DNA from: Kiritimatiellaceae bacterium
GTDB taxonomy: Bacteria > Verrucomicrobiota > Kiritimatiellia > Kiritimatiellales > Tichowtungiaceae
DNA length: 50,149 bases
NCBI GenBank assembly: GCA_013141415.1
Contig: JABFQY010000004.1
Span: 1 to 50,149, forward strand
Direction of reading: 5' to 3'
Part shown: piece by piece, positions 1 to 50,149 of the stretch
How positions within the stretch are numbered: the stretch's first letter is position 1
Layout of the letters: each line of letters starts with the position of its first letter
Program-made: the position numbers and the translations under genes
Notes under the pieces: model-generated
What the model was told of the DNA's origin: nothing
What the model saw: only the letters and a program-made list of their open reading frames with translations
The model's database searches: none

Positions 1-98
1 TTCGTTCAGTCGAAATGAACGCACTTTTAAATCAGCCGGACAGTCTTTTGAAACAGAGAAAGGAATGGATTATAAGCAGAAGCGGTTGACAGACTCCA

Positions 99-130
99 TA
101 GAAGGCCCGGTCCCCGACCGGGCGTTCCTA
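99..130. repeat. REP-like hairpin
   Basis: A perfect 7-bp stem GCCCGGT (105-111) pairs with ACCGGGC (117-123) around a 5-nt loop. The flanks TAGAA and TTCCTA can partly extend the stem. Its size and shape match the single REP units elsewhere in the window, but it lacks the GTAG foot, so it may belong to a different repeat family. Confidence 0.5.
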
Positions 131-406
131 TACCGAAGATCATGCGAACTTGGTATCATTCACCTATTAAGGGTCGTCGGCCCGCTCCCTGCGGTCGCTC
201 AAGACGCGAAGGCGCAGGAGTCCTGAAAACAACCTTTTTTGGCGTTCCTTGGCCCCGTCACTTTCGCAAGGGATGCGGCGGCTCTGCGGCCTGCGGTGAG
301 CTTGTCGAACTCGCTTTGCGAGAAACAATTCCACTCAAAGTGATTTCAAGATGCCGGTACTGCCGGAACTCAGGCGAAGCCGTGGATCCGGCTATTAACA
401 CTCAGA

Positions 407-444
407 AGCCGGATCTACGGGCGAATACGCCCTAAGGTCCGGCT
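407..444. repeat. Nested palindrome after the subtilisin gene
   Basis: The outer arms AGCCGGA (407-413) and TCCGGCT (438-444) enclose an inner hairpin GGGCG (419-423) / CGCCC (428-432) with an AATA loop. It lies 21 bp beyond the stop codon of the minus-strand protease gene, so it could end that transcript. There is no T-run, so a mobile repeat is equally likely. Confidence 0.45.
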
Positions 445-464
445 GTACCTTTTGGTGCTTAAAT

Positions 465-3005
465 CTATTGCGCCAGCCGGACGTCGATTTTATAGAACTG
501 TCCGGCGCGATATACGGAATCGGTGTAACTGGACTGCGGAAAGGCTATATTGGTTTCCAATCCCTGAAAACTGTTCAGCAGGTTGCTGACTGAATAAACG
601 GAATAGACTCGGCCTGAAACCGCGCTCCACCGGACAACGAAGCCGTTCCCTGCCCCGTCTTTCTCCAATCCAGTTGCCTTGAAGAAAGATGCTGCATTAG
701 TCGGATTAAGACCGGCAATGTAACATTGGAGCACCGTGTTGACGCCGTTGGACGCAGTCGCGTTCGGGTTGGCATTGGTCGCCCCGCCGAAATATTGCGT
801 CTCCCAGTCGTTCGGCAGGCCGTCATTGTCGGAGTCGTTACTTACAGCGCCTTCGGCAACCGATATCAGGTCAAGCGCGGTCTCCGCCTCCTGTCCAAAA
901 AACTCACTGAAAAAGTACCGGAAGCGGATTTGTACATTCGTCATACCAGCATAAGCCAATAGGCTGACGTTCGTGCGAAACCATTGATCTCCTTGATTAC
1001 CGAAAAGCAGCCGGGGATTGGCCCACGACACCCCGTTTGTTGAGACCTCAAGATAAAGCTGCCCGATGTTCGCGCCATACATGTGGTACGACCAACTGAT
1101 CTCGGGGTTCACCAGAGCTTGAAAGTCGAAAGTTGTTTTCAATATTGCAGTTTTTGAGGCGTTGCCTCCTTGTACATACAGGTAGTACGTCCCGTCAGCC
1201 GCAGCCGACGGGCCGGTTCCGGGTAATGGAGTCGGCCCGCTATTGGTGATCCACGGCGTACTTCCTGTGTTATAACTCCAGCGTCCATAGCCGGTTTCAA
1301 AACTTTCGCTGTAAGGATATTTTCTAATTGGATAAAGCAAATCCAGCGAACGGCTGACGTTCAGGCGTCCTCCGGATACACATTTTCCGGAATAGGCCGG
1401 AAACTTATCAACGCCATCCATCAGCGCCTGTTTGCAGTCTAAATAGTTTAACCCGGGCTTCGCGCTGTACAGCAATGCAATCGCCCCGGCCACTTGCGGA
1501 GCGGCCATAGAAGTTCCGCTTTTTGTGGCAATACCACCACCCGACACGGTGCTTAAAATTAAACTGCCCGGAGCGACGATGTCCACCGTGGTTGCGCCGT
1601 AGCTTGACGTGCCCGACAACACCTCGGAACTGGTGCTGTTGGCTACTGCAATGACATTGGGGAGATTAACCCCCGCTGGCTGATAGGCTGTTACATCGTT
1701 ATTCGCCGTGTCATTACCGGCAGCGGCAACAAACAGAACTCCCTTGCCATTCTGATAATCGATCCCCTCATAATAACTGCTTCCACTACCCGGCCCGCCA
1801 TACGAATTAGAAGTGACCTTGGCTCCTTTATCAGCCGCATATTTCATAGCCAGCACCGCTTTGGTTGAGATCACAAGCATGTTTGTATAGCTTGGGAAAT
1901 ACTCAAAAGGCTTCAGCGCCATAATGGCCACGTTCCAGCAAACCCCCGCAACCTGATTTGAGTTGTTGCCAATAGCTCCGGCAATTCCGGCGCAATGCGT
2001 ACCGTGCCCGCTGACACTGAAGCGACCGTCATAATCGGCGTCGCCATTATCGTCCGGATTGTTATCGCCCGAACCCACTGTCCCATCCCCCCGTCCAAAA
2101 TCCCAGCCGATCCAGTCATCGACGTATCCGTTATGGTCGTCATCAATACCGTTTGTGGCTAACGCTCCGGCTTCGCCGGGGTTACGCCAGAGGTGCGCCG
2201 CCAAATCGGGGTGGTCGAGATCTATCCCTGTGTCAATGATGGCGATGATGATGTTCGTACTGCCGGTTCCGCTATCCCATGCCTCCGGACAGGCAATCCG
2301 CTGTTTATCCCATTGCGAAGCCCAGTTCGTATCGTTCGGAATCGCTGAGGGGAAATCGATCGAATCGACATAGGTGCGCAGAACCAGATTGGTTTCTTTT
2401 TCGTACACGGACATCATTTCCGGAACTCCGTCCAGCGAAGGCGTCGCAAGCTGAATCATAAAGATGTCCGGAAACCCTGTGTCTGAAATAATCCGGGTGC
2501 CGAGCGATGCATTCAGCGTCTCCAGTTCGGCCTGTGTACAGCCGGGCCGCAGTTTGACCATAAAATGGTCGGCCACGATCAGAGTCTGGCGCACAACAAC
2601 GTATGCGTCCTTTGCGGCATCATAACGCACCAGTTCCTCAATGCGATGGTATGGATAACTTCCGCCGCCGTTCACTAAGAATAACCGCCGCACCTCACCG
2701 TTCCCTATATCCGCCACACGCCGTTCCAGAACAATTTTTGCCGACAGCTGATCCACGTTCACCCGTCCTGACCCGGTTTCCGGAAAAACGGATCCATTAA
2801 GAATATCGCTAAGACGGGTTTGTTTTATTTCCACTGCGCCATCGGAAACATGGCTTGGATCCGGCGAGTCCAACCCGACCGACCGCGCCTGAGTTAAAGT
2901 CGGCCGAGATGCGCTTTCCTTGCCAGTCAAACTGAGGTGCCGCAATCCGAAAAGCATCAGAAGGCACACAACGGAAATCAGTAATACGGATTTGAAAAAA
3001 TTCAT
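465..3005 (-). CDS. Secreted subtilisin-like serine protease (S8) with C-terminal TSP3-type segment
   Basis: Secreted peptidase of family S8, 846 aa. ATG at 3005 is preferred over two upstream in-frame starts because GAGGGTGAG sits just before it and the product then begins directly with a signal peptide (MNFFKSVLLISVV, hydrophobic to about residue 22). The catalytic triad is visible: Asp258 (IIDTGIDLDHPDL), His334 (SGHGTHCAGIAG) and Ser499 (SGTSMAAPQVAGA), with oxyanion Asn431 (AAAGND). Residues about 120-200 look like a subtilisin propeptide-type region. After the catalytic domain comes a beta-sandwich-like segment, then one calcium-binding thrombospondin type-3 motif (DSDNDGLPNDWE). The C-terminal about 70 residues resemble those of many secreted verrucomicrobial proteins. 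Substrate unknown; the role is presumably extracellular protein breakdown or processing. The family assignment is firm. Confidence 0.93.
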   Translation of the reverse strand: MNFFKSVLLISVVCLLMLFGLRHLSLTGKESASRPTLTQARSVGLDSPDPSHVSDGAVEIKQTRLSDILNGSVFPETGSGRVNVDQLSAKIVLERRVADIGNGEVRRLFLVNGGGSYPYHRIEELVRYDAAKDAYVVVRQTLIVADHFMVKLRPGCTQAELETLNASLGTRIISDTGFPDIFMIQLATPSLDGVPEMMSVYEKETNLVLRTYVDSIDFPSAIPNDTNWASQWDKQRIACPEAWDSGTGSTNIIIAIIDTGIDLDHPDLAAHLWRNPGEAGALATNGIDDDHNGYVDDWIGWDFGRGDGTVGSGDNNPDDNGDADYDGRFSVSGHGTHCAGIAGAIGNNSNQVAGVCWNVAIMALKPFEYFPSYTNMLVISTKAVLAMKYAADKGAKVTSNSYGGPGSGSSYYEGIDYQNGKGVLFVAAAGNDTANNDVTAYQPAGVNLPNVIAVANSTSSEVLSGTSSYGATTVDIVAPGSLILSTVSGGGIATKSGTSMAAPQVAGAIALLYSAKPGLNYLDCKQALMDGVDKFPAYSGKCVSGGRLNVSRSLDLLYPIRKYPYSESFETGYGRWSYNTGSTPWITNSGPTPLPGTGPSAAADGTYYLYVQGGNASKTAILKTTFDFQALVNPEISWSYHMYGANIGQLYLEVSTNGVSWANPRLLFGNQGDQWFRTNVSLLAYAGMTNVQIRFRYFFSEFFGQEAETALDLISVAEGAVSNDSDNDGLPNDWETQYFGGATNANPNATASNGVNTVLQCYIAGLNPTNAASFFKATGLEKDGAGNGFVVRWSAVSGRVYSVYSVSNLLNSFQGLETNIAFPQSSYTDSVYRAGQFYKIDVRLAQ

Positions 3006-3116
3006 TCTCACCCTCATTAGCGGCCCGCATCGTACCACTTAGCGTATGAAATGTTCGAGAGATAAAATCCCAAGTGTGCCGCCTGAACGATGCAATCATT
3101 CCACTCCTCAGAGCGA

Positions 3117-3815
3117 TTATCGTTGCGGTAGCATCGGCTTCAGACAGCTCCAGCCGGAACACAGGGCCATCCATACCCATTTATAAGCCGATAGAGTTTC
3201 TGTCCACACCGAGGTTCCCGCTTCGCGAAAGGTCGGCGCGCCGATTACAATCATCCAAACCGCCGCGAAAAACAGGTTGGCCAGATAGATGACCGAATAG
3301 GAAAACAGCCGCCCGTTTTCCTGCACGTCCGGCTGGCGCTGGGTCAGCATATAAACCGTGAACGTGACATGAAATCCCCATGTCAGTCCGACCGCCGCCA
3401 GCCACCACGGTTCGTAGGCACGCAAGTCGGTAAAGGCTCCGGCGATATACCAAAGCGCGATCACCAGTCCGGTGTAGAACGGAAAAAAGTACGGCGCGAG
3501 CGAGATGATGAAATTGCTTTTGGAAAGCATGACGTGGCCACCGGTTTTCCCGACTTTCATTTTTCCGACCTTGGCACCCATCAGCATTCCCCAGACTGCA
3601 TGAGTCAATTCGTGTGCCAGCACGTAGGTACGGAAGGGTCGCGGCAGAAGAAAAAATCCAATAACCGATAAAACGAAACCGGCGGGCAGTGCCCAGACTG
3701 TCCAGCCGGAAGTCCCCGTCGGGAGTGCGCTGAGCAGACTGAAAACGGATCGGGAACAGGCCCAGCAGAGCGGCAGAAGCAGTAAACCGATGATGAATTT
3801 GAGAAACTTTTTCAC
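3117..3815 (-). CDS. Membrane protein with HExxH motif, M50-like peptidase
   Basis: Integral membrane protein, 232 aa, starting with GTG at 3815 (no strong ribosome binding site). Hydrophobic segments lie at about 5-25, 40-56, 103-128, 135-155 and 170-195. The zinc-binding signature HELTH is at residues 68-72, just after the second membrane segment (YVLAHELTHAVWGMLMG). It is followed by a Gly-rich turn and NFIISLAPYFFP, the layout of intramembrane metallopeptidases related to M50. A distal zinc ligand is not obvious, so activity is unproven. Substrate unknown. It could act in regulated proteolysis or be a non-catalytic relative. It is transcribed in the same direction as the subtilisin gene, about 110 bp upstream of it. 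Confidence 0.7.
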   Translation of the reverse strand: MKKFLKFIIGLLLLPLCWACSRSVFSLLSALPTGTSGWTVWALPAGFVLSVIGFFLLPRPFRTYVLAHELTHAVWGMLMGAKVGKMKVGKTGGHVMLSKSNFIISLAPYFFPFYTGLVIALWYIAGAFTDLRAYEPWWLAAVGLTWGFHVTFTVYMLTQRQPDVQENGRLFSYSVIYLANLFFAAVWMIVIGAPTFREAGTSVWTETLSAYKWVWMALCSGWSCLKPMLPQR

Positions 3816-3843
3816 CGGGAAAAATTAGCAGGCTCAATGATTA

Positions 3844-3872
3844 TTGACACTCCAAAAAACATCACGTATAAA
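3844..3872 (+). promoter_or_regulatory. Sigma70-type promoter for tRNA-Ala
   Basis: A consensus -35 TTGACA (3844-3849) is separated by exactly 17 nt from TATAAA (3867-3872). The mature tRNA begins 24 nt after the -10 box, consistent with a short 5' leader. This is the cleanest promoter in the window. Confidence 0.85.
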
Positions 3873-3895
3873 CCCAGCTTCTTTCGACCTTTTGT

Positions 3896-3971
<76 letters not shown>

Positions 3972-3978
3972 CTTAATC

Positions 3979-4500
3979 ATGAGGCCAAGACACCAGATTA
4001 GTTTTCGCTGGCCAAACCCGCCCTTCAACATCGTGCTGGTCGAGCCGGAAATTCCACAGAACACCGGTAATATCGCCCGTCTCTGCGCTGCAACCGGCAC
4101 CGTTCTTAATCTAATTGAACCGCTGGGATTCCGGCTGACCGACCGGGAGGTAAAACGCGCCGGACTCGATTACTGGGATGCCGTTGAAATCCGCCGGTTT
4201 CAAAACCTTGAAAAATTCGAGTCGGATTTTTCCAAACACCGGAAGATTTTCTTCAGCACGTCTGGGCATCGAAACTATACCGAGGCGGAATACCGGCCCG
4301 GCGACTGTCTGATCTTTGGCAGCGAAAGCCGCGGCCTGCCGCTGGAACTGCTCGAATCTCATCCGGATGATGTTTTCAACATTCCCATGAAGCTGGAAAA
4401 CGTCCGCTCACTCAACCTTGCCAACGCCGCTTCGATCGTCCTCTACGAAGCTCTTCGGCAGTCACAAGGTTTTGCTTGTACAGAAACCACAAAACGGTAG
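3979..4500 (+). CDS. trmL: tRNA (cytidine/uridine-2'-O-)-methyltransferase TrmL
   Basis: SPOUT-family methyltransferase, 173 aa, expected to 2'-O-methylate the wobble nucleotide 34 of certain tRNA-Leu isoacceptors using S-adenosylmethionine. Family motifs are in order: VEPEIPQNTGNIARLC near residues 19-35, LIFGSESRGLP around 113-123 (SAM-binding knot), and IPM followed by RSLNLANAASIVLYEALRQ (C-terminal knot). I place the start at ATG 3979, right after the tRNA; a longer frame reading through the tRNA gene is not credible. The N-terminus carries about 17 residues more than the usual family start (FNIVLVEP), so a slightly later start cannot be excluded. Cytoplasmic. Confidence 0.92.
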   Translation: MRPRHQISFRWPNPPFNIVLVEPEIPQNTGNIARLCAATGTVLNLIEPLGFRLTDREVKRAGLDYWDAVEIRRFQNLEKFESDFSKHRKIFFSTSGHRNYTEAEYRPGDCLIFGSESRGLPLELLESHPDDVFNIPMKLENVRSLNLANAASIVLYEALRQSQGFACTETTKR

Positions 4501-4503
4501 TCT

Positions 4504-4731
4504 GTGAGCAGTATGATGTTCGCAATCAAACCCAATCGGCATGCGTGGCTCTGGTGGCTTTCCGCTGTGACTCTCTCCGTAGGAATTGCAGTTTATATCC
4601 TGCTCAAACCGGCGGAATATAATATGGAAATTCAGCGCTTCCGATCCATTGCTCTGGTTTCGGGAATCTTCATTTCAGGACTGTGCATCATCATCGGCAC
4701 ATCCCGCCGCTGGTTCGGAAAAGGTCTGTAA
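4504..4731 (+). CDS. Small two-TM membrane protein, unknown function
   Basis: Up to 75 aa. Hydrophobic spans at about residues 14-33 (WLWWLSAVTLSVGIAVYILL) and 48-65 (IALVSGIFISGLCIIIG) are separated by a short charged loop, with a basic C-terminus (RRWFGKGL). GTG 4504, ATG 4513 and ATG 4516 are all possible starts and none has a clear ribosome binding site. It begins 3 nt after the trmL stop, suggesting translational coupling. I do not recognise a family. Confidence 0.6.
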   Translation: MSSMMFAIKPNRHAWLWWLSAVTLSVGIAVYILLKPAEYNMEIQRFRSIALVSGIFISGLCIIIGTSRRWFGKGL

Positions 4732-4756
4732 AGTTCCCGCCGGAAACCTCCGCCCT

Positions 4757-5851
4757 CTAAATATATTTTCTCTCCAGCGAAGCATGAATGCTGGTGAGAA
4801 TTTCGTACGGAATGGTTCGGCAGATTTTTGACAGTTCATCGGCCCAGATTGATTCCTCGCCCTGTTCACCGATCAGAACCGCCTCGTCGCCCGTTTTCAC
4901 TCTGGCATCCAGACCGACATCCGCCGTGATCCAGTTCATGCTGACACGTCCGACCACAGCACAACGCCGACCGCCGATCAGCACGTCACCTTTGTTGCTC
5001 AGCGCGCGGTTATAGCCGTCGGCATAGCCGACCGCCAGCGTGGCAATCTGGGTAGGATACTCCGTGCGGTAGGTGCCGTAATAACCGACTGCAAAATCGG
5101 CCGGTACTTTTTTGACCTGCACCACCCTCGCCTTCCACTGCAAAATCGGCCTGGTTTGGAACCGTCCTTTCGGATCGTTCGCGCCGTACCCGTAGAGAAC
5201 GATTCCCTGCCGAACGCCGTTCAGATCCCAATCGGGGAAATAGAGCGCGGCACGGCTGCTCGAAAGGTGTTTAAAAACCGTAGAAGGCAAAACGTTCAGC
5301 ACGTCATGGAACTTCGCCGCCTGCGCCGAAGCATGATCCGGCTGATCCGGGTCAACCCGGGCAAAATGGCTGCAAACGCCCGCCCATTCGAGACCGCCCG
5401 CTTCGTCCAGCGCGTTGACGACGGCTCCCGCTTCGTCCCACTGCACACCAAGGCGCCCCATGCCGGTGTCCACTTTCAGGTGCACCGGAAGCGCCATCCC
5501 TCTGGCGCGTGCGGCTCCGGCCAATGCCAGACCGTGTTCAAGACAGGTAATCACCGGGAAAATCCGTTTTTCTAAAAGCTCACTGACATGCTCCGGCATC
5601 ACCAGTCCCAGCACCAGAATATTCACATCCGGCAGGGCGGCGCGGATCTTGAGTGCTTCATCAAGGAAGGCGACCGCGAACCAGTTGATGCCTTCTTCGG
5701 CGGCCGCTTTAGCCGTCGGAACCAGCCCGTGCCCGTAGGCGTCGGCCTTGACGACCAGTATCACAGCCGTTTCGGCAGGAATCGCAGAACGCAGTGCACG
5801 CACATTCTGCTTCAGGCGTCCCAGATCAATTTCAATCCATGAATGATTCAC
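4757..5851 (-). CDS. alr: Alanine racemase
   Basis: PLP-dependent enzyme making D-alanine for peptidoglycan, 364 aa, full length. GTG start at 5851 with GGGAG 8 nt upstream. The PLP lysine is Lys35 in VVKADAYGHG. The TIM-barrel half carries the VDTGMGRLG motif. The C-terminal beta domain carries the catalytic tyrosine region (LAVGYADGYNR), GRVSMNW and the conserved end. The GRVSMNW segment has Asn where many homologues have Asp (GRxSMD), a small deviation next to the active site. Cytoplasmic. It is convergent with the small membrane protein gene, with 25 bp between the stop codons. Confidence 0.95.
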   Translation of the reverse strand: MNHSWIEIDLGRLKQNVRALRSAIPAETAVILVVKADAYGHGLVPTAKAAAEEGINWFAVAFLDEALKIRAALPDVNILVLGLVMPEHVSELLEKRIFPVITCLEHGLALAGAARARGMALPVHLKVDTGMGRLGVQWDEAGAVVNALDEAGGLEWAGVCSHFARVDPDQPDHASAQAAKFHDVLNVLPSTVFKHLSSSRAALYFPDWDLNGVRQGIVLYGYGANDPKGRFQTRPILQWKARVVQVKKVPADFAVGYYGTYRTEYPTQIATLAVGYADGYNRALSNKGDVLIGGRRCAVVGRVSMNWITADVGLDARVKTGDEAVLIGEQGEESIWADELSKICRTIPYEILTSIHASLERKYI

Positions 5852-6153
5852 TCACGATGCTCCCAATTCATATTTCATAGCACGGGTGTCCGGTAAACAG
5901 TTGAAAATCCAGACGGCTCGAAAGAGTTCCTTTATTGTTCGTTCGTCAAAAGCCAACAACCAAGGGGGTCTCGATCCATGGGATACGAGCCTACGGTTTT
6001 CAATCAGCTGTTCAATTTTATTCCGAGACATCCTTTCCAGAAATCGACTGACCTGCCCCCATGGACGGGACAGGTTCTAATGAGAGTCCAGCACGGTTAG
6101 TTTTTCGCTCATTGGATGCTTTGCATGCCGCTACGTCCGCTTCGTGGTTCGTG
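5852..6153. other. Intergenic region, possible transposon-end remnant
   Basis: I see no gene here; the frame at 5886-6080 is without a ribosome binding site or family resemblance. An imperfect palindrome at 6050-6076 (ACCTGCCCCC ... GGGACAGGT) followed by TCTAATGAGAGTCC resembles the ends of some IS elements, but I cannot assign it. The remainder shows no structure I can support. Confidence 0.4.
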
Positions 6154-6585
6154 TTAACCGGTTTTATCCGACGAATCTTCAACGGTCTGTCCATGCGATG
6201 ATTTGTCAGCCGGGTTGGAGTAGGATTTCATGAACATGTGAATGCCGGTGATAATGATGAAAACGGCAAACATCCGTTTGAGTACCGCGTCGGAAATTCC
6301 GAAAACAATCTGTGACCCGATCACGGCACCGACCACTCCGCCGACAGCGAGCAGGCCGAGCAGTTTAAGATTCATTTCGACTTCCGGATTGAAGTAATAG
6401 CGGAGCGCACCGACCAGCGCCATCGGCACCATCAACGCCAGCGCCATGCCCTGCGCGCTTTTCTGGCCGAAGGCAAAGGCAATGGTGAGAATCGGAATCA
6501 TCAGAATGCCGGAACCGACTCCGAACATGGAACTCAGGATTCCGGCGGCCAGTCCGGCGATGATGTAAAGATACCACTGTTCCAT
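6154..6585 (-). CDS. Half-size TSUP (TauE/SafE) family permease
   Basis: Membrane protein of 143 aa, about half the length of a typical TSUP anion permease (about 250 aa, two repeats). It shows one repeat with four hydrophobic spans (about 5-24, 45-62, 73-92 and 100-118). The characteristic Gly-rich start (AGILSSMFGVGSGILMIPIL) carries the G-x-G-S-G anion-pathway motif. It would have to dimerise to form a pore. ATG at 6585 has GGAG 7 nt upstream and starts 1 nt after the ABC ATPase stop, so it is the last gene of the oxyanion transport operon. This suggests a role with sulfur, molybdenum or tungsten oxyanions. Confidence 0.8.
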   Translation of the reverse strand: MEQWYLYIIAGLAAGILSSMFGVGSGILMIPILTIAFAFGQKSAQGMALALMVPMALVGALRYYFNPEVEMNLKLLGLLAVGGVVGAVIGSQIVFGISDAVLKRMFAVFIIITGIHMFMKSYSNPADKSSHGQTVEDSSDKTG

Positions 6586-6586
6586 T

Positions 6587-7231
6587 TCAGGACTCCTCTC
6601 GCGTTATTTTTCCGTCCTTCAACACAAAAACCGCATCGGCCAGCTCACGCGCCTCGACCGGATTGTGCGTGATGTGCAAAGCGGTGACGCCGCTTTCGAC
6701 CTGTACGCGCCGGAGCAGTTCATACATTTCGCTGCGCGTCCCTTCGTCCACTGCGCTCAGCGGTTCGTCGAGCAACAGAATCTGCGGACGGAACGACAGG
6801 GCGCGGCCCAGCGCGACGCGCTGGCGTTCGCCGCCGCTCAGTCCGAACGGACGGCGGTGCAGCAGGTGCGTAATGCCGAGCAGTTCGGCCAGTTCCTGTA
6901 CGCGCTGTTCGACGGCTTCGCGTTTTTCGTGCCTGATTTCCAATGCAAAAGCAAGATGCTCACGCACCGTCATGGTGGAAAACAGCGCGCCGTCCTGCGG
7001 AACATAACCGATGCCGCGCGCCGCCGGACTGGCGTTTGTAACGTCATTCCCAGCCAGAAAAATCTTTCCGCTTTCGACCGGCTTCAGTCCGATGATGGCT
7101 TCAAGCAATGTCGTCTTGCCGGAGCCGGTACGGCCCATCAGTGCGCCGTAGCAACCGGCAGGCACATGGAGCGAGACTTCCGCGATGGAGAAGCCGCCGG
7201 CGCGCACCGTTATATTTTCAATACGGATCAT
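6587..7231 (-). CDS. ABC transporter ATPase, molybdate/tungstate type
   Basis: Energy-coupling ATPase of an oxyanion importer, 214 aa. Walker A GRTGSGKTT is at residues 33-41, a Q-loop follows (GYVPQDGALF), the signature is LSGGERQRVALGRAL, Walker B is ILLLDEP and the H-loop histidine is in ALHITHNP. It is a short ModC/WtpC/TupC-like protein without the C-terminal regulatory (TOBE) domain of ModC. Its ATG overlaps the permease stop by 4 nt (7228-7231), so the two are translationally coupled. Substrate inferred from the binding protein in the same operon. Confidence 0.9.
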   Translation of the reverse strand: MIRIENITVRAGGFSIAEVSLHVPAGCYGALMGRTGSGKTTLLEAIIGLKPVESGKIFLAGNDVTNASPAARGIGYVPQDGALFSTMTVREHLAFALEIRHEKREAVEQRVQELAELLGITHLLHRRPFGLSGGERQRVALGRALSFRPQILLLDEPLSAVDEGTRSEMYELLRRVQVESGVTALHITHNPVEARELADAVFVLKDGKITREES

Positions 7232-8088
7232 ACCATCACATCCCTTGAGCCCCAGATGCGGGTGATGAGCAGTACGACGACTGCCGCAAAGACCATGATG
7301 AGCGAAACGGCGACCGCCGCTTCCAGATCGCCAATGCTCATTTCGAGAAAGACGGTGGTGGAAAGCACCTCGGTTTTATTGCGGGTGGCTCCGGCGAAAA
7401 TGAGCAGCGGGCCGAATTCGCCAAGGGCGCGGGCCCACGCGAGCGTAAACGCGGTGAGCATGCCCCGGCCCGCCTCCGGCAATGCCACACGCATAAATGA
7501 CTGTGCCCGCGAACAGCCGAGTGTGAGCGCAACCTGTTCGCAGCGCGGGTTGATTCCGTCGAAGGTCGCTTTCATCGTGCGGATCGCGAACGCGGCGGCG
7601 ACAGCGAACTGCGCCAGAATCACCGCAGGCACCTGATAAACGATCAGTTCGTTCAGTGACTTCCCAATGCCCGGAAGCCTCGCGGTGAACGGCCAGAATT
7701 GGAAAAGGATGAGCAGACTCAGCCCGACCACCAGCGGCGGCAGGACAATTGGAATATCCAGAACGGCATCCACCAGATTCCGGCCGCGGAACTTGAGGCG
7801 GGCAAGCAGCCAGCCGATCGGCACGGCGACAAAAACGGAAAGAATGGCCGAAAGCGTACAGGAGATCAGGCTGAGCGTAATCGAATAACGGATTTCCGGT
7901 TTGGCCAGCGCACGTAGAATCGGATTTTCGAAAAGGAATTTATGCCAGTCCGAGCCCTGCACCATGTAGGCCGCATCGCCCAGCAGCAGCAGAATAATCA
8001 GAAGAACATACGTGCCGCCGATAACGCTCATGCACAGGATAAAGAGCGAATCGGAAAGTCCTGTCCGCGTTTTGGTTTTCTGCGTCAT
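7228..8088 (-). CDS. ABC transporter permease, molybdate/tungstate type
   Basis: Inner-membrane channel subunit, 286 aa from ATG 8088 (a TTG start at 8118 would add 10 residues; GGTGA precedes the ATG). Six hydrophobic spans. The permease EAA-type cytoplasmic loop is visible in the second half (ALPEAGRGMLTAFTLAWARALGEFGPLLIF), with the AxALGEFG motif shared by ModB, CysT/CysW and TupB. Pairs with the ATPase encoded immediately after it and the binding protein encoded before it. Confidence 0.9.
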   Translation of the reverse strand: MTQKTKTRTGLSDSLFILCMSVIGGTYVLLIILLLLGDAAYMVQGSDWHKFLFENPILRALAKPEIRYSITLSLISCTLSAILSVFVAVPIGWLLARLKFRGRNLVDAVLDIPIVLPPLVVGLSLLILFQFWPFTARLPGIGKSLNELIVYQVPAVILAQFAVAAAFAIRTMKATFDGINPRCEQVALTLGCSRAQSFMRVALPEAGRGMLTAFTLAWARALGEFGPLLIFAGATRNKTEVLSTTVFLEMSIGDLEAAVAVSLIMVFAAVVVLLITRIWGSRDVMV

Positions 8089-8145
8089 TTCACCGGCATC
8101 GTAGCGTTTTTTCCGCAAAGCGCGAAAAGGAAATCGGCCGTCTGG

Positions 8146-9651
8146 TCACTTTTTCAGCCGGAAGTTGAATCCGGCGTCTTCAAAGCGCTTTTCGGACGCC
8201 GCGATTTTTCCGAACAGGCGGCGTCCAAGAAATTTATGTTCGCTGGAACACGCCACACTGAAAGGCTGAACGGCGATCGCAAACGGCGAGTCGATCCGGA
8301 TCACGTCCACTTTATCGCTTTCCGATTTGGTGTCGGTGATATAGGCGATCGCCGCATCAACCGACTTGGTCGTCACCGCCGGTATCAGCATGGCGGACGA
8401 CGCCGTCTGCGTCACCACGTTGCTCATGACACTGCCGTACACATTCATCTTCTCCAGCATGATGCGAGTCAGTGCGCCGATCGTGCACTGTTCGGGCTGG
8501 CCGACGGCAATGCGGATATTTTCTTTGGTGAGATCGGCGACGCCTTGAATATTTTTCGGATTTCCTTTCGGCACGGCAATCACGATAGCCGCGTCGGAAA
8601 CGTCGATATCTTCCTGAAACCAGTCGCGGACGTTGTTGAGATAGTAGCGGTCACACGCCATGTAAACGTCGGGAAACCCCGCGCTGCCCTCTTTCTGTTT
8701 AATGACCTTCATCTGTCCGGTAAGGGTTCCGCATCCGTTATAAATGGTGTTCACCGTGACGCCTTCGCGTTGTTCAAATTCTTTTACGGTGGCATCCACA
8801 GCCCGGCGGTTCACCGATCCGCAGAAAAAAGTAATCTCCGGATGTGCGGCCCAGACATCGCCGTCAACGGCCTCGAAGCCGCACGTTTTGAACACTTCGT
8901 TTCCGATCTTGCTGTTGAGCCAGCGGGCGAAACGCAGCGCGGCGGTCGGCTGCTCGCTGGAGTTAAGTACCGCGACACTGACTTCATCGCGCACGGAATC
9001 GAACAGCGGTACGTTCACCGCTTCCAGCTCCGGATACTGCGCCGCCGTGGCATCCCAGATGATTCCGGCATCAACCGCGCCCAGCTTCACATCGTTGGCC
9101 ACATCCGGAACGGTCGGCTTAAAAACTCCGTTCTGCTCAACCTGTTTTTTCACGGCATCCCAGATACCGGCACGTTCCAAAAGCTGTTTGGTTTGTTTAC
9201 CAACCGAGGCGGATTCCGGATTGCCAAGCGCAAGGCGAACGCCGGACTGAAGCAAATCTTCCAGCCGCCGGATATTTTTCGGGTTTCCCTTCGGCACAGC
9301 AATGACCGGATGCTGGTAAGCCAGCGGAAGGACTTCGGCAATCAGCCCTTTCTTCGCCGCGAGCTCGATATAGCTGTGATCGGCGGCAACGTAGAGGTCG
9401 CCCTTGCGGGACACTTCGATATTGCTGAGAAGCGTGCCGGAACCGCCGTACTGAATCTGAATCTTCACGCCGGATTCAAATTCGTACCGCTTCGCCAGTT
9501 CAACAACCGGCGGCTTGACGCCGGCCGCGCAATAAACCAGCAGCGGGTTCCCGCCGGAGGCGGTCTCGTGCGGTTTCGAAATCAGAAAAAGCAGTGCAGC
9601 CAGTACCGCCGCAAGTATCAATCCGGCCCAGACAATTCGTTTCCCTGTCAT
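8146..9651 (-). CDS. Tandem-duplicated oxyanion-binding protein (two ModA-like domains)
   Basis: Periplasmic, membrane-anchored binding protein of 501 aa, about twice the usual ModA length (about 250). ATG 9651 has AAGGAG 6 nt upstream; a GTG one codon earlier is possible. One N-terminal hydrophobic span (about 6-25) serves as signal or anchor. Domain 1 spans about 33-262 (LLVYCAAGVKPPVVELAKRY, IQYGGSGTLL, PVIAVPKGNPKNI). Domain 2 spans about 268-500 (ITFFCGSVNRRAVDATVKEF, IYNGCGTLTG, IVIAVPKGNPKNI). Both are complete ModA-like modules sharing IAVPKGNPKNI, so the gene arose by internal duplication and fusion. First gene of the operon with permease, ATPase and TSUP protein. Molybdate or tungstate is the likely ligand, but sulfate-like anions are not excluded. 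Confidence 0.9.
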   Translation of the reverse strand: MTGKRIVWAGLILAAVLAALLFLISKPHETASGGNPLLVYCAAGVKPPVVELAKRYEFESGVKIQIQYGGSGTLLSNIEVSRKGDLYVAADHSYIELAAKKGLIAEVLPLAYQHPVIAVPKGNPKNIRRLEDLLQSGVRLALGNPESASVGKQTKQLLERAGIWDAVKKQVEQNGVFKPTVPDVANDVKLGAVDAGIIWDATAAQYPELEAVNVPLFDSVRDEVSVAVLNSSEQPTAALRFARWLNSKIGNEVFKTCGFEAVDGDVWAAHPEITFFCGSVNRRAVDATVKEFEQREGVTVNTIYNGCGTLTGQMKVIKQKEGSAGFPDVYMACDRYYLNNVRDWFQEDIDVSDAAIVIAVPKGNPKNIQGVADLTKENIRIAVGQPEQCTIGALTRIMLEKMNVYGSVMSNVVTQTASSAMLIPAVTTKSVDAAIAYITDTKSESDKVDVIRIDSPFAIAVQPFSVACSSEHKFLGRRLFGKIAASEKRFEDAGFNFRLKK

Positions 9652-9745
9652 CACGTTCTCCTTGTTTTGAGTTAATACGTTTCCCGGAGAACAAAAAAGA
9701 CATTTTACTTGTGGAAAAATTCAGCTTTCGCCACCGTCTGCCTCC
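9652..9745. promoter_or_regulatory. Divergent promoter region, oxyanion operon / sigma factor
   Basis: 94 bp separates the start codons of the divergent ABC operon and ECF sigma gene. It is AT-rich around 9690-9715 and must hold promoters for both sides. I cannot define boxes or an operator with confidence. The shared region suggests joint control of the importer and the TonB receptor unit. Confidence 0.5.
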
Positions 9746-10291
9746 ATGCCGCACACCGATCCTACAGCCACAGACGAAGCGCTGATGCTGCGTTTCCGCG
9801 ATACGCTCGACGACGCCGCATTCGACGTCCTTATGGATCGGTACTACGGACGGGCACTGACCATCGCCGGAAGCCGCATCTTTGACCGTTCGCTGGCGCA
9901 GGACGCCGTGCAGGAAACGTTTATCCGGATGGTTCGCGAACGGAAAAAATACGACGGACGGAAATTTTCGCCGTGGTTCTATACGATCCTGCGCAATATC
10001 TGCACCGACTTCGTCCGGCGCGAAATGCGCCACCGCGATAAAATGGATGCGCTGTCCGTTGTAATCCCGGACGATGCGCCGTCAGACAAACGGAATGATT
10101 TTGATGAACTGATTGCCGCACTGCCGCCGACGGATCGCGAGCTTCTGGTTTACCGCTATGTGCAGGGCCTTTCCTTTCAGGAAATTTCGGAACTGATGGA
10201 CATTACTGAGGACACCGCCAAGAAGCGCGGACAGCGGGCTCTGCAAAAACTCCGTGATACATTTGTCCCCCCGGACGGCGAGAGAGCGTAG
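9746..10291 (+). CDS. ECF-type RNA polymerase sigma factor
   Basis: Sigma-70 family group 4 protein, 181 aa. Region 2 lies at about 25-92 (RYYGRALTIAGS, SLAQDAVQETFIRMVRE, FSPWFYTILRNICTDFVRR; the DAVQETF stretch is the core-binding helix). Region 4 is at about 120-172 (LPPTDRELLVYRYVQGLSFQEISELM, then the recognition helix TEDTAKKRGQRALQKLRD). Its stop codon lies 14 nt before the ATG of the next gene, a membrane protein with the layout of an anti-sigma factor, followed by a TonB receptor. The arrangement matches cell-surface signalling units in which the sigma factor drives receptor expression. Confidence 0.92.
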   Translation: MPHTDPTATDEALMLRFRDTLDDAAFDVLMDRYYGRALTIAGSRIFDRSLAQDAVQETFIRMVRERKKYDGRKFSPWFYTILRNICTDFVRREMRHRDKMDALSVVIPDDAPSDKRNDFDELIAALPPTDRELLVYRYVQGLSFQEISELMDITEDTAKKRGQRALQKLRDTFVPPDGERA

Positions 10292-10305
10292 TGAAGGACG
10301 GAACC

Positions 10306-10674
10306 ATGAAAACAACCGAACAGCGTTTACAGGAATCCGTGGACAACCGGAACGACGGACTGGCTGAAGTCCGTGCCCGTCTGCACCGCGAGATCGCGGC
10401 GGAACGGCTTCGCGGCCGCTTCATTCTGTTTACAATTCCCCGTCCGCTTCGTGCCGCAGCCGCGCTGGCAGTCATCGGGCTGGGAACATTCCTCCTCTGG
10501 CAGACCACGCATAAAAACTGCGCTCTGCCGCTCTGCCCGCACTCCGCAAAAATCGAAAGTGCTGAACGCTTCATTGCCTCCGGCAAAGCGGTTCCGGAGG
10601 ATTTTATTCTCAATCCGGAGCGCTACGACCGCATCTGCCACTGCTCGCCGCGCTATTCCGGCAGCCTCCGCTGA
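10306..10674 (+). CDS. Probable anti-sigma factor with periplasmic Cys/His cluster
   Basis: Single-pass membrane protein, 122 aa from ATG 10306 (GGACGG upstream; a GTG at 10291 overlapping the sigma stop is an alternative). The N-terminal about 47 residues are charged and helical and could clasp the sigma factor. One TM span at about 48-65 (PLRAAAALAVIGLGTFLLW) leads to a short outer part with four cysteines in CxxxxC (72, 77) and CxC (111, 113), plus His79 and His112. I recognise no named family. Position directly after an ECF sigma gene and topology make an anti-sigma role likely. The Cys/His cluster suggests sensing of a metal or thiol state in the periplasm; that part is inference. Confidence 0.65.
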   Translation: MKTTEQRLQESVDNRNDGLAEVRARLHREIAAERLRGRFILFTIPRPLRAAAALAVIGLGTFLLWQTTHKNCALPLCPHSAKIESAERFIASGKAVPEDFILNPERYDRICHCSPRYSGSLR

Positions 10675-10747
10675 AAAATACCGTAAGATGTCCCTTATTT
10701 AACTTCCTCACCGTATTGGTGGAAAACCAAACGGAGAGGTGCCCTTC

Positions 10748-12706
10748 ATGTTCAGAAAACTGTTTTGTGCTGTGCTGGTCTGTGCCGCTGCCGGATTCGC
10801 TGAAAACACCAATGTTTTCTTGGGTGAAAAAATAACGGTTTCCGCCGACAAACCGGTTCGTAATCTGCTCACAACCCCGGCGGCGGAATCCGTCGCGCTG
10901 GAAATTGCGACATCAACTGTCGATAGCGAAGACATCAAAAATCAGGATGCCGCGACGTGGAGCGATGCGCTGAAATTCGCGCCGGGCGTGCTCACCGAAA
11001 CCCGCGGACGCAAAAATAAAAGCTTCGTCTCGTTCCGCGGGCAGATTTATCCGTATCCCGACTTTGCTATGAACGGCATCTGGCAGCGTGAATCCCGCGA
11101 TATGACCTACACCCTGCCCGCTTCGCAAATCGGCAGCATCGAAATCGTCCGCTCCAGTGGCACCCTGCTGATGGGTTTGGCCGACATTGTTGGTGTGATC
11201 AACGTTCTGCCGAAAAAATATGATAAGCCGACCACGATGATCGAAGGCGAGATCGGCACGTTCAACACCTGGCGTACCGGCATCGCAAACGGGAACACCA
11301 CGAGCAACGGCTGGTACACCGTCGGCGCGACCGCCAACGGTACGGACGGCCCCGGCGGACGCAACGCCGCCGAGCAGGCCCAAACGGTTTACGGTTACGG
11401 CGGAGTGCAGGCCAACGATCAGCTTTATCTCGAAGGTCAGTTCATCGCCATGCAGGGCTCGCGCGAGCTGATGACACCGGAACCGGACGGCCCGGCGCAG
11501 ACCACGCTCAAAACCCGGCTTGAAAAATATGATCCGTTCCATGCGTACTCAGCGGGCGGCAAAGCGGTTTTCAAAGAGTCACCCAAGGCTTCGACGGAAC
11601 TTTCCGGTTACTATACCTCGCGCTCCTATAATTTCATCAACCTCACCACTCCCGCTCAGAATGCGCTGGAACGCGACTATGAATACGGCGCGCAACTGAT
11701 GCAGGCGCTGGAACTGACGGAGGCCAATACGCTGCGCTTCGGCGGCGTCTATAACCGCTGGGTCTGCCCGAACGGAAAAGATTTTTATGTCGGCGCGCCG
11801 CAGGATGTTGAAACCGGCGCCGCTGTACTGACCGACGAACACCGGTTCGACAAGCTGACTCTGGACGCCGGAGTACGGGTCATGCGCAACTACTACAATC
11901 AGTTTTCCGGCGCCAGCTATGACATCAGCGGCGTCAGTCGGGATTTTCCAACCGTTGAAAACCAATGGGGCGATCCGCTACTGACCGGAACGCTCGGCGC
12001 GAAATATAAAATCACCGACGAGGTTTCGCTCTACAACCATCTGGCGGCAGGTCAGCGGGCCAAAGAACCCGGCGCATTGAAAAAAGACGGCACCGACCTC
12101 GCCGACGAAATGCGCGTGATGTACGACGCCGGTGTGCAGATTGAAAGCAAAGATAAAGGCATGGTCAAACTCGGCGGCTTTTATGTCATGCGGAAAGACG
12201 CCGTCACCAAAACGGGTTCGGCAGCAACGAATACGATAACCGGCGACACGTTCTATTTTTCCGACAATCAGGATGTCAAACAGTACGGTCTTGAGTTTGA
12301 AACCCGTTCCGCGCCGATCGGCGGCATCGCCACCCTCTTCTTCAGTGCCACGGCCATGGACTCGCAGCTGAAGCCGATCGGAAGTTCAGACTATGTGGAC
12401 TATCGGGAAATTCCGAACTGGATTCTCAGCGGCGGAACCTACATGCAATACGGTCCGTTCGATTTCAGTCTGGTCGGTAAATATGTTTCGTCCTTCGAAA
12501 ACAACCGGTTCGCGCAGGATAAACAGTACCATCCGCTGGGAGACTTTCTCGATCTGAACGCCACCGCCGGTTACAGCTTCGGAGCAAAGCGGAATACCCG
12601 CATCTACGTTTCCGTGCAAAATCTGCTGGATCAGGAATATTCCACCGTCGTCGGCTACGACAATCCCGGCGCGCAATTCCGCTTCGGCGTTCAACACGAA
12701 TTTTAA
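10748..12706 (+). CDS. TonB-dependent outer-membrane receptor
   Basis: Outer-membrane active transporter, 652 aa. ATG 10748 is preferred over an upstream GTG because GGAGAGG lies 8 nt before it and a clean signal peptide follows (MFRKLFCAVLVCAAAGFA, cleavage before EN). The plug domain is at about 40-150 (DAATWSDALKFAPGV, FRGQ, IGSIEIVRSSGTLLMG, DIVGVINVLPK). The remaining 500 residues are the 22-strand barrel, with a TonB-receptor C-terminus (RIYVSVQNLLDQEYSTV, ending FGVQHEF with the terminal Phe needed for BAM insertion). It is downstream of the sigma/anti-sigma pair. The substrate is not evident; an iron or other metal chelate or an oxyanion complex would fit the surroundings. No TonB/ExbB/ExbD genes are in this window. 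Confidence 0.92.
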   Translation: MFRKLFCAVLVCAAAGFAENTNVFLGEKITVSADKPVRNLLTTPAAESVALEIATSTVDSEDIKNQDAATWSDALKFAPGVLTETRGRKNKSFVSFRGQIYPYPDFAMNGIWQRESRDMTYTLPASQIGSIEIVRSSGTLLMGLADIVGVINVLPKKYDKPTTMIEGEIGTFNTWRTGIANGNTTSNGWYTVGATANGTDGPGGRNAAEQAQTVYGYGGVQANDQLYLEGQFIAMQGSRELMTPEPDGPAQTTLKTRLEKYDPFHAYSAGGKAVFKESPKASTELSGYYTSRSYNFINLTTPAQNALERDYEYGAQLMQALELTEANTLRFGGVYNRWVCPNGKDFYVGAPQDVETGAAVLTDEHRFDKLTLDAGVRVMRNYYNQFSGASYDISGVSRDFPTVENQWGDPLLTGTLGAKYKITDEVSLYNHLAAGQRAKEPGALKKDGTDLADEMRVMYDAGVQIESKDKGMVKLGGFYVMRKDAVTKTGSAATNTITGDTFYFSDNQDVKQYGLEFETRSAPIGGIATLFFSATAMDSQLKPIGSSDYVDYREIPNWILSGGTYMQYGPFDFSLVGKYVSSFENNRFAQDKQYHPLGDFLDLNATAGYSFGAKRNTRIYVSVQNLLDQEYSTVVGYDNPGAQFRFGVQHEF

Positions 12707-12707
12707 A

Positions 12708-13361
12708 TTACCGGAATGATCCGGCGGTCATCTGCATCGTGCGAGTGGCGCAGTCTGCAGCGGCAGCATCGTGTGTCACCAGCAGCACCGCCCCGCCTTC
12801 GTCTGCGAAGGCCTTCAGCGCGTTGAGAACAATCCCGCCGTTCTCCGGATCGAGATTACCGGTCGGCTCGTCGGCTAAAAGAAGTTTTGGCCGATTGAAC
12901 AATGCGCGGGCCAATGCGGTGCGCTGGCGTTCGCCAATGCTGAGTTGGGCCGGAACATGATGTGCGCGGTGTCCCATCCCGAAACGGGCCAACAATTCCT
13001 GCGCCCGGTCATGGCTTCTGGAATCCTTCTTCACCACGGAAGGAAGCAGAACGTTGTCGAGTACGCTGAGGTACGGAACGAGATGGAACTGCTGAAAGAC
13101 AAACCCGATCTTCTCCGACCGCAGTGCACTGCGGTCGTTCGGAGAGAGTGAATACGGATCATTCCCGTCAATGGAAACCGAACCTTGCGTCGGTCTCAAA
13201 AGCGTTCCGGCAGCCAGCAACAGCGTGCTTTTGCCGCATCCGCTCGGCCCGCGGATGGCGACCACTTCACCGGAGTTGACGGTGAACGATACATCGTTCA
13301 GCGCGGTTACTTTTCCCTGCGGCCCGTTGAATACTTTGGTGACATTTTCAAATTTCAGCAT
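12708..13361 (-). CDS. ABC ATPase, LolD/MacB type
   Basis: ATPase of a type VII (mechanotransmission) ABC system, 217 aa. Walker A GPSGCGKST is at about 38-46, Q-loop FVFQQFHLVPYLSVLDNV, signature LSIGERQRTALARAL (Ile in place of the usual LSGGE Gly-Gly pattern), Walker B LLLADEPTGNLD and H-loop LLVTHD. The ADEPTGNLD form is diagnostic of the LolD/MacB/FtsE branch. Last gene of a four-gene minus-strand operon with two FtsX-fold permeases. Its stop codon lies 1 bp from the stop of the convergent TonB receptor gene. The LSIGE variant is seen in some members and need not abolish activity. Confidence 0.92.
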   Translation of the reverse strand: MLKFENVTKVFNGPQGKVTALNDVSFTVNSGEVVAIRGPSGCGKSTLLLAAGTLLRPTQGSVSIDGNDPYSLSPNDRSALRSEKIGFVFQQFHLVPYLSVLDNVLLPSVVKKDSRSHDRAQELLARFGMGHRAHHVPAQLSIGERQRTALARALFNRPKLLLADEPTGNLDPENGGIVLNALKAFADEGGAVLLVTHDAAAADCATRTMQMTAGSFR

Positions 13362-13365
13362 GGGA

Positions 13366-14652
13366 TCACTCCTCTCTCAAAACATCAGCGGGATCGGTTT
13401 GTGCGGCGATGAGCGCCGGAATCCAGCCGGAAATCATCATCAGTCCGACGGCTCCGGCCATGGAAATCAGCAGATTGAATACGCTCCAGACGGAGGCGGC
13501 ATCGGCTGCCGAAAGTCCGTCCATACCGGCGGTACGCGCGCCGCAAAGCAGTGCGGCGGCGGCATAGCCGAGCGCTCCGCCGGCAAGGCCGACCAGCAGG
13601 TTCTTGCCGATAAACAGCAATAGAAGAGAATGAGTACGGAAGCCGATGGTGCGCAGCATTCCGATTTCACCGCGCCGATCGCGCACATCGCTGAAGGTGA
13701 GCAGACCGATCCAGCCGCCGCACAGCAGGAGCATAAGCGGAACGAGAAGCGCGGCGAACCGCTGGCGCTGAAGCTGAAGCTGGCGCTGTTTTTCTTTTTC
13801 CGCAGCGAGCTGGCGTGTGGTTTCCTCACCGGCACGAATCCGCGCTTCGGCTCGGGCAATCACTTTGGTGCCCATCTCGACAACCTGCGTGCCGGGGAGA
13901 ATACCGGTGACTTCGCCGCGAATCTGATCCAGCGCATCCGCGCCGACGCAGAGACATTCCAGCGCCAGCAGCGAAGAAATCTGCCCCTTCATGTCGAGCA
14001 GTTCCTGCGCATCTTTCAGGTGAATCCAGGCGGTGATGTCATCTTTGCTTCCGCGCGCTTCGTGCAGGCGGTGGATTTTAAATTCCCGGCCCATCAGTTT
14101 AACGGTCTGGTTGCTGGTGATGCCGAGCGAATGGTGCAGTTCATAGCCGATAACGATCGTTCCTTCCGGCACCGGCTGAATCAGCGGCGCGCGCGGATTT
14201 TTGTAAAGGTCGGCCGCTTCGCCGCGCGTGCCGATCAGCACCATATTGCGTCCGGTTTCCGGCCAGACGATCCGCTTCTGAAGCATCGGCAGAATATGCT
14301 GAACGCTGACGATGCCGGACTTGACCAGCTTGTCGCCGTACGATTCGGGCAGCGTAAAGCGGCTCTCCTGATCAATGTACCACTGCTTCAAATCAACCTG
14401 TTCCGGCAGAATCAGCAGATTAAAACTGAGTTTCAGCGTGGCCTTGCGCATTTCATCGCGCAAGACGGCTCCGGCTTCGGCGGTCTGCTTTTCCCGCTCG
14501 GCCAGCAGAGTGCGGGCGGCGCGGTCGTGCAGACGCAGCAGCGTCAGCGCGGCGGTCAGCGCGGCGGCGGCGATGGCGACGGCCAAAAGCGCGGCGAGTG
14601 TACGGCGCAGGCGGTAGAACAGTTCGCGGCGAATCAATGTAAAGAGTTTCAT
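13366..14652 (-). CDS. FtsX/MacB-type ABC permease, paralogue 2
   Basis: Four-TM permease, 428 aa: N-terminal TM at about 13-36, a large periplasmic domain (about 40-290), then three TM spans in the last 130 residues (about 300-325, 345-372, 390-412). A charged, Gln-rich helical stretch just before TM2 (TTRQLAAEKEKQRQLQLQRQRF) is the MacB-like stalk. Clear paralogue of the preceding gene: LPESYGDKLVKSGIVSVQHI here matches MPESYVQTLEKSGLVTIEQL there, and both share RIVWPET/KIRWPET. Its ATG overlaps the stop of the upstream permease by 4 nt. Probably forms a heterodimer with it, powered by the adjacent ATPase. Confidence 0.88.
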   Translation of the reverse strand: MKLFTLIRRELFYRLRRTLAALLAVAIAAAALTAALTLLRLHDRAARTLLAEREKQTAEAGAVLRDEMRKATLKLSFNLLILPEQVDLKQWYIDQESRFTLPESYGDKLVKSGIVSVQHILPMLQKRIVWPETGRNMVLIGTRGEAADLYKNPRAPLIQPVPEGTIVIGYELHHSLGITSNQTVKLMGREFKIHRLHEARGSKDDITAWIHLKDAQELLDMKGQISSLLALECLCVGADALDQIRGEVTGILPGTQVVEMGTKVIARAEARIRAGEETTRQLAAEKEKQRQLQLQRQRFAALLVPLMLLLCGGWIGLLTFSDVRDRRGEIGMLRTIGFRTHSLLLLFIGKNLLVGLAGGALGYAAAALLCGARTAGMDGLSAADAASVWSVFNLLISMAGAVGLMMISGWIPALIAAQTDPADVLREE

Positions 14653-15848
14653 GGTTCACCTCTCAGAATATCGGCAGGATCGCGGAGGACGGCCCGCCAG
14701 ACTGGACGAAAACTTCCTGCCAGCGCAATCAGGAGCGAGCATGGAAGCAGTAAGACAAAAAGTTTAACCGGCATACCGCGCGCCACGGCGGCACTGATCA
14801 GCAGCCCGGCCGTTCCGCCGAGCAGTCCGAGCAGTGCCGCGCGCATCAAAAAAACGGCGGCGACGTAGCCGGATGAAAACCCGAGCGAGCACAGCGTACC
14901 GATCTCAGCCGTCCGGCGCGCCGTGTTGTCAGCCGTCAGCAGGTAAATCCACGCGATACACGCCAGCAGGATGAACGGAATCAAAATACCAAGCGTGCGC
15001 TGAACCGAACGGCGCATCTGTTCCCGCGCCGCCTGTTCGTTCGCAATTTGCGCGGCGCCCTTTTCTTCAACCTGCCGGATCGCGGTAACTTTGGCTAGCA
15101 CTTCGGAGCCTTTTTCAATCACCTGTGTGCCGGGAAGAATTTTTCCAACCTCTTCTCGGATTCGTTTTACGTCGCGCCATGCGGCTCGGCATTGCAGGGC
15201 GCGGATTTCGCTGATTTGCCCCGCTTTACCGAGAAGTTCCTGCGCGGCAGCCAGCGGCAGTGTCAGCGTGACATCATCGGCGGCGGCTTCCTGCAACATG
15301 ACATTGCGAACGATAAACGTCCGGCCCATCAGCTGAAGTGTGTCGCCGCTTTTCAAAGAAAGACCGCGGGAAATTTCGGTGCCGATGTCAACCTGTCCGG
15401 CAGGCACAGCCTCACTTCCGCCGGTTCCGGCGAGAATGATTGTCCACTGCGTTTCGGGCCAGCGGATTTTCTGCCGCAAAACCGGAATCAGTTGTTCGAT
15501 CGTGACCAGTCCGCTTTTTTCCAATGTCTGCACATAGGATTCGGGCATGGTGCGCGCGGCGTAGTCGTCGCCGTACCAGTCGGCCAGGTTCTGCCCTGCT
15601 GGTAAAATGACGATGTTGAAGCCGAGATGCTCCATGGCACTCACGGTATCGTCTTGAAGCCGCTGAATCTGCGTCTCAAGTTCCGCCTGTCGGGCGGCGA
15701 GTATTTCGCCGGTGTGCCGATCGTACGCGCCGAGCAAAAGTAGCGAACCGCTCAGCACGGCTGTTGCCAGCAGGACGGAAAGTACGCCCAGCAGGAAGTT
15801 CACCCGGCGGTGTAGCAGTTCGCGGACAGTGAGTTTAAGAAGATTCAT
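14649..15848 (-). CDS. FtsX/MacB-type ABC permease, paralogue 1
   Basis: Four-TM permease, 399 aa from ATG 15848, where the TM-proximal N-terminus MNLLKLTVRELLHRR begins. A longer frame adds an unlikely 14 residues inside the previous gene. Layout as in its paralogue: TM1 about 17-38, periplasmic domain about 40-280, stalk (AAQIANEQAAREQMRRSVQR), TM2-4 at about 285-310, 330-358 and 365-385, ending DPADILRGEP. That final motif (DPAD+L/ILR) is shared with the paralogue and typical of FtsX-like permeases. It overlaps the upstream gene by 14 nt. Two non-identical permeases suggest an asymmetric transporter or mechanotransmitter. Confidence 0.88.
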   Translation of the reverse strand: MNLLKLTVRELLHRRVNFLLGVLSVLLATAVLSGSLLLLGAYDRHTGEILAARQAELETQIQRLQDDTVSAMEHLGFNIVILPAGQNLADWYGDDYAARTMPESYVQTLEKSGLVTIEQLIPVLRQKIRWPETQWTIILAGTGGSEAVPAGQVDIGTEISRGLSLKSGDTLQLMGRTFIVRNVMLQEAAADDVTLTLPLAAAQELLGKAGQISEIRALQCRAAWRDVKRIREEVGKILPGTQVIEKGSEVLAKVTAIRQVEEKGAAQIANEQAAREQMRRSVQRTLGILIPFILLACIAWIYLLTADNTARRTAEIGTLCSLGFSSGYVAAVFLMRAALLGLLGGTAGLLISAAVARGMPVKLFVLLLPCSLLIALAGSFRPVWRAVLRDPADILRGEP

Positions 15849-16947
15849 GATTACGTTTTTTGCGAAGCAATACCCATGTGGCGCCGCCAAGGCCGCCCAG
15901 CACGACTACAATGAATACGCTCAGAACCGCGCCAAAGAGACGGTGCTCTGTTTTTCCGGCGGTTCCGGTGGCGCCGTTGGTTGCGCTCAGCAAAGTTCCC
16001 ATCTCGGCGGACGGACTCTTGAGCGGCGGAAGTTCGGCATCAAAAACATATTCCTGTTTGATTCCGCCGACCCAATCCACCGGAATCAAAATATCGAAGC
16101 CTGGATTCTGCGATTTAACTTCGCACGAGCAGGCACCGGTCAAAAACTGAACCACCTTCTCGATGTACGGTCCGGCGACATACTCGTCCATCATCAGCAC
16201 CGCCGCCCGCCCCTGCCCGAAAACTGGAACAACGATCGGCCCGCTGTTGGTGGCAATAGAAGAAGACACCTGCGTGAGCATCGCCAGTAAAGGCGCTTCC
16301 TGCCGGTTATCGCGACGAAGCTCCAGTACGGAAAATTTCAGCTTCGGCGGTTCCTTACCTGCGGCTTTCGCTAGTGCCAGAAAATCCTCATTGTACTGAA
16401 CCGTCGTTTCGAGCTCGCGTAACTTCGCATTCAGCATTTCATGAATGGCACGGTTCCGTTCCGCATCGCCGCCCGGAATAAAAACCCAGACCGCGGCATC
16501 ACCGTCAAGCAAACGCCGGGCAATTTCCAGCCGGGCTGGCGACATGATCATCCGGTTCAGCGCATTCGTGGTGAGGTCATCGCTCCAGACGACGGTGTCC
16601 ATGCGCATAAATTCCGGATAAAGCAGAGCGACGCACGGCGCGGCGCGGTTCGTCGGAAGCCCGGCCCGCACAGCCGCGGCCAGCCGGTTGGTTGCAGAAA
16701 TATCATATTCATCGACAATCAGCGGTGATGAGCGGTAACCGGAGGTTTCATACACTCTAAACCCGGCAACAACCTGCTGCTGATCCTCCGTCAGAGTGCC
16801 ATTCGAAAAAACAACCAGCCGGTACGGGTCGGCCTCCCAGCGTTCAATCGCATACCGGAATACCGGCGTGCTGCACGCCAGAGTGATTGTGGCGGACAGT
16901 AACACCGCCGATAGAACAACCCGCTTTTTAAATCGAATATTCATCAT
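15835..16947 (-). CDS. Membrane-anchored periplasmic protein of unknown function, ABC-operon leader
   Basis: 370 aa. An N-terminal signal sequence ends in a lipobox-like LACS (residues about 22-25), so it may be a lipoprotein. Directly after it is CSTPVFRYAIERWEADPY, a motif I associate with a family widespread in planctomycetes and verrucomicrobia. A mainly periplasmic body includes a CSC pair (TGACSCEV) and a helical stretch around 195-220. The C-terminal TM at about 340-363 is followed by RKKRN. It is the first gene of the operon with two MacB-like permeases and a LolD-like ATPase, and the next gene starts inside it. A partner or adaptor for that transporter is likely; biochemical function unknown. 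No thioredoxin CxxC is evident. Confidence 0.75.
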   Translation of the reverse strand: MMNIRFKKRVVLSAVLLSATITLACSTPVFRYAIERWEADPYRLVVFSNGTLTEDQQQVVAGFRVYETSGYRSSPLIVDEYDISATNRLAAAVRAGLPTNRAAPCVALLYPEFMRMDTVVWSDDLTTNALNRMIMSPARLEIARRLLDGDAAVWVFIPGGDAERNRAIHEMLNAKLRELETTVQYNEDFLALAKAAGKEPPKLKFSVLELRRDNRQEAPLLAMLTQVSSSIATNSGPIVVPVFGQGRAAVLMMDEYVAGPYIEKVVQFLTGACSCEVKSQNPGFDILIPVDWVGGIKQEYVFDAELPPLKSPSAEMGTLLSATNGATGTAGKTEHRLFGAVLSVFIVVVLGGLGGATWVLLRKKRNHESS

Positions 16948-17107
16948 GATATCTCTCCCGCCGAAATTTCATCAAGGTAGTATATCAATCGGATCAGATC
17001 GTGCCAGCTAATTGGCGGATTGCGGGACGCGTCGGGCTCCGTCGAGAAGTTTTCCACCACCGAGGTCACAGAGGTTCACGGAGGAGTTTTGCTCTGGCGA
17101 CAGGCGC

Positions 17108-17160
17108 TACGTATCGCAACCCTTCGCGGGCGTCACAGCCCGGGCGGTTGCCTTGTAAAT
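17108..17160. repeat. Direct repeat D, copy 1
   Basis: About 53 bp, beginning TACGTATCGCAACCCTTCGC and ending GGGCGGTTGCCTTGTAAAT. It matches 17345-17397 almost exactly, with a one-base change in CACAG-C/A-CCGGGCGG and one near the end. The copies are 237 bp apart in direct orientation. Confidence 0.8.
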
Positions 17161-17176
17161 TCCATATCCGAAGTTT

Positions 17177-17230
17177 GTAGGCCCGCTGCCCTCAGCGGGC
17201 GTTTGCGCCGGATGAGGGCATCCGGCCTAC
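17177..17230. repeat. REPIN (54 bp)
   Basis: GTAG foot, stem GCCCGCT/AGCGGGC with a 6-nt loop, 6-nt spacer GTTTGC, stem GCCGGAT/ATCCGGC with a 6-nt loop, and CTAC foot. Two inverted REP units with GTAG feet outward. Confidence 0.85.
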
Positions 17231-17325
17231 AGATGAAATACAAAATATGGTGGAACGTGATCGCCTGCATTGAATAAAACATTCCTCGCAGAGAGGTTGA
17301 GGGCGCAGAGGGAATTCGCTCTGCG

Positions 17326-17347
17326 ACAGGCGGGACGCCTGCGGTAC
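17326..17347. repeat. GTAC-type REP hairpin
   Basis: Read on the minus strand: GTACC, then stem GCAGGC / GCCTGT with loop GTCCC. Same layout as the arms of the element inside the radical SAM gene (20260-20339) and the unit at 48181-48201. This looks like a second REP family, with GTAC instead of GTAG at the foot. Confidence 0.65.
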
Positions 17348-17397
17348 GTATCGCAACCCTTCGCGGGCGTCACAGACCGGGCGGTTGCCTTTTAAAT
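17345..17397. repeat. Direct repeat D, copy 2
   Basis: Second copy of the repeat at 17108-17160, in the same orientation. It immediately abuts the GTAC-type REP hairpin at 17326-17347, while copy 1 follows a degenerate version of that hairpin (GACAGGCGCTAC), so the duplicated unit probably includes the hairpin. Confidence 0.8.
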
Positions 17398-17410
17398 AAC
17401 GCAGAGAATT

Positions 17411-17458
17411 GTAGCCGCGATCCACGATCGCGGAACCGAGGTCAAGGACCTCGGCTAC
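17411..17458. repeat. REPIN (48 bp), CCGCGATC subtype, copy 1
   Basis: GTAG, stem CCGCGATC/GATCGCGG with loop CAC, spacer AA, stem CCGAGGTC/GACCTCGG with loop AAG, CTAC. Exactly 48 bp. Differs from 17749-17796 only in the first loop. Related to 37875-37927. Confidence 0.9.
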
Positions 17459-17474
17459 AAGGTGGAACGGGCTC

Positions 17475-17554
17475 GCCTGCCCTGAGTTTGTATCGAAGGG
17501 GCCGAGCACGTTCAAAACGCGCCGGGACGTCGCGTTCCACCCAACAGCCTGAAT
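17475..17554. repeat. Direct repeat E, copy 1
   Basis: About 80 bp: CGCCTGCCCTGAGTTTGTAT, CGAAGGG, a short variable part, then AAAACGCGCCGGGACGTCGC and GTTCCACCCA...CAGCCTGAAT. Matches 17659-17742 with small indels. The inner CCCTGAG...CGAAGGG resembles the widespread CTTGTCGAA-type dispersed repeats. Confidence 0.7.
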
Positions 17555-17560
17555 CGAAAT

Positions 17561-17584
17561 GTAGGCCGGGTGACCTCACCCGGC
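17561..17584 (+). repeat. Single REP (24 bp)
   Basis: GTAG followed by stem GCCGGGT / ACCCGGC with loop GACCTC, then GAATA. The 24-bp unit and the GAATA tail are identical, in inverse orientation, to the unit at 49989-50012 next to the possible transposase gene at the right edge. Confidence 0.85.
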
Positions 17585-17658
17585 GAATAATTTCAACGAT
17601 CTGAAAATGTGGAAGCGGCATCCCTGCCGCTGGCCGGAAGTTGAGGTGAGCGGAAGCG

Positions 17659-17742
17659 CCCGCCCTGAGTTTGTATCGAAGGGCCGCGCACGCTTAATTT
17701 TAAAACGCGCCGGGACGTCGCGTTCCACCCACAGCCTGAATA
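17659..17742. repeat. Direct repeat E, copy 2
   Basis: Second copy of the repeat at 17475-17554, in the same orientation, with a slightly longer middle (TTAATTTT insertion). Both copies lie next to a 48-bp REPIN: copy 1 follows one and copy 2 precedes the other. This suggests local duplication. Confidence 0.7.
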
Positions 17743-17748
17743 GGAACT

Positions 17749-17796
17749 GTAGCCGCGATCCCTGATCGCGGAACCGAGGTCAAGGACCTCGGCTAC
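17749..17796. repeat. REPIN (48 bp), CCGCGATC subtype, copy 2
   Basis: GTAG, stem CCGCGATC/GATCGCGG with loop CCT, spacer AA, stem CCGAGGTC/GACCTCGG with loop AAG, CTAC. Same length and sequence as 17411-17458 apart from the first loop. Confidence 0.9.
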
Positions 17797-17957
17797 AAAG
17801 GTAGAACCATTTGCACCTGATACTGGTGTGCCTCTGAACCTTTGTCTCTTTTCCGCTTTTCCCGATAAACTCTTTGCCACCCGCCCATCATCCTGCTAGA
17901 AACTGCCTGTCCATAGGCGTTTTAGAAGGGCTTTCATTAAAAGAGAGAGAGACCGCG

Positions 17958-18971
17958 ATGACAGATAAAAAATGGTTGGGCAAATTGTTCACGAATTATT
18001 TCTGGTTTGGTCTTATATTAGTTCTGCTGTCTTGCACGCTTCAGGCTGAACTAAAATCTCCACATTATCTAATCGAAGCGGTTATTCTCTTCATGCAAAT
18101 GATCGGGCTGACTATCATAGTAGCAGTCCTCTTCACTTTCACGACAGGTACTTCGGAGTTTCTTGATAAGATTACCGCTCTGCTGAAAAACATCGTGATA
18201 GACAGAAATTTTCTCGCGAATATCGATGCCGACAGCAAACGGAACGCGTTGGTTGCCTTAATAAAGCCATCAGAATCAGAACGACAACGTTACGCTGATA
18301 TAGGCAGATACTATGATGTTTTTGTTAAGCATACGTTAAACATCACAAAGAAGTCGGTCCGTAGCGATTACCGGTTAGATGCACGAGCGTTTATAGATAA
18401 AGAAAAAATTGTATGTGTTGAACAGCGCCTGTCATACCGACTCCATCCAACAATAGAAGGCTTTACAGATGTCCAAATGAGATTGGATGATAAAACTCTT
18501 GGTTCTGATTTCAAGTGGGTACGCGTCTCCGATCCTCAAGGTAAGGTTATCCTCGACAAACTCCCGCAACCCGAACAATGCGAACATCGCGGTAATCCCA
18601 CTCTTATAAGCACAATTCCTTTACGTGAGCTTGGTAAAGGATCTGATCATCTCATCGTCCAATGGTGTATCGTAGAACGCGGTCACGATCACTGGATACA
18701 TCTGACATTCCAAGCTCGTGAACCTACGGATGGCTTCGAATATTTCCTGCAATGTGAAGATGATCTTCATATCTGCGCGCTTCAGACGTTTGTGCATGGC
18801 GCTGATTTCAAGGTTTATAGGGAAGGAACCCGAAGAATAGAAATATCGTGTCATGAGTGGTTTAATGAAGGCACTGGACTGGCCCTCGTGGTGTCCAACA
18901 ATTGTCCAGAAGTTGAAACGAAGAGCGAATCTCGAGATAAAGATGACATAAAAAATGAAAAGGGCTCCTAA
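17958..18971 (+). CDS. Two-TM protein with a beta-rich soluble domain, unknown function
   Basis: 337 aa from ATG 17958, which follows a GA-rich ribosome binding site (GAGAGAGA). Two N-terminal membrane spans (about 12-30 and 40-66) precede a large, beta-strand-rich soluble part (from about 100) with no motif I recognise, ending in a charged tail (ESRDKDDIKNEKGS). The base composition is clearly more AT-rich than the neighbouring genes and the gene stands alone next to a repeat field, so it is probably acquired. The layout (2TM plus beta-rich domain) recalls membrane effectors such as those of CBASS antiphage systems. No nucleotidyltransferase partner is near, so this remains a guess. Confidence 0.75.
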   Translation: MTDKKWLGKLFTNYFWFGLILVLLSCTLQAELKSPHYLIEAVILFMQMIGLTIIVAVLFTFTTGTSEFLDKITALLKNIVIDRNFLANIDADSKRNALVALIKPSESERQRYADIGRYYDVFVKHTLNITKKSVRSDYRLDARAFIDKEKIVCVEQRLSYRLHPTIEGFTDVQMRLDDKTLGSDFKWVRVSDPQGKVILDKLPQPEQCEHRGNPTLISTIPLRELGKGSDHLIVQWCIVERGHDHWIHLTFQAREPTDGFEYFLQCEDDLHICALQTFVHGADFKVYREGTRRIEISCHEWFNEGTGLALVVSNNCPEVETKSESRDKDDIKNEKGS

Positions 18972-19016
18972 ACCGCGCCAGATTCATCCTTCAAAATCGA
19001 TAATTTCCAATTCTCC

Positions 19017-20882
19017 TCAAAAAAATTTATTCAGCCAATCCGTGACCCGAACATCGAAGCCGGTGCCGTGCTGATAATTATACGTGGCGGTGCGGAGCGC
19101 TTCGCCGATGGCGGCGAGGTCGTAACCAAACTGTCCGTCGAACGGAATTTCGTTACGGGCGAATCCGCCGGAAGTTTCCGGCAAGAGTTTGATTCCAAAC
19201 CGTTCGGGTTCGCGGGCAATTTCGCTGTGCGCCGTCAGCGCGAAGCGGTGCCAGTAGGCCGAATGTAAAACGCCCTCTTCCATTAGACGGCGGACGGTTT
19301 CCAATCCCTGGAAGGTTTCGTCCAGTGTCTGCGTCGGAAAGCCGTACATCAGGTAGGCGTGTGTCATGATGCCCGCCACTGACAGATTCACCAGAACTTC
19401 TTCTGCTCCGGCGACGGTGATGCCTTTGTTCATCAGCTTGAGTGTGCGGTCACAGCAGGTTTCGAGTCCGCCGGTGACGGCGATACATCCGGCATCGGCC
19501 ATCTTTTCGATCAGTTCTTTAGTCAGCCGTTTTTCAAAGCGGATATTGCCCCACCACTCGACGTTCAGTTCGCGGCGCAGAATTTCGTCGCACAGTCCGG
19601 CGAGTAGCGCAGGCGGAAGCGCTTCGTCGACAAAATGGAATCCGTTAAAGCCGGTCGCGGCGATGACCGATTCCATCCAGTCGCAGACGGTGGACGGGCG
19701 CGCCGGATCGTAGCGGCAGATGTAGTCGATGGTCGTGTCGCAAAAAGCGCAGCGTTTCCAGTTGCATCCGTGCGCCAGCACCAGCTTGTTCCAGCGTCCG
19801 TCCGACCAGAGCCGCGTAACCGGATTGAGCACTTCAAACAAACCGAAGTAGCGGTCGAGCGGCAGGCCGTCATAAACCGGCGGCGGAAGCGTGTCGTGCG
19901 CGACCGGCGTTTCGCCGCTGTCATAAAAACAGACGACTCCATTCTCACGAACAAACGTCCGTACAAAATTCGCCGGTTCCGCGCCTTCGGCAATCCGGAG
20001 AAGCGGAAGCATGCCGCTGTCGAGCGTGATGAAATCAACGGTTTCAAAGATGGCCGGATCGGTCAGTTCGCGCAGTTCAGTGTTCGCGTACCCACCGCCC
20101 AGCACGATGCGGATTTCTGGCCGGGTCTGTTTAATCCGCCGCGCAATGGCCAGCGCGCCGAACAGACAACCGGGAAACGGAACGGTGATTCCAACCAACT
20201 GAGGGCTGTATTTTTGAATCTGCGCGTCAGTCAGTTCTTCCAACCATTGGAAAAAGAGCAAGGCCGGCGGGACGCCGGCGGTACATATTGCCGCCGTCCC
20301 GGCGTCCGCAGAACGTATCGCCGGCGTCCCGCCGGCCTTGGAATTTAAAACTGACGGCGCGCTCGGCGATCGCGCCCTACCTTGCCGCTCCAGTGCCTCC
20401 TGAATCTTTCCGAAGTTTGGAAGTGAGGACGCCAGATGCTCAGCGTAGCGGGAAAAGCCGAAGTGCGGATCAATCAGCGCGGCGGCTTCGGCGATGTCGT
20501 CGAGAAACAGACTGCATAGATGGCGGGCGCGGTCATGGCGGTCGAGTCCGCGGAAATCCCAGCCGAACTGTTCTTCCTGTTCATAGGCACGAACAAGGTG
20601 CGTTCCTTCCGGAAGTGCGCCGCGTTTGGCAAACCGTTTTGCTAACGATGGATTTTTGTCCTGTAAAAACTCCATCACATCGCCGATCACCGCGCGGTAT
20701 TCGTCATCAAGATTCAGATGCGAGAGACCGTCGGCAGAAAATAATTTAAGAAGCAGTTCGAGCGAGAGGTCGGCCTGCACCGCGTCGTGCCCGCAAAAAC
20801 GAAGCCACGCCGTGAGAATCGGCGTGGCGGCGTACGGCGTGTTCGGCTGTAACAGCGGCGGCGTTAGCAAAAGGGTTTTCAT
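19017..20882 (-). CDS. B12-binding domain radical SAM protein with repeat-derived insertion
   Basis: 621 aa. The N-terminal part resembles the start of cobalamin-binding radical SAM proteins (MKTLLLTPPLLQPNTPYAAT). A Rossmann-like stretch (LVGITVPFPGCLFGALAIAR, RIVLGGGYANTEL) follows at about 223-272. The radical SAM core contains the cluster motif GCNWKRCAFCD near residues 377-387 (CxxxxCxxC spacing, as in proteins with GCxWxxCxFC) and GGLETC near 475. The reaction is unknown; methyl transfer or a radical rearrangement are both possible. Residues about 168-208 are encoded by palindromic repeats (20260-20380) and probably form a disordered loop. The start at 20882 has no evident ribosome binding site; a REPIN ends 13 bp upstream. 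Confidence 0.85.
   Translation of the reverse strand: MKTLLLTPPLLQPNTPYAATPILTAWLRFCGHDAVQADLSLELLLKLFSADGLSHLNLDDEYRAVIGDVMEFLQDKNPSLAKRFAKRGALPEGTHLVRAYEQEEQFGWDFRGLDRHDRARHLCSLFLDDIAEAAALIDPHFGFSRYAEHLASSLPNFGKIQEALERQGRARSPSAPSVLNSKAGGTPAIRSADAGTAAICTAGVPPALLFFQWLEELTDAQIQKYSPQLVGITVPFPGCLFGALAIARRIKQTRPEIRIVLGGGYANTELRELTDPAIFETVDFITLDSGMLPLLRIAEGAEPANFVRTFVRENGVVCFYDSGETPVAHDTLPPPVYDGLPLDRYFGLFEVLNPVTRLWSDGRWNKLVLAHGCNWKRCAFCDTTIDYICRYDPARPSTVCDWMESVIAATGFNGFHFVDEALPPALLAGLCDEILRRELNVEWWGNIRFEKRLTKELIEKMADAGCIAVTGGLETCCDRTLKLMNKGITVAGAEEVLVNLSVAGIMTHAYLMYGFPTQTLDETFQGLETVRRLMEEGVLHSAYWHRFALTAHSEIAREPERFGIKLLPETSGGFARNEIPFDGQFGYDLAAIGEALRTATYNYQHGTGFDVRVTDWLNKFF
20260..20380. repeat. REP cluster inside the radical SAM gene
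   Basis: Near-perfect 25-bp inverted repeats at 20260-20284 and 20315-20339 (AAGGCCGGCGGGAC... and its complement, one mismatch; inner ends GTAC and GTAT) enclose 30 bp. A further GTAG-footed hairpin follows at 20356-20380 (on the minus strand GTAG, then stem GGCGCG/CGCGCC). The whole cluster is read through in frame by the radical SAM gene and encodes an Ala/Gly/Pro-rich tract including AGGTPAI and AGVPPAL. Confidence 0.8.
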
Positions 20883-20895
20883 AAACGCTGTTAAC

Positions 20896-20943
20896 GTAGG
20901 ACAGCCATCTTGGCTGTCTAGACAGGCTGGAAGCCTGTCCTAC
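20896..20943. repeat. REPIN (48 bp), GACAGGC subtype
   Basis: GTAG, stem GACAGCC/GGCTGTC (loop ATCTT), spacer TA, stem GACAGGC/GCCTGTC (loop TGGAA), CTAC. It fills the gap between the ilvH stop (20945) and the radical SAM start (20882). Transcribed as RNA it would form two strong hairpins, so it may also terminate or stabilise the ilv transcript. Confidence 0.9.
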
Positions 20944-20944
20944 T

Positions 20945-21445
20945 TTATGTGGTCTGCGCACCGCGGGCCAGCAGGACTTTGCCGGTGCGGACGAGTTCGA
21001 TGATTTTGAATTTTTCAATCATCTCAACCAGCGCGTCGATTTTCGACGGGTCGCCAACCGCCTGCAAGATCATCGACGTTTCGGTCAGGTCAACGGTTTT
21101 ACAGCCGAAGTGTTCAGCGATCTGCAGTGCTTCGCCGCGCCCTTCCGCGCCGACAGCGATTTTGATCAAACCCATTTCTTTGACAACAGCGTCGTCATAG
21201 GTGTGGTCGGTGCAGCGCAACACGTCGATCAGCTTACTGACCTGACGGATAATCTGGTCGAGGCCGTCGGCTTCGCCGCTGACGCCGATGGTCATGCGCG
21301 AAAAATGGCCGTCCATGGCTGGCGAGACGACGAGCGACTCGATGTTGTAGCCGCGCCGCGAAAAGGTTTGCGCAATGCGCGCCAGAACGCCGGGCTTGTT
21401 AGTGACGTAAACGCTCAACGTATGAATCGGTTTATTGTTAATCAT
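20945..21445 (-). CDS. ilvH: Acetolactate synthase small (regulatory) subunit
   Basis: 166 aa, regulatory subunit of acetohydroxyacid synthase; confers activation and valine feedback. ATG 21445 has GGGAG upstream; a longer frame has no support. The N-terminal ACT domain is at about 5-78 (HTLSVYVTNKPGVLARIAQTFSRRGYNIESL, a highly conserved opening). The C-terminal domain follows at about 80-160 (VKEMGLIKIAV, GKTVDLTETSMILQAVGDP-like). It lies 55 bp downstream of the catalytic subunit gene in the same direction, forming an ilvBH operon. Confidence 0.95.
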   Translation of the reverse strand: MINNKPIHTLSVYVTNKPGVLARIAQTFSRRGYNIESLVVSPAMDGHFSRMTIGVSGEADGLDQIIRQVSKLIDVLRCTDHTYDDAVVKEMGLIKIAVGAEGRGEALQIAEHFGCKTVDLTETSMILQAVGDPSKIDALVEMIEKFKIIELVRTGKVLLARGAQTT

Positions 21446-21500
21446 GACTTTCTCCCTACAAAATTTTTCTGATTCCTGTTCCCTGACTCCTGCCCCCCGA

Positions 21501-23234
21501 TCAGGTCGATCCCGTCGGTTTTTCGAGTTTCTTACTGCCCGCTTTCGGCGCTTCAATAATCATCGCTTCGATGCGCTTGCCGGCGGGAATCATCGGGAAC
21601 ACGTTGTCGGTTTTCTCGACTTCGCAGTTGATGAGGCACGGGCCTTTGTTGTAGGCCAGCGCGGCTTTGACGATGCGTTTAACATCGCCGGGGCGGCGCA
21701 GGTTGAAGCCTTTGATGCCGTAGGCGTCGGCCAGTTTAACGAAGTCAGGATTGCCTTCAAGGTCAACGCCGCTGGTGCGGTCTTCGTAGAAAAGTTCCTG
21801 CCACTGGCGAACCATGCCGAGGTAGTGGTTGTTGAGAACAACAAACTTGATAGGCAGTTTATGGAGCGCGGCGGTGGCGAGTTCAAACTCGGTCATCTGG
21901 AAACCGCCGTCGCCGCAGAAGGCGATCACGGTGTCTTTCGGACGGCCAAACTGCGCGCCGATGGCCGCCGGAACGCCGAAGCCCATCGTGCCGGCGCCGC
22001 CCGAGCTGAGAAAATTGTTCGGTGCGTCGGTTTTATAGAACTGCGCCGCCCACATCTGATGCTGGCCGACGTCGGTGACGACCACGGCTTTGCCGTTGGA
22101 CAGTTTGTAAAACTCGTCGATGACGTGCTGCATTTTGAGGCTGCCCTGCCGTTTGAATTTGAGCGGGTATTTCTGCTTCCAGCCGTCGAGCGTTTTCAGC
22201 CACTCACCCGTGTTGAGCTTGCCGACGTGCTTACTCAGTTCCTCAATGAAGAGTTTGGCGTCGGCGATGCAGTGGTATTGAGGACGGATCATTTTGCCGA
22301 TTTCCGCCGGATCAATATCAACGTGAATCACGGTCGCCTCTTTGCAGAAAAATTTCGGATCGCCGATGATGCGGTCGTCGAAGCGCGAACCGATATTCAG
22401 CAAGAGGTCGCATTCGCACATCGCTTTGTTGGCGTAAGCCGTGCCGTGCATACCGAGCCAGCCGAGCGACAGTTTATGCGTTTCCGGAAATGCGCCTTTG
22501 CCCAGTAGCGTCGTGGTAACCGGCGCGTTCATTTTTTCCGCCAGCGTGCGCAATGCTTCGTGGCCGCCGGAAATCAAAACGCCGTGTCCGGCCAGAATAA
22601 CCGGCCGCTGCGACTTGCTGATGGCTTCGGCAATTTCTTTGACCGTTGCAATGTCGATCTCTCCGGAATGCGGGTTGTATCCCGGAATATCCATTTCGGC
22701 GTGCAGGTTGCCCGTAAACGATCCAGCGCTCATGTCCTTCGGAATATCGATCAAGACCGGGCCGGGCCGGCCGGTGGTGGCGATATGGAACGCTTCACGG
22801 ACCGTGCGCGGAATGTCGTTGGTTGATTTGAGCAGATAGCTGTGCTTAACAACCGGCATGGTGATGCCGAAAATATCCGCTTCCTGAAACGCGTCTTTGC
22901 CGATCATCCACGAAACGGACTGGCCGGTCAGAACAACCATCGGAACCGAGTCCATGTGCGCGGTCATAATACCGGTGATCACGTTGGTGGCGCCGGGGCC
23001 GCTGGTGACAAGCGTAACGGCGGGCTTGCCGGTGGCGCGGGCATAGCCGTCGGCCATGTGAGCAGCGCCCTGTTCGTGGCGAACCAGAACAAACTTAATG
23101 TTGCTGGGCGTGGTGATCATCGCGTCAAAAATCGGGATAACCGAACCGCCGGAATATCCGAAGATATATTCGACACCTTCCGCCTCCAGACACTTGATCA
23201 GCGCCTGCCCGCCATCCATGACTGTTTTATCCAT
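21501..23234 (-). CDS. ilvB: Acetolactate synthase large (catalytic) subunit
   Basis: 577 aa, thiamine diphosphate and FAD enzyme that condenses pyruvate to acetolactate (valine/leucine) or with 2-oxobutyrate (isoleucine). ATG 23234 has AAGGAG 6-7 nt upstream. It has all three domains: the N-terminal PYR domain (LEAEGVEYIFGYSGGSVIPIFD; the catalytic Glu in VRHEQGAAHMADGYAR), the middle FAD domain (about 190-340), and the C-terminal ThDP domain with GDGGFQM followed by an Asn-containing stretch (LNNHYLGMVRQWQ). Full length. Encoded with the regulatory subunit directly downstream. Confidence 0.97.
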   Translation of the reverse strand: MDKTVMDGGQALIKCLEAEGVEYIFGYSGGSVIPIFDAMITTPSNIKFVLVRHEQGAAHMADGYARATGKPAVTLVTSGPGATNVITGIMTAHMDSVPMVVLTGQSVSWMIGKDAFQEADIFGITMPVVKHSYLLKSTNDIPRTVREAFHIATTGRPGPVLIDIPKDMSAGSFTGNLHAEMDIPGYNPHSGEIDIATVKEIAEAISKSQRPVILAGHGVLISGGHEALRTLAEKMNAPVTTTLLGKGAFPETHKLSLGWLGMHGTAYANKAMCECDLLLNIGSRFDDRIIGDPKFFCKEATVIHVDIDPAEIGKMIRPQYHCIADAKLFIEELSKHVGKLNTGEWLKTLDGWKQKYPLKFKRQGSLKMQHVIDEFYKLSNGKAVVVTDVGQHQMWAAQFYKTDAPNNFLSSGGAGTMGFGVPAAIGAQFGRPKDTVIAFCGDGGFQMTEFELATAALHKLPIKFVVLNNHYLGMVRQWQELFYEDRTSGVDLEGNPDFVKLADAYGIKGFNLRRPGDVKRIVKAALAYNKGPCLINCEVEKTDNVFPMIPAGKRIEAMIIEAPKAGSKKLEKPTGST

Positions 23235-23470
23235 CGTTTTCTCCTTAAAATACAATGCCTGTAAAAATTTGAATAAATTTACACCTCATTTTTAAGCCAT
23301 CAAGAAAATTGATCATATTTTTTACCAAAAAAACGGTATGTTTTTAGACTAATAATCACATAAAGATAATTTACGAATAATTTTATGTCTTAATCTGTCG
23401 GTTAAATTCACACTCCGGTCGAAAAAAAGCTTCTTCCCGCTGGCAAAACCCTCTGATACCGTCTTGTCCC
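23235..23470. promoter_or_regulatory. AT-rich divergent promoter region, ilvB / glgA
   Basis: 236 bp between divergent start codons, strongly AT-rich from about 23260 to 23400. It must contain the promoters of the ilv operon (left) and glgA (right). I cannot identify a T-box, a leader peptide or a clear consensus pair, so the control of ilv is open. Confidence 0.55.
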
Positions 23471-25066
23471 ATGAACAATCCGTTGAATATTCTGATGGTT
23501 GCCGCCGAAAATGACGGTATTACCCGCTGTAAGGTCGGCGGTATTGGCGACGTAATTCGCGACATTCCGTCCGCGCTGGCCGACCAAGGTTGTCAGACCT
23601 CCATCGTCACCCCGTCTTACGGCTTCCTGCACGAACTGGGCGGCTCGACCCGCGTTGCCTCTATCCGGTTTGTTTTCGCCGGACATCAGGACGAAGCCGT
23701 TCTCTACCGCGTCCGGCCGCGCACCGCTATGGCTGAGCGCTCTGCTCACTACGTCATCGACCATCCCGCCTTCCTCCATTACAACGCCGAAAAAGAGCAG
23801 TACGACATTTACAGCAACGATCCGCTTGGCCGCCCGTTCGCCACCGACGCCACAAAATTCGCCTGCTTCTGCGCCGCCGTTTCCGCCGCTGTGCAGGAAA
23901 ATCTTTTCGGCCCGCTCGACGTTCTGCACCTGCACGACTGGCACGCCGCCTTTCTGCTCCTGCTCCGTAAATATGATCCGGCCTGTGCCGCGCTGAAAAA
24001 GCTCCGCACGGTTTACACCATTCATAATCTCGCCTTGCAGGGCATCCGCCCGCTCAGCGGCGACCGCTCTTCGCTGGAAAGCTGGTATCCCGACATTCAG
24101 TTCGGCGACGAAATTCCCGGCGAACTGCGCGACCCGCGCTGGATCGACTGCATCAATCCGATGGCCGTTGGCATCCGGCTGGCCGACACCGTTCATACGG
24201 TTTCACCGACGTACGCCCTTGAAATCCTCGAACCCAGCCGCCCGCCGCAATTCTTCGGCGGCGAAGGACTCGACGGCGACTTGCAGCGCGCCATGGCCGA
24301 AGGCCGCCTGCACGGAATTCTTAATGGATGCGAATATCCGTCCGTAAACCCGGCGAAGTGTGATATCGGCAAACTGATTGGCATTCTAAAAGCCGAAGCC
24401 GCGCACTGGGCCTCGCGACGCTCCGACCTGTCCTTCGCTGATTTCCTTGCGTTCCAACGCTTGGAAAAACTCGAAGCGTCGCGGAGTAAACCGTCGTTTA
24501 TCGCCACCAGCATCAGCCGCGTCGTCGACCAGAAAATGCTGCTGATCAAAGCTCCCGGAACCGACGGCGTTTCCGGACTTGAAAAAATCCTGAAAGCCAT
24601 TGGCCCGAAAGGTCTGTATATCCTGATCGGCACCGGCGACCGCGACACCGAAGCCTTCCTCACCGAAGCCGCCGCGACGCACAGCAACTTTCTATTCCTC
24701 AACAGCTACGCCAATAAAGCGGCGGAAAATCTCTACGCATCCGGCGATCTCTTCTTAATGCCCAGTTCGTTCGAGCCGTGCGGAATCAGCCAGATGCTCG
24801 CCATGCGCGAAGGCCAGCCGTGCCTTGTTCATCTTACCGGCGGACTGCGCGACACCATCCGTCCCGGTATCAACGGCTTCGGATTTGAGGGCTCAACGCT
24901 TCATAAACAAGTGGACAACATGGCCGCCGCGCTTAAAGACGCATTACACCTACGCACGTCGGAACCGGAAAAATGGCAGGCCGTCTGCACAGCCGCCGCC
25001 GAAGCACGCTTCTCCTGGAGCGCCAGCGCGAAACAGTACATCGAGAAACTGTACGCAAAGAACTAG
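23471..25066 (+). CDS. glgA: Glycogen (starch) synthase, GT5 family
   Basis: 531 aa, transfers glucose from ADP-glucose to growing glycogen. GT-B fold. The N-terminal substrate motif KVGGIGDV appears near residues 21-28 (KTGGL in most homologues). The glucan-binding region includes HLHDWHAAF around 155-163. The C-terminal Rossmann domain has MPSSFEPCGISQMLAM near 436-451 and TGGLRDTI, both hallmarks of the family. It is slightly longer than the bacterial norm (about 480). The glgC gene for its substrate lies at 43.4-44.6 kb. Its stop lies 6 bp from that of a convergent gene. Confidence 0.93.
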   Translation: MNNPLNILMVAAENDGITRCKVGGIGDVIRDIPSALADQGCQTSIVTPSYGFLHELGGSTRVASIRFVFAGHQDEAVLYRVRPRTAMAERSAHYVIDHPAFLHYNAEKEQYDIYSNDPLGRPFATDATKFACFCAAVSAAVQENLFGPLDVLHLHDWHAAFLLLLRKYDPACAALKKLRTVYTIHNLALQGIRPLSGDRSSLESWYPDIQFGDEIPGELRDPRWIDCINPMAVGIRLADTVHTVSPTYALEILEPSRPPQFFGGEGLDGDLQRAMAEGRLHGILNGCEYPSVNPAKCDIGKLIGILKAEAAHWASRRSDLSFADFLAFQRLEKLEASRSKPSFIATSISRVVDQKMLLIKAPGTDGVSGLEKILKAIGPKGLYILIGTGDRDTEAFLTEAAATHSNFLFLNSYANKAAENLYASGDLFLMPSSFEPCGISQMLAMREGQPCLVHLTGGLRDTIRPGINGFGFEGSTLHKQVDNMAAALKDALHLRTSEPEKWQAVCTAAAEARFSWSASAKQYIEKLYAKN

Positions 25067-25072
25067 CTGGCG

Positions 25073-26059
25073 TTAAGGCGCAAAGCGGTCGCGGCCACCG
25101 AAAAGGTTTTTGTCTGGATCGAATTCGACGTTCCGATCATTGAAAGTTGGATTCAGGTAATAGGTAAAATAGACGCCCAGATTTTTTTCGTCCGCGAAAT
25201 CGCAGATAATATCGCCGTAGATTTTGCCATATTTGGCTGAAATTATTTCTCCGCTTCCATTCACCACCGTTTGCGCGCGAAAGAAAAAGTTCATGTTCTC
25301 TCTTGGAGAAGGATTAATTCGCCCATCACGAGTCGGCGTGATTTTTCGCTCATAAATCCAGTTCGTTGCATAACCGAACTCTGAAGAAAAATATGGCGAA
25401 GCAAACATGCTTCTATCATTAAATTCAGGTTTAACCGGAATTTCAAACGTCTTAATCCCATCCTTTTGATTAGGGAAGGTTATCTCTAAAAATGAGTTCC
25501 GCTCTAAATTGGAGTCAAATTTCCCGGTTGCGAAAAAGAGCATATCCGTCCGGGAACCCTTCCCATAAGGGGAAACCCAATCGCCTTTTTCGAAATCGAA
25601 CCCAATCGGCTGATTGAGCGCAGGAATTACCGTTTCGACCTTCTTTACATACATCGGAACCGGATTTTTAATTCGCTTTAGAACCACCGTATTGGTCGGG
25701 TTCCACGGCTGCCAGCGATTGTTGATTACCGGCGGTTCAACCATTCCAAAAACATAACGCCCCTCCGTTTCGTAATATCCGCTCTTTTCCATAGAGTACC
25801 ACATGTCCATACAGGTAACCCCTTCAACGGCGCATAGTCCGTTCGTATCGGTTTCTCCCGTAATAATTCCCTGCTTTTCGGGATTATAATAAAAACCGGC
25901 CTGCACCTTGACCTGTGCAACGGAATTTTGCTCGTCGTCCAACACCCGAAAAGTGATCTTTGCCTTTCCGCCCTGCGTAACGGCAGTTCCATATTTTCCA
26001 GCATAACTTGATAGAGAGAACAGCCCTATCAACACTAATCCAATAATTATTTTTTTCAT
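25073..26059 (-). CDS. Secreted protein with an N-terminal Ig-like domain, unknown function
   Basis: 328 aa with a signal peptide (MKKIIIGLVLIGLFSLSSYAG). Residues about 30-110 look like a carboxypeptidase-regulatory/Ig-like beta domain (KITFRVLDDEQNSVAQVKVQ, ETDTNGLCAVEGVTCMDMWYSMEKSGYYET). The remainder is beta-rich with no motif I recognise. The ATG overlaps the stop of the 2554-aa gene by 4 nt (26056-26059) and GGAAGGTGG precedes it, so the two proteins are made together. Probably a periplasmic or extracellular partner of the giant protein. Confidence 0.75.
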   Translation of the reverse strand: MKKIIIGLVLIGLFSLSSYAGKYGTAVTQGGKAKITFRVLDDEQNSVAQVKVQAGFYYNPEKQGIITGETDTNGLCAVEGVTCMDMWYSMEKSGYYETEGRYVFGMVEPPVINNRWQPWNPTNTVVLKRIKNPVPMYVKKVETVIPALNQPIGFDFEKGDWVSPYGKGSRTDMLFFATGKFDSNLERNSFLEITFPNQKDGIKTFEIPVKPEFNDRSMFASPYFSSEFGYATNWIYERKITPTRDGRINPSPRENMNFFFRAQTVVNGSGEIISAKYGKIYGDIICDFADEKNLGVYFTYYLNPTFNDRNVEFDPDKNLFGGRDRFAP

Positions 26060-29000
26060 TTCAGACCACCTTCCAATGTCAGTTCGTTGAACAATTCGTA
26101 TGTGTATAAATAGGCAACGTCTTTACAGTCGCTGTGGAGCCACCGTTTTTTATAAACGGGATGATTCCTCGGCCAGCCATTTGCTTTAAGGGTGCTGATA
26201 TTAATGTTCTTCGCTGGAATAATTGCCTCGATGTTGGTTAACCCAACCGAAGGCGACATAGCAGAAATCCCCATGGCGAGCATTTGATTAACCTCGTTGG
26301 TGCCAAGGGTGCCTACATGAATATACCGGTCGGGGTAATGGCCAAACGCCGGGTCTTTTTGCCGTGCTGAAGCATCCAAAACGTTAGCTTCTTCGGCTGA
26401 ATAAGCCTTCAGCCCAAGCAGATTGTGATGAAAGCCCCATCCCCACCACTTGGTGGAGCCAATCGGCGACGGCAGTCCGGGAAAATCACGGCCTTTGAAC
26501 ACTTCCTGCTTTTGCCATGTGTACCGCTCCAATCCGTGAATTTCCGAACTGGGAAGCCAGATATCAAAATCAAATTCAACACCGGTCATCATGTTAACCG
26601 ACGCCTGATTGATTTCAAACACTTCATCCTCCGAACTGTAAAAGTTGTATGCAAACGGCACAACTGCGGCGAAACGTCCGCGCCAAGTCAGTTTCGCCCG
26701 TGTGTCGGGGAGTGAGTAAAGTTCATGGAAATTGGCCGACCACGTCTGCAGTGCATATCCGCGCCAGTCGGCGTGCAACATTGGATTGTTGTTCGCGGCG
26801 GCGTTGAATAGAGAACCATCAAAGGCCTCCGAAGCCACGGCGGCATCCAGCATCAGATATTTTTGCACACTCATGCCATAATCTTGAATTGCACTGGATA
26901 CGACCATGTTTCCAAGGCTGTGCGCCAGCATAATCTTTGATCCGCCGATTGATTCCACATAGTTTTTCAAATACGGCGCTGTTTGGAATGCGTGATTTAC
27001 ATTTCTTTGATACCAAGGGTCGACCACCCCGGATTCGTCACCGCGCCAAGTTATGGCGTGAAATCTGGCCTTCGACCCTGACCAGTAAAGGCGTTTAAAC
27101 ATTTCAGCTTGCCAGCCGCGTGAGGATTGTTCATCAACGCTGAATCCGTGCAAGAAAAAGAGATTTGTTGTACTGCACAGCGAATCAGGCCAGTTCGGCG
27201 CAGTACTTCGGTCATCAACATGTTTATCGCCTCCAATTTCCGGACGTAGATTTTTGTGGCGGAACATGTCTTCGACGCCGGAGAGGCGTAAGGGCAGTTC
27301 GGTTCGGGCGACGACGGTGTCGTTGGAGAGAACTTGAAGAATCAGCGGCGCAGTTGATGGTCGGATCGCCTCCATCAACAGAATGCCGTTGTTCGGATTT
27401 TCTATAATCCGTTCAATAAATTCGGAACTTAAGTCAACGCCGCCTGAGGTGATTTGGATGGCATCCGCATCGCGGACGTTCTGAGTGAAGTTGGAGCCGC
27501 AGGAGCTGATGTCGGTGATGAGGTAGTCTCCGGCGTTCGTTTTAGCCAAATCGGTATAAACAAACTGCAAGGCATTACTGGCCTGACTCAGCCGGTACGT
27601 AAACCCGTTGGTAACCGGACAACCGGCCAGCACCAAACCGATATCGAGCCAGACGGGGAAGAAGTCGGTCAGGTCGCAGCGCCCGTTGACTTTTTGATCT
27701 TTACAGTTTGGAGTGCGGCTCCTCGGTAACCAGCTTTCTTTCTGGCCGGGAATGTCGCTGTCACCTTCGGCGATATCGCCGGAGTCGCTGTCGTCGTTGA
27801 TCCAGAAGCGGAAAGGAAGTCCGTTGGTGGATTCGTTTTCATCGGCAAGGTCTATCTGCCGGTCACGGTTCCAGTCCGGAACCAGTTTTGGTTCGATCCG
27901 AACTTCAACGGAAAAACGGGGCATGTCGTTTTCAAAGTAGGAATAGCGGGTTACCGCATCTCCGCAATAGAGTCCCACGTACGAACCCCACGACCCGCAG
28001 GATGTCGGCCACAATGCTCCGACGTATGGGCCGTAGTAAGGCGCGTAAAAGCTCTCGTCGGCGTAATAGTCCAACCCCTGCTCCGCCGGCGAACCGGCGC
28101 CGGCGCCCACAACGAGTACAGCCAGATCGTTGGTACGCAATTCAGCAGAAATATCTTCCGCAGGTTCCGGCTGAGTTTCCCCGCGAGTATGAAAAGTAAT
28201 CGGCTGGCCGTTCGACGCCCTGTAAAGGCGGAGATTAGAAGAAGCGGAAAGGCAAATTCTCGGCGTGGGAGCATCCGGATGAATAATAATCCGTTTAAAA
28301 ACAACCAGCCCCGCCGCGTTCGTGTCCCCAAGACAGCCGGGCGTGTTGTTCAGCGGAACACTCATTCGCCGACCGTAAGCTCCGGCAGCGGCTCTTTTAA
28401 TTCTGTAATCCAGTGAATATGGATAAATGAAGCTCGAATCCTCGGCGACCAGCGCGGAAGTCCGCATGAGTCTTTGCTCATGGATCGAACCGTCCTGATT
28501 AACCGCGGTTATATCAGTTTTCCGGTATCTCGCCCCCGGTTCTCCGAAAAATTCTTTCAGAAAAACCACATAGTTGACTTCGGGTTTGTGTTCTGGACCA
28601 GGAACCGTACTGACAAACGCGGCCTCCGGGTTGCGCTTTGTAACCGCGCCCTGAAAAAGAAATTCGGGCGGAGAAACATTTATGTCTTTTGTATCTTTTG
28701 CAACACTCACACTGAACGATGGATAGCGGTGAAATTCATCACAGTTAAGTTGCCCGTTATCGTTGGCATCTCCGCCAGGTCCGCCATAACCGTCACACAT
28801 CAGCCAATCGTAACTGCTCCGGCCATCGCTGTCGCCGTAAATTTCGTTAACGGTCATTCCTGTGCCAGCACCGGGAGAGTCCGAGTTATATGGATCGCCA
28901 CCGCGGCGGTACTCCTTCAGGTTGACCAAGCCGTCGCCGTCCGGATCCAGCAGTGCATCGTCGACTAAAGGTTGCAGGCCGCGATCAAACTCCCACTTGT

Positions 29001-32000
29001 CCGGCATGCCGTCGTCGTCACTGTCCGCCTTAAGTGGATTGGTACTCCAAACCAATATTTCTTCCCCGTCATTTAGTCCATCATCATCGGTATCAGAAAC
29101 GTTCGGGTTGGTTCCGTAAACAAATATCTCATCCCAGTCACTCAACCCGTCACCGTCCGTGTCCGTGCAAAGCCGATCCGTGCCATAAAGAAGAATTTCA
29201 TCGCAATCACGCAGTCCGTCACCATCCGCATCGGTCGCCGGATCCAACGGATTTGTATCATACAGATAAACTTCATCGCCGTCGTTCAACCCGTCGCCGT
29301 CTGTATCCGCACGCTTCGAATCGGTATGGTGTATCCGGATCTCATCGGCGTCAGTCAGACCGTCAAAGTCGGTGTCTGGATTATTCGGATCGGTTCCGTA
29401 TACAACGATTTCCTCCCGGTCACTCAGTCCGTCGCTGTCCGTGTCAGCGCAAAGCGGGTGGGTGTTGTAACGGTACTCTTCGCGAACGGAAACCCCGTCC
29501 TGATCAAAATCCTCCCGACCGGAAGCGACGGTAATGTTGGTAAAATAGAAAATCTCCCACTTATCGCCCAATCCGTCGCCGTCCGTGTCGCTGTCGGAAA
29601 ATTCAAATACGCCGATATCAGTAACAGAGGAGTCTGCATCGTTACTCCAAAGCGGATGATCCCAGCGGGGATTTCCGGCGGGATCTTTCTCCGGCGCCCC
29701 TTGATCGCTGCCGTGATCAATGCAAGGAGAATTCGGCAACGGTTCACCGGTCACCGAGTTCAGCATTGGGTTGATGTGAATATTGTTTGTGCCTGTCACT
29801 TCCGGAAGACAGCAGAATTCAAAAACGGGTCTTATCACTTCGTAACTCCAGCCCCACCCGGTCACAGCAGGGTACGAGCCTTTTGAGTTTCCCCATAGAA
29901 TCGTATTCCGCACGGAAATGCCGGCATCCGCGCCGGTATTCGCGAAACCTAAAACTCCGAAACAGTCATTGCTGTATAGAGTGCAGTTTTGCAACCGGGC
30001 AGAGGCAGCCCCCATAAAATTAAACACGCCGACATCTTCACCGCCACTTATGCCGTTTTCCAGAAAAAGGCAATTGAGGAAATCGCTTTCTCCGTTCCAA
30101 ATATTAATCACCCCCTGCGATCCGGGGTTCCGCCGGAAGGTTGAATCAGAAACAGAAATTTCGGAATCACCGCCAGTGATCAGCGCCTCATGCAGCGGGT
30201 CGTTCTGCAGAAACAGACAGCGGTTTATCCGGACGGAACCGTTCTCCGCAGTCAATAGACTGCATGAGTTTCCGGTGAACGAACAGTCATCCATCCGGAG
30301 CGAAGAGTCATAGAAAAGCAGCCCGTGATGCCCCCGGTTGCCAGTCGCCGTGCTGTTGAGTATTTGCACGTCCGAGCTGTAAAAATGCAGCATGCCTCTT
30401 CTCGGATCAAAGGACGATGCCATGTGAGGGGAAAACGGCTCATTGCCGTCGAAAAGACAGTCCTTAAAAACGGCTCCCATATTCTCGCCGTAAACAGCGC
30501 TGGCGCCCCAAGCATTCGCCGTCACATTGGATCGGAAAATACAATTTTCGATTAAAAGATTTGAGTTCCGGCAAAAAACGGCACCACCGCACCACGACCA
30601 CGCTTGCCACGCTTCTGGGCCTATTGCCTCCGGCGTGTCCTGAAAAAACTGGAGTCCCCGCAGAATAAAAAATCCGGGTCGCGGATTTTTGAGGAATTCG
30701 TCCTGTTGCATATTTCCAAGGATAAGACTCCGCGCTTCATTTTCTCCGTCCAGAATACAATTTTCCGGGCCGCTCTCGGAGAAAAGCATGAACGGGTGTC
30801 CGAGTGAGTTCAGGTTTCTGTTTTCCGGTCCACAGTAAGTCCCGTCCGATATAGAAATAATGTCATAGTCGTTTATCAAAGAGAGAACCGACTGGATATT
30901 CGTGGCGGCGGTCATGTTGCTGTTAAACGGCGCAATATGCTGCCCGGAGAGCGACACATACCGGTCGGGCGGAGGAAAAGAATTTGCGTCAAACAAATCA
31001 GTGCCGTGCCTGCATTCATAGACATTCGGGAATCCGTCACCGTCGGAATCAATTAGCGCGTCCGATGGATCGAAAGGATCCAGACCGCGCCCCATCTCAA
31101 ACCGATCCGACATCCCGTCGCCGTCGGAATCGGGGCCAAAAATTATTTCTTCCGCGACGGACCATCCGTTGCTGTTCGCACTGGTCGCGTTCGGATTAAG
31201 TCCAAGGTAGGCCGCTTCGGCATAGGTAAAAACTCCGGTTCCTCCGACAAAACTTCCGCCGTCAGTAACCGTATCCGGCGTTCCAAACCATTTCATCTCC
31301 CAGATATCAGAGACGCCATCGCCATCCGCATCCGTATTCATTTCAACCGCCAGCGATGTTCGTCCTCTGATTTTCAAGGCGGCGAACTCGACGGAGCCGC
31401 TTTCCCACTGCGCCCCGATAATCGGGACGATTTCGCTGAAATCGATTGCTTTATAATTGTAGGAAATTCCACCGTCGGCACGCAGAACCATCTGAAAACT
31501 CAACCGGGAACTGTCCTCAAATGAAATAATGCACCGGTCGGTCTCGCTTTGCACATAAACAGCCGCATCAGGACTATTGATCAAATAGCATTCATGCCAA
31601 AAGGCGCAAAGGGTTCTCGGCGCAATCTGCGCCGAAGGAAGCGGAGCGATTCCCCACATCATCGGATATTCGTCGAGACTGACAAAGCCCTGTGCCGAAA
31701 CATAAATATTGGTGCTGGTGGTGCCAGCATACGGAAACTCGAAACCCAGCGGAACTGCGACGATGAAATTGTTGTATGTGGACGCGCGGATTTCTTCGCT
31801 GATGTCCTGTCCTGTCTGAGAAATGTCGATCCACTCATAATCGGTTGGCTTCATGGAGTACATTAAAGAGGAACTCAAATCCGTGGTGGCGAGCGGATCC
31901 GTTTTATAAATATAGATCTCCGCCCAGTCCGATAGGCCATCCGAATCCGTGTCGCTAAAGGACGGACTTAAACCGTACAGATATTTCTGCCGGTACGTCA

Positions 32001-33720
32001 GACTCCGCCCGGGGGTATCCGCAAGCTGGCCGCTGGAAACCGCATCAAGGCGTCCGAACCAGAGTTTTTCCCACCAATCCGGCAGGTCGTCTGTATCCAT
32101 GTCCACCCACTCATCCGCGCCCATGTCCGGAAGCGCATCGCGCAATCCGCCATTCAAATCGAAATTCGCCGCGTTTTCTCTGTTACCGCAGTTCACAACG
32201 GACGACTTTTCCGATGCCGTGTGCCACAACTGCACCAGTCGGGGGTTAACGTCGATGTTGGATGCACCGGAATAACCGTCCTCTATGCAGGAATACGAAA
32301 CCGTCGCACCGTAAATCTGGGCGTCACTTAAATCCGCCCGGTTACTCCACACCACGCAGTTAATAGCAGTTCCATTATAAATCGCACCGCCCCGCTCCCA
32401 GGCATGATTATTGAGCAATGTACAATGGTTCAATTCCGATCCGGCGGTCTCGCTGTAAACGGCACCACCCTGCAAAGCCTGATTGTCATTAAAAACACAG
32501 TTAAACACTTCCATTGTTTCGCTGCCGGCATAAATCGCACCGCCAGCAGTTTCCGCACGGTTAAAAGAAAACACACAGTTGCGTATAATTGATCCGGCTC
32601 CGGAAACATAAATTGCGCCGCCATTATCGGCAGAATAGCCGTTTTGCAGCGTCAGCCCGGCAAGAACCGGCCAGCCGTAAGTCGCATCAAACAGACGGCT
32701 TGATCCGTTGCCATCCAGCACGACGGTGCCGGGTGCTGCATAAATAAGAACGTTGGTTAAAGCCAACTCGGCCGCCGCCCCCATATTGTAAATTCCCGGC
32801 TCAATGAAAATGACCGGATATTCATTGTTCGCCACGGAATTTATGGCGGCTTGGATGTCCGTAAAGGTGCCGTCATGCCCGTTCAAACTGACGACTGCAT
32901 CCGGCACCGGCACCGCAACAGGATTCGATGGATCGGTGCTATGAAGATATTCATACAAGTTCGGAACTAAATCACCGTCCAGATCATTCATGGCGTCACG
33001 CGAATCACATGGATTCATCCCGTGATGCGCTTCAAAGCCGTCAGGAATCCCATCTGCATCGGTATCTGAGATCATGGGATTTGTACCGGCGAAAAATTCC
33101 TCGTGATTCGTCAGACCGTCGCCGTCAGGATCTGCTCCGGCATCATTCATCAGAGGATCCATTCCTGCGTTGAGTTCCCAAGCATCCGGCATTCCGTCGC
33201 CGTCGCTGTCTGAACAAAGAGGGTCAGTGCCCCACATATACTCCGTGCTGTTATCCAGCCCGTCGCTATCGGAATCCACAGCGCGATTCGGTATCAGCGG
33301 ATTCAGACTATGCGCAACTTTCCAACCATCGGAAATCCAGTCCCCGGCGCTGTCCCACTTGTCCGGAGATGTTTTGTAAACATATTTTTCGCGGGCATCC
33401 GGGATGCCGTCGCCGTCGCTGTCTATATCCATATTCCCGGCAACAAAAAATCCGCCGTTACTGATTCCGGTGTACCATCGGGCAGGATTTCCGTCGACCG
33501 GCCGCAGACTCACAGCGGCCACACGCCAATCGCCGGAAACAAGATTTGAACAGGTATAAATTTCTACGCGATTAGTAAATTCGCCGGGCGCAGACACGAC
33601 GATGCTCAAGCCGTTACTTTCAGCCTCGCCGCTGACAAGCAAGTCATCACTGCGAGCCGCAGTCACCAGACATAATCCCGCAACGGCAATACACAGGCCG
33701 AAAAGTTTCGCTTTATTCAT
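26056..33720 (-). CDS. Giant secreted TSP3 / beta-helix protein with C-terminal alpha/beta-hydrolase
   Basis: 2554 aa. ATG 33720 follows GGGGAATTA; a signal peptide ends near residue 24. Domains in order: calcium-binding thrombospondin type-3 repeats (about 97-275); right-handed beta-helix 1 (about 276-540, many NCVF/GGAIY turns); TSP3 (541-615); a beta-sandwich (616-795); TSP3 (796-925); beta-helix 2 (926-1375); a long regular TSP3 array (about 1378-1620, units like DTDGDGLSDWDEIFVYGTNP); an unassigned region with further Asp-rich loops; and a lipase-like alpha/beta-hydrolase from about 2185 (FFLHGF, then the nucleophile elbow AHSLGN with Ser near 2268). It is likely surface-exposed or secreted, with an elongated calcium-stiffened shaft. 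Substrate unknown: esterase, lipase or peptide-release activity are possible. Confidence 0.9.
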   Translation of the reverse strand: MNKAKLFGLCIAVAGLCLVTAARSDDLLVSGEAESNGLSIVVSAPGEFTNRVEIYTCSNLVSGDWRVAAVSLRPVDGNPARWYTGISNGGFFVAGNMDIDSDGDGIPDAREKYVYKTSPDKWDSAGDWISDGWKVAHSLNPLIPNRAVDSDSDGLDNSTEYMWGTDPLCSDSDGDGMPDAWELNAGMDPLMNDAGADPDGDGLTNHEEFFAGTNPMISDTDADGIPDGFEAHHGMNPCDSRDAMNDLDGDLVPNLYEYLHSTDPSNPVAVPVPDAVVSLNGHDGTFTDIQAAINSVANNEYPVIFIEPGIYNMGAAAELALTNVLIYAAPGTVVLDGNGSSRLFDATYGWPVLAGLTLQNGYSADNGGAIYVSGAGSIIRNCVFSFNRAETAGGAIYAGSETMEVFNCVFNDNQALQGGAVYSETAGSELNHCTLLNNHAWERGGAIYNGTAINCVVWSNRADLSDAQIYGATVSYSCIEDGYSGASNIDVNPRLVQLWHTASEKSSVVNCGNRENAANFDLNGGLRDALPDMGADEWVDMDTDDLPDWWEKLWFGRLDAVSSGQLADTPGRSLTYRQKYLYGLSPSFSDTDSDGLSDWAEIYIYKTDPLATTDLSSSLMYSMKPTDYEWIDISQTGQDISEEIRASTYNNFIVAVPLGFEFPYAGTTSTNIYVSAQGFVSLDEYPMMWGIAPLPSAQIAPRTLCAFWHECYLINSPDAAVYVQSETDRCIISFEDSSRLSFQMVLRADGGISYNYKAIDFSEIVPIIGAQWESGSVEFAALKIRGRTSLAVEMNTDADGDGVSDIWEMKWFGTPDTVTDGGSFVGGTGVFTYAEAAYLGLNPNATSANSNGWSVAEEIIFGPDSDGDGMSDRFEMGRGLDPFDPSDALIDSDGDGFPNVYECRHGTDLFDANSFPPPDRYVSLSGQHIAPFNSNMTAATNIQSVLSLINDYDIISISDGTYCGPENRNLNSLGHPFMLFSESGPENCILDGENEARSLILGNMQQDEFLKNPRPGFFILRGLQFFQDTPEAIGPEAWQAWSWCGGAVFCRNSNLLIENCIFRSNVTANAWGASAVYGENMGAVFKDCLFDGNEPFSPHMASSFDPRRGMLHFYSSDVQILNSTATGNRGHHGLLFYDSSLRMDDCSFTGNSCSLLTAENGSVRINRCLFLQNDPLHEALITGGDSEISVSDSTFRRNPGSQGVINIWNGESDFLNCLFLENGISGGEDVGVFNFMGAASARLQNCTLYSNDCFGVLGFANTGADAGISVRNTILWGNSKGSYPAVTGWGWSYEVIRPVFEFCCLPEVTGTNNIHINPMLNSVTGEPLPNSPCIDHGSDQGAPEKDPAGNPRWDHPLWSNDADSSVTDIGVFEFSDSDTDGDGLGDKWEIFYFTNITVASGREDFDQDGVSVREEYRYNTHPLCADTDSDGLSDREEIVVYGTDPNNPDTDFDGLTDADEIRIHHTDSKRADTDGDGLNDGDEVYLYDTNPLDPATDADGDGLRDCDEILLYGTDRLCTDTDGDGLSDWDEIFVYGTNPNVSDTDDDGLNDGEEILVWSTNPLKADSDDDGMPDKWEFDRGLQPLVDDALLDPDGDGLVNLKEYRRGGDPYNSDSPGAGTGMTVNEIYGDSDGRSSYDWLMCDGYGGPGGDANDNGQLNCDEFHRYPSFSVSVAKDTKDINVSPPEFLFQGAVTKRNPEAAFVSTVPGPEHKPEVNYVVFLKEFFGEPGARYRKTDITAVNQDGSIHEQRLMRTSALVAEDSSFIYPYSLDYRIKRAAAGAYGRRMSVPLNNTPGCLGDTNAAGLVVFKRIIIHPDAPTPRICLSASSNLRLYRASNGQPITFHTRGETQPEPAEDISAELRTNDLAVLVVGAGAGSPAEQGLDYYADESFYAPYYGPYVGALWPTSCGSWGSYVGLYCGDAVTRYSYFENDMPRFSVEVRIEPKLVPDWNRDRQIDLADENESTNGLPFRFWINDDSDSGDIAEGDSDIPGQKESWLPRSRTPNCKDQKVNGRCDLTDFFPVWLDIGLVLAGCPVTNGFTYRLSQASNALQFVYTDLAKTNAGDYLITDISSCGSNFTQNVRDADAIQITSGGVDLSSEFIERIIENPNNGILLMEAIRPSTAPLILQVLSNDTVVARTELPLRLSGVEDMFRHKNLRPEIGGDKHVDDRSTAPNWPDSLCSTTNLFFLHGFSVDEQSSRGWQAEMFKRLYWSGSKARFHAITWRGDESGVVDPWYQRNVNHAFQTAPYLKNYVESIGGSKIMLAHSLGNMVVSSAIQDYGMSVQKYLMLDAAVASEAFDGSLFNAAANNNPMLHADWRGYALQTWSANFHELYSLPDTRAKLTWRGRFAAVVPFAYNFYSSEDEVFEINQASVNMMTGVEFDFDIWLPSSEIHGLERYTWQKQEVFKGRDFPGLPSPIGSTKWWGWGFHHNLLGLKAYSAEEANVLDASARQKDPAFGHYPDRYIHVGTLGTNEVNQMLAMGISAMSPSVGLTNIEAIIPAKNINISTLKANGWPRNHPVYKKRWLHSDCKDVAYLYTYELFNELTLEGGLK
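28870..29590 (-). repeat. Tandem TSP3-coding repeats
   Basis: Within the giant gene, a run of about eight units of roughly 25-30 codons, each encoding D-(T/S)-D-x-D-G-L-x-D-x-(D/E)-E followed by (I/V)-x-x-Y-x-T-(D/N)-P. The DNA of neighbouring units is similar enough (GTCGCCGTCCGTGTCC-like blocks) to allow slippage or recombination, so the number of units could vary between strains. Confidence 0.8.
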
Positions 33721-33926
33721 TAATTCCCCGGACGCGCTTTACTTTGTTTTAAAGACTTCCGGCAAGCTATCTATCACCCCGTATTCCGTCAAGGCGCTTG
33801 TGTAAAGAATTTGTTAAAGTTGAATTGTGTGGCAAGAAATCGTCGAGGCGCCCTGCTTGACATGCCCGGGCGACCACCGCCTCATTAGTGTTGATTCCGG
33901 CTGGAATTAGCGGCTAAGCTCCCCGC
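33721..33926. promoter_or_regulatory. Divergent promoter region, giant protein / rnr
   Basis: 206 bp between divergent genes. TTGACG (minus strand, near 33794) and TTGACA (plus strand, near 33857) are possible -35 boxes, but neither has a clean -10 at 17 bp. No operator or repeat stands out. Confidence 0.4.
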
Positions 33927-36224
33927 ATGACAAATCCGACACTTGAACAGCGCATTCTCGCCCATCTGAATAAACCCAACTATCAGCCGCTGACCCGCCC
34001 CGATCTGGCCAAGGCCATGCGGATCCATAGCACGGAGCGCAATAAACTGCGGCAGGCGCTGATCGACCTCGAAAAACAGGGCAAGGTTTCCTGCTTGCGG
34101 AAAAACCGCTGGGCGGCGGCCGGAAAAAACTCTTCCGGACAAACGGTGACCGGCAGTGTGCGTGTGATGGAAAAGGGCTTCGGTCTGTTTGCTCCTGATA
34201 ACGGCGGCGAAGAAATCTACATCGCCCGCGACGATCTAAAGTGCGCGCTCCATGAGGATCGCGTTTCCGTTGAACTCTTCCCGAAGTCCGCGCCGGATCG
34301 GCGCGGCAGTCGCGGCGGCGGACAATCGCCGTCATTCAGCAATCGCGAAGGCCGTGTGGTTGAAGTTCTCGACCGCAAAAATACGGAAATCGTCGGACTG
34401 CTCCGCCGGACGCCCTACTACGCTTATGTGATTCCCGATAATCTGCGGCTGATTCAGGATATCCGCGTCGCCGCCTGGGAAAAAGGTCTCGAAGAAACGC
34501 CAGAAAATTACAAGGTGGTGATTGAACTCAATGAATGGAGCGATCCGTTCAAGCCGCTCACCGGAAAAGTGATTGAAGCCCTCGGCGACCGCGACGACCC
34601 GAATGTCGAGATGCAGTGCATCCTGCGCGCCCACGGCTTCCAGCAGAATTTCTCCGAAGAGGTTCTCGCCGAAGCCGCGCGGATGCCGCACGAACTGCGC
34701 CCGGAGGATTACGAAAACCGGCAGGATCTGCGTAAACGGCTGACGTTCACCATCGATCCGGAAACCGCGCGCGATTTCGACGATGCCATTTCGCTGGAGA
34801 AAGTTTCCCGGGGCTGGAAGCTTTCCGTACACATCGCCGACGTCGCCCACTTTGTGCCGCGCGGCTCGCTGCTCGACAAAGAAGCGCTGCACCGCGGCAA
34901 CAGCATTTATCTCGTTGACCGCGTCGTCATGATGCTGCCGACCGAACTGACAACGCGGATTTGCAGCCTAAATCCGCACGTTGACCGGCTGGCGCATACC
35001 GTCGAAATCCTGCTCGACGAAAAGGGTCAGATGCTCAGCGCGGAAAGCTGCCGCTCAATTATTCATTCGGATGCGCGACTCACTTATGAACAGGTACAGT
35101 CTCTGTTCGACGGCGATGAACATACCGGAATTCCGTCGAACGTTTCTGATGCGATCATGGCGTTGCGTCCGCTGGCCCGCGCGGCCCGCGCACGGCGCAC
35201 CGCCAACGGCTCGCTTGAAATCAATACACCTCAAATCAAATGCCTGATGGATAAAGACGGCAAAGTCGCTTCGATCAAAAAAGGCGAAGCCAAGGAAGCG
35301 TATCAGCTCATCGAAGAATGCATGTTGTTGGCGAACGTCGCCGTCGCCCGCAAACTGAAAGATGCCCAGTGGCCTGCGATTCACCGTATTCACGAAGAAC
35401 CAGACGAAGACCAGTGGGCGCAGATGGGCGCTGAACTTCAGGCGCTCGGCATTAACGCCATTCCGCTGACGCGCAGTGACATCAATGTCGTGATGGAAAA
35501 AATCGAAGGCACGCCGCTGGAATACACCGGAAGCCTCGCCGTCCTGCGCAACCTTAAGCGCGCCGGTTATTCCGCCGAGCCGGTCGGGCACTTCGGCCTC
35601 GCTTTCGAGGACTACGTTCATTTCACTTCACCGATCCGGCGCTATCCCGACCTCGTCATCCACCGCCTGCTCAGCGCGCTGGAAGAAAAGCAGTCGTCGC
35701 CGTACCGGACGAAAGACATTGAGTCCATCGCCGCGCAATGTACCCGCACCGAAACCGAAGCCGATCAGGCCGAAAAGGAAAGTATCGAACTGCGCCGCGT
35801 CGAGTATTACAACAACCTGCTCTATAAAGGTGAAACCGGCCCGTACAAAGGATGCATCATCCGGATCCTTAATAAAGGGCTCATCGTCGAACTCACCGAC
35901 ACCATTCAGCGCGGGCTGGTTCCTTTCGCCTCCATCACCGACGACCGCTACGACGTGAACGCCGCGAAAACCCGTGCCACCGGTCAGCGCACCCGCCGGA
36001 TGTTTAAAATCGGCGATGTGATTGATGTCGAACTGGTCAAAGTCGATCTGGCTCATAAATTCATCGACTTCAACCTCGAAGGACAAAAAGCGGCGACCGC
36101 ATTTGCCGCCAGCAGGAACAAGAAGGGCGTTCCGCCGCGCAGTAAACAGAAAAAACAGCAGGTCACGCTGACCGGCGACCGCCCACACGGCCCGAAGCAA
36201 CAGAAGCGCCGAAAACGGAAGTAA
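33927..36224 (+). CDS. rnr: Ribonuclease R
   Basis: 765 aa, processive 3'-5' exoribonuclease of the RNB (RNase II) family, acting on structured RNA in the cytoplasm. The N-terminal winged-helix region is at about 1-70, the cold-shock OB domains at about 70-250, and the RNB catalytic domain at about 260-600 with the Asp cluster DPETARDFDDAIS and SVHIADVAHFV. HFTSPIRRYPDLVIHR lies near 565. The S1 domain is at about 630-715 (GCIIRILNKGLIVELTD, GLVPFASI), with a lysine/arginine-rich tail (RSKQKKQQ..., QKRRKRK), typical of RNase R rather than RNase II. No strong ribosome binding site precedes ATG 33927. Confidence 0.95.
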   Translation: MTNPTLEQRILAHLNKPNYQPLTRPDLAKAMRIHSTERNKLRQALIDLEKQGKVSCLRKNRWAAAGKNSSGQTVTGSVRVMEKGFGLFAPDNGGEEIYIARDDLKCALHEDRVSVELFPKSAPDRRGSRGGGQSPSFSNREGRVVEVLDRKNTEIVGLLRRTPYYAYVIPDNLRLIQDIRVAAWEKGLEETPENYKVVIELNEWSDPFKPLTGKVIEALGDRDDPNVEMQCILRAHGFQQNFSEEVLAEAARMPHELRPEDYENRQDLRKRLTFTIDPETARDFDDAISLEKVSRGWKLSVHIADVAHFVPRGSLLDKEALHRGNSIYLVDRVVMMLPTELTTRICSLNPHVDRLAHTVEILLDEKGQMLSAESCRSIIHSDARLTYEQVQSLFDGDEHTGIPSNVSDAIMALRPLARAARARRTANGSLEINTPQIKCLMDKDGKVASIKKGEAKEAYQLIEECMLLANVAVARKLKDAQWPAIHRIHEEPDEDQWAQMGAELQALGINAIPLTRSDINVVMEKIEGTPLEYTGSLAVLRNLKRAGYSAEPVGHFGLAFEDYVHFTSPIRRYPDLVIHRLLSALEEKQSSPYRTKDIESIAAQCTRTETEADQAEKESIELRRVEYYNNLLYKGETGPYKGCIIRILNKGLIVELTDTIQRGLVPFASITDDRYDVNAAKTRATGQRTRRMFKIGDVIDVELVKVDLAHKFIDFNLEGQKAATAFAASRNKKGVPPRSKQKKQQVTLTGDRPHGPKQQKRRKRK

Positions 36225-36244
36225 TTTTCAACCGAACTGAAAAT
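36224..36244 (+). terminator. Weak hairpin after rnr
   Basis: ATTTTCA (36224-36230) pairs with TGAAAAT (36238-36244) over a 7-nt loop; CTTTTTATT follows 8 nt later. The stem is AT-only in large part, so termination would be leaky, and the next gene may be co-transcribed. Confidence 0.35.
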
Positions 36245-36297
36245 TCTGACGCTTTTTATTCGTCACAACCTTTGCAGTAGATTACAACCCGCGCCCT

Positions 36298-36978
36298 ATG
36301 CACATCATTTTTAGGAACGGCCTGAACGCCGCAAAGAAAAATATCGGGCCGGGACTTCTTCTGCAAGGGTTGGCTCTGGCACTGGTTCTGCTCTACTACT
36401 TTCATCCGCCGACCCGGCAAATGTTGCTGGAAGTTCCGAAAATCAGGCAGGCAACCGGGTTTCTGTTTCCTCTTCTGGCCACCGCTCTTTTCGGCGGATT
36501 GATTCCTTTTCTCTTTCTGGCCGTCCGGAAAAAAATTGCCGCCGGGCGTTACATTTCAGAACTGCTTTTTATGCTGGGATTCTGGGCGATCACCGGACTG
36601 GCGATCGACTCTCTTTATCAGGCACAGTCCGTCCTGTTCGGCGATCAGGTTGATGCCGCGACGATCATAAAAAAAGTGGTGGTTGATCAGTTTGTGTTCA
36701 GCGTCTTTTGGTCCGCGCCGTTTGCCATCGTGACGATGCACTGGAAAAACTGTGGCTTCTCATTCCAGGCCGCGATCAAGAGCTTTTCGCGCAAACAGTT
36801 TCTGATCAAACTTCCTTCGATTCTGCTGGCCCTCTGGGCTGTGTGGATTCCAACGGTCGCCATCGTCTACTGTCTGCCGCCGGCTTTGCAGTTTCCGCTG
36901 GTGAATATCGTACTTTGCTTCTGGTCGCTTTTACTAACCGCCCTGAACTCCGGAGAAAACAATGAGATCGATTGCTAA
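36298..36978 (+). CDS. Membrane protein resembling the Mpv17/PMP22 family
   Basis: 226 aa with about six hydrophobic spans. The second half follows the Mpv17/PMP22 pattern known mainly from mitochondria and peroxisomes: VVVDQFVFSVFWSAPFAIV (compare the KxxxDQ...P helix), then W-x-x-W-x-P (LWAVWIP) and, about 8 residues on, LPPALQFPLVNIVLCFWSLLLTAL (compare FxxVPxxxRxxxxNxVxxxWxxxLS). If correct, it is a bacterial relative of a channel-like family. No clear ribosome binding site at ATG 36298. Its last 17 nt overlap the next gene. Function unknown. Confidence 0.7.
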   Translation: MHIIFRNGLNAAKKNIGPGLLLQGLALALVLLYYFHPPTRQMLLEVPKIRQATGFLFPLLATALFGGLIPFLFLAVRKKIAAGRYISELLFMLGFWAITGLAIDSLYQAQSVLFGDQVDAATIIKKVVVDQFVFSVFWSAPFAIVTMHWKNCGFSFQAAIKSFSRKQFLIKLPSILLALWAVWIPTVAIVYCLPPALQFPLVNIVLCFWSLLLTALNSGENNEIDC

Positions 36979-37816
36979 CAAATTCCTGACCATCGGTGTA
37001 AAAGAAAAAGGCGCTGAGCTTTGCAGCATCAGAGATTCCGGCGGCACGGAATACATGTGGCAGGCCGACCCAGCATTCTGGGCCCGTCACGCGCCGGTAC
37101 TTTTTCCAGTCGTCGGAAGACTGCTCAACGGACGCTACGAGCTGAACGGAAAAACGTTTGAACTGCCGCCGCACGGCTTTGCGCGCGACATGGAATTCAG
37201 TCTGGTCGAACAGAGTGAACACTCACTCGTTTTCCAGCTTCTGCCGACCGCCGAAACCCGCGCCCGCTATCCGTTTGAATTCGCCCTGAACATCATTTAC
37301 CGCCTGAACGTCAACAGCCTCGAAATCAGTTATGAGGTGCGGAATAACGGTGTAGAAAGGATGCCCTTCTCGATCGGCGCTCATCCGGCATTTAATCTGC
37401 ACGGCCCGGTCGATGAGTGCTTTCTGGAGCTTGAAAAAGCTGAAACGCTTAACACTCATCTGGTCAGCTCACATGGATTAATCCGTAGCGAAACGGCACC
37501 GGTTTTAGAAAACTCCAGCATCATTCAGCTCACTGAAACGCTGTTTGACCAAGACGCTCTGGTGTTTATGGACATGAAGTCAGAAAAAATCACGCTCGGC
37601 GCAAAGCACCACTCACGCCGCTTAACAGTGGAGTTCCCCGGATTTCCGCAGCTCGGCATCTGGTCCAAGCCTGGCGCACCGTTTGTCTGCATCGAACCGT
37701 GGTACGGTTACGCCGACCCCGAACAGCCGTATGGCGACATCATGAAAAAGCCGGGTATCCAGTATCTTGGAGCGGGCGAAACGTTCGTTTGTACGCACCG
37801 GATCAGCATTCAATAA
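36962..37816 (+). CDS. Aldose 1-epimerase-like (galactose mutarotase fold) protein
   Basis: 284 aa, LacX-type member of the galactose mutarotase superfamily, a beta-sandwich enzyme that interconverts anomers of sugars or sugar phosphates. GGAG lies 6 nt before ATG 36962. The LacX-like pattern is clear: GAELCSIRDSGGTEYMWQAD at the start, FPVVGRL, LPPHGFARDMEF, the likely catalytic His in IGAHPAFN around residue 141, and FVCIEPWYGYADPE with a catalytic-type Glu near 245. Cytoplasmic. It overlaps the preceding membrane protein gene by 17 nt. Substrate not known. Confidence 0.88.
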   Translation: MRSIANKFLTIGVKEKGAELCSIRDSGGTEYMWQADPAFWARHAPVLFPVVGRLLNGRYELNGKTFELPPHGFARDMEFSLVEQSEHSLVFQLLPTAETRARYPFEFALNIIYRLNVNSLEISYEVRNNGVERMPFSIGAHPAFNLHGPVDECFLELEKAETLNTHLVSSHGLIRSETAPVLENSSIIQLTETLFDQDALVFMDMKSEKITLGAKHHSRRLTVEFPGFPQLGIWSKPGAPFVCIEPWYGYADPEQPYGDIMKKPGIQYLGAGETFVCTHRISIQ

Positions 37817-37874
37817 TCGGTGGATGCGTGCAATGTTTTGGAGTGCGGCGGCAAACGCAGTGCGACGCCGCGAT

Positions 37875-37927
37875 GTAGCCGCGATCCTTGATCGCGGACT
37901 AAACCCGAGGTCAAGGACCTCGGCTAC
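37875..37927. repeat. REPIN (53 bp) overlapping the end of tcdA
   Basis: GTAG, stem CCGCGATC/GATCGCGG (loop CTT), spacer ACTAAAC, stem CCGAGGTC/GACCTCGG (loop AAG), CTAC. Same stems as 17411-17458 but with a 7-nt spacer. It sits between convergent genes. Its CTAC foot (37924-37927) read on the minus strand gives the TAG stop of tcdA (37924-37926). Confidence 0.9.
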
Positions 37928-38742
37928 AAAATTCCGTAATCCCGTTCGCCAGATTTCCGGCAAACATCCTGCACAACCAGTCCGGCGAGGTTGAAACCAA
38001 ACGCACCGGTGATATGCACCATCGAGCCGTTGATCTGCGCTTTCTGATGGCACCAGACATCGGACGGAATTTCGTTCCCTTCGTCATCAAGTTGTTTGGG
38101 ACAGAAACAATGCGCTGAACCGCAGGCGGCTTTTACCGCTTCGAATGCCGGAAGCATTTCCTCGGAATAGACGCATAGACAGTCGCCGGTCGCGCCGCGC
38201 TGACGCAACCGCTTGCGAACGAAATGGGCCAGCCGGCAACCGCGCGATTTCCAGATCGAATCCACGCGAATCGTCGTGGCATCCAGTTTACTCGCCGCGC
38301 CCATGGCGGAAAAGAGCGTAACGCCGGATTCCATCGCGGAGGCAATCAGATCGACCTTATGCGACAGGCTGTCGATGGCGTCGATAATGTAGTCGTAGCC
38401 CGTCAGATTGAATTCCTCGCGCGTTTCCTGATTATAAACTTTCTGTAGCGCCGTGATGTCTGCGTCAGGATGAATGTCGAGCAACCGTTCCTTCAGCGCG
38501 TCAACCTTCGACCGGCCGACGTTTTTCGCCGTCGCCTGAAGCTGGCGGTTGATGTTGGTCACACAGATTACATCGTTATCCACAATCGTCAGATGGCCGA
38601 CGCCGGAACGGATCAGCGCTTCGGCGCACCAGCTGCCGACACCGCCGACGCCGAACAGAATCACGCGGGTCTCTGAGAGCTTCTTGAGCGCCGCTTCACC
38701 GATCAATAATTCGGTTCGATGAAATGCCGGATGTTTTTTCAT
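37924..38742 (-). CDS. tcdA: tRNA threonylcarbamoyladenosine dehydratase
   Basis: 272 aa, E1-like (ThiF/MoeB fold) enzyme that uses ATP to cyclise the t6A37 side chain of tRNA to ct6A. The nucleotide-binding Rossmann motif FGVGGVGSWCAEALIRSGVG is at about 30-49. DNDVICVTNINRQLQA (Asp/Asn/Arg of the adenylation site) follows at 55-70. YDYIIDAIDSLSHKVDLI is near 118-135 and the conserved GDCLCVYS near 190. Full length and matching TcdA/YgdL/CsdL rather than ThiF or MoeB. The stop codon is part of a REPIN, so the native C-terminus may have been altered. The start overlaps the upstream gene's stop by 4 nt. Confidence 0.93.
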   Translation of the reverse strand: MKKHPAFHRTELLIGEAALKKLSETRVILFGVGGVGSWCAEALIRSGVGHLTIVDNDVICVTNINRQLQATAKNVGRSKVDALKERLLDIHPDADITALQKVYNQETREEFNLTGYDYIIDAIDSLSHKVDLIASAMESGVTLFSAMGAASKLDATTIRVDSIWKSRGCRLAHFVRKRLRQRGATGDCLCVYSEEMLPAFEAVKAACGSAHCFCPKQLDDEGNEIPSDVWCHQKAQINGSMVHITGAFGFNLAGLVVQDVCRKSGERDYGIL

Positions 38743-39752
38743 ATGTTTCGCAGTGCGGATGAGGAAATATCTGCGCGGAATTTTGATTCCGGCACAGCTT
38801 CAAAAAGTGACGCGAAACCCGGCGGCAGAGCAAGATTTTCCAGAGTCTGAAAAACTCCGTTGTGTTGGCGACCGGCGACCAGAAATTTGGTTTCCAAGGT
38901 TTGGATTTTTTTCCAATCTTCGGATGTGTAGTCCTTGATGAACCGGATCGCTGTATCGAACCCGACCACAAAGGTGGTTTTAGAAAAAAGTTCGGCCTTC
39001 TGAATAAAGCGCGGAGCGTGCGTCAGTGCCACCGGAATATCGCGGATGGCGGCGGCGCGCTTCAGACATTCGGCTTCCGGCGTTTCCGGTTTATCGACAT
39101 TGACGCAGGAAAGCTCAAAGGTTCCGCGAAGACCGGTCATTTCTTCCGCGACGTTAAGTAAATTGAAATGTCCCTGATGAACCGGATTGAACGAACCGGG
39201 AAGCATCAGTCCGCGCTCCGCGCCGACAGCCTGCCCGATGAGAACAAGCAGCCAGTCGCTCAAAAGCGACTCCTGCTCCGCGCGGGAAGCTTTGGAAAGA
39301 TGAAGTGCGTAAACTTTTTCTGTGTCAGCGTTTTTTATGCAGATGAACGCGCGGTCGTCGCCGCGCCGTTCGCGATCGGTTTGCAGAGCGGCGGTGCAAG
39401 CGATTCCCATAACGTAGGACAGGCTTCCAGCCTGTCTAGACAGGCAGGATGCCTGTCCTACATTTTCAATAGCTTTCTTTGCGAGCGCACGAACAGTTTC
39501 GGGAGAGACGGATTGCAAAGGAGCTTCGCCAAGAAAGCGTTCGAGCGCTTCCGGCGAATACGGCACATGCGCCTCGGAGACAAAGCGCGAGGCGCCGGGA
39601 GTGCTGAGCAGTGCATTGAGCGCTCCCGATCCGCCGCCGGTTGTGACCAGCACCGCCCGCCAGCCGGAGTTTATAATTTTCGATACCACAGTCATATCCG
39701 AGTTCGTTTTATACCGGTTTCTGCTCCGAAAAACAGAATTATATGTTGTCAC
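38739..39752 (-). CDS. CinA-like domain fused to a nucleotidyltransferase (NMNAT-like)
   Basis: Up to 337 aa from GTG 39752 (AGGA 4 nt upstream); ATG 39695 would begin just before the first domain. The N-terminal domain (about 22-95) resembles the CinA C-terminal (NMN amidohydrolase) domain: RAVLVTTGGGSGALNALLSTPGASRFVSEAHVPYS. The C-terminal domain (about 180-337) is a HIGH-type nucleotidyltransferase: GSFNPVHQGHFNLL and SSSALR. Both activities fit NAD or pyridine-nucleotide recycling. Known CinA domains carry an SCTGG motif where this has TTGGGSG, so deamidase activity is uncertain. Residues about 98-113 are encoded by a REPIN inserted in frame in the linker (39414-39461). Coupled to tcdA by a 4-nt overlap. 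Confidence 0.82.
   Translation of the reverse strand: MTTYNSVFRSRNRYKTNSDMTVVSKIINSGWRAVLVTTGGGSGALNALLSTPGASRFVSEAHVPYSPEALERFLGEAPLQSVSPETVRALAKKAIENVGQASCLSRQAGSLSYVMGIACTAALQTDRERRGDDRAFICIKNADTEKVYALHLSKASRAEQESLLSDWLLVLIGQAVGAERGLMLPGSFNPVHQGHFNLLNVAEEMTGLRGTFELSCVNVDKPETPEAECLKRAAAIRDIPVALTHAPRFIQKAELFSKTTFVVGFDTAIRFIKDYTSEDWKKIQTLETKFLVAGRQHNGVFQTLENLALPPGFASLFEAVPESKFRADISSSALRNI
39414..39461. repeat. REPIN (48 bp) inserted in frame in the CinA/NMNAT gene
   Basis: GTAG, stem GACAGGC/GCCTGTC (loop TTCCA), spacer TA, stem GACAGGC/GCCTGTC (loop AGGAT), CTAC. Exactly 16 codons, read on the minus strand as VGQASCLSRQAGSLSY. The other two frames contain TAG stops, so only this phase could be tolerated. 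Confidence 0.92.
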
Positions 39753-39803
39753 TGATTCCTTGCGCCGTTACTTTTGCGGAGTCTTACTCGCGGAGGAATT
39801 CAT

Positions 39804-40952
39804 ATGGTTCGGTTCATCCTACTTCTTGTCCTGTTCGGGCTTCCTTTGTCCGGGCTTTCTCAGTCGAACTACATGAAAAGAAGACCCCCGAAAGCGAAAG
39901 TCCCGTCCAGCGAACCGGCAGAAAAGAGCGAAGCACAACCGGTAGTAAAAAGCGAAACACAACCGGCGGCAAAAGAAATCCGTCGTCAGCCCGCCGTTCA
40001 GATTCCTGCGGAGCAGATGCGAGCCATCGAAAATGCCTTCTACTTCGTTAAAGGCAAGAACGGAAGCGGAAGCGCGTTCCTGATGAAAGACGATTCCGGA
40101 GTATGGTTGGTTTCAAACAGCCATGTTTTTGAGCACACAAAATCACCAAAAATCTCCAACATTAAACGCGACGAGATTGCCTTGCCCGCTGTTATTGAAG
40201 TGGCGACAGACCGCGATCTGATCCGCTTTCGTGTGGATCGGACAAATGGACTGTCTCTGGCCGAATCGTGCAATTACAATCAACCTATTTACGCCTTTGG
40301 CGACAGCGGCGGAGCCGGTGTCTTGACTGTGCTGAGCGGCAACGTGGTGGCTATGGGATCCGACCGGCTAGAAATTTCTTCCAATATCATTCCCGGCAAC
40401 AGCGGGGGTCCGGTAATCAACGAGAGTAATCAGGTCGTCGGCGTATCTTCTTACCTGCTCAAGCCCAAAAGCCTGCCGGACTGGATTACAAAAGACACCC
40501 CATTCGCAGATGCTCGGCGCATGGCACTGAGATTAAATGATGCGACATGGGTTCGAGTTGATATGGGGAAATATCTCGAAGAAGCTGAAATCGTCAATGA
40601 AGTTGAAAATGGTGTTGATGCCTTTTTTGATATCATGGCGTCCCTGTCAGAAGACTCCACCAAGCCCATTACCAGCACGATTGATAATGACGCAATCCAG
40701 GAATGGCTTCGCAAGCACAACCAGCTTGCGAGTAAATTTCACACAGCATATCGCAGAAACGAAACCCGATACCTTCCTCAAAGCATCAAGAAAAACATTA
40801 TTGAACTGGCGGAGGTGACGGTCGATCTTGAGCGGAGCGCAAACCCAAAACAAGTGACAACCTCGTACTTCGAGGTACGATTAAAGTCGTATCGCGAAAT
40901 GTATAAGTCCATACGTGAGCATATGGAAACCGCATATTCCGGTCTGAATTAG
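39804..40952 (+). CDS. Secreted trypsin-like serine protease with a helical C-terminal region
   Basis: 382 aa. ATG 39804 has GGAGG 7 nt upstream. A signal peptide (MVRFILLLVLFGLPLSGLSQ) precedes a Pro/Lys/Glu-rich linker with degenerate repeats (KSEAQPVVKSETQPAAKE). A chymotrypsin-fold domain lies at about 75-235 with the triad His in VSNSHVFE, Asp in ATDRDLIRF and Ser in IPGNSGGPVINESNQVVGV (trypsin/DegP-like). The final about 145 residues are helical and charged, with no PDZ domain. Periplasmic or extracellular. It is divergent from the CinA/NMNAT gene. Substrate unknown. Confidence 0.85.
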   Translation: MVRFILLLVLFGLPLSGLSQSNYMKRRPPKAKVPSSEPAEKSEAQPVVKSETQPAAKEIRRQPAVQIPAEQMRAIENAFYFVKGKNGSGSAFLMKDDSGVWLVSNSHVFEHTKSPKISNIKRDEIALPAVIEVATDRDLIRFRVDRTNGLSLAESCNYNQPIYAFGDSGGAGVLTVLSGNVVAMGSDRLEISSNIIPGNSGGPVINESNQVVGVSSYLLKPKSLPDWITKDTPFADARRMALRLNDATWVRVDMGKYLEEAEIVNEVENGVDAFFDIMASLSEDSTKPITSTIDNDAIQEWLRKHNQLASKFHTAYRRNETRYLPQSIKKNIIELAEVTVDLERSANPKQVTTSYFEVRLKSYREMYKSIREHMETAYSGLN

Positions 40953-40954
40953 TT

Positions 40955-41524
40955 CTATTTCAGCACAGTGACTTCCGTGATGGTGATCGTTTCTCTGGGC
41001 ACGTCGCCGGAACCGGTCGGGATATTCCGAATGGCGTCAACCACATCCATGCCTTCAACGACTTTGCCGAAAACGCAGTAGCCCCAGCCCTGCTGAGTCG
41101 GTGATTTGAAGTCGAGAAATCCGTTATCCACGACGTTAATGAAAAACTGCGCGCCGGCACTGTGCGGATCGGAGGTGCGGGCCATGGCAATGGAGCCGCG
41201 AACATTTTTCAGCCCGTTATTGGCTTCGTTCTCGACTTTGTTCGGGGCTCTTTTCTCCGCCATATTGGCAGTGAGTCCGCCACCCTGAATCATAAAATTG
41301 CTGATGACGCGGTGGAAAATGGTGCCGCTGTAGTGGCCGCTTTCAACATACGTAAGGAAGTTCGCGACGGTTTTCGGCGCTTTCTCCGCGTCGAGTTCGA
41401 GTTTGATATCGCCTTTGGTGGTTTTCATCAGAATCATGGTCGGTTCTCCTGCTTGAAGGTTGCATACGCCCAGCAGCAGTAAAGCCGCCAGAGTTTTAAA
41501 CGGGGTAATCATCCGGTTTTTCAT
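40955..41524 (-). CDS. Periplasmic peptidyl-prolyl cis-trans isomerase (cyclophilin)
   Basis: 189 aa from ATG 41524 (ATG 41512 is also possible). The signal peptide is TLAALLLLGVCNLQAG. The cyclophilin core begins MKTTKGDIKLELDAEKAPKT and contains the active-site segment FHRVISNFMIQGGG (catalytic Arg), the MARTSDPHSAGAQFFINV segment and GYCVFGKVVEGMDVV. It catalyses proline isomerisation during folding of exported proteins. It is convergent with the protease gene, with 2 bp between stops. Confidence 0.95.
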   Translation of the reverse strand: MKNRMITPFKTLAALLLLGVCNLQAGEPTMILMKTTKGDIKLELDAEKAPKTVANFLTYVESGHYSGTIFHRVISNFMIQGGGLTANMAEKRAPNKVENEANNGLKNVRGSIAMARTSDPHSAGAQFFINVVDNGFLDFKSPTQQGWGYCVFGKVVEGMDVVDAIRNIPTGSGDVPRETITITEVTVLK

Positions 41525-41595
41525 GCGCAAAAACCTATTGGTGTTTCGTCCGGTTGTCTATAAAGTTCGTCCTCAAATTACGGAGGGATTTACCT

Positions 41596-42456
41596 GTGAA
41601 AAACGAAGCGTCTGCCATTCTGCTGATTTCCTGCCCCGACCGGCAGGGCATCGTCTGCGCCGTCACCGATTTCCTCATGCGCCACAACGGCAACATTATT
41701 GATCTGGAACAGCACACCGACGGCGAAGAGCAGGTATTTTTCATGCGGGTCGAATGGGAACTGCACGGCTTCGCCCTGCCCCGCGACCAGATCAGCGAAA
41801 AGTTCAGTCTGATCGCCGCGCGTTTCGCGATGAAACACGAACTGCACTTTTCCGATTACAGACCGCGCATCGCCATTTTCGTTTCAAAATTTCCGCACTG
41901 CATGCTCGATCTGCTGGCGCGGCAAAGTTCCGGCGACCTGAACGCCGAAATCCCGCTGATTATCAGCAACCACACCGACCTCGCGCCCGCTGCAAAAATG
42001 CACGGTATCGACTTCCACTGCATTCCGGTCTCACAGAACAATAAGGCGGAGCAGGAAGCCCGGCAGATGGAACTGCTCAAGCAGTACAACATCGACGTGA
42101 TTGTGCTGGCGCGCTACATGCAGATTCTCTCCGACGACTTCTGCAAACACTTTCCGAACCGCGTCATCAACATTCACCATTCCTTCCTGCCCGCCTTCGT
42201 CGGTGCCAAGCCGTACCACTCCGCCCACCAGCGCGGCGTAAAAATTGTCGGCGCAACCAGCCACTACGTCACCGGCGATCTCGACGAAGGGCCGATCATT
42301 GAACAGGAAGTCATGCGCGTCACCCATCGCGACTCGGTCGAAAATCTGATCCGCAAGGGCCGCGACCTCGAAAAACTCGTTCTGGCCCGTGCCGTCTGGG
42401 CGCACCTGCAAAACAAAGTGCTGGTCTATAAAAACCGCACGGTGGTCTTCGGCTGA
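41596..42456 (+). CDS. purU: Formyltetrahydrofolate deformylase
   Basis: 286 aa; hydrolyses 10-formyl-THF to formate and THF, balancing one-carbon pools. GTG 41596 has GGAGGG about 8 nt upstream; the longer frame lacks support. The N-terminal ACT domain is at about 8-85 (LLISCPDRQGIVCAVTDFLMRHNGNI). The C-terminal formyltransferase domain contains NHTDLAPAA, RYMQILSDDF, INIHHSFLPAFVGAKPYHSA (catalytic His) and GATSHYVTGDLDEGPIIEQ (catalytic Asp). Full length. Confidence 0.96.
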   Translation: MKNEASAILLISCPDRQGIVCAVTDFLMRHNGNIIDLEQHTDGEEQVFFMRVEWELHGFALPRDQISEKFSLIAARFAMKHELHFSDYRPRIAIFVSKFPHCMLDLLARQSSGDLNAEIPLIISNHTDLAPAAKMHGIDFHCIPVSQNNKAEQEARQMELLKQYNIDVIVLARYMQILSDDFCKHFPNRVINIHHSFLPAFVGAKPYHSAHQRGVKIVGATSHYVTGDLDEGPIIEQEVMRVTHRDSVENLIRKGRDLEKLVLARAVWAHLQNKVLVYKNRTVVFG

Positions 42457-42457
42457 T

Positions 42458-43393
42458 ATGGCAAAATTTTACAGAACCCTGCGCCGTCCGTTTGAAACCG
42501 CCGCATTCCGCGTCGCGCTGGCCGTTATCCCACGGCTTCCGCGCCGCGTCATACTCGCTCTGGCCTGGGCTGGCGGAAATCTCGGGTTCCTGTTTGACCG
42601 AAGCGGACGACAAATCGGTCTGGCCAATCTCGACATCGCCTTCGGTCTGTCAAAAAGTCCGGAAGAAAAAAGGACCATTCTGCGCCACTCATTCATCACA
42701 TTCACCCGCACCCTGCTCGACGTCATCTGGTTTGGAACAAAATCCAAGGAGCGGCTAAACCGGTACGTCAAACCCGACGACAGCGTGCAGCGTTTGTTCT
42801 GCGGAAAAAATCAGATCTGTGTCACCGCGCACTTCGGCAACTGGGAAGTGGCCGGACAGAATATGGCGCTCCACGACTTCCCGTTCTACAGCATCGCCAT
42901 GCCGGTCAAAAATCCGGCGGTGGATCGTCTGCTGATTGAGCGGCGCGAAGTAACCGGACAGAAAATTATTCCGCGCGAAGGCGCGCTCCGCAAAATGCTC
43001 GGCGTTCTGCGCGGCGGCGGAAAGGTTGCCTTCCTGGTCGATCAAAATACCGAAGAGCATGAAGGCGGCATCTGGGTTGATTTCTTCGGCCTGCCCGTTC
43101 CGGTAACACCTGCGCCTGCCGCGCTGGCCGTAAAAACCGGCAGCGAAATTTTCATCGGCTTCTGCGAGCCGCTGTGCGGCGGACACTACCGGTTTTACAT
43201 CACCGAAATAATTGTCCCGCCGAAAACCGCCAGCGAGGAAACCACCCGCGCGCTGACTCAGCAGATCATGTCCGCCATCGAGCGTCAGGTCGGCAACTAT
43301 CCGGAGCACTGGCTCTGGATGTACAAACGCTGGAAAATAAAAAACCGCTCCGTAAATCCAGAGCGGTATCCCTTCTACGCCGACAAAGACTAA
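42458..43393 (+). CDS. LpxL/HtrB-family lysophospholipid acyltransferase
   Basis: 311 aa inner-membrane enzyme of the late lipid A acyltransferase family, which transfers acyl chains to lipid A precursors. The catalytic HxxxxE motif is in TAHFGNWEVAGQ near residue 125. NLDIAFG and the C-terminal WLWMYKRWK are further hallmarks. An N-terminal hydrophobic segment (about 18-45) anchors it. ATG 42458 lies directly after the purU stop (42454-42456). Which lipid it acylates is not known. The last 60 bp overlap a terminator for the opposite strand, and its stop overlaps the glgC stop by 4 nt. Confidence 0.9.
   Translation: MAKFYRTLRRPFETAAFRVALAVIPRLPRRVILALAWAGGNLGFLFDRSGRQIGLANLDIAFGLSKSPEEKRTILRHSFITFTRTLLDVIWFGTKSKERLNRYVKPDDSVQRLFCGKNQICVTAHFGNWEVAGQNMALHDFPFYSIAMPVKNPAVDRLLIERREVTGQKIIPREGALRKMLGVLRGGGKVAFLVDQNTEEHEGGIWVDFFGLPVPVTPAPAALAVKTGSEIFIGFCEPLCGGHYRFYITEIIVPPKTASEETTRALTQQIMSAIERQVGNYPEHWLWMYKRWKIKNRSVNPERYPFYADKD
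43334..43367 (-). terminator. Intrinsic terminator for glgC inside the lpxL-like coding sequence
   Basis: On the minus strand ACCGCTC pairs with GAGCGGT (43361-43367 with 43344-43350, 10-nt loop), followed immediately by TTTTTATTTT (43343 down to 43334). This is a classic rho-independent terminator, 23 nt beyond the glgC stop. The same bases encode the KIKNRSVNPERY part of the convergent acyltransferase. Confidence 0.85.
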
Positions 43394-44637
43394 AGCCGCG
43401 TGCCGGACGGAATGATGGTTCCTTTCGGAATGACGATGACGCCGTCGCGAACCACATAGTGCTGGGTCTGCTCGCCTTCCTGCTTGCCGTCGGGCGAAAT
43501 ATAAACGCTGTCGCCGATGCGCACATTCTTGTCGATGATGGCGTTCTTGATGTAGCAGTCGCGGCCGATTCCGAGCCGGATATGTCCGTTGCCGACCGTC
43601 TTCTTTTCGTGTTCAAAGTAGTCGGCGCCCATGATGACAGAATGTTCAATCACAGTGCCTTCGCCGATCACCGCGCGCAGTCCGACGACTGAATGAAGAA
43701 TCCGGTGTCCGGAAATAATGCATCCTTCGGCCAGCAGGCAGCGGTTGAGGTCGCAGCAGTTGATTTTGGACGGCGGCAGATAGCGCATGTGGGTGTAGAT
43801 CGGTGCTGAGGCATCGTAAAAGGTGAACTCCGGCACGAGATCGGTCAGCGCCAGATTGGCGTCGTGAAACATGCCGATGGTTCCGATGTCTTTCCAGTAG
43901 CCTTCGAAAATGTGGCTGTACACCTTGCAGTCGTGAATGGCGGCGGGAATGATGTGTTTTCCGAAGTCCGGATGGTCATTGCCGCACAGCAGTTCGGCCA
44001 GCACCTTGGCGTTGAAAATATAAATCCCCATGCTGGCGAGGTAGCGTTCGTCTTTATACATCGGAGCGCGCAGTCCGTCCAACTGCGGCGTATCGCCCGG
44101 TTTTTCAACGAATTCGATGATCTTGTTCTTCTCATCGACATGCATGATACCCAGCGAACCGGCCTCGCGGCGCGGCACCGGCTTGGTGCAGATGGTAACG
44201 TCAGCGCCGCGTTCCATGTGTTCGGCGATCACTTTGGAAAAATCCATGCGGTACAACTGATCGCCGGAAAGAATGACGACGATATCCGGCTCGCTGGTCA
44301 TGAAGTGGCGCATCGACTGACGAACCGCATCCGCCGTGCCCTGAAACCAGATGCTGGACGTCGGCGTCTGTTCGGCGGCCAGCATGCGGACGTAGCCCGG
44401 CGAAAACTGGTCAAAGATGTAGGTGGACTGAATGTGCCGGTGCAGGGAAACGCTGTTAAATTGCGTAAGCAGGTAAATCGAGCGGATGCCGCTGTTGATG
44501 CAATTGCTGATCGGAATATCGACCAGCCGGTATTTTCCGGCAATCGGAACCGCCGGTTTGGCGCGATCCTGTGTGAGAGGCTGGAGACGGGTTCCCGCCC
44601 CGCCGCCGAGAATCAGACCGACTGTTTTAACGCCCAT
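43390..44637 (-). CDS. glgC: Glucose-1-phosphate adenylyltransferase (ADP-glucose pyrophosphorylase)
   Basis: 415 aa, makes ADP-glucose for glycogen synthase. ATG 44637 has GGAG 7 nt upstream. The N-terminal nucleotidyltransferase domain has LILGGGAGTRLQPLTQDRAKPAVPIAGKYRLVDIP, with the phosphate-loop and allosteric residues, and SGDQLYRMDF near 130. The C-terminal left-handed beta-helix (about 290-415) has repeats such as NAIIDKNVRIGD. Full length. Ends in a bidirectionally crowded terminator region. Confidence 0.96.
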   Translation of the reverse strand: MGVKTVGLILGGGAGTRLQPLTQDRAKPAVPIAGKYRLVDIPISNCINSGIRSIYLLTQFNSVSLHRHIQSTYIFDQFSPGYVRMLAAEQTPTSSIWFQGTADAVRQSMRHFMTSEPDIVVILSGDQLYRMDFSKVIAEHMERGADVTICTKPVPRREAGSLGIMHVDEKNKIIEFVEKPGDTPQLDGLRAPMYKDERYLASMGIYIFNAKVLAELLCGNDHPDFGKHIIPAAIHDCKVYSHIFEGYWKDIGTIGMFHDANLALTDLVPEFTFYDASAPIYTHMRYLPPSKINCCDLNRCLLAEGCIISGHRILHSVVGLRAVIGEGTVIEHSVIMGADYFEHEKKTVGNGHIRLGIGRDCYIKNAIIDKNVRIGDSVYISPDGKQEGEQTQHYVVRDGVIVIPKGTIIPSGTRL

Positions 44638-44717
44638 ACCTGCACTCCTTAAAATAACGGACAAAATTTAGCCTCTACCTTTACTCCGCCGCCAGAACAA
44701 AATGCAAATGGCGCGAT

Positions 44718-46703
44718 TTATTCTTCAATCTCAACCGGGCATTCCGGCAGTGCGCGCAAAAAAAGCCGTCCGTACCACTTGCTGGTTACACGCGGATCGA
44801 GAATCACAATCGTCCCTTCATCGCTCGCCGTGCGGATCAGCCGTCCGGTTCCCTGACGGAATTTCAGCACCGCCGACGGCAGCGAATAGTCGCGGAACGC
44901 ATCGCCGCCGCGCGCTTTAACATCTTCCAGCCGCGCCTGTACCAGCGGATGATCCGGCACAGCGAACGGCAGGCGGACAATAATCACACTGCTCAGCGCA
45001 TCGCCGCGCACATCCACCCCCATCCAGAACCGGTCCAGCCCGAACAGCACGGCTGAACCGTGCTCGCGGAACCGCTTCAGCATCGCCTGCGGCGGAAGCC
45101 CGGCGCCCTGCACCAGCAGATCAAATTCCATCCCTTCAAGCTGATCTTTCACCTGTTCCGCCACGCGGCGCATAAACCCCGCATTGGTAAAAAGCACAAA
45201 CGCGCGGCCCTGACTTTGTGCGATATAACGCGGCAGGGCTTCGATCACGGCGGCTTCAAACGCCTTTTCATCCGTTGGATCCGGCATGTTCGCCGGAATC
45301 TTCACGCGCATCTGACGGCTGTAGTCAAACGGCGAACCGACTTGCAGTTCGTCGCAGTGTTCCGCGCCGATCCGTCCGCGGAACCAGCTCAGGTCGTCGC
45401 CGACCGCCAGCGTCGCGCTGGTCATCACGACGCTCGGTACTTCGTCGAACAGCATCCCGGAAAGCAGCTTCGCCACGTCCACCGGCGCGGAATACAGTAC
45501 CGGCTGTTTATGCGTCTTGCCTTCCAGCCCGGCCCAGTAAACATGCCCGGATTCGCTCTGAGTCAGAAAGGTCGTCAGCATTTCGATAAACGCTTTGCCC
45601 TTCATCCGCGCCGACTGAAGTTCCGCCTTGAGGCTTTCGTCTTCCATATCGCGAACCAGCGTACCGAAATGAACGTCGAGTTCCGCCAGCTGTTCCGTCA
45701 GGCGGGTTTCGACGGCGGGCGGCTCGCGCAGCCGGACTGTCTGGTTGCTTTCCGACAGCTGGCAGTGTTTATGAATCGCTTCAAAAAACCGTTCGCTTTC
45801 GTCCCAGATGCGGTTTGTCAGATCGGCGCCGCGCCCGTCGCGCATCACCGCGAAAAGCCCTTTGCGGTTATCCTGCGTAAACAGCCGCCGCAGCCAGTGC
45901 TCCATGGCGTAGCGCGACAAGCGGATTCCTAAATGCTCCGCCGCCACATTTTCCATCTGATGAGCTTCGTCGAAAACGACCATGCCGTAGTCCGGCAAAA
46001 ACGCGCCGCCGGTCGAACGTACCGCCAGTTCCGAAAAAAAGAGATGATGATTCACCACCAGCAGATTGGCTTCATGCAGTCCGGCGCGCGCCTTCATTAC
46101 AAAACAATGTTCATAGTCAGGGCATTTTTTACCAAGACAGTTTCCGTGCTCCACACAAACCGCGCTCCAAACCTCGGATGAAGGCTGCGGCTCCAATTCC
46201 TGCCGGCTTCCTTCGACCGTCGTGTCGGCCCAGGCGCGAATCCGTGCCAGCTCGATTTCCTTTGATGAATCAAACAGATCACTGCCCATCTGCCGGGCAC
46301 GCGCTAGACGGCGCAGACAGAGATAGTTGGAACGGCCTTTCACCAGCCGCGCCTTAAAATCAACGCCGAGCGACTGCTGGAGAAACGGAATGTCTTTCTC
46401 CATCAGCTGTTCCTGAAGCGTGATCGTGTAGGTGGCGACTACGGCGCGGACGTTTTGCGCCAGCGCATTCAGAATCAGCGGAACGAGATAGGCAAAGCTT
46501 TTGCCGACCCCGGTGCCCGCCTCGACCGCGAGGTGACAGGAATTGGCGCAGGCTTCGGCGACGGCGCGCGCCATCTGCTGCTGCTGAGGACGGATTTCGA
46601 AGGGGAAGTCGCTGTCGGCGTGCGCTTTTTCCATCCCGCCGCCGGACGCAAAAAAGCGTTCGGTCGCCAGCAGCGTTTCGGGATGTTCAACAGGACGGAT
46701 CAT
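44718..46703 (-). CDS. DinG-like (XPD/Rad3-family) ATP-dependent DNA helicase
   Basis: 661 aa, superfamily 2 helicase with a 4Fe-4S domain, 5'-3' polarity expected, acting in recombination or damage repair. Motif I is AGTGVGKS at 62-69. Fe-S cysteines are at YLCLRR and in CVEHGNCLGKKCPDYEHC. The DEAH box is VVFDEAHQM. Further motifs are VMTSATL, FTNAGFMRRVAEQ and the C-terminal motif VI KFRQGTGRLIRT. It has no 3'-5' exonuclease domain, unlike Gram-positive DinG. Cytoplasmic. Confidence 0.93.
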   Translation of the reverse strand: MIRPVEHPETLLATERFFASGGGMEKAHADSDFPFEIRPQQQQMARAVAEACANSCHLAVEAGTGVGKSFAYLVPLILNALAQNVRAVVATYTITLQEQLMEKDIPFLQQSLGVDFKARLVKGRSNYLCLRRLARARQMGSDLFDSSKEIELARIRAWADTTVEGSRQELEPQPSSEVWSAVCVEHGNCLGKKCPDYEHCFVMKARAGLHEANLLVVNHHLFFSELAVRSTGGAFLPDYGMVVFDEAHQMENVAAEHLGIRLSRYAMEHWLRRLFTQDNRKGLFAVMRDGRGADLTNRIWDESERFFEAIHKHCQLSESNQTVRLREPPAVETRLTEQLAELDVHFGTLVRDMEDESLKAELQSARMKGKAFIEMLTTFLTQSESGHVYWAGLEGKTHKQPVLYSAPVDVAKLLSGMLFDEVPSVVMTSATLAVGDDLSWFRGRIGAEHCDELQVGSPFDYSRQMRVKIPANMPDPTDEKAFEAAVIEALPRYIAQSQGRAFVLFTNAGFMRRVAEQVKDQLEGMEFDLLVQGAGLPPQAMLKRFREHGSAVLFGLDRFWMGVDVRGDALSSVIIVRLPFAVPDHPLVQARLEDVKARGGDAFRDYSLPSAVLKFRQGTGRLIRTASDEGTIVILDPRVTSKWYGRLFLRALPECPVEIEE

Positions 46704-46853
46704 TTCGCCACAGCGTACCGGAAGTTTTCACCACGGAACACACCGAAGACACGGAAAGTTCCAAGGATTGAAATCTCAACCGCGCCCACCGTGCGCGGCC
46801 ACAGGAACCCGTTCCAACCTGCGCCTGTACCGATTATCATGCGTATCTGGTAT

Positions 46854-46918
46854 AAGGTATGTAGTTCCGCCTTCAGGCGGCATCACCTGCTCCGGCTAAA
46901 GCCGGAACTACATACCTT
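46854..46918. repeat. REPIN-like element with extended arms
   Basis: The outer arms AAGGTATGTAGTTCC and GGAACTACATACCTT are perfectly complementary (15 bp) and contain the GTAG (46861-46864) and CTAC (46908-46911) feet. Inside are two hairpins, CCGCC-ttca-GGCGG and CCGGC-taaa-GCCGG, joined by about 10 nt. The GTAG-to-CTAC core is 51 bp. It lies between the dinG and HTH genes. Confidence 0.85.
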
Positions 46919-46972
46919 TTCCAATACTAGCATCAGAGTCCAAGGAACTAAATCGCTACTCCAGCAATTCAA

Positions 46973-47248
46973 TCATCCAACCAGTGCCAGAACATCCGAA
47001 ATTCTCAGCCGGAAGGCTCCGGAATAGATTTCAACTTTTTTCAATTTGCCCGCTTTTATCATTCGCCAAAGCGTGGCTCGACTGACTCCTAACAACTCGG
47101 TGGCTTCCCCCATAGTCAGCAACAAAGGCCCGCTTAATGCCTGTCGAACCTCTTTGTTTTGAAGGATATCCAAGGCCTTCATTTTGGCCTCATCATCTGC
47201 CGTGAAAACGGACAGGATGATCTGCTCGTTTAACGTTCGTGTATCCAT
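46973..47248 (-). CDS. Excisionase-type helix-turn-helix DNA-binding protein
   Basis: 91 aa. ATG 47248 has AAGGAG about 6 nt upstream. The C-terminal half (about 43-90) is an excisionase/MerR-like winged helix: LTMGEATELLGVSRATLWRMIKAGKLKKVEI, ending RISDVLALV. The N-terminal 40 residues are helical and may dimerise. Such proteins act as excisionases, as antitoxin-like regulators or as small repressors; no integrase or toxin is next to it. Target unknown. Confidence 0.85.
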   Translation of the reverse strand: MDTRTLNEQIILSVFTADDEAKMKALDILQNKEVRQALSGPLLLTMGEATELLGVSRATLWRMIKAGKLKKVEIYSGAFRLRISDVLALVG

Positions 47249-47354
47249 TTTTCTCTCCTTGGTGCGTGTAGCTATGCTTAAGAAAAGAAATGCCCGCAAC
47301 TATTGCGAACCAGAAACCACTCATCCAGCAATCCAATCATCCACCATTCCAGAC

Positions 47355-48065
47355 CTAAAGGCCAAGGAACTGGATGGCGACGCCGGAAAGGCCAATCGCG
47401 CCGCCAGCCAGTGCATGCGTCCAGCGCTCCAGTTTTCCGAGGCGGGCAAAGCTGATTCCCCATGAAGCGGCCATGACAATGGCCATCATTGTAAAGATCG
47501 TCACCGCGCTGAACACCGTCGCAACCAGCACCGTGCCAAGAAGACTATGCTGTGAAGCCGGATACATCAGCAGCGGAATCAGCGGCTCGCACGGACCGAG
47601 TACGAAGATGGTAAACAGAATCCACGGCGTGATGTTGGCTTTTTTCGCCGGTTCGTGCGCATGGAAATGTACGCCGTCATGGCTGTGCGAATGGGCCGGC
47701 TCACAGTTTTCTTTCAAATGAAGATGGGTGTGCGGACGGTTGCGGATGCCGCGCTGAATGCCCCAGCCCATATAAGCGAAACCAAATCCAATCAATGCCC
47801 ACGCCGCGATGTTTCCGCGAAACGCCTCGAACGCTTCCAGCTTCATGACGGCGATACCGCAGGCGATACCGATCAGGCCGAGCACCACCGAGCTGAGCAC
47901 ATGACCCAGACCGCAGAAAAAGGTAATCCACGCCGTTTTCGTCGAACTCCATTTGCGGGCGCGGTTCATGACGATAAACGGCAGATAATGGTCCGGCCCG
48001 AAAATCGTATGCACAAATCCGATTGTTGCGGCGGTCCAGCATAGAATGGCGACATCCATGTTCAT
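47355..48065 (-). CDS. Nickel/cobalt permease with a His-rich loop
   Basis: 236 aa from ATG 48065 (AGGA 9 nt upstream); the frame continues upstream through a REP, but that part is not credible. Six hydrophobic spans. TM1 carries FVHTIFGPDHYLPF (His and Asp of the metal path, as in NiCoT/UreH/RcnA-like carriers). The cytoplasmic loop about 112-137 is packed with histidines (HTHLHL, HSHSHDGVHFHAHE), a metal store or sensor. TM4 has GPCEPLIPLLMYPA, typical of the UreH/TauE-like Ni permease branch. A nickel repressor gene (nikR) lies 1.5 kb away and a candidate NikR operator lies just upstream. Confidence 0.88.
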   Translation of the reverse strand: MNMDVAILCWTAATIGFVHTIFGPDHYLPFIVMNRARKWSSTKTAWITFFCGLGHVLSSVVLGLIGIACGIAVMKLEAFEAFRGNIAAWALIGFGFAYMGWGIQRGIRNRPHTHLHLKENCEPAHSHSHDGVHFHAHEPAKKANITPWILFTIFVLGPCEPLIPLLMYPASQHSLLGTVLVATVFSAVTIFTMMAIVMAASWGISFARLGKLERWTHALAGGAIGLSGVAIQFLGL

Positions 48066-48082
48066 AAAGACGTTCCTGCGAT

Positions 48083-48109
48083 TGATTACGAATTGAGAAA
48101 ACGTAACAC
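48083..48109. promoter_or_regulatory. Candidate NikR operator upstream of the nickel permease
   Basis: TGATTAC (48083-48089), 13-nt spacer, GTAACAC (48103-48109). The inverted core TTACG...CGTAA is perfect over 5 bp on each side. It lies 18 bp upstream of the permease start. From memory, NikR of several deltaproteobacteria binds GTGTTAC-N(12-14)-GTAACAC; the right half matches fully and the left in its TTAC core. nikR is in the same neighbourhood. Confidence 0.6.
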
Positions 48110-48180
48110 CTGAGAGAGAAATAATCCATCCCGAAAACCAAATCGTTTCCTCGATTGCAAAGACCGTCCCTGTTTCAAGG

Positions 48181-48201
48181 CAGGCAGGATGCCTGCGGTA
48201 C
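48181..48201. repeat. GTAC-type REP hairpin upstream of the permease
   Basis: Read on the minus strand: GTACC, GCAGGC, loop ATCCT, GCCTGC. Same layout as 17326-17347 and the arms of 20260-20339. Confidence 0.6.
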
Positions 48202-48333
48202 GTAACAAACTGAAAATTAATGATTTCCGGTTTGTCATGATTGGACCGCAACACTACATTCACGGCATTGGCAGTTTAACCTTTCAAAAACCAAAGTAAG
48301 GCTGATAACCCGGTTGGATTTAGGATAAAGACA

Positions 48334-48504
48334 ATGACCGATACCGTAAAAAACAGCCAAGGCGAACCCCTCCCCGACAACTGTTGCCCTCTATGCTGGC
48401 AAGCCGATCTCGGTCGATTCCCACTTCGTCCCAAACTTTGCACCCAACTGCAGATTGAAAAATGTTCAAATCCTGAGTGCAATTTTGAGTGCATAGCAAG
48501 CTGA
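48334..48504 (+). CDS. 56-aa cysteine-rich small protein
   Basis: ATG 48334 has AGGAT about 7 nt upstream; stop TGA 48502-48504. Seven cysteines in 56 residues: C17, C18, C21 (CCPLCW), C36, C44, C49 and C53 (CSNPECNFEC). The CCxxC and Cx4CxxxC spacings suggest a small zinc-ribbon or metal-binding fold. It has no signal peptide, so it is probably cytoplasmic. The stop lies 19 nt before the next gene, which has its own AGGAG, so the pair forms an operon. I do not recognise the family. Confidence 0.7.
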   Translation: MTDTVKNSQGEPLPDNCCPLCWQADLGRFPLRPKLCTQLQIEKCSNPECNFECIAS

Positions 48505-48523
48505 ATAACAGGAGCGTATTACC

Positions 48524-49111
48524 ATGAACTTTATTAAAAAAACCGTTTACTTCAACGAGGGGAAGACAATTTCAAAACGCCTTCTCAATACACTTCAGGC
48601 TGGCCCCGAAATTCGTGTGGCAAAAATCTCAGTTCTCTCCGCGGTCTTGTTCCAAGGTTTCCTTAATAATCAACCAGCCATGAAACTACTTCTCGCCCCA
48701 CACAGATTCACCGAAGACGAGTTAATACAACTCTATACAGACCTCACTGGTATATTAAACTCCACCAGAAAGAATCGCCAACAACTTGAATACAACAAGA
48801 ACGCATTAGGCTTGCCGTTCCCTGATTTTGCCATAGACCTTGTGAAGATTAGTGAGTCAGTTATCGAGCTTTGGTTAGCCACCTTGATTTCTGGAGTTTT
48901 TCCAAAACTCGAACCCACCGCCAGACAAGCATGGAACCTGATCAACGCATCTCGCATCATGCACGATGATGCGCTCAATGAACTCAAAGAAACCGAACAA
49001 AAATCAACAGAACTGACCGGGGCGACCGGACCAATGACCTACAACGAGATTGATTCGGTGACCTGCCTTGAATATTCAAACATGATGCCAGCGTTCAGAT
49101 CTCTGTCATGA
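48524..49111 (+). CDS. Hypothetical protein, 195 aa, mostly helical
   Basis: ATG 48524 follows AGGAG by about 9 nt. The product appears helical and soluble, with a Thr-rich C-terminal end (ELTGATGPMT). One mildly hydrophobic helix (VIELWLATLISGVF, about 108-121) is probably buried rather than membrane-spanning. The base composition is more AT-rich than the surrounding genes, as in the other two members of this small cassette, suggesting acquisition. I do not recognise a family. Confidence 0.7.
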   Translation: MNFIKKTVYFNEGKTISKRLLNTLQAGPEIRVAKISVLSAVLFQGFLNNQPAMKLLLAPHRFTEDELIQLYTDLTGILNSTRKNRQQLEYNKNALGLPFPDFAIDLVKISESVIELWLATLISGVFPKLEPTARQAWNLINASRIMHDDALNELKETEQKSTELTGATGPMTYNEIDSVTCLEYSNMMPAFRSLS

Positions 49112-49150
49112 AGACATAGAAAATCCAACCACCGCTTTCACATCTGTCAC

Positions 49151-49166
49151 CCCCGCACTTGCGGGG
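49151..49166. other. GC-rich hairpin between the cassette genes
   Basis: CCCCGC-ACTT-GCGGGG, a 6-bp GC stem with a tetraloop, 40 nt upstream of the 77-aa gene. There is no T-run. It could be a weak terminator, a processing site or a piece of a dispersed repeat. Confidence 0.4.
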
Positions 49167-49206
49167 CTCAGATTGACGAGTAACGTTCGGCAAAGGAGAA
49201 CAACAG

Positions 49207-49440
49207 ATGGACTTAATTGATAAAATCAAGACCGCACTCGATGCGGCCCGCGACAACAGGACTAAGACAGCAACATTCCACAGCATGATACTAATCCATG
49301 CCAAGGAACTGGAGGATCGTGACGCTCTCGATTTCTGTCGAAGAGTTGGCATCGAAGATGTGTGGAAAGTTGAATTCAAGAGGATGATCTCTGCGGCTAG
49401 GATGCTTCGAGAACTCGGATTCGACATCACCAAGAAGTAA
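49207..49440 (+). CDS. Hypothetical protein, 77 aa
   Basis: ATG 49207 follows AAGGAG by about 8 nt. A small, charged, helical protein (MDLIDKIKTALDAARDNRTKTA ... ARMLRELGFDITKK) with no signal or TM segment. It lies downstream of the 195-aa gene in the same direction, in the same AT-rich cassette between the nickel permease and nikR. I do not recognise a family. Confidence 0.65.
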   Translation: MDLIDKIKTALDAARDNRTKTATFHSMILIHAKELEDRDALDFCRRVGIEDVWKVEFKRMISAARMLRELGFDITKK

Positions 49441-49464
49441 AAATTAATACCGAACAACCGACTT

Positions 49465-49480
49465 CACCGCGTACGCGGTG
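49465..49480. other. Perfect palindrome after the 77-aa gene
   Basis: CACCGCGTACGCGGTG is a 16-bp perfect palindrome 25 nt after the stop codon. It could be a terminator stem or a protein-binding site; there is no T-run. Confidence 0.4.
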
Positions 49481-49565
49481 CCCGAAGCGGTGGAGTGAAT
49501 CATGATAAACTCTAGGGCAGGCATCGCGCCGAGTGAGCCCCACGTTCAATCCGCAAGAACTCGTT

Positions 49566-49970
49566 TCACAGCTTTCTTCCGGTGCTGGCGGCGGTGAGTT
49601 CGCCGGATTTGACACCCTTGGCCGCTTTCAACTGGTCGGCCATTTCGCGGATTTCGCGGGCTTCGCCTTTGACGATAATCACTTCGAGGCAGTTGTGATG
49701 ATCCATGTGAACGTGCGTCGATGAAACAATCCGGTCGTGGTGGTCGTGCTGGATGGCGGTGAGTTTATCCTGAAGCTGGCGCTGGTGGTGGTCGTACACC
49801 AGCGTGATCACGCCGACGACTTCTTCGCCCGCCTGCCACTCTTCATCAATCAGCGCTTTACGCACCAGATCGCGCACCGCCTCGGAGCGGTTGGAATAGC
49901 CGCGCCGGTCCAGATGTCCGTCGAACTTTTTGACCAGATCGTCTTCCATCGAAATCGAAAAGCGTTCCAT
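49566..49970 (-). CDS. nikR: Nickel-responsive transcriptional regulator NikR
   Basis: 134 aa, ribbon-helix-helix repressor that binds Ni(II) and shuts off nickel uptake. ATG 49970 has GGAGG 6 nt upstream. The N-terminal RHH domain is at about 1-45 (ERFSISMEDDLVKKFDGHL, GYSNRSEAVRDLVRKAL). The C-terminal ACT-like metal domain carries the Ni ligands in IVSSTHVHMDHHNCLEVIIVKG: His86, His88 and Cys94 plus an upstream His (QHDHHD, about 75-78) from the partner subunit. It faces the nickel permease across the small cassette. Confidence 0.95.
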   Translation of the reverse strand: MERFSISMEDDLVKKFDGHLDRRGYSNRSEAVRDLVRKALIDEEWQAGEEVVGVITLVYDHHQRQLQDKLTAIQHDHHDRIVSSTHVHMDHHNCLEVIIVKGEAREIREMADQLKAAKGVKSGELTAASTGRKL

Positions 49971-49988
49971 TTAAACCTCCTTATATTC

Positions 49989-50012
49989 GCCGGGTGAGGT
50001 CACCCGGCCTAC
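49989..50012 (-). repeat. Single REP (24 bp) next to nikR
   Basis: Reverse complement of the unit at 17561-17584, identical over all 24 bp plus the GAATA tail (minus strand: GTAG, stem GCCGGGT/ACCCGGC, loop GACCTC). The GTAG foot points to the right edge, where a possible IS110-type gene begins within 80 bp. Confidence 0.88.
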
Positions 50013-50087
50013 AAATCCAAAATGTAGATGCTATGTGAGTTGCCGCAATCGCTATAATCCTTAGTGGAACAACAAAAGGAGGACAGC

Positions 50088-50149
50088 ATGACGGACAACT
50101 CACATAACAGCGATACGTTACTGGTGGCGATGGAGCTGAGCAACAGCAA
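50088..50149 (+). CDS. Partial gene, possibly an IS110-family transposase start
   Basis: Only 20 codons are in the window. ATG 50088 has a strong AGGAGG 5 nt upstream. The segment TLLVAMELSNS resembles, from memory, the beginning of some IS110-family transposases (an ELS...WKL opening with the first catalytic Asp/Glu of the DEDD set). The upstream 75 bp hold an isolated TATAAT (50053-50058) without a -35, as seen at the left ends of elements that form junction promoters on circularisation. It is adjacent to a REP, a known target of this family. Too short to be certain. Confidence 0.4.
   Translation, partial: MTDNSHNSDTLLVAMELSNS

Follow-up and report, generated by a model that had tools for sequence, protein, structure and literature searches.

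A repeat-encoded tract within a radical SAM gene

The window, the whole stretch of DNA that was analyzed (50,149 nucleotides), is contig C4 of the source genome of a Kiritimatiellaceae bacterium (G000; 2.22 Mb, 7 contigs). It contains a gene for a B12-binding radical SAM (rSAM) protein that hosts a cluster of REP elements (Table 1), and the reading frame is uninterrupted through the REP-encoded tract, giving a single ORF. Pfam analysis of the protein revealed a B12-binding domain at residues 212-273, followed by a Radical_SAM domain at residues 369-522; the former corresponds to the part after the tract that the earlier note, made from the sequence alone, had described as Rossmann-like. Both domains and the conserved cysteines are undamaged. 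The top NCBIfam match, TIGR03975, scored 82 bits, under the cut-off of the model, and the protein was therefore given no function.

Table 1. Genes and REP elements in the window, with the basis of each assignment
Feature	Position	Strand	Remarks
rSAM protein gene (B12-binding), carrying the REP cluster	19017..20882	-	621-aa ORF; Pfam, NCBIfam
In-frame inserted tract, residues 168-208	20259..20381	-	Missing from most homologues; protein and codon alignments, AlphaFold2 disorder
First half of F2 REPIN (GGTAGGG...CCCTACC type), GTAG-footed hairpin GTAGGGCGCGATCGCCGAGCGCGCC	20356..20381	-	Complete REPIN at the same point in relative G041
F1 REP cluster, three hairpins, nested in or adjoining the F2 hairpin	20259..20340	.	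Outer arms, 20259-20280 and 20319-20340, pair without mismatch
F3 REPIN, 48 nt, GTAGGACAG...CTGTCCTAC	20896..20943	.	Between the rSAM gene and the next upstream gene, out of reading frame
318-aa CinA / nucleotidyltransferase-like protein gene with in-frame REPIN	38742..39695	-	Named by sequence reading; no NCBIfam match
F3 REPIN read in frame in the CinA-like gene, VGQASCLSRQAGSLSY	39414..39461	.	
F4 REPIN, intergenic, GTAGCCGCGATC...GACCTCGGCTAC	17411..17458	.	
F4 REPIN, intergenic	17749..17796	.	
F4 REPIN, intergenic	37875..37927	.	

On the coding strand, the tract consists of one half of the F2 hairpin pair, a short linker, and the 82-nt F1 cluster. The inverted repeat arms of this cluster (20259-20296 and 20303-20340) showed 84% complementarity across 38 nt, with exact complementarity of the outer 22 nt, and the GTAG-footed hairpin was found at 20356-20380 on the minus strand. 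These data bear out the earlier description of inverted repeats read through in the rSAM gene together with an additional hairpin of this type; both peptides reported there, AGGTPAI and AGVPPAL, were also correct, as was the residue range of 168-208. The F1 core GCCGGCGGGACGCCGGC is present here in two exact copies, whereas shuffled versions of the window would be expected to give 0.56 matches (three or fewer mismatches). A BLAST search of the 2.2 Mb genome with the 82-nt cluster gave 18 matches, counting the cluster itself, which therefore belongs to an interspersed family. F2 is likewise a member of an interspersed family. As interspersed palindromic hairpins arranged mostly in inverted pairs, these repeats satisfy one criterion for GTAG REPs and REPINs. 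The foot of F1 is GTAC, whereas F2, F3, F4, and most other families have a GTAG foot, so that the match of F1 to a RAYT rests on flanking position only.

Absence of the tract from homologues and structural modeling

A homologue of the rSAM protein was found in 30 of the 43 searched genomes of the order. Nearly all of these proteins lack the tract and run directly through "..LE--DSLFFQWLEEL", with most matches breaking exactly at residues ~166 and ~209, and class-level homologues likewise align chiefly from residue ~205 onward. Codon alignment revealed a complete F2 REPIN (GGTAGGGCGCG...CCGTCCCTACC) at the point of the tract in G041, and the nested tract, a first F2 hairpin followed by the F1 cluster, in both G000 and G042. 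An independent single F1 REPIN occupies the same loop in G032, a member of a different subclade, and the G042 gene carries an additional F2 REPIN near residue 313. Separately, the G001 protein (L039) was seen to have an unrelated 20-residue insert at this loop, with a short hairpin in its DNA.

In the rSAM protein tree, G041 (F2 only) and G000 (F2 and F1) were joined with a support of 0.91, excluding G042. Because of this pairing, an order of F2 followed by F1 can hold only with a loss in G041, an exchange, or a small error in the tree; as far as can be judged from the sequences, insertion of F2 before F1 is likely but not certain.

The AlphaFold2 model of the rSAM protein, built from a 26-sequence alignment, had a mean pLDDT of 80.8. 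Values below 50 were confined to residues 168-205, a segment without secondary structure that is flanked by helices at residues 158-166 and 209-225, although the predicted disorder of the tract may in part reflect sparse sequence coverage there. The earlier note had interpreted the tract as repeated, tolerated insertions at a permissive loop and had suggested alignment with homologues lacking it and modeling of residues 168-208 as checks. Both have now been run, and their outcome, together with the relatives carrying nested or independent REPINs, supports this interpretation; conservation of the tract across the family or its folding into a structured domain, either of which was to count as refutation, was not seen. 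The idea of tolerated REP insertions in a loop thus holds, but its scope was set too low, as the process extends over the whole genome and to the REP transposase as well.

In-frame REP elements across the source genome

A total of 850 kb of the source genome was analyzed in stretches, in which self-BLAST identified 90 repeat loci, grouped by eye into about ten families and consisting mainly of GTAG...CTAC hairpin pairs. Some of the stretches had been picked near REP or RAYT hits, and the REP counts are therefore not an unbiased estimate. Genes were called with a simple home-made hexamer-model caller and left uncurated (713 genes, 88% coding). Deep within about 15 of these genes lay 21 of the 90 loci, all in frame, which is far fewer than the ~79 expected for unselected placement. 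The hosts, as identified by NCBIfam, included a RecB/AddA-like helicase, an RluA-type pseudouridine synthase fusion, a U32/TrhP-like protein, NadE, MetG, an MnmL/YtqA-MnmC2-like protein, PriA, XseA, RsmE, TilS, AlaS, and YgiQ. Being in-frame palindromes within functional genes, these elements show one of the features of Rickettsia palindromic elements.

Comparison of the rSAM, RsmE, NadE, and CinA-like proteins with those of congeners showed insertions confined to one or a few species. The RsmE and NadE inserts were present only in G000; that of the CinA-like protein was found in G000 and, as a similar peptide at the same site, in G038, and was missing from most congeners. Different repeat-encoded peptides occupy the same place in the NadE linker of G035 (L129) and G040 (L130).

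Several side observations concern the repeats themselves. The NadE linker peptides of L129 and L130 contain repeated VEQTLLSA and QTGVSASQ and apparently stem from another repeat family. Two REPINs of a single family lie in frame at different positions in AlaS (L099:9603-12335), and the same holds for TilS (L096:3988-5307). Within the window, REP-like families with copies elsewhere in the genome were noted at 349-465 (long, GATGCCGGTACTGCCGGAAC...) and at 46856-46916 (GTAGTTCCGCCTTCAGGCGG...GGAACTAC).

RAYTs embedded in frame in host proteins

The in-frame inserts of PriA and XseA in the source genome hold an entire RAYT (NF047646), and a third in-frame RAYT, with nearly identical F1 REPINs on both sides, lies in a DUF4080 B12-radical SAM gene (L030, G000:C7:48950). 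The REP families flanking these RAYTs are F6 in PriA, F3 in XseA, and F1 in L030; no F2-flanked RAYT was found in the source genome. The F1 REPINs of L030 are read in a frame other than that of the rSAM tract in the window (GKRDACDTSAVxQASRLPC). In PriA (L089:4538-7432), the RAYT lies between F6 REPs (NVDATPSSR ... RDGGVASTL) and itself contains another F6 REP pair, which is also read in frame.

RAYTs within large ORFs occur in most genomes of the order. Their named hosts are XseA, PriA, the CCA-adding enzyme, HypF, diphosphomevalonate decarboxylase (MvaD), CmoB, and the DUF4080 rSAM protein, and terminal RAYT fusions were found with CobQ, TatD, and MTHFS. Relatives of the embedded RAYTs were detected in 112 of the 388 genomes of a phylum sample. 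Among the matches listed, 38 from 30 genomes outside the order sit in open frames of at least 450 aa (manual count), and the hosts identified among the few examined there were LeuS, CarB, HsdR, and a RarA-like ATPase. Complete REP-RAYT-REP units (REPtrons) reside in frame within housekeeping proteins throughout the order and, it appears, throughout the phylum.

The embedded domains matched Pfam Y1_Tnp above the cut-off, and their profile matched TnpA-REP 4er8 and IS200-type transposases. The HuH motif was undamaged in all embedded RAYT domains covering it, and the catalytic Tyr was kept in all except L224. In this PriA of G032, His replaces the catalytic Tyr (FQQHIEDNP) beside an undamaged HuH motif, and the copy is perhaps inactivated. 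A Pfam scan of the fused proteins found no intein Hint or homing-endonuclease domain, the only domain within the insert being Y1_Tnp. In the XseA-RAYT model, most of the RAYT was predicted with confidence (the majority of 10-residue blocks at 82-95, two at 63-70), the left REP-encoded linker (residues 195-225) was below 50, and overall confidence was modest (pTM 0.39). The top 50 Foldseek matches of this model included no transposase and returned ExoVII (8txr), and the RAYT assignment therefore rests on sequence profiles.

Insertion states and selection at the XseA and PriA sites

The XseA site occurs in three states depending on the species: empty (TATCTCAATACCCGAAGTGACATTGAC), with a REPIN (AATAAA-GTAG...CTAC-TATCGAT), or with a REP-RAYT-REP unit whose outer GTAG...CTAC is identical to that of the REPIN state. 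The PriA site is likewise empty, occupied by a REPIN, or occupied by a REP-flanked RAYT. At both sites, presence is patchy inside one genus, with close relatives keeping intact empty sites, and the REP family varies between species. Phylogenetic analysis revealed that RAYTs from the same host gene cluster together, that the XseA and PriA sites each contain two lineages, and that most RAYT lineages include members of both families of the order.

Embedded RAYTs are under strong purifying selection. Where computable, their dN/dS was 0.05-0.12, as low as that of the host enzymes, with the caveat that synonymous sites were close to saturation in many pairs. Synonymous divergence of the RAYT usually exceeded that of the flanking host gene, as in PriA of G033 and G032 (pS of 0.72 for the RAYT versus 0.33 for the host).

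Discussion

Our data make it highly probable that the tract arose when RAYT-type REP elements inserted, nested and in frame, into a surface loop of the rSAM protein. The insertion relative to homologues, the identity of the REPs, their recurrence throughout the genome, and embedded RAYTs that retain catalytic residues under purifying selection were all observed. It is inferred that a RAYT was the mover of these copies, that fusion proteins are produced, and that the tract is functionless, with no experiment on transposition or on a translated fusion behind these inferences.

Exaptation, in which the hosts use the REP tract and RAYT domains (e.g., for nucleic acid handling by PriA, XseA, and the CCA-adding enzyme) and this function is selected, would fit the kept catalytic residues, the resemblance of RAYT dN/dS to host dN/dS, the host-gene-specific RAYT clades spanning two families, and the many hosts acting on nucleic acids. 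We nevertheless consider it unlikely, given the patchy presence within one genus beside intact empty sites in close relatives, the usually higher synonymous divergence of the RAYT than of the host gene, and the unrelated nature of other hosts (HypF, MvaD, NadE, CarB, and rSAM). The presence of both families of the order in the XseA and PriA RAYT clades could also point to ancient domain fusions, inherited vertically and repeatedly lost, without mobile insertion. This scenario appears more doubtful still: two separate RAYT lineages share one PriA site and two share one XseA site, the REP families at a site differ among species, REPIN-only states occur at the same point, and the RAYT of the G033/G032 PriA pair is far more diverged than its host.

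An assembly artefact or a pseudogene can scarcely be entertained. The assembly is apparently environmental (7 contigs) and REPs are repetitive, but the same nested tract is present in the independently assembled G042, the frames stay open for hundreds of codons under purifying selection, and neither the rSAM domains nor the conserved cysteines are damaged. The richness of the tract in Ala, Gly, and Pro might suggest GC-rich low-complexity drift or local expansion without REP mobility, a reading left with virtually no credibility; it is already refuted by matches of the tract to palindrome families dispersed elsewhere in the genome, and the tract also ends abruptly against homologues. An intein was dropped as a candidate because no intein or homing-endonuclease domain was found in the fused proteins searched, the ends of the insert are DNA hairpins, and there is no sign of protein splicing.

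For the nested REP insertion, we envisage that a GTAG-tagged F2 REPIN landed at codon ~167 in the ancestor of G000, G041, and G042 and that F1 then inserted in or adjoining it. The elements may have been retained because they are stop-free in that frame, keep the frame, and lie in a loop between two helices. The mover would likely be the HuH/Y1 transposase RAYT (TnpA-REP), whose cleavage and movement of the repeat are inferred. Complete REP-RAYT-REP units also occupy other proteins of these bacteria in frame, and against this background the loop insertion resembles a non-autonomous form of a transposon lineage that can live within coding sequences. Insertions would survive if they are in frame and in loops; the RAYT would be translated as an inner domain, and the host's need for the protein would guard the RAYT frame. 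REPIN-only sites, of which the rSAM tract would be one, could arise by loss of the RAYT from between its REPs or by separate insertion. We tentatively favor, with considerable doubt remaining, the broader view that a RAYT clade in this phylum has become a protein-resident mobile element, in which REP-RAYT-REP units insert in frame into essential genes where a site is permissive, are translated as an internal host domain, are shielded from decay by the host frame, and spread between orthologous sites in a homing-like manner without protein splicing, leaving or seeding in-frame REPINs such as the rSAM tract.

REPs were named "extragenic," and RAYTs are regarded as free-standing, mostly domesticated genes. 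The occurrence of both within translated genes at scale suggests an added route by which bacterial proteins acquire new segments, as well as a means of persistence for a transposase concealed within an essential reading frame. Annotation pipelines will meet transposase fusions in PriA, XseA, LeuS, and CCA-adding enzymes, which should not be dismissed as errors. The series of empty, REPIN, and REPtron states at one site makes REPIN origin and RAYT mobility directly testable.

Intragenic GTAG/CGTC REPs have been described as palindromes, often dimers, within ORFs, where they encode 20-30 residues and at most 82 (Di Nocera et al. 2013, PMC3733652). They are commonest in the verrucomicrobium Opitutus terrae, their hosts include uvrA, recB, and tRNA synthetases, and recB of two Xanthomonas carries different REPs at about the same place (PMC3733652). 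Our elements, apart from the GTAC foot of F1, share with these the GTAG-tagged palindromes, often dimeric and read within ORFs; whereas that study lists REPs in ORFs, here the empty, REPIN, and nested states were dissected per site across a clade, together with whole in-frame RAYTs. Rickettsia palindromic elements similarly lie in frame in many functional genes, and some of the decorated proteins are expressed; however, the rickettsial REPs are of the CGTC type and have no associated transposase (PMC3733652), whereas ours are mostly of the GTAG type and accompanied by RAYTs. Inteins and homing endonucleases resemble the present units in that they lie in frame at fixed positions in conserved genes, are patchily distributed, and form site-specific lineages, and differ from them in the features for which an intein was dropped above.

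REPtrons comprise pairs of REP hairpins and a REP-flanked RAYT with a HuH and Tyr core (PMC3116915, PMC8266576, PMC6006769). For subclass 2.4, REPs have been reported inside tnpA-REP genes (PMC6006769). The same study set aside unexpectedly long RAYT proteins as fusions or annotation errors. Known REPtrons are described as free-standing genes, whereas here the unit forms an in-frame internal domain within housekeeping proteins. No report of RAYTs in frame within housekeeping genes or of RAYT fusions was found in the open-access literature, subscription papers and preprints being outside our scope. In-frame intragenic REPs are thus already known from Opitutus terrae and Rickettsia, and what is new, within the open-access literature, is the presence of complete REPtrons in frame in housekeeping proteins.

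Follow-up and report, generated by a model that had tools for sequence, protein, structure and literature searches.

We analysed a window of 50,149 nucleotides at the start of contig JABFQY010000004.1 from a Kiritimatiellaceae bacterium (genome G000). Near its end lies a gene for a 236-aa membrane permease with a His-rich loop (47355..48065, minus strand), a presumed nickel importer called UreH-like from its Pfam match, conserved residues and gene context. Upstream of this gene is an imperfect inverted repeat (48083..48109, minus strand), which we predict to be a NikR operator from its sequence, an independent matrix and the sites of congeners. It is followed directly upstream by a conserved leader with the presumed promoter region (48110..48180, minus strand), which resembles the leader in genome G296 and is partly conserved in G003. 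The gene nikR, encoding a nickel-responsive ribbon-helix-helix (RHH) repressor (PF08753, PF01402, PRK04460), is found at 49566..49970 on the minus strand. Two ORFs separate the permease gene and nikR (48524-49111 and 49207-49440), one without a Pfam match and one matching HTH_73; neither of them appeared among the ORFs listed for the G003 locus. Upstream of nikR the contig continues for another 180 bp and stops within the start of a new ORF (MTDNSHNSDTLLVAMELSNSK, 50060-50149) that by eye is perhaps an insertion element. The window gave no plasmid match.

A nikR gene close to the repeat had been proposed by an earlier sequence-only reading, and it is real: it is encoded 1.5 kb from the operator and its product matches both domain and equivalog profiles. 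NikR_C (PF08753) was detected with an E-value of 5.6e-36 and 123 bits (cut-off 22), RHH_1 (PF01402) with 30.6 bits (cut-off 20.5) and the NCBIfam NikR equivalog PRK04460 with 190.7 bits (cut-off 105); the cut-off of TIGR02793 was missed (132.8 vs 175.45). When aligned to solved NikR chains, 1q5v among them, the protein has H75, H86, H88 and C94 at the nickel-ligand positions, in a numbering that we take to be that of the three His and one Cys ligands. As to autoregulation, no box was found upstream of nikR in the window, where the best score was -3.8 bits. Both CxxC motifs of [NiFe] hydrogenases are present in a G000 protein, in the sequences RICGICSFIH and DPCISCTER, which makes a nickel demand plausible; we assume this hydrogenase to be group-4-like.

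On the forward strand the repeat consists of TGATTAC (48083-48089), a 13-bp spacer (48090-48102) and GTAACAC (48103-48109), exactly as first described, and it reads GTGTTAC-N13-GTAATCA on the minus strand. The promoter-distal half-site GTGTTAC (48103..48109, minus strand) matches the consensus perfectly; the start-codon-proximal half-site GTAATCA (48083..48089, minus strand) keeps 4/7 bases of the consensus GTAACAC. Altogether, the site shows 11/14 consensus bases of GTGTTAC-N13-GTAACAC, with all 3 mismatches in one half. It does lie upstream of the permease as had been noted, but the gap to the ATG (at 48065, minus strand) is 17 bp and not 18 bp. Its resemblance to NikR sites is likewise genuine, but with 3/7 bases differing in one half the raw match is weaker than was first worded. 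Indeed, 0.79 three-mismatch strings are expected by chance per window, so the bare match is not beyond chance, and the 2.2 Mb genome contains 23 distinct three-mismatch N13 places. These numbers favour a chance resemblance, an imperfect inverted repeat that happens to precede a transporter gene. Because the bare string is weak, the decision rests on independent comparisons.

We therefore scored the site with a half-site matrix built from 18 boxes, each matching at least 12/14, from genera other than that of the window; 2/18 came from stretches chosen for a perfect box (L122 and L137) and the remaining 16 from NikR surroundings. With 16.8 bits, the window site came out on top of all N13/N14 places in the window (runner-up, 9.3 bits) and first among the 23 genomic three-mismatch places (next, 14.1 bits), which argues against chance. 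An Rfam search of 47000-50149 for a riboswitch as an alternative gave nothing up to an E-value of 1.

This kind of operator is already known, having first been described in sulfate- and metal-reducing bacteria; we now follow it into a lineage far removed from these, and into numerous further ones. According to Rodionov et al. 2004 (PMC545781), delta-proteobacterial NikR sites follow GTGTTAC-[N13/14]-GTAACAC and those of enterics GTATGAT-[N13/14]-ATCATAC, which bears out the earlier distinction between a GTGTTAC-type consensus and an enteric GTATGA type. The N13 spacer of the window site is within the 13/14 bp range of the GTGTTAC type. The Geobacter/Desulfovibrio-type sites share with ours two inverted 7-bp half-sites, a spacer of 13/14 and a NikR in the genome, and they precede nickel transport genes as ours precedes a presumed nickel importer; however, the window belongs to another phylum (Kiritimatiellaeota/Verrucomicrobia), one of its half-sites is degenerate and its target is a UreH-like permease, not nikMQO. 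The Escherichia coli nikABCDE operator, given as GTATGA-N16-TCATAC in PMC7055735, is also an inverted repeat, ~28 bp in length, and is recognised by an RHH repressor whose metal site is conserved, but its half-site sequence differs and GTATGAT has no 13/14 peak in the NikR neighbourhoods of the phylum. PMC5317091 reports a NikR-like motif outside Proteobacteria, before the nickel transport genes of the nikMNQO and TonB loci of Caldithrix abyssi, a likeness drawn from the description and not from motif letters. Our literature search found no NikR site in print for the lineages studied here. The NikR of Geobacter uraniireducens has reportedly been the subject of a binding study.

Is the motif tied to NikR within the phylum? 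We searched 63 stretches (444 kb) around NikR_C matches, two of which (L132 and L139) had no NikR ORF by phmmer, with spacers from 5 to 25. Matches of at least 13/14 to GTGTTAC-N-GTAACAC numbered ten, nine at spacer 14, one at spacer 13 and none at the other 19 spacers. Four control patterns (reversed, everted, permuted and enteric) gave two matches in 84 cells, everted at 9 and permuted at 5. The divergent order GTAACAC..GTGTTAC and the enteric GTATGAT were rejected, as they showed no 13/14 peak beyond scatter at the 12/14 and 13/14 levels; the exception among the controls was a set of 4 everted matches of at least 12 at spacer 13. Perfect GTGTTAC-N12-14-GTAACAC boxes occurred in 6/288 genomes of the phylum, all six among the 97/288 with NikR. 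Three of these boxes lie beside nikR on its contig and three on other contigs, including the box of G004, which has an N12 spacer. Six stretches have a box that ends 1 bp short of the nikR start. A box of at least 11/14 is lacking from many of the phylum's NikR stretches; thus the GTGTTAC type is not universal there.

These results bear on the idea that another regulator, such as a Fur-family or other RHH repressor, uses the site to control the same genes. Binding of NikR to the operator is a prediction from sequence, and G295 has a weak site with no NikR found (its assembly is 81% complete), both of which leave room for such a regulator. Yet the published NikR consensus (PMC545781) agrees in sequence and spacer, the six stretches have their sites immediately before nikR, and sites track nikR presence. 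We thus regard control by another regulator as very improbable.

The same association was apparent at permease loci across phyla. We took the best 80 of 588 confirmed loci from GTDB species genomes; nikR lies within the fetched stretch in 18 of them, often directly before the permease. A site of at least 15 bits was present at 14/18 loci with nikR compared with 0/62 without (Fisher P 2e-12, best 80 of 588). Upstream DNA was long enough in 77 of these 80 loci, and the top five sites lying immediately ahead of a permease all came from nikR loci. Chance would hardly produce so strong an association between site and NikR in the best 80 of 588 loci. The 14 site-bearing loci include Cloacimonadota (3), Verrucomicrobia (1, G003), Ratteibacteria, Thermodesulfovibrionia, Omnitrophota (2), Ignavibacteria, Bacteroidales, Paludibacter (2) and UBP2. 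One of the three Cloacimonadota loci (L195) encodes a permease 75% identical to that of the window, on a contig that may be misbinned or transferred. Since site-bearing loci occur in many phyla, the operator type is not delta-proteobacterial only. The sequence-only reading is supported in assigning a GTGTTAC-type site to this lineage, but the type is not a delta-proteobacterial speciality.

We next compared the 14 genomes of the genus, 8 of which have the permease and 6 NikR. The sites before the permease scored 16.8 bits in G000, 23.1 in G003, 14.4 in G295 and 13.3 in G294, those of G294 and G295 being weak. G003 has the permease and nikR in the same order as the window, with a 12/14 permease box. 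In addition, the outer-membrane-like gene (PF13557) adjoining its nikR has a perfect box 14 bp ahead of it. This boxed gene is missing at the contig end of the window and has no match in G000. A perfect N13 box precedes an outer-membrane-like gene beside nikR in G003, G289 and G294. The order in G294 is lysS, nikR, perfect box, PF13557 gene, weak box (13.3 bits) and permease; lysS is named by similarity to a protein of L195 (Pfam, class II tRNA synthetase). In G295, the end of a PF13557-type gene is followed by the 14.4-bit site and the permease. In G289, nikR, a perfect box and an outer-membrane-like gene lie at a contig end, and the permease begins at the first base of another contig; its upstream site is therefore not visible. 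G127 is without the permease and has lysS, nikR, an 11/14 box and nikM-Q-O. In G029, G079 and G288 the permease stands directly behind lysS with no site, and no NikR was found in these genomes (G288 is 66% complete). Conservation before orthologous permeases, which the sequence-only reading had named as a check, holds in those congeners that show both nikR and the permease; the three lysS-linked permeases, in genomes without a NikR found, have no site.

G296 provided the best single argument, both that the site is an operator and that the permease substrate would be nickel. In this genome genes for CbiM/NikM, CbiQ and an ECF ATPase occupy the place before a helicase gene, the same helicase as in the window, and no permease match was found. 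The leader and operator of nikM in G296 are identical to those of the window in 83/95 columns, and in 25/27 within the box. On the sequence comparison, promoter and operator were retained while one transporter replaced another. Profile names assign the G296 CbiM to cobalt; we infer that it is nickel-type from its NikR neighbourhood. Permease and nikMQO interchange at two positions, one preceding the helicase and one following lysS. Across congeners (L186, L059, L058, L180 and L064) these positions are filled variously by nikR, nikMQO or the permease, with nickel genes turning over as modules.

All together, the matrix rank, the conservation of the G296 leader and the co-occurrence of site and nikR in the best 80 of 588 permease loci lead us to reject chance as the whole explanation. 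A position kept in congeners, with 25/27 bases retained before G296 nikM, adds to this, and a mere chance resemblance appears highly improbable. Support for reading it as a NikR operator comes from the orthologous loci, from the co-occurrence with nikR, from the specific spacer lengths and from the exchange of permease and nikMQO behind a shared operator. The inverted repeat is thus very probably the predicted operator of NikR before the UreH-like permease.

The permease (N-terminus MNMDVAILC...) has a single Pfam match, to DsbD_2 (PF13386, E 3.5e-06), as do 11/12 of its relatives; we take PF13386 to be a UreH-like transmembrane domain. No NicO or HupE_UreJ Pfam match and no NCBIfam match were obtained for the permease. 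Invariant residues are H19-T20, G23-P24-D25-H26 and the loop histidines 112, 114 and 116. The His-rich loop cited earlier as evidence for nickel is thus real and its histidines are conserved, but this is mild evidence only. Sequence comparison with solved structures gave no useful match, and the predicted model (pLDDT 84) matched no solved fold with E < 0.001; nickel transport by this permease therefore rests on context. From its gene context we call the permease UreH-like and presume it to be a nickel importer. Like the UreH nickel permeases of Zhang et al. 2009 (PMC2667541), it is a membrane protein in a nickel gene context; unlike that family it lacks a NicO or HupE_UreJ Pfam match, so that UreH-like is a putative label.

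It could be argued that NikR binds the site but that the permease moves cobalt or exports nickel, the logic being activation or export control. The match to DsbD_2 as the sole Pfam hit and the missing solved-fold match are compatible with this, and NikR of H. pylori can activate as well as repress. However, in G296 and G127 it is nikMQO, by family an importer, that stands under such a site, and at both the helicase and the lysS position the permease alternates with nikMQO. We consider this alternative unlikely, although less so than chance or another regulator.

We are highly confident in the best overall explanation, an operator through which NikR would repress a nickel-importing UreH-like permease in a nickel-dependent manner. 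When nickel is plentiful, a Ni(II)-loaded NikR tetramer would contact the two half-sites, GTGTTAC and GTAATCA with 20 bp between their centres, through one ribbon-helix-helix dimer each, occlude the promoter and switch the permease off. When nickel is scarce, NikR would release the operator and the permease would be made, bringing in nickel for enzymes that need it, for example the group-4-like [NiFe] hydrogenase presumed in G000. A simple scan gave no sigma-70 match on the minus strand of the window leader, whose own -35 is weak. By eye, TTGAC(A/G) stands ~17-18 bp before a TACGAG inside the box in the promoters of the outer-membrane gene in G003, G289 and G294 and of the L195 permease. With TACGAG inside the box of these sibling promoters, the operator would cover the -10, and occlusion is the natural reading. 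We infer NikR-DNA binding, repression over activation, the -10 overlap and the identity of the transported metal as nickel. None of this alters the accepted view of NikR action.

For lineages with no NikR site found in print, this work provides a usable, tested NikR matrix, and nickel regulons become readable in uncultured genomes. An otherwise unassigned permease family of many phyla is also tied to nickel by regulation and natural gene swapping. More tentatively, GTRTTAC-N13/14-GTAAYAC could be a common NikR site across many phyla that regulates more than uptake: a UreH-like permease that can stand in for nikMQO and vice versa, an outer-membrane channel of the Phenol_MetA_deg type through which nickel may enter, and a nickel-free urea carboxylase operon in family f38. 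We would place this wider proposal slightly short of an even bet. If true, NikR chooses between nickel-dependent and nickel-free routes.

In f38, NikR-type boxes lie beside nikR and before DUF1989 genes at L149:3855-3882 (12/14), L127:3518-3545 (13/14), L153:3397-3424 (11/14) and L134:3181-3208 (11/14); the f38 stretches L132 and L135 have no box. The first gene behind the box is UAAP1 (TIGR03425) in L149 and L127, followed in L149 by UAAP2 and urea carboxylase (TIGR02712). This gene order suggests that NikR may control a nickel-free urea (or guanidine) route in f38.

Phenol_MetA_deg (PF13557) outer-membrane-like genes were seen directly behind a NikR box, beside nikR, at L057:6244-7005, L180:3930-4694 and L130:3526-4260, and their product is a candidate outer-membrane nickel channel. 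Genes of similar size behind the perfect boxes of L122 and L137 gave no Pfam match. Lastly, a 13/14 N14 box of G127 (L060:3375-3402) stands 36 bp before a gene for an NMT1-like ABC substrate-binding protein; a divergent NikR homologue is encoded 3 kb away.
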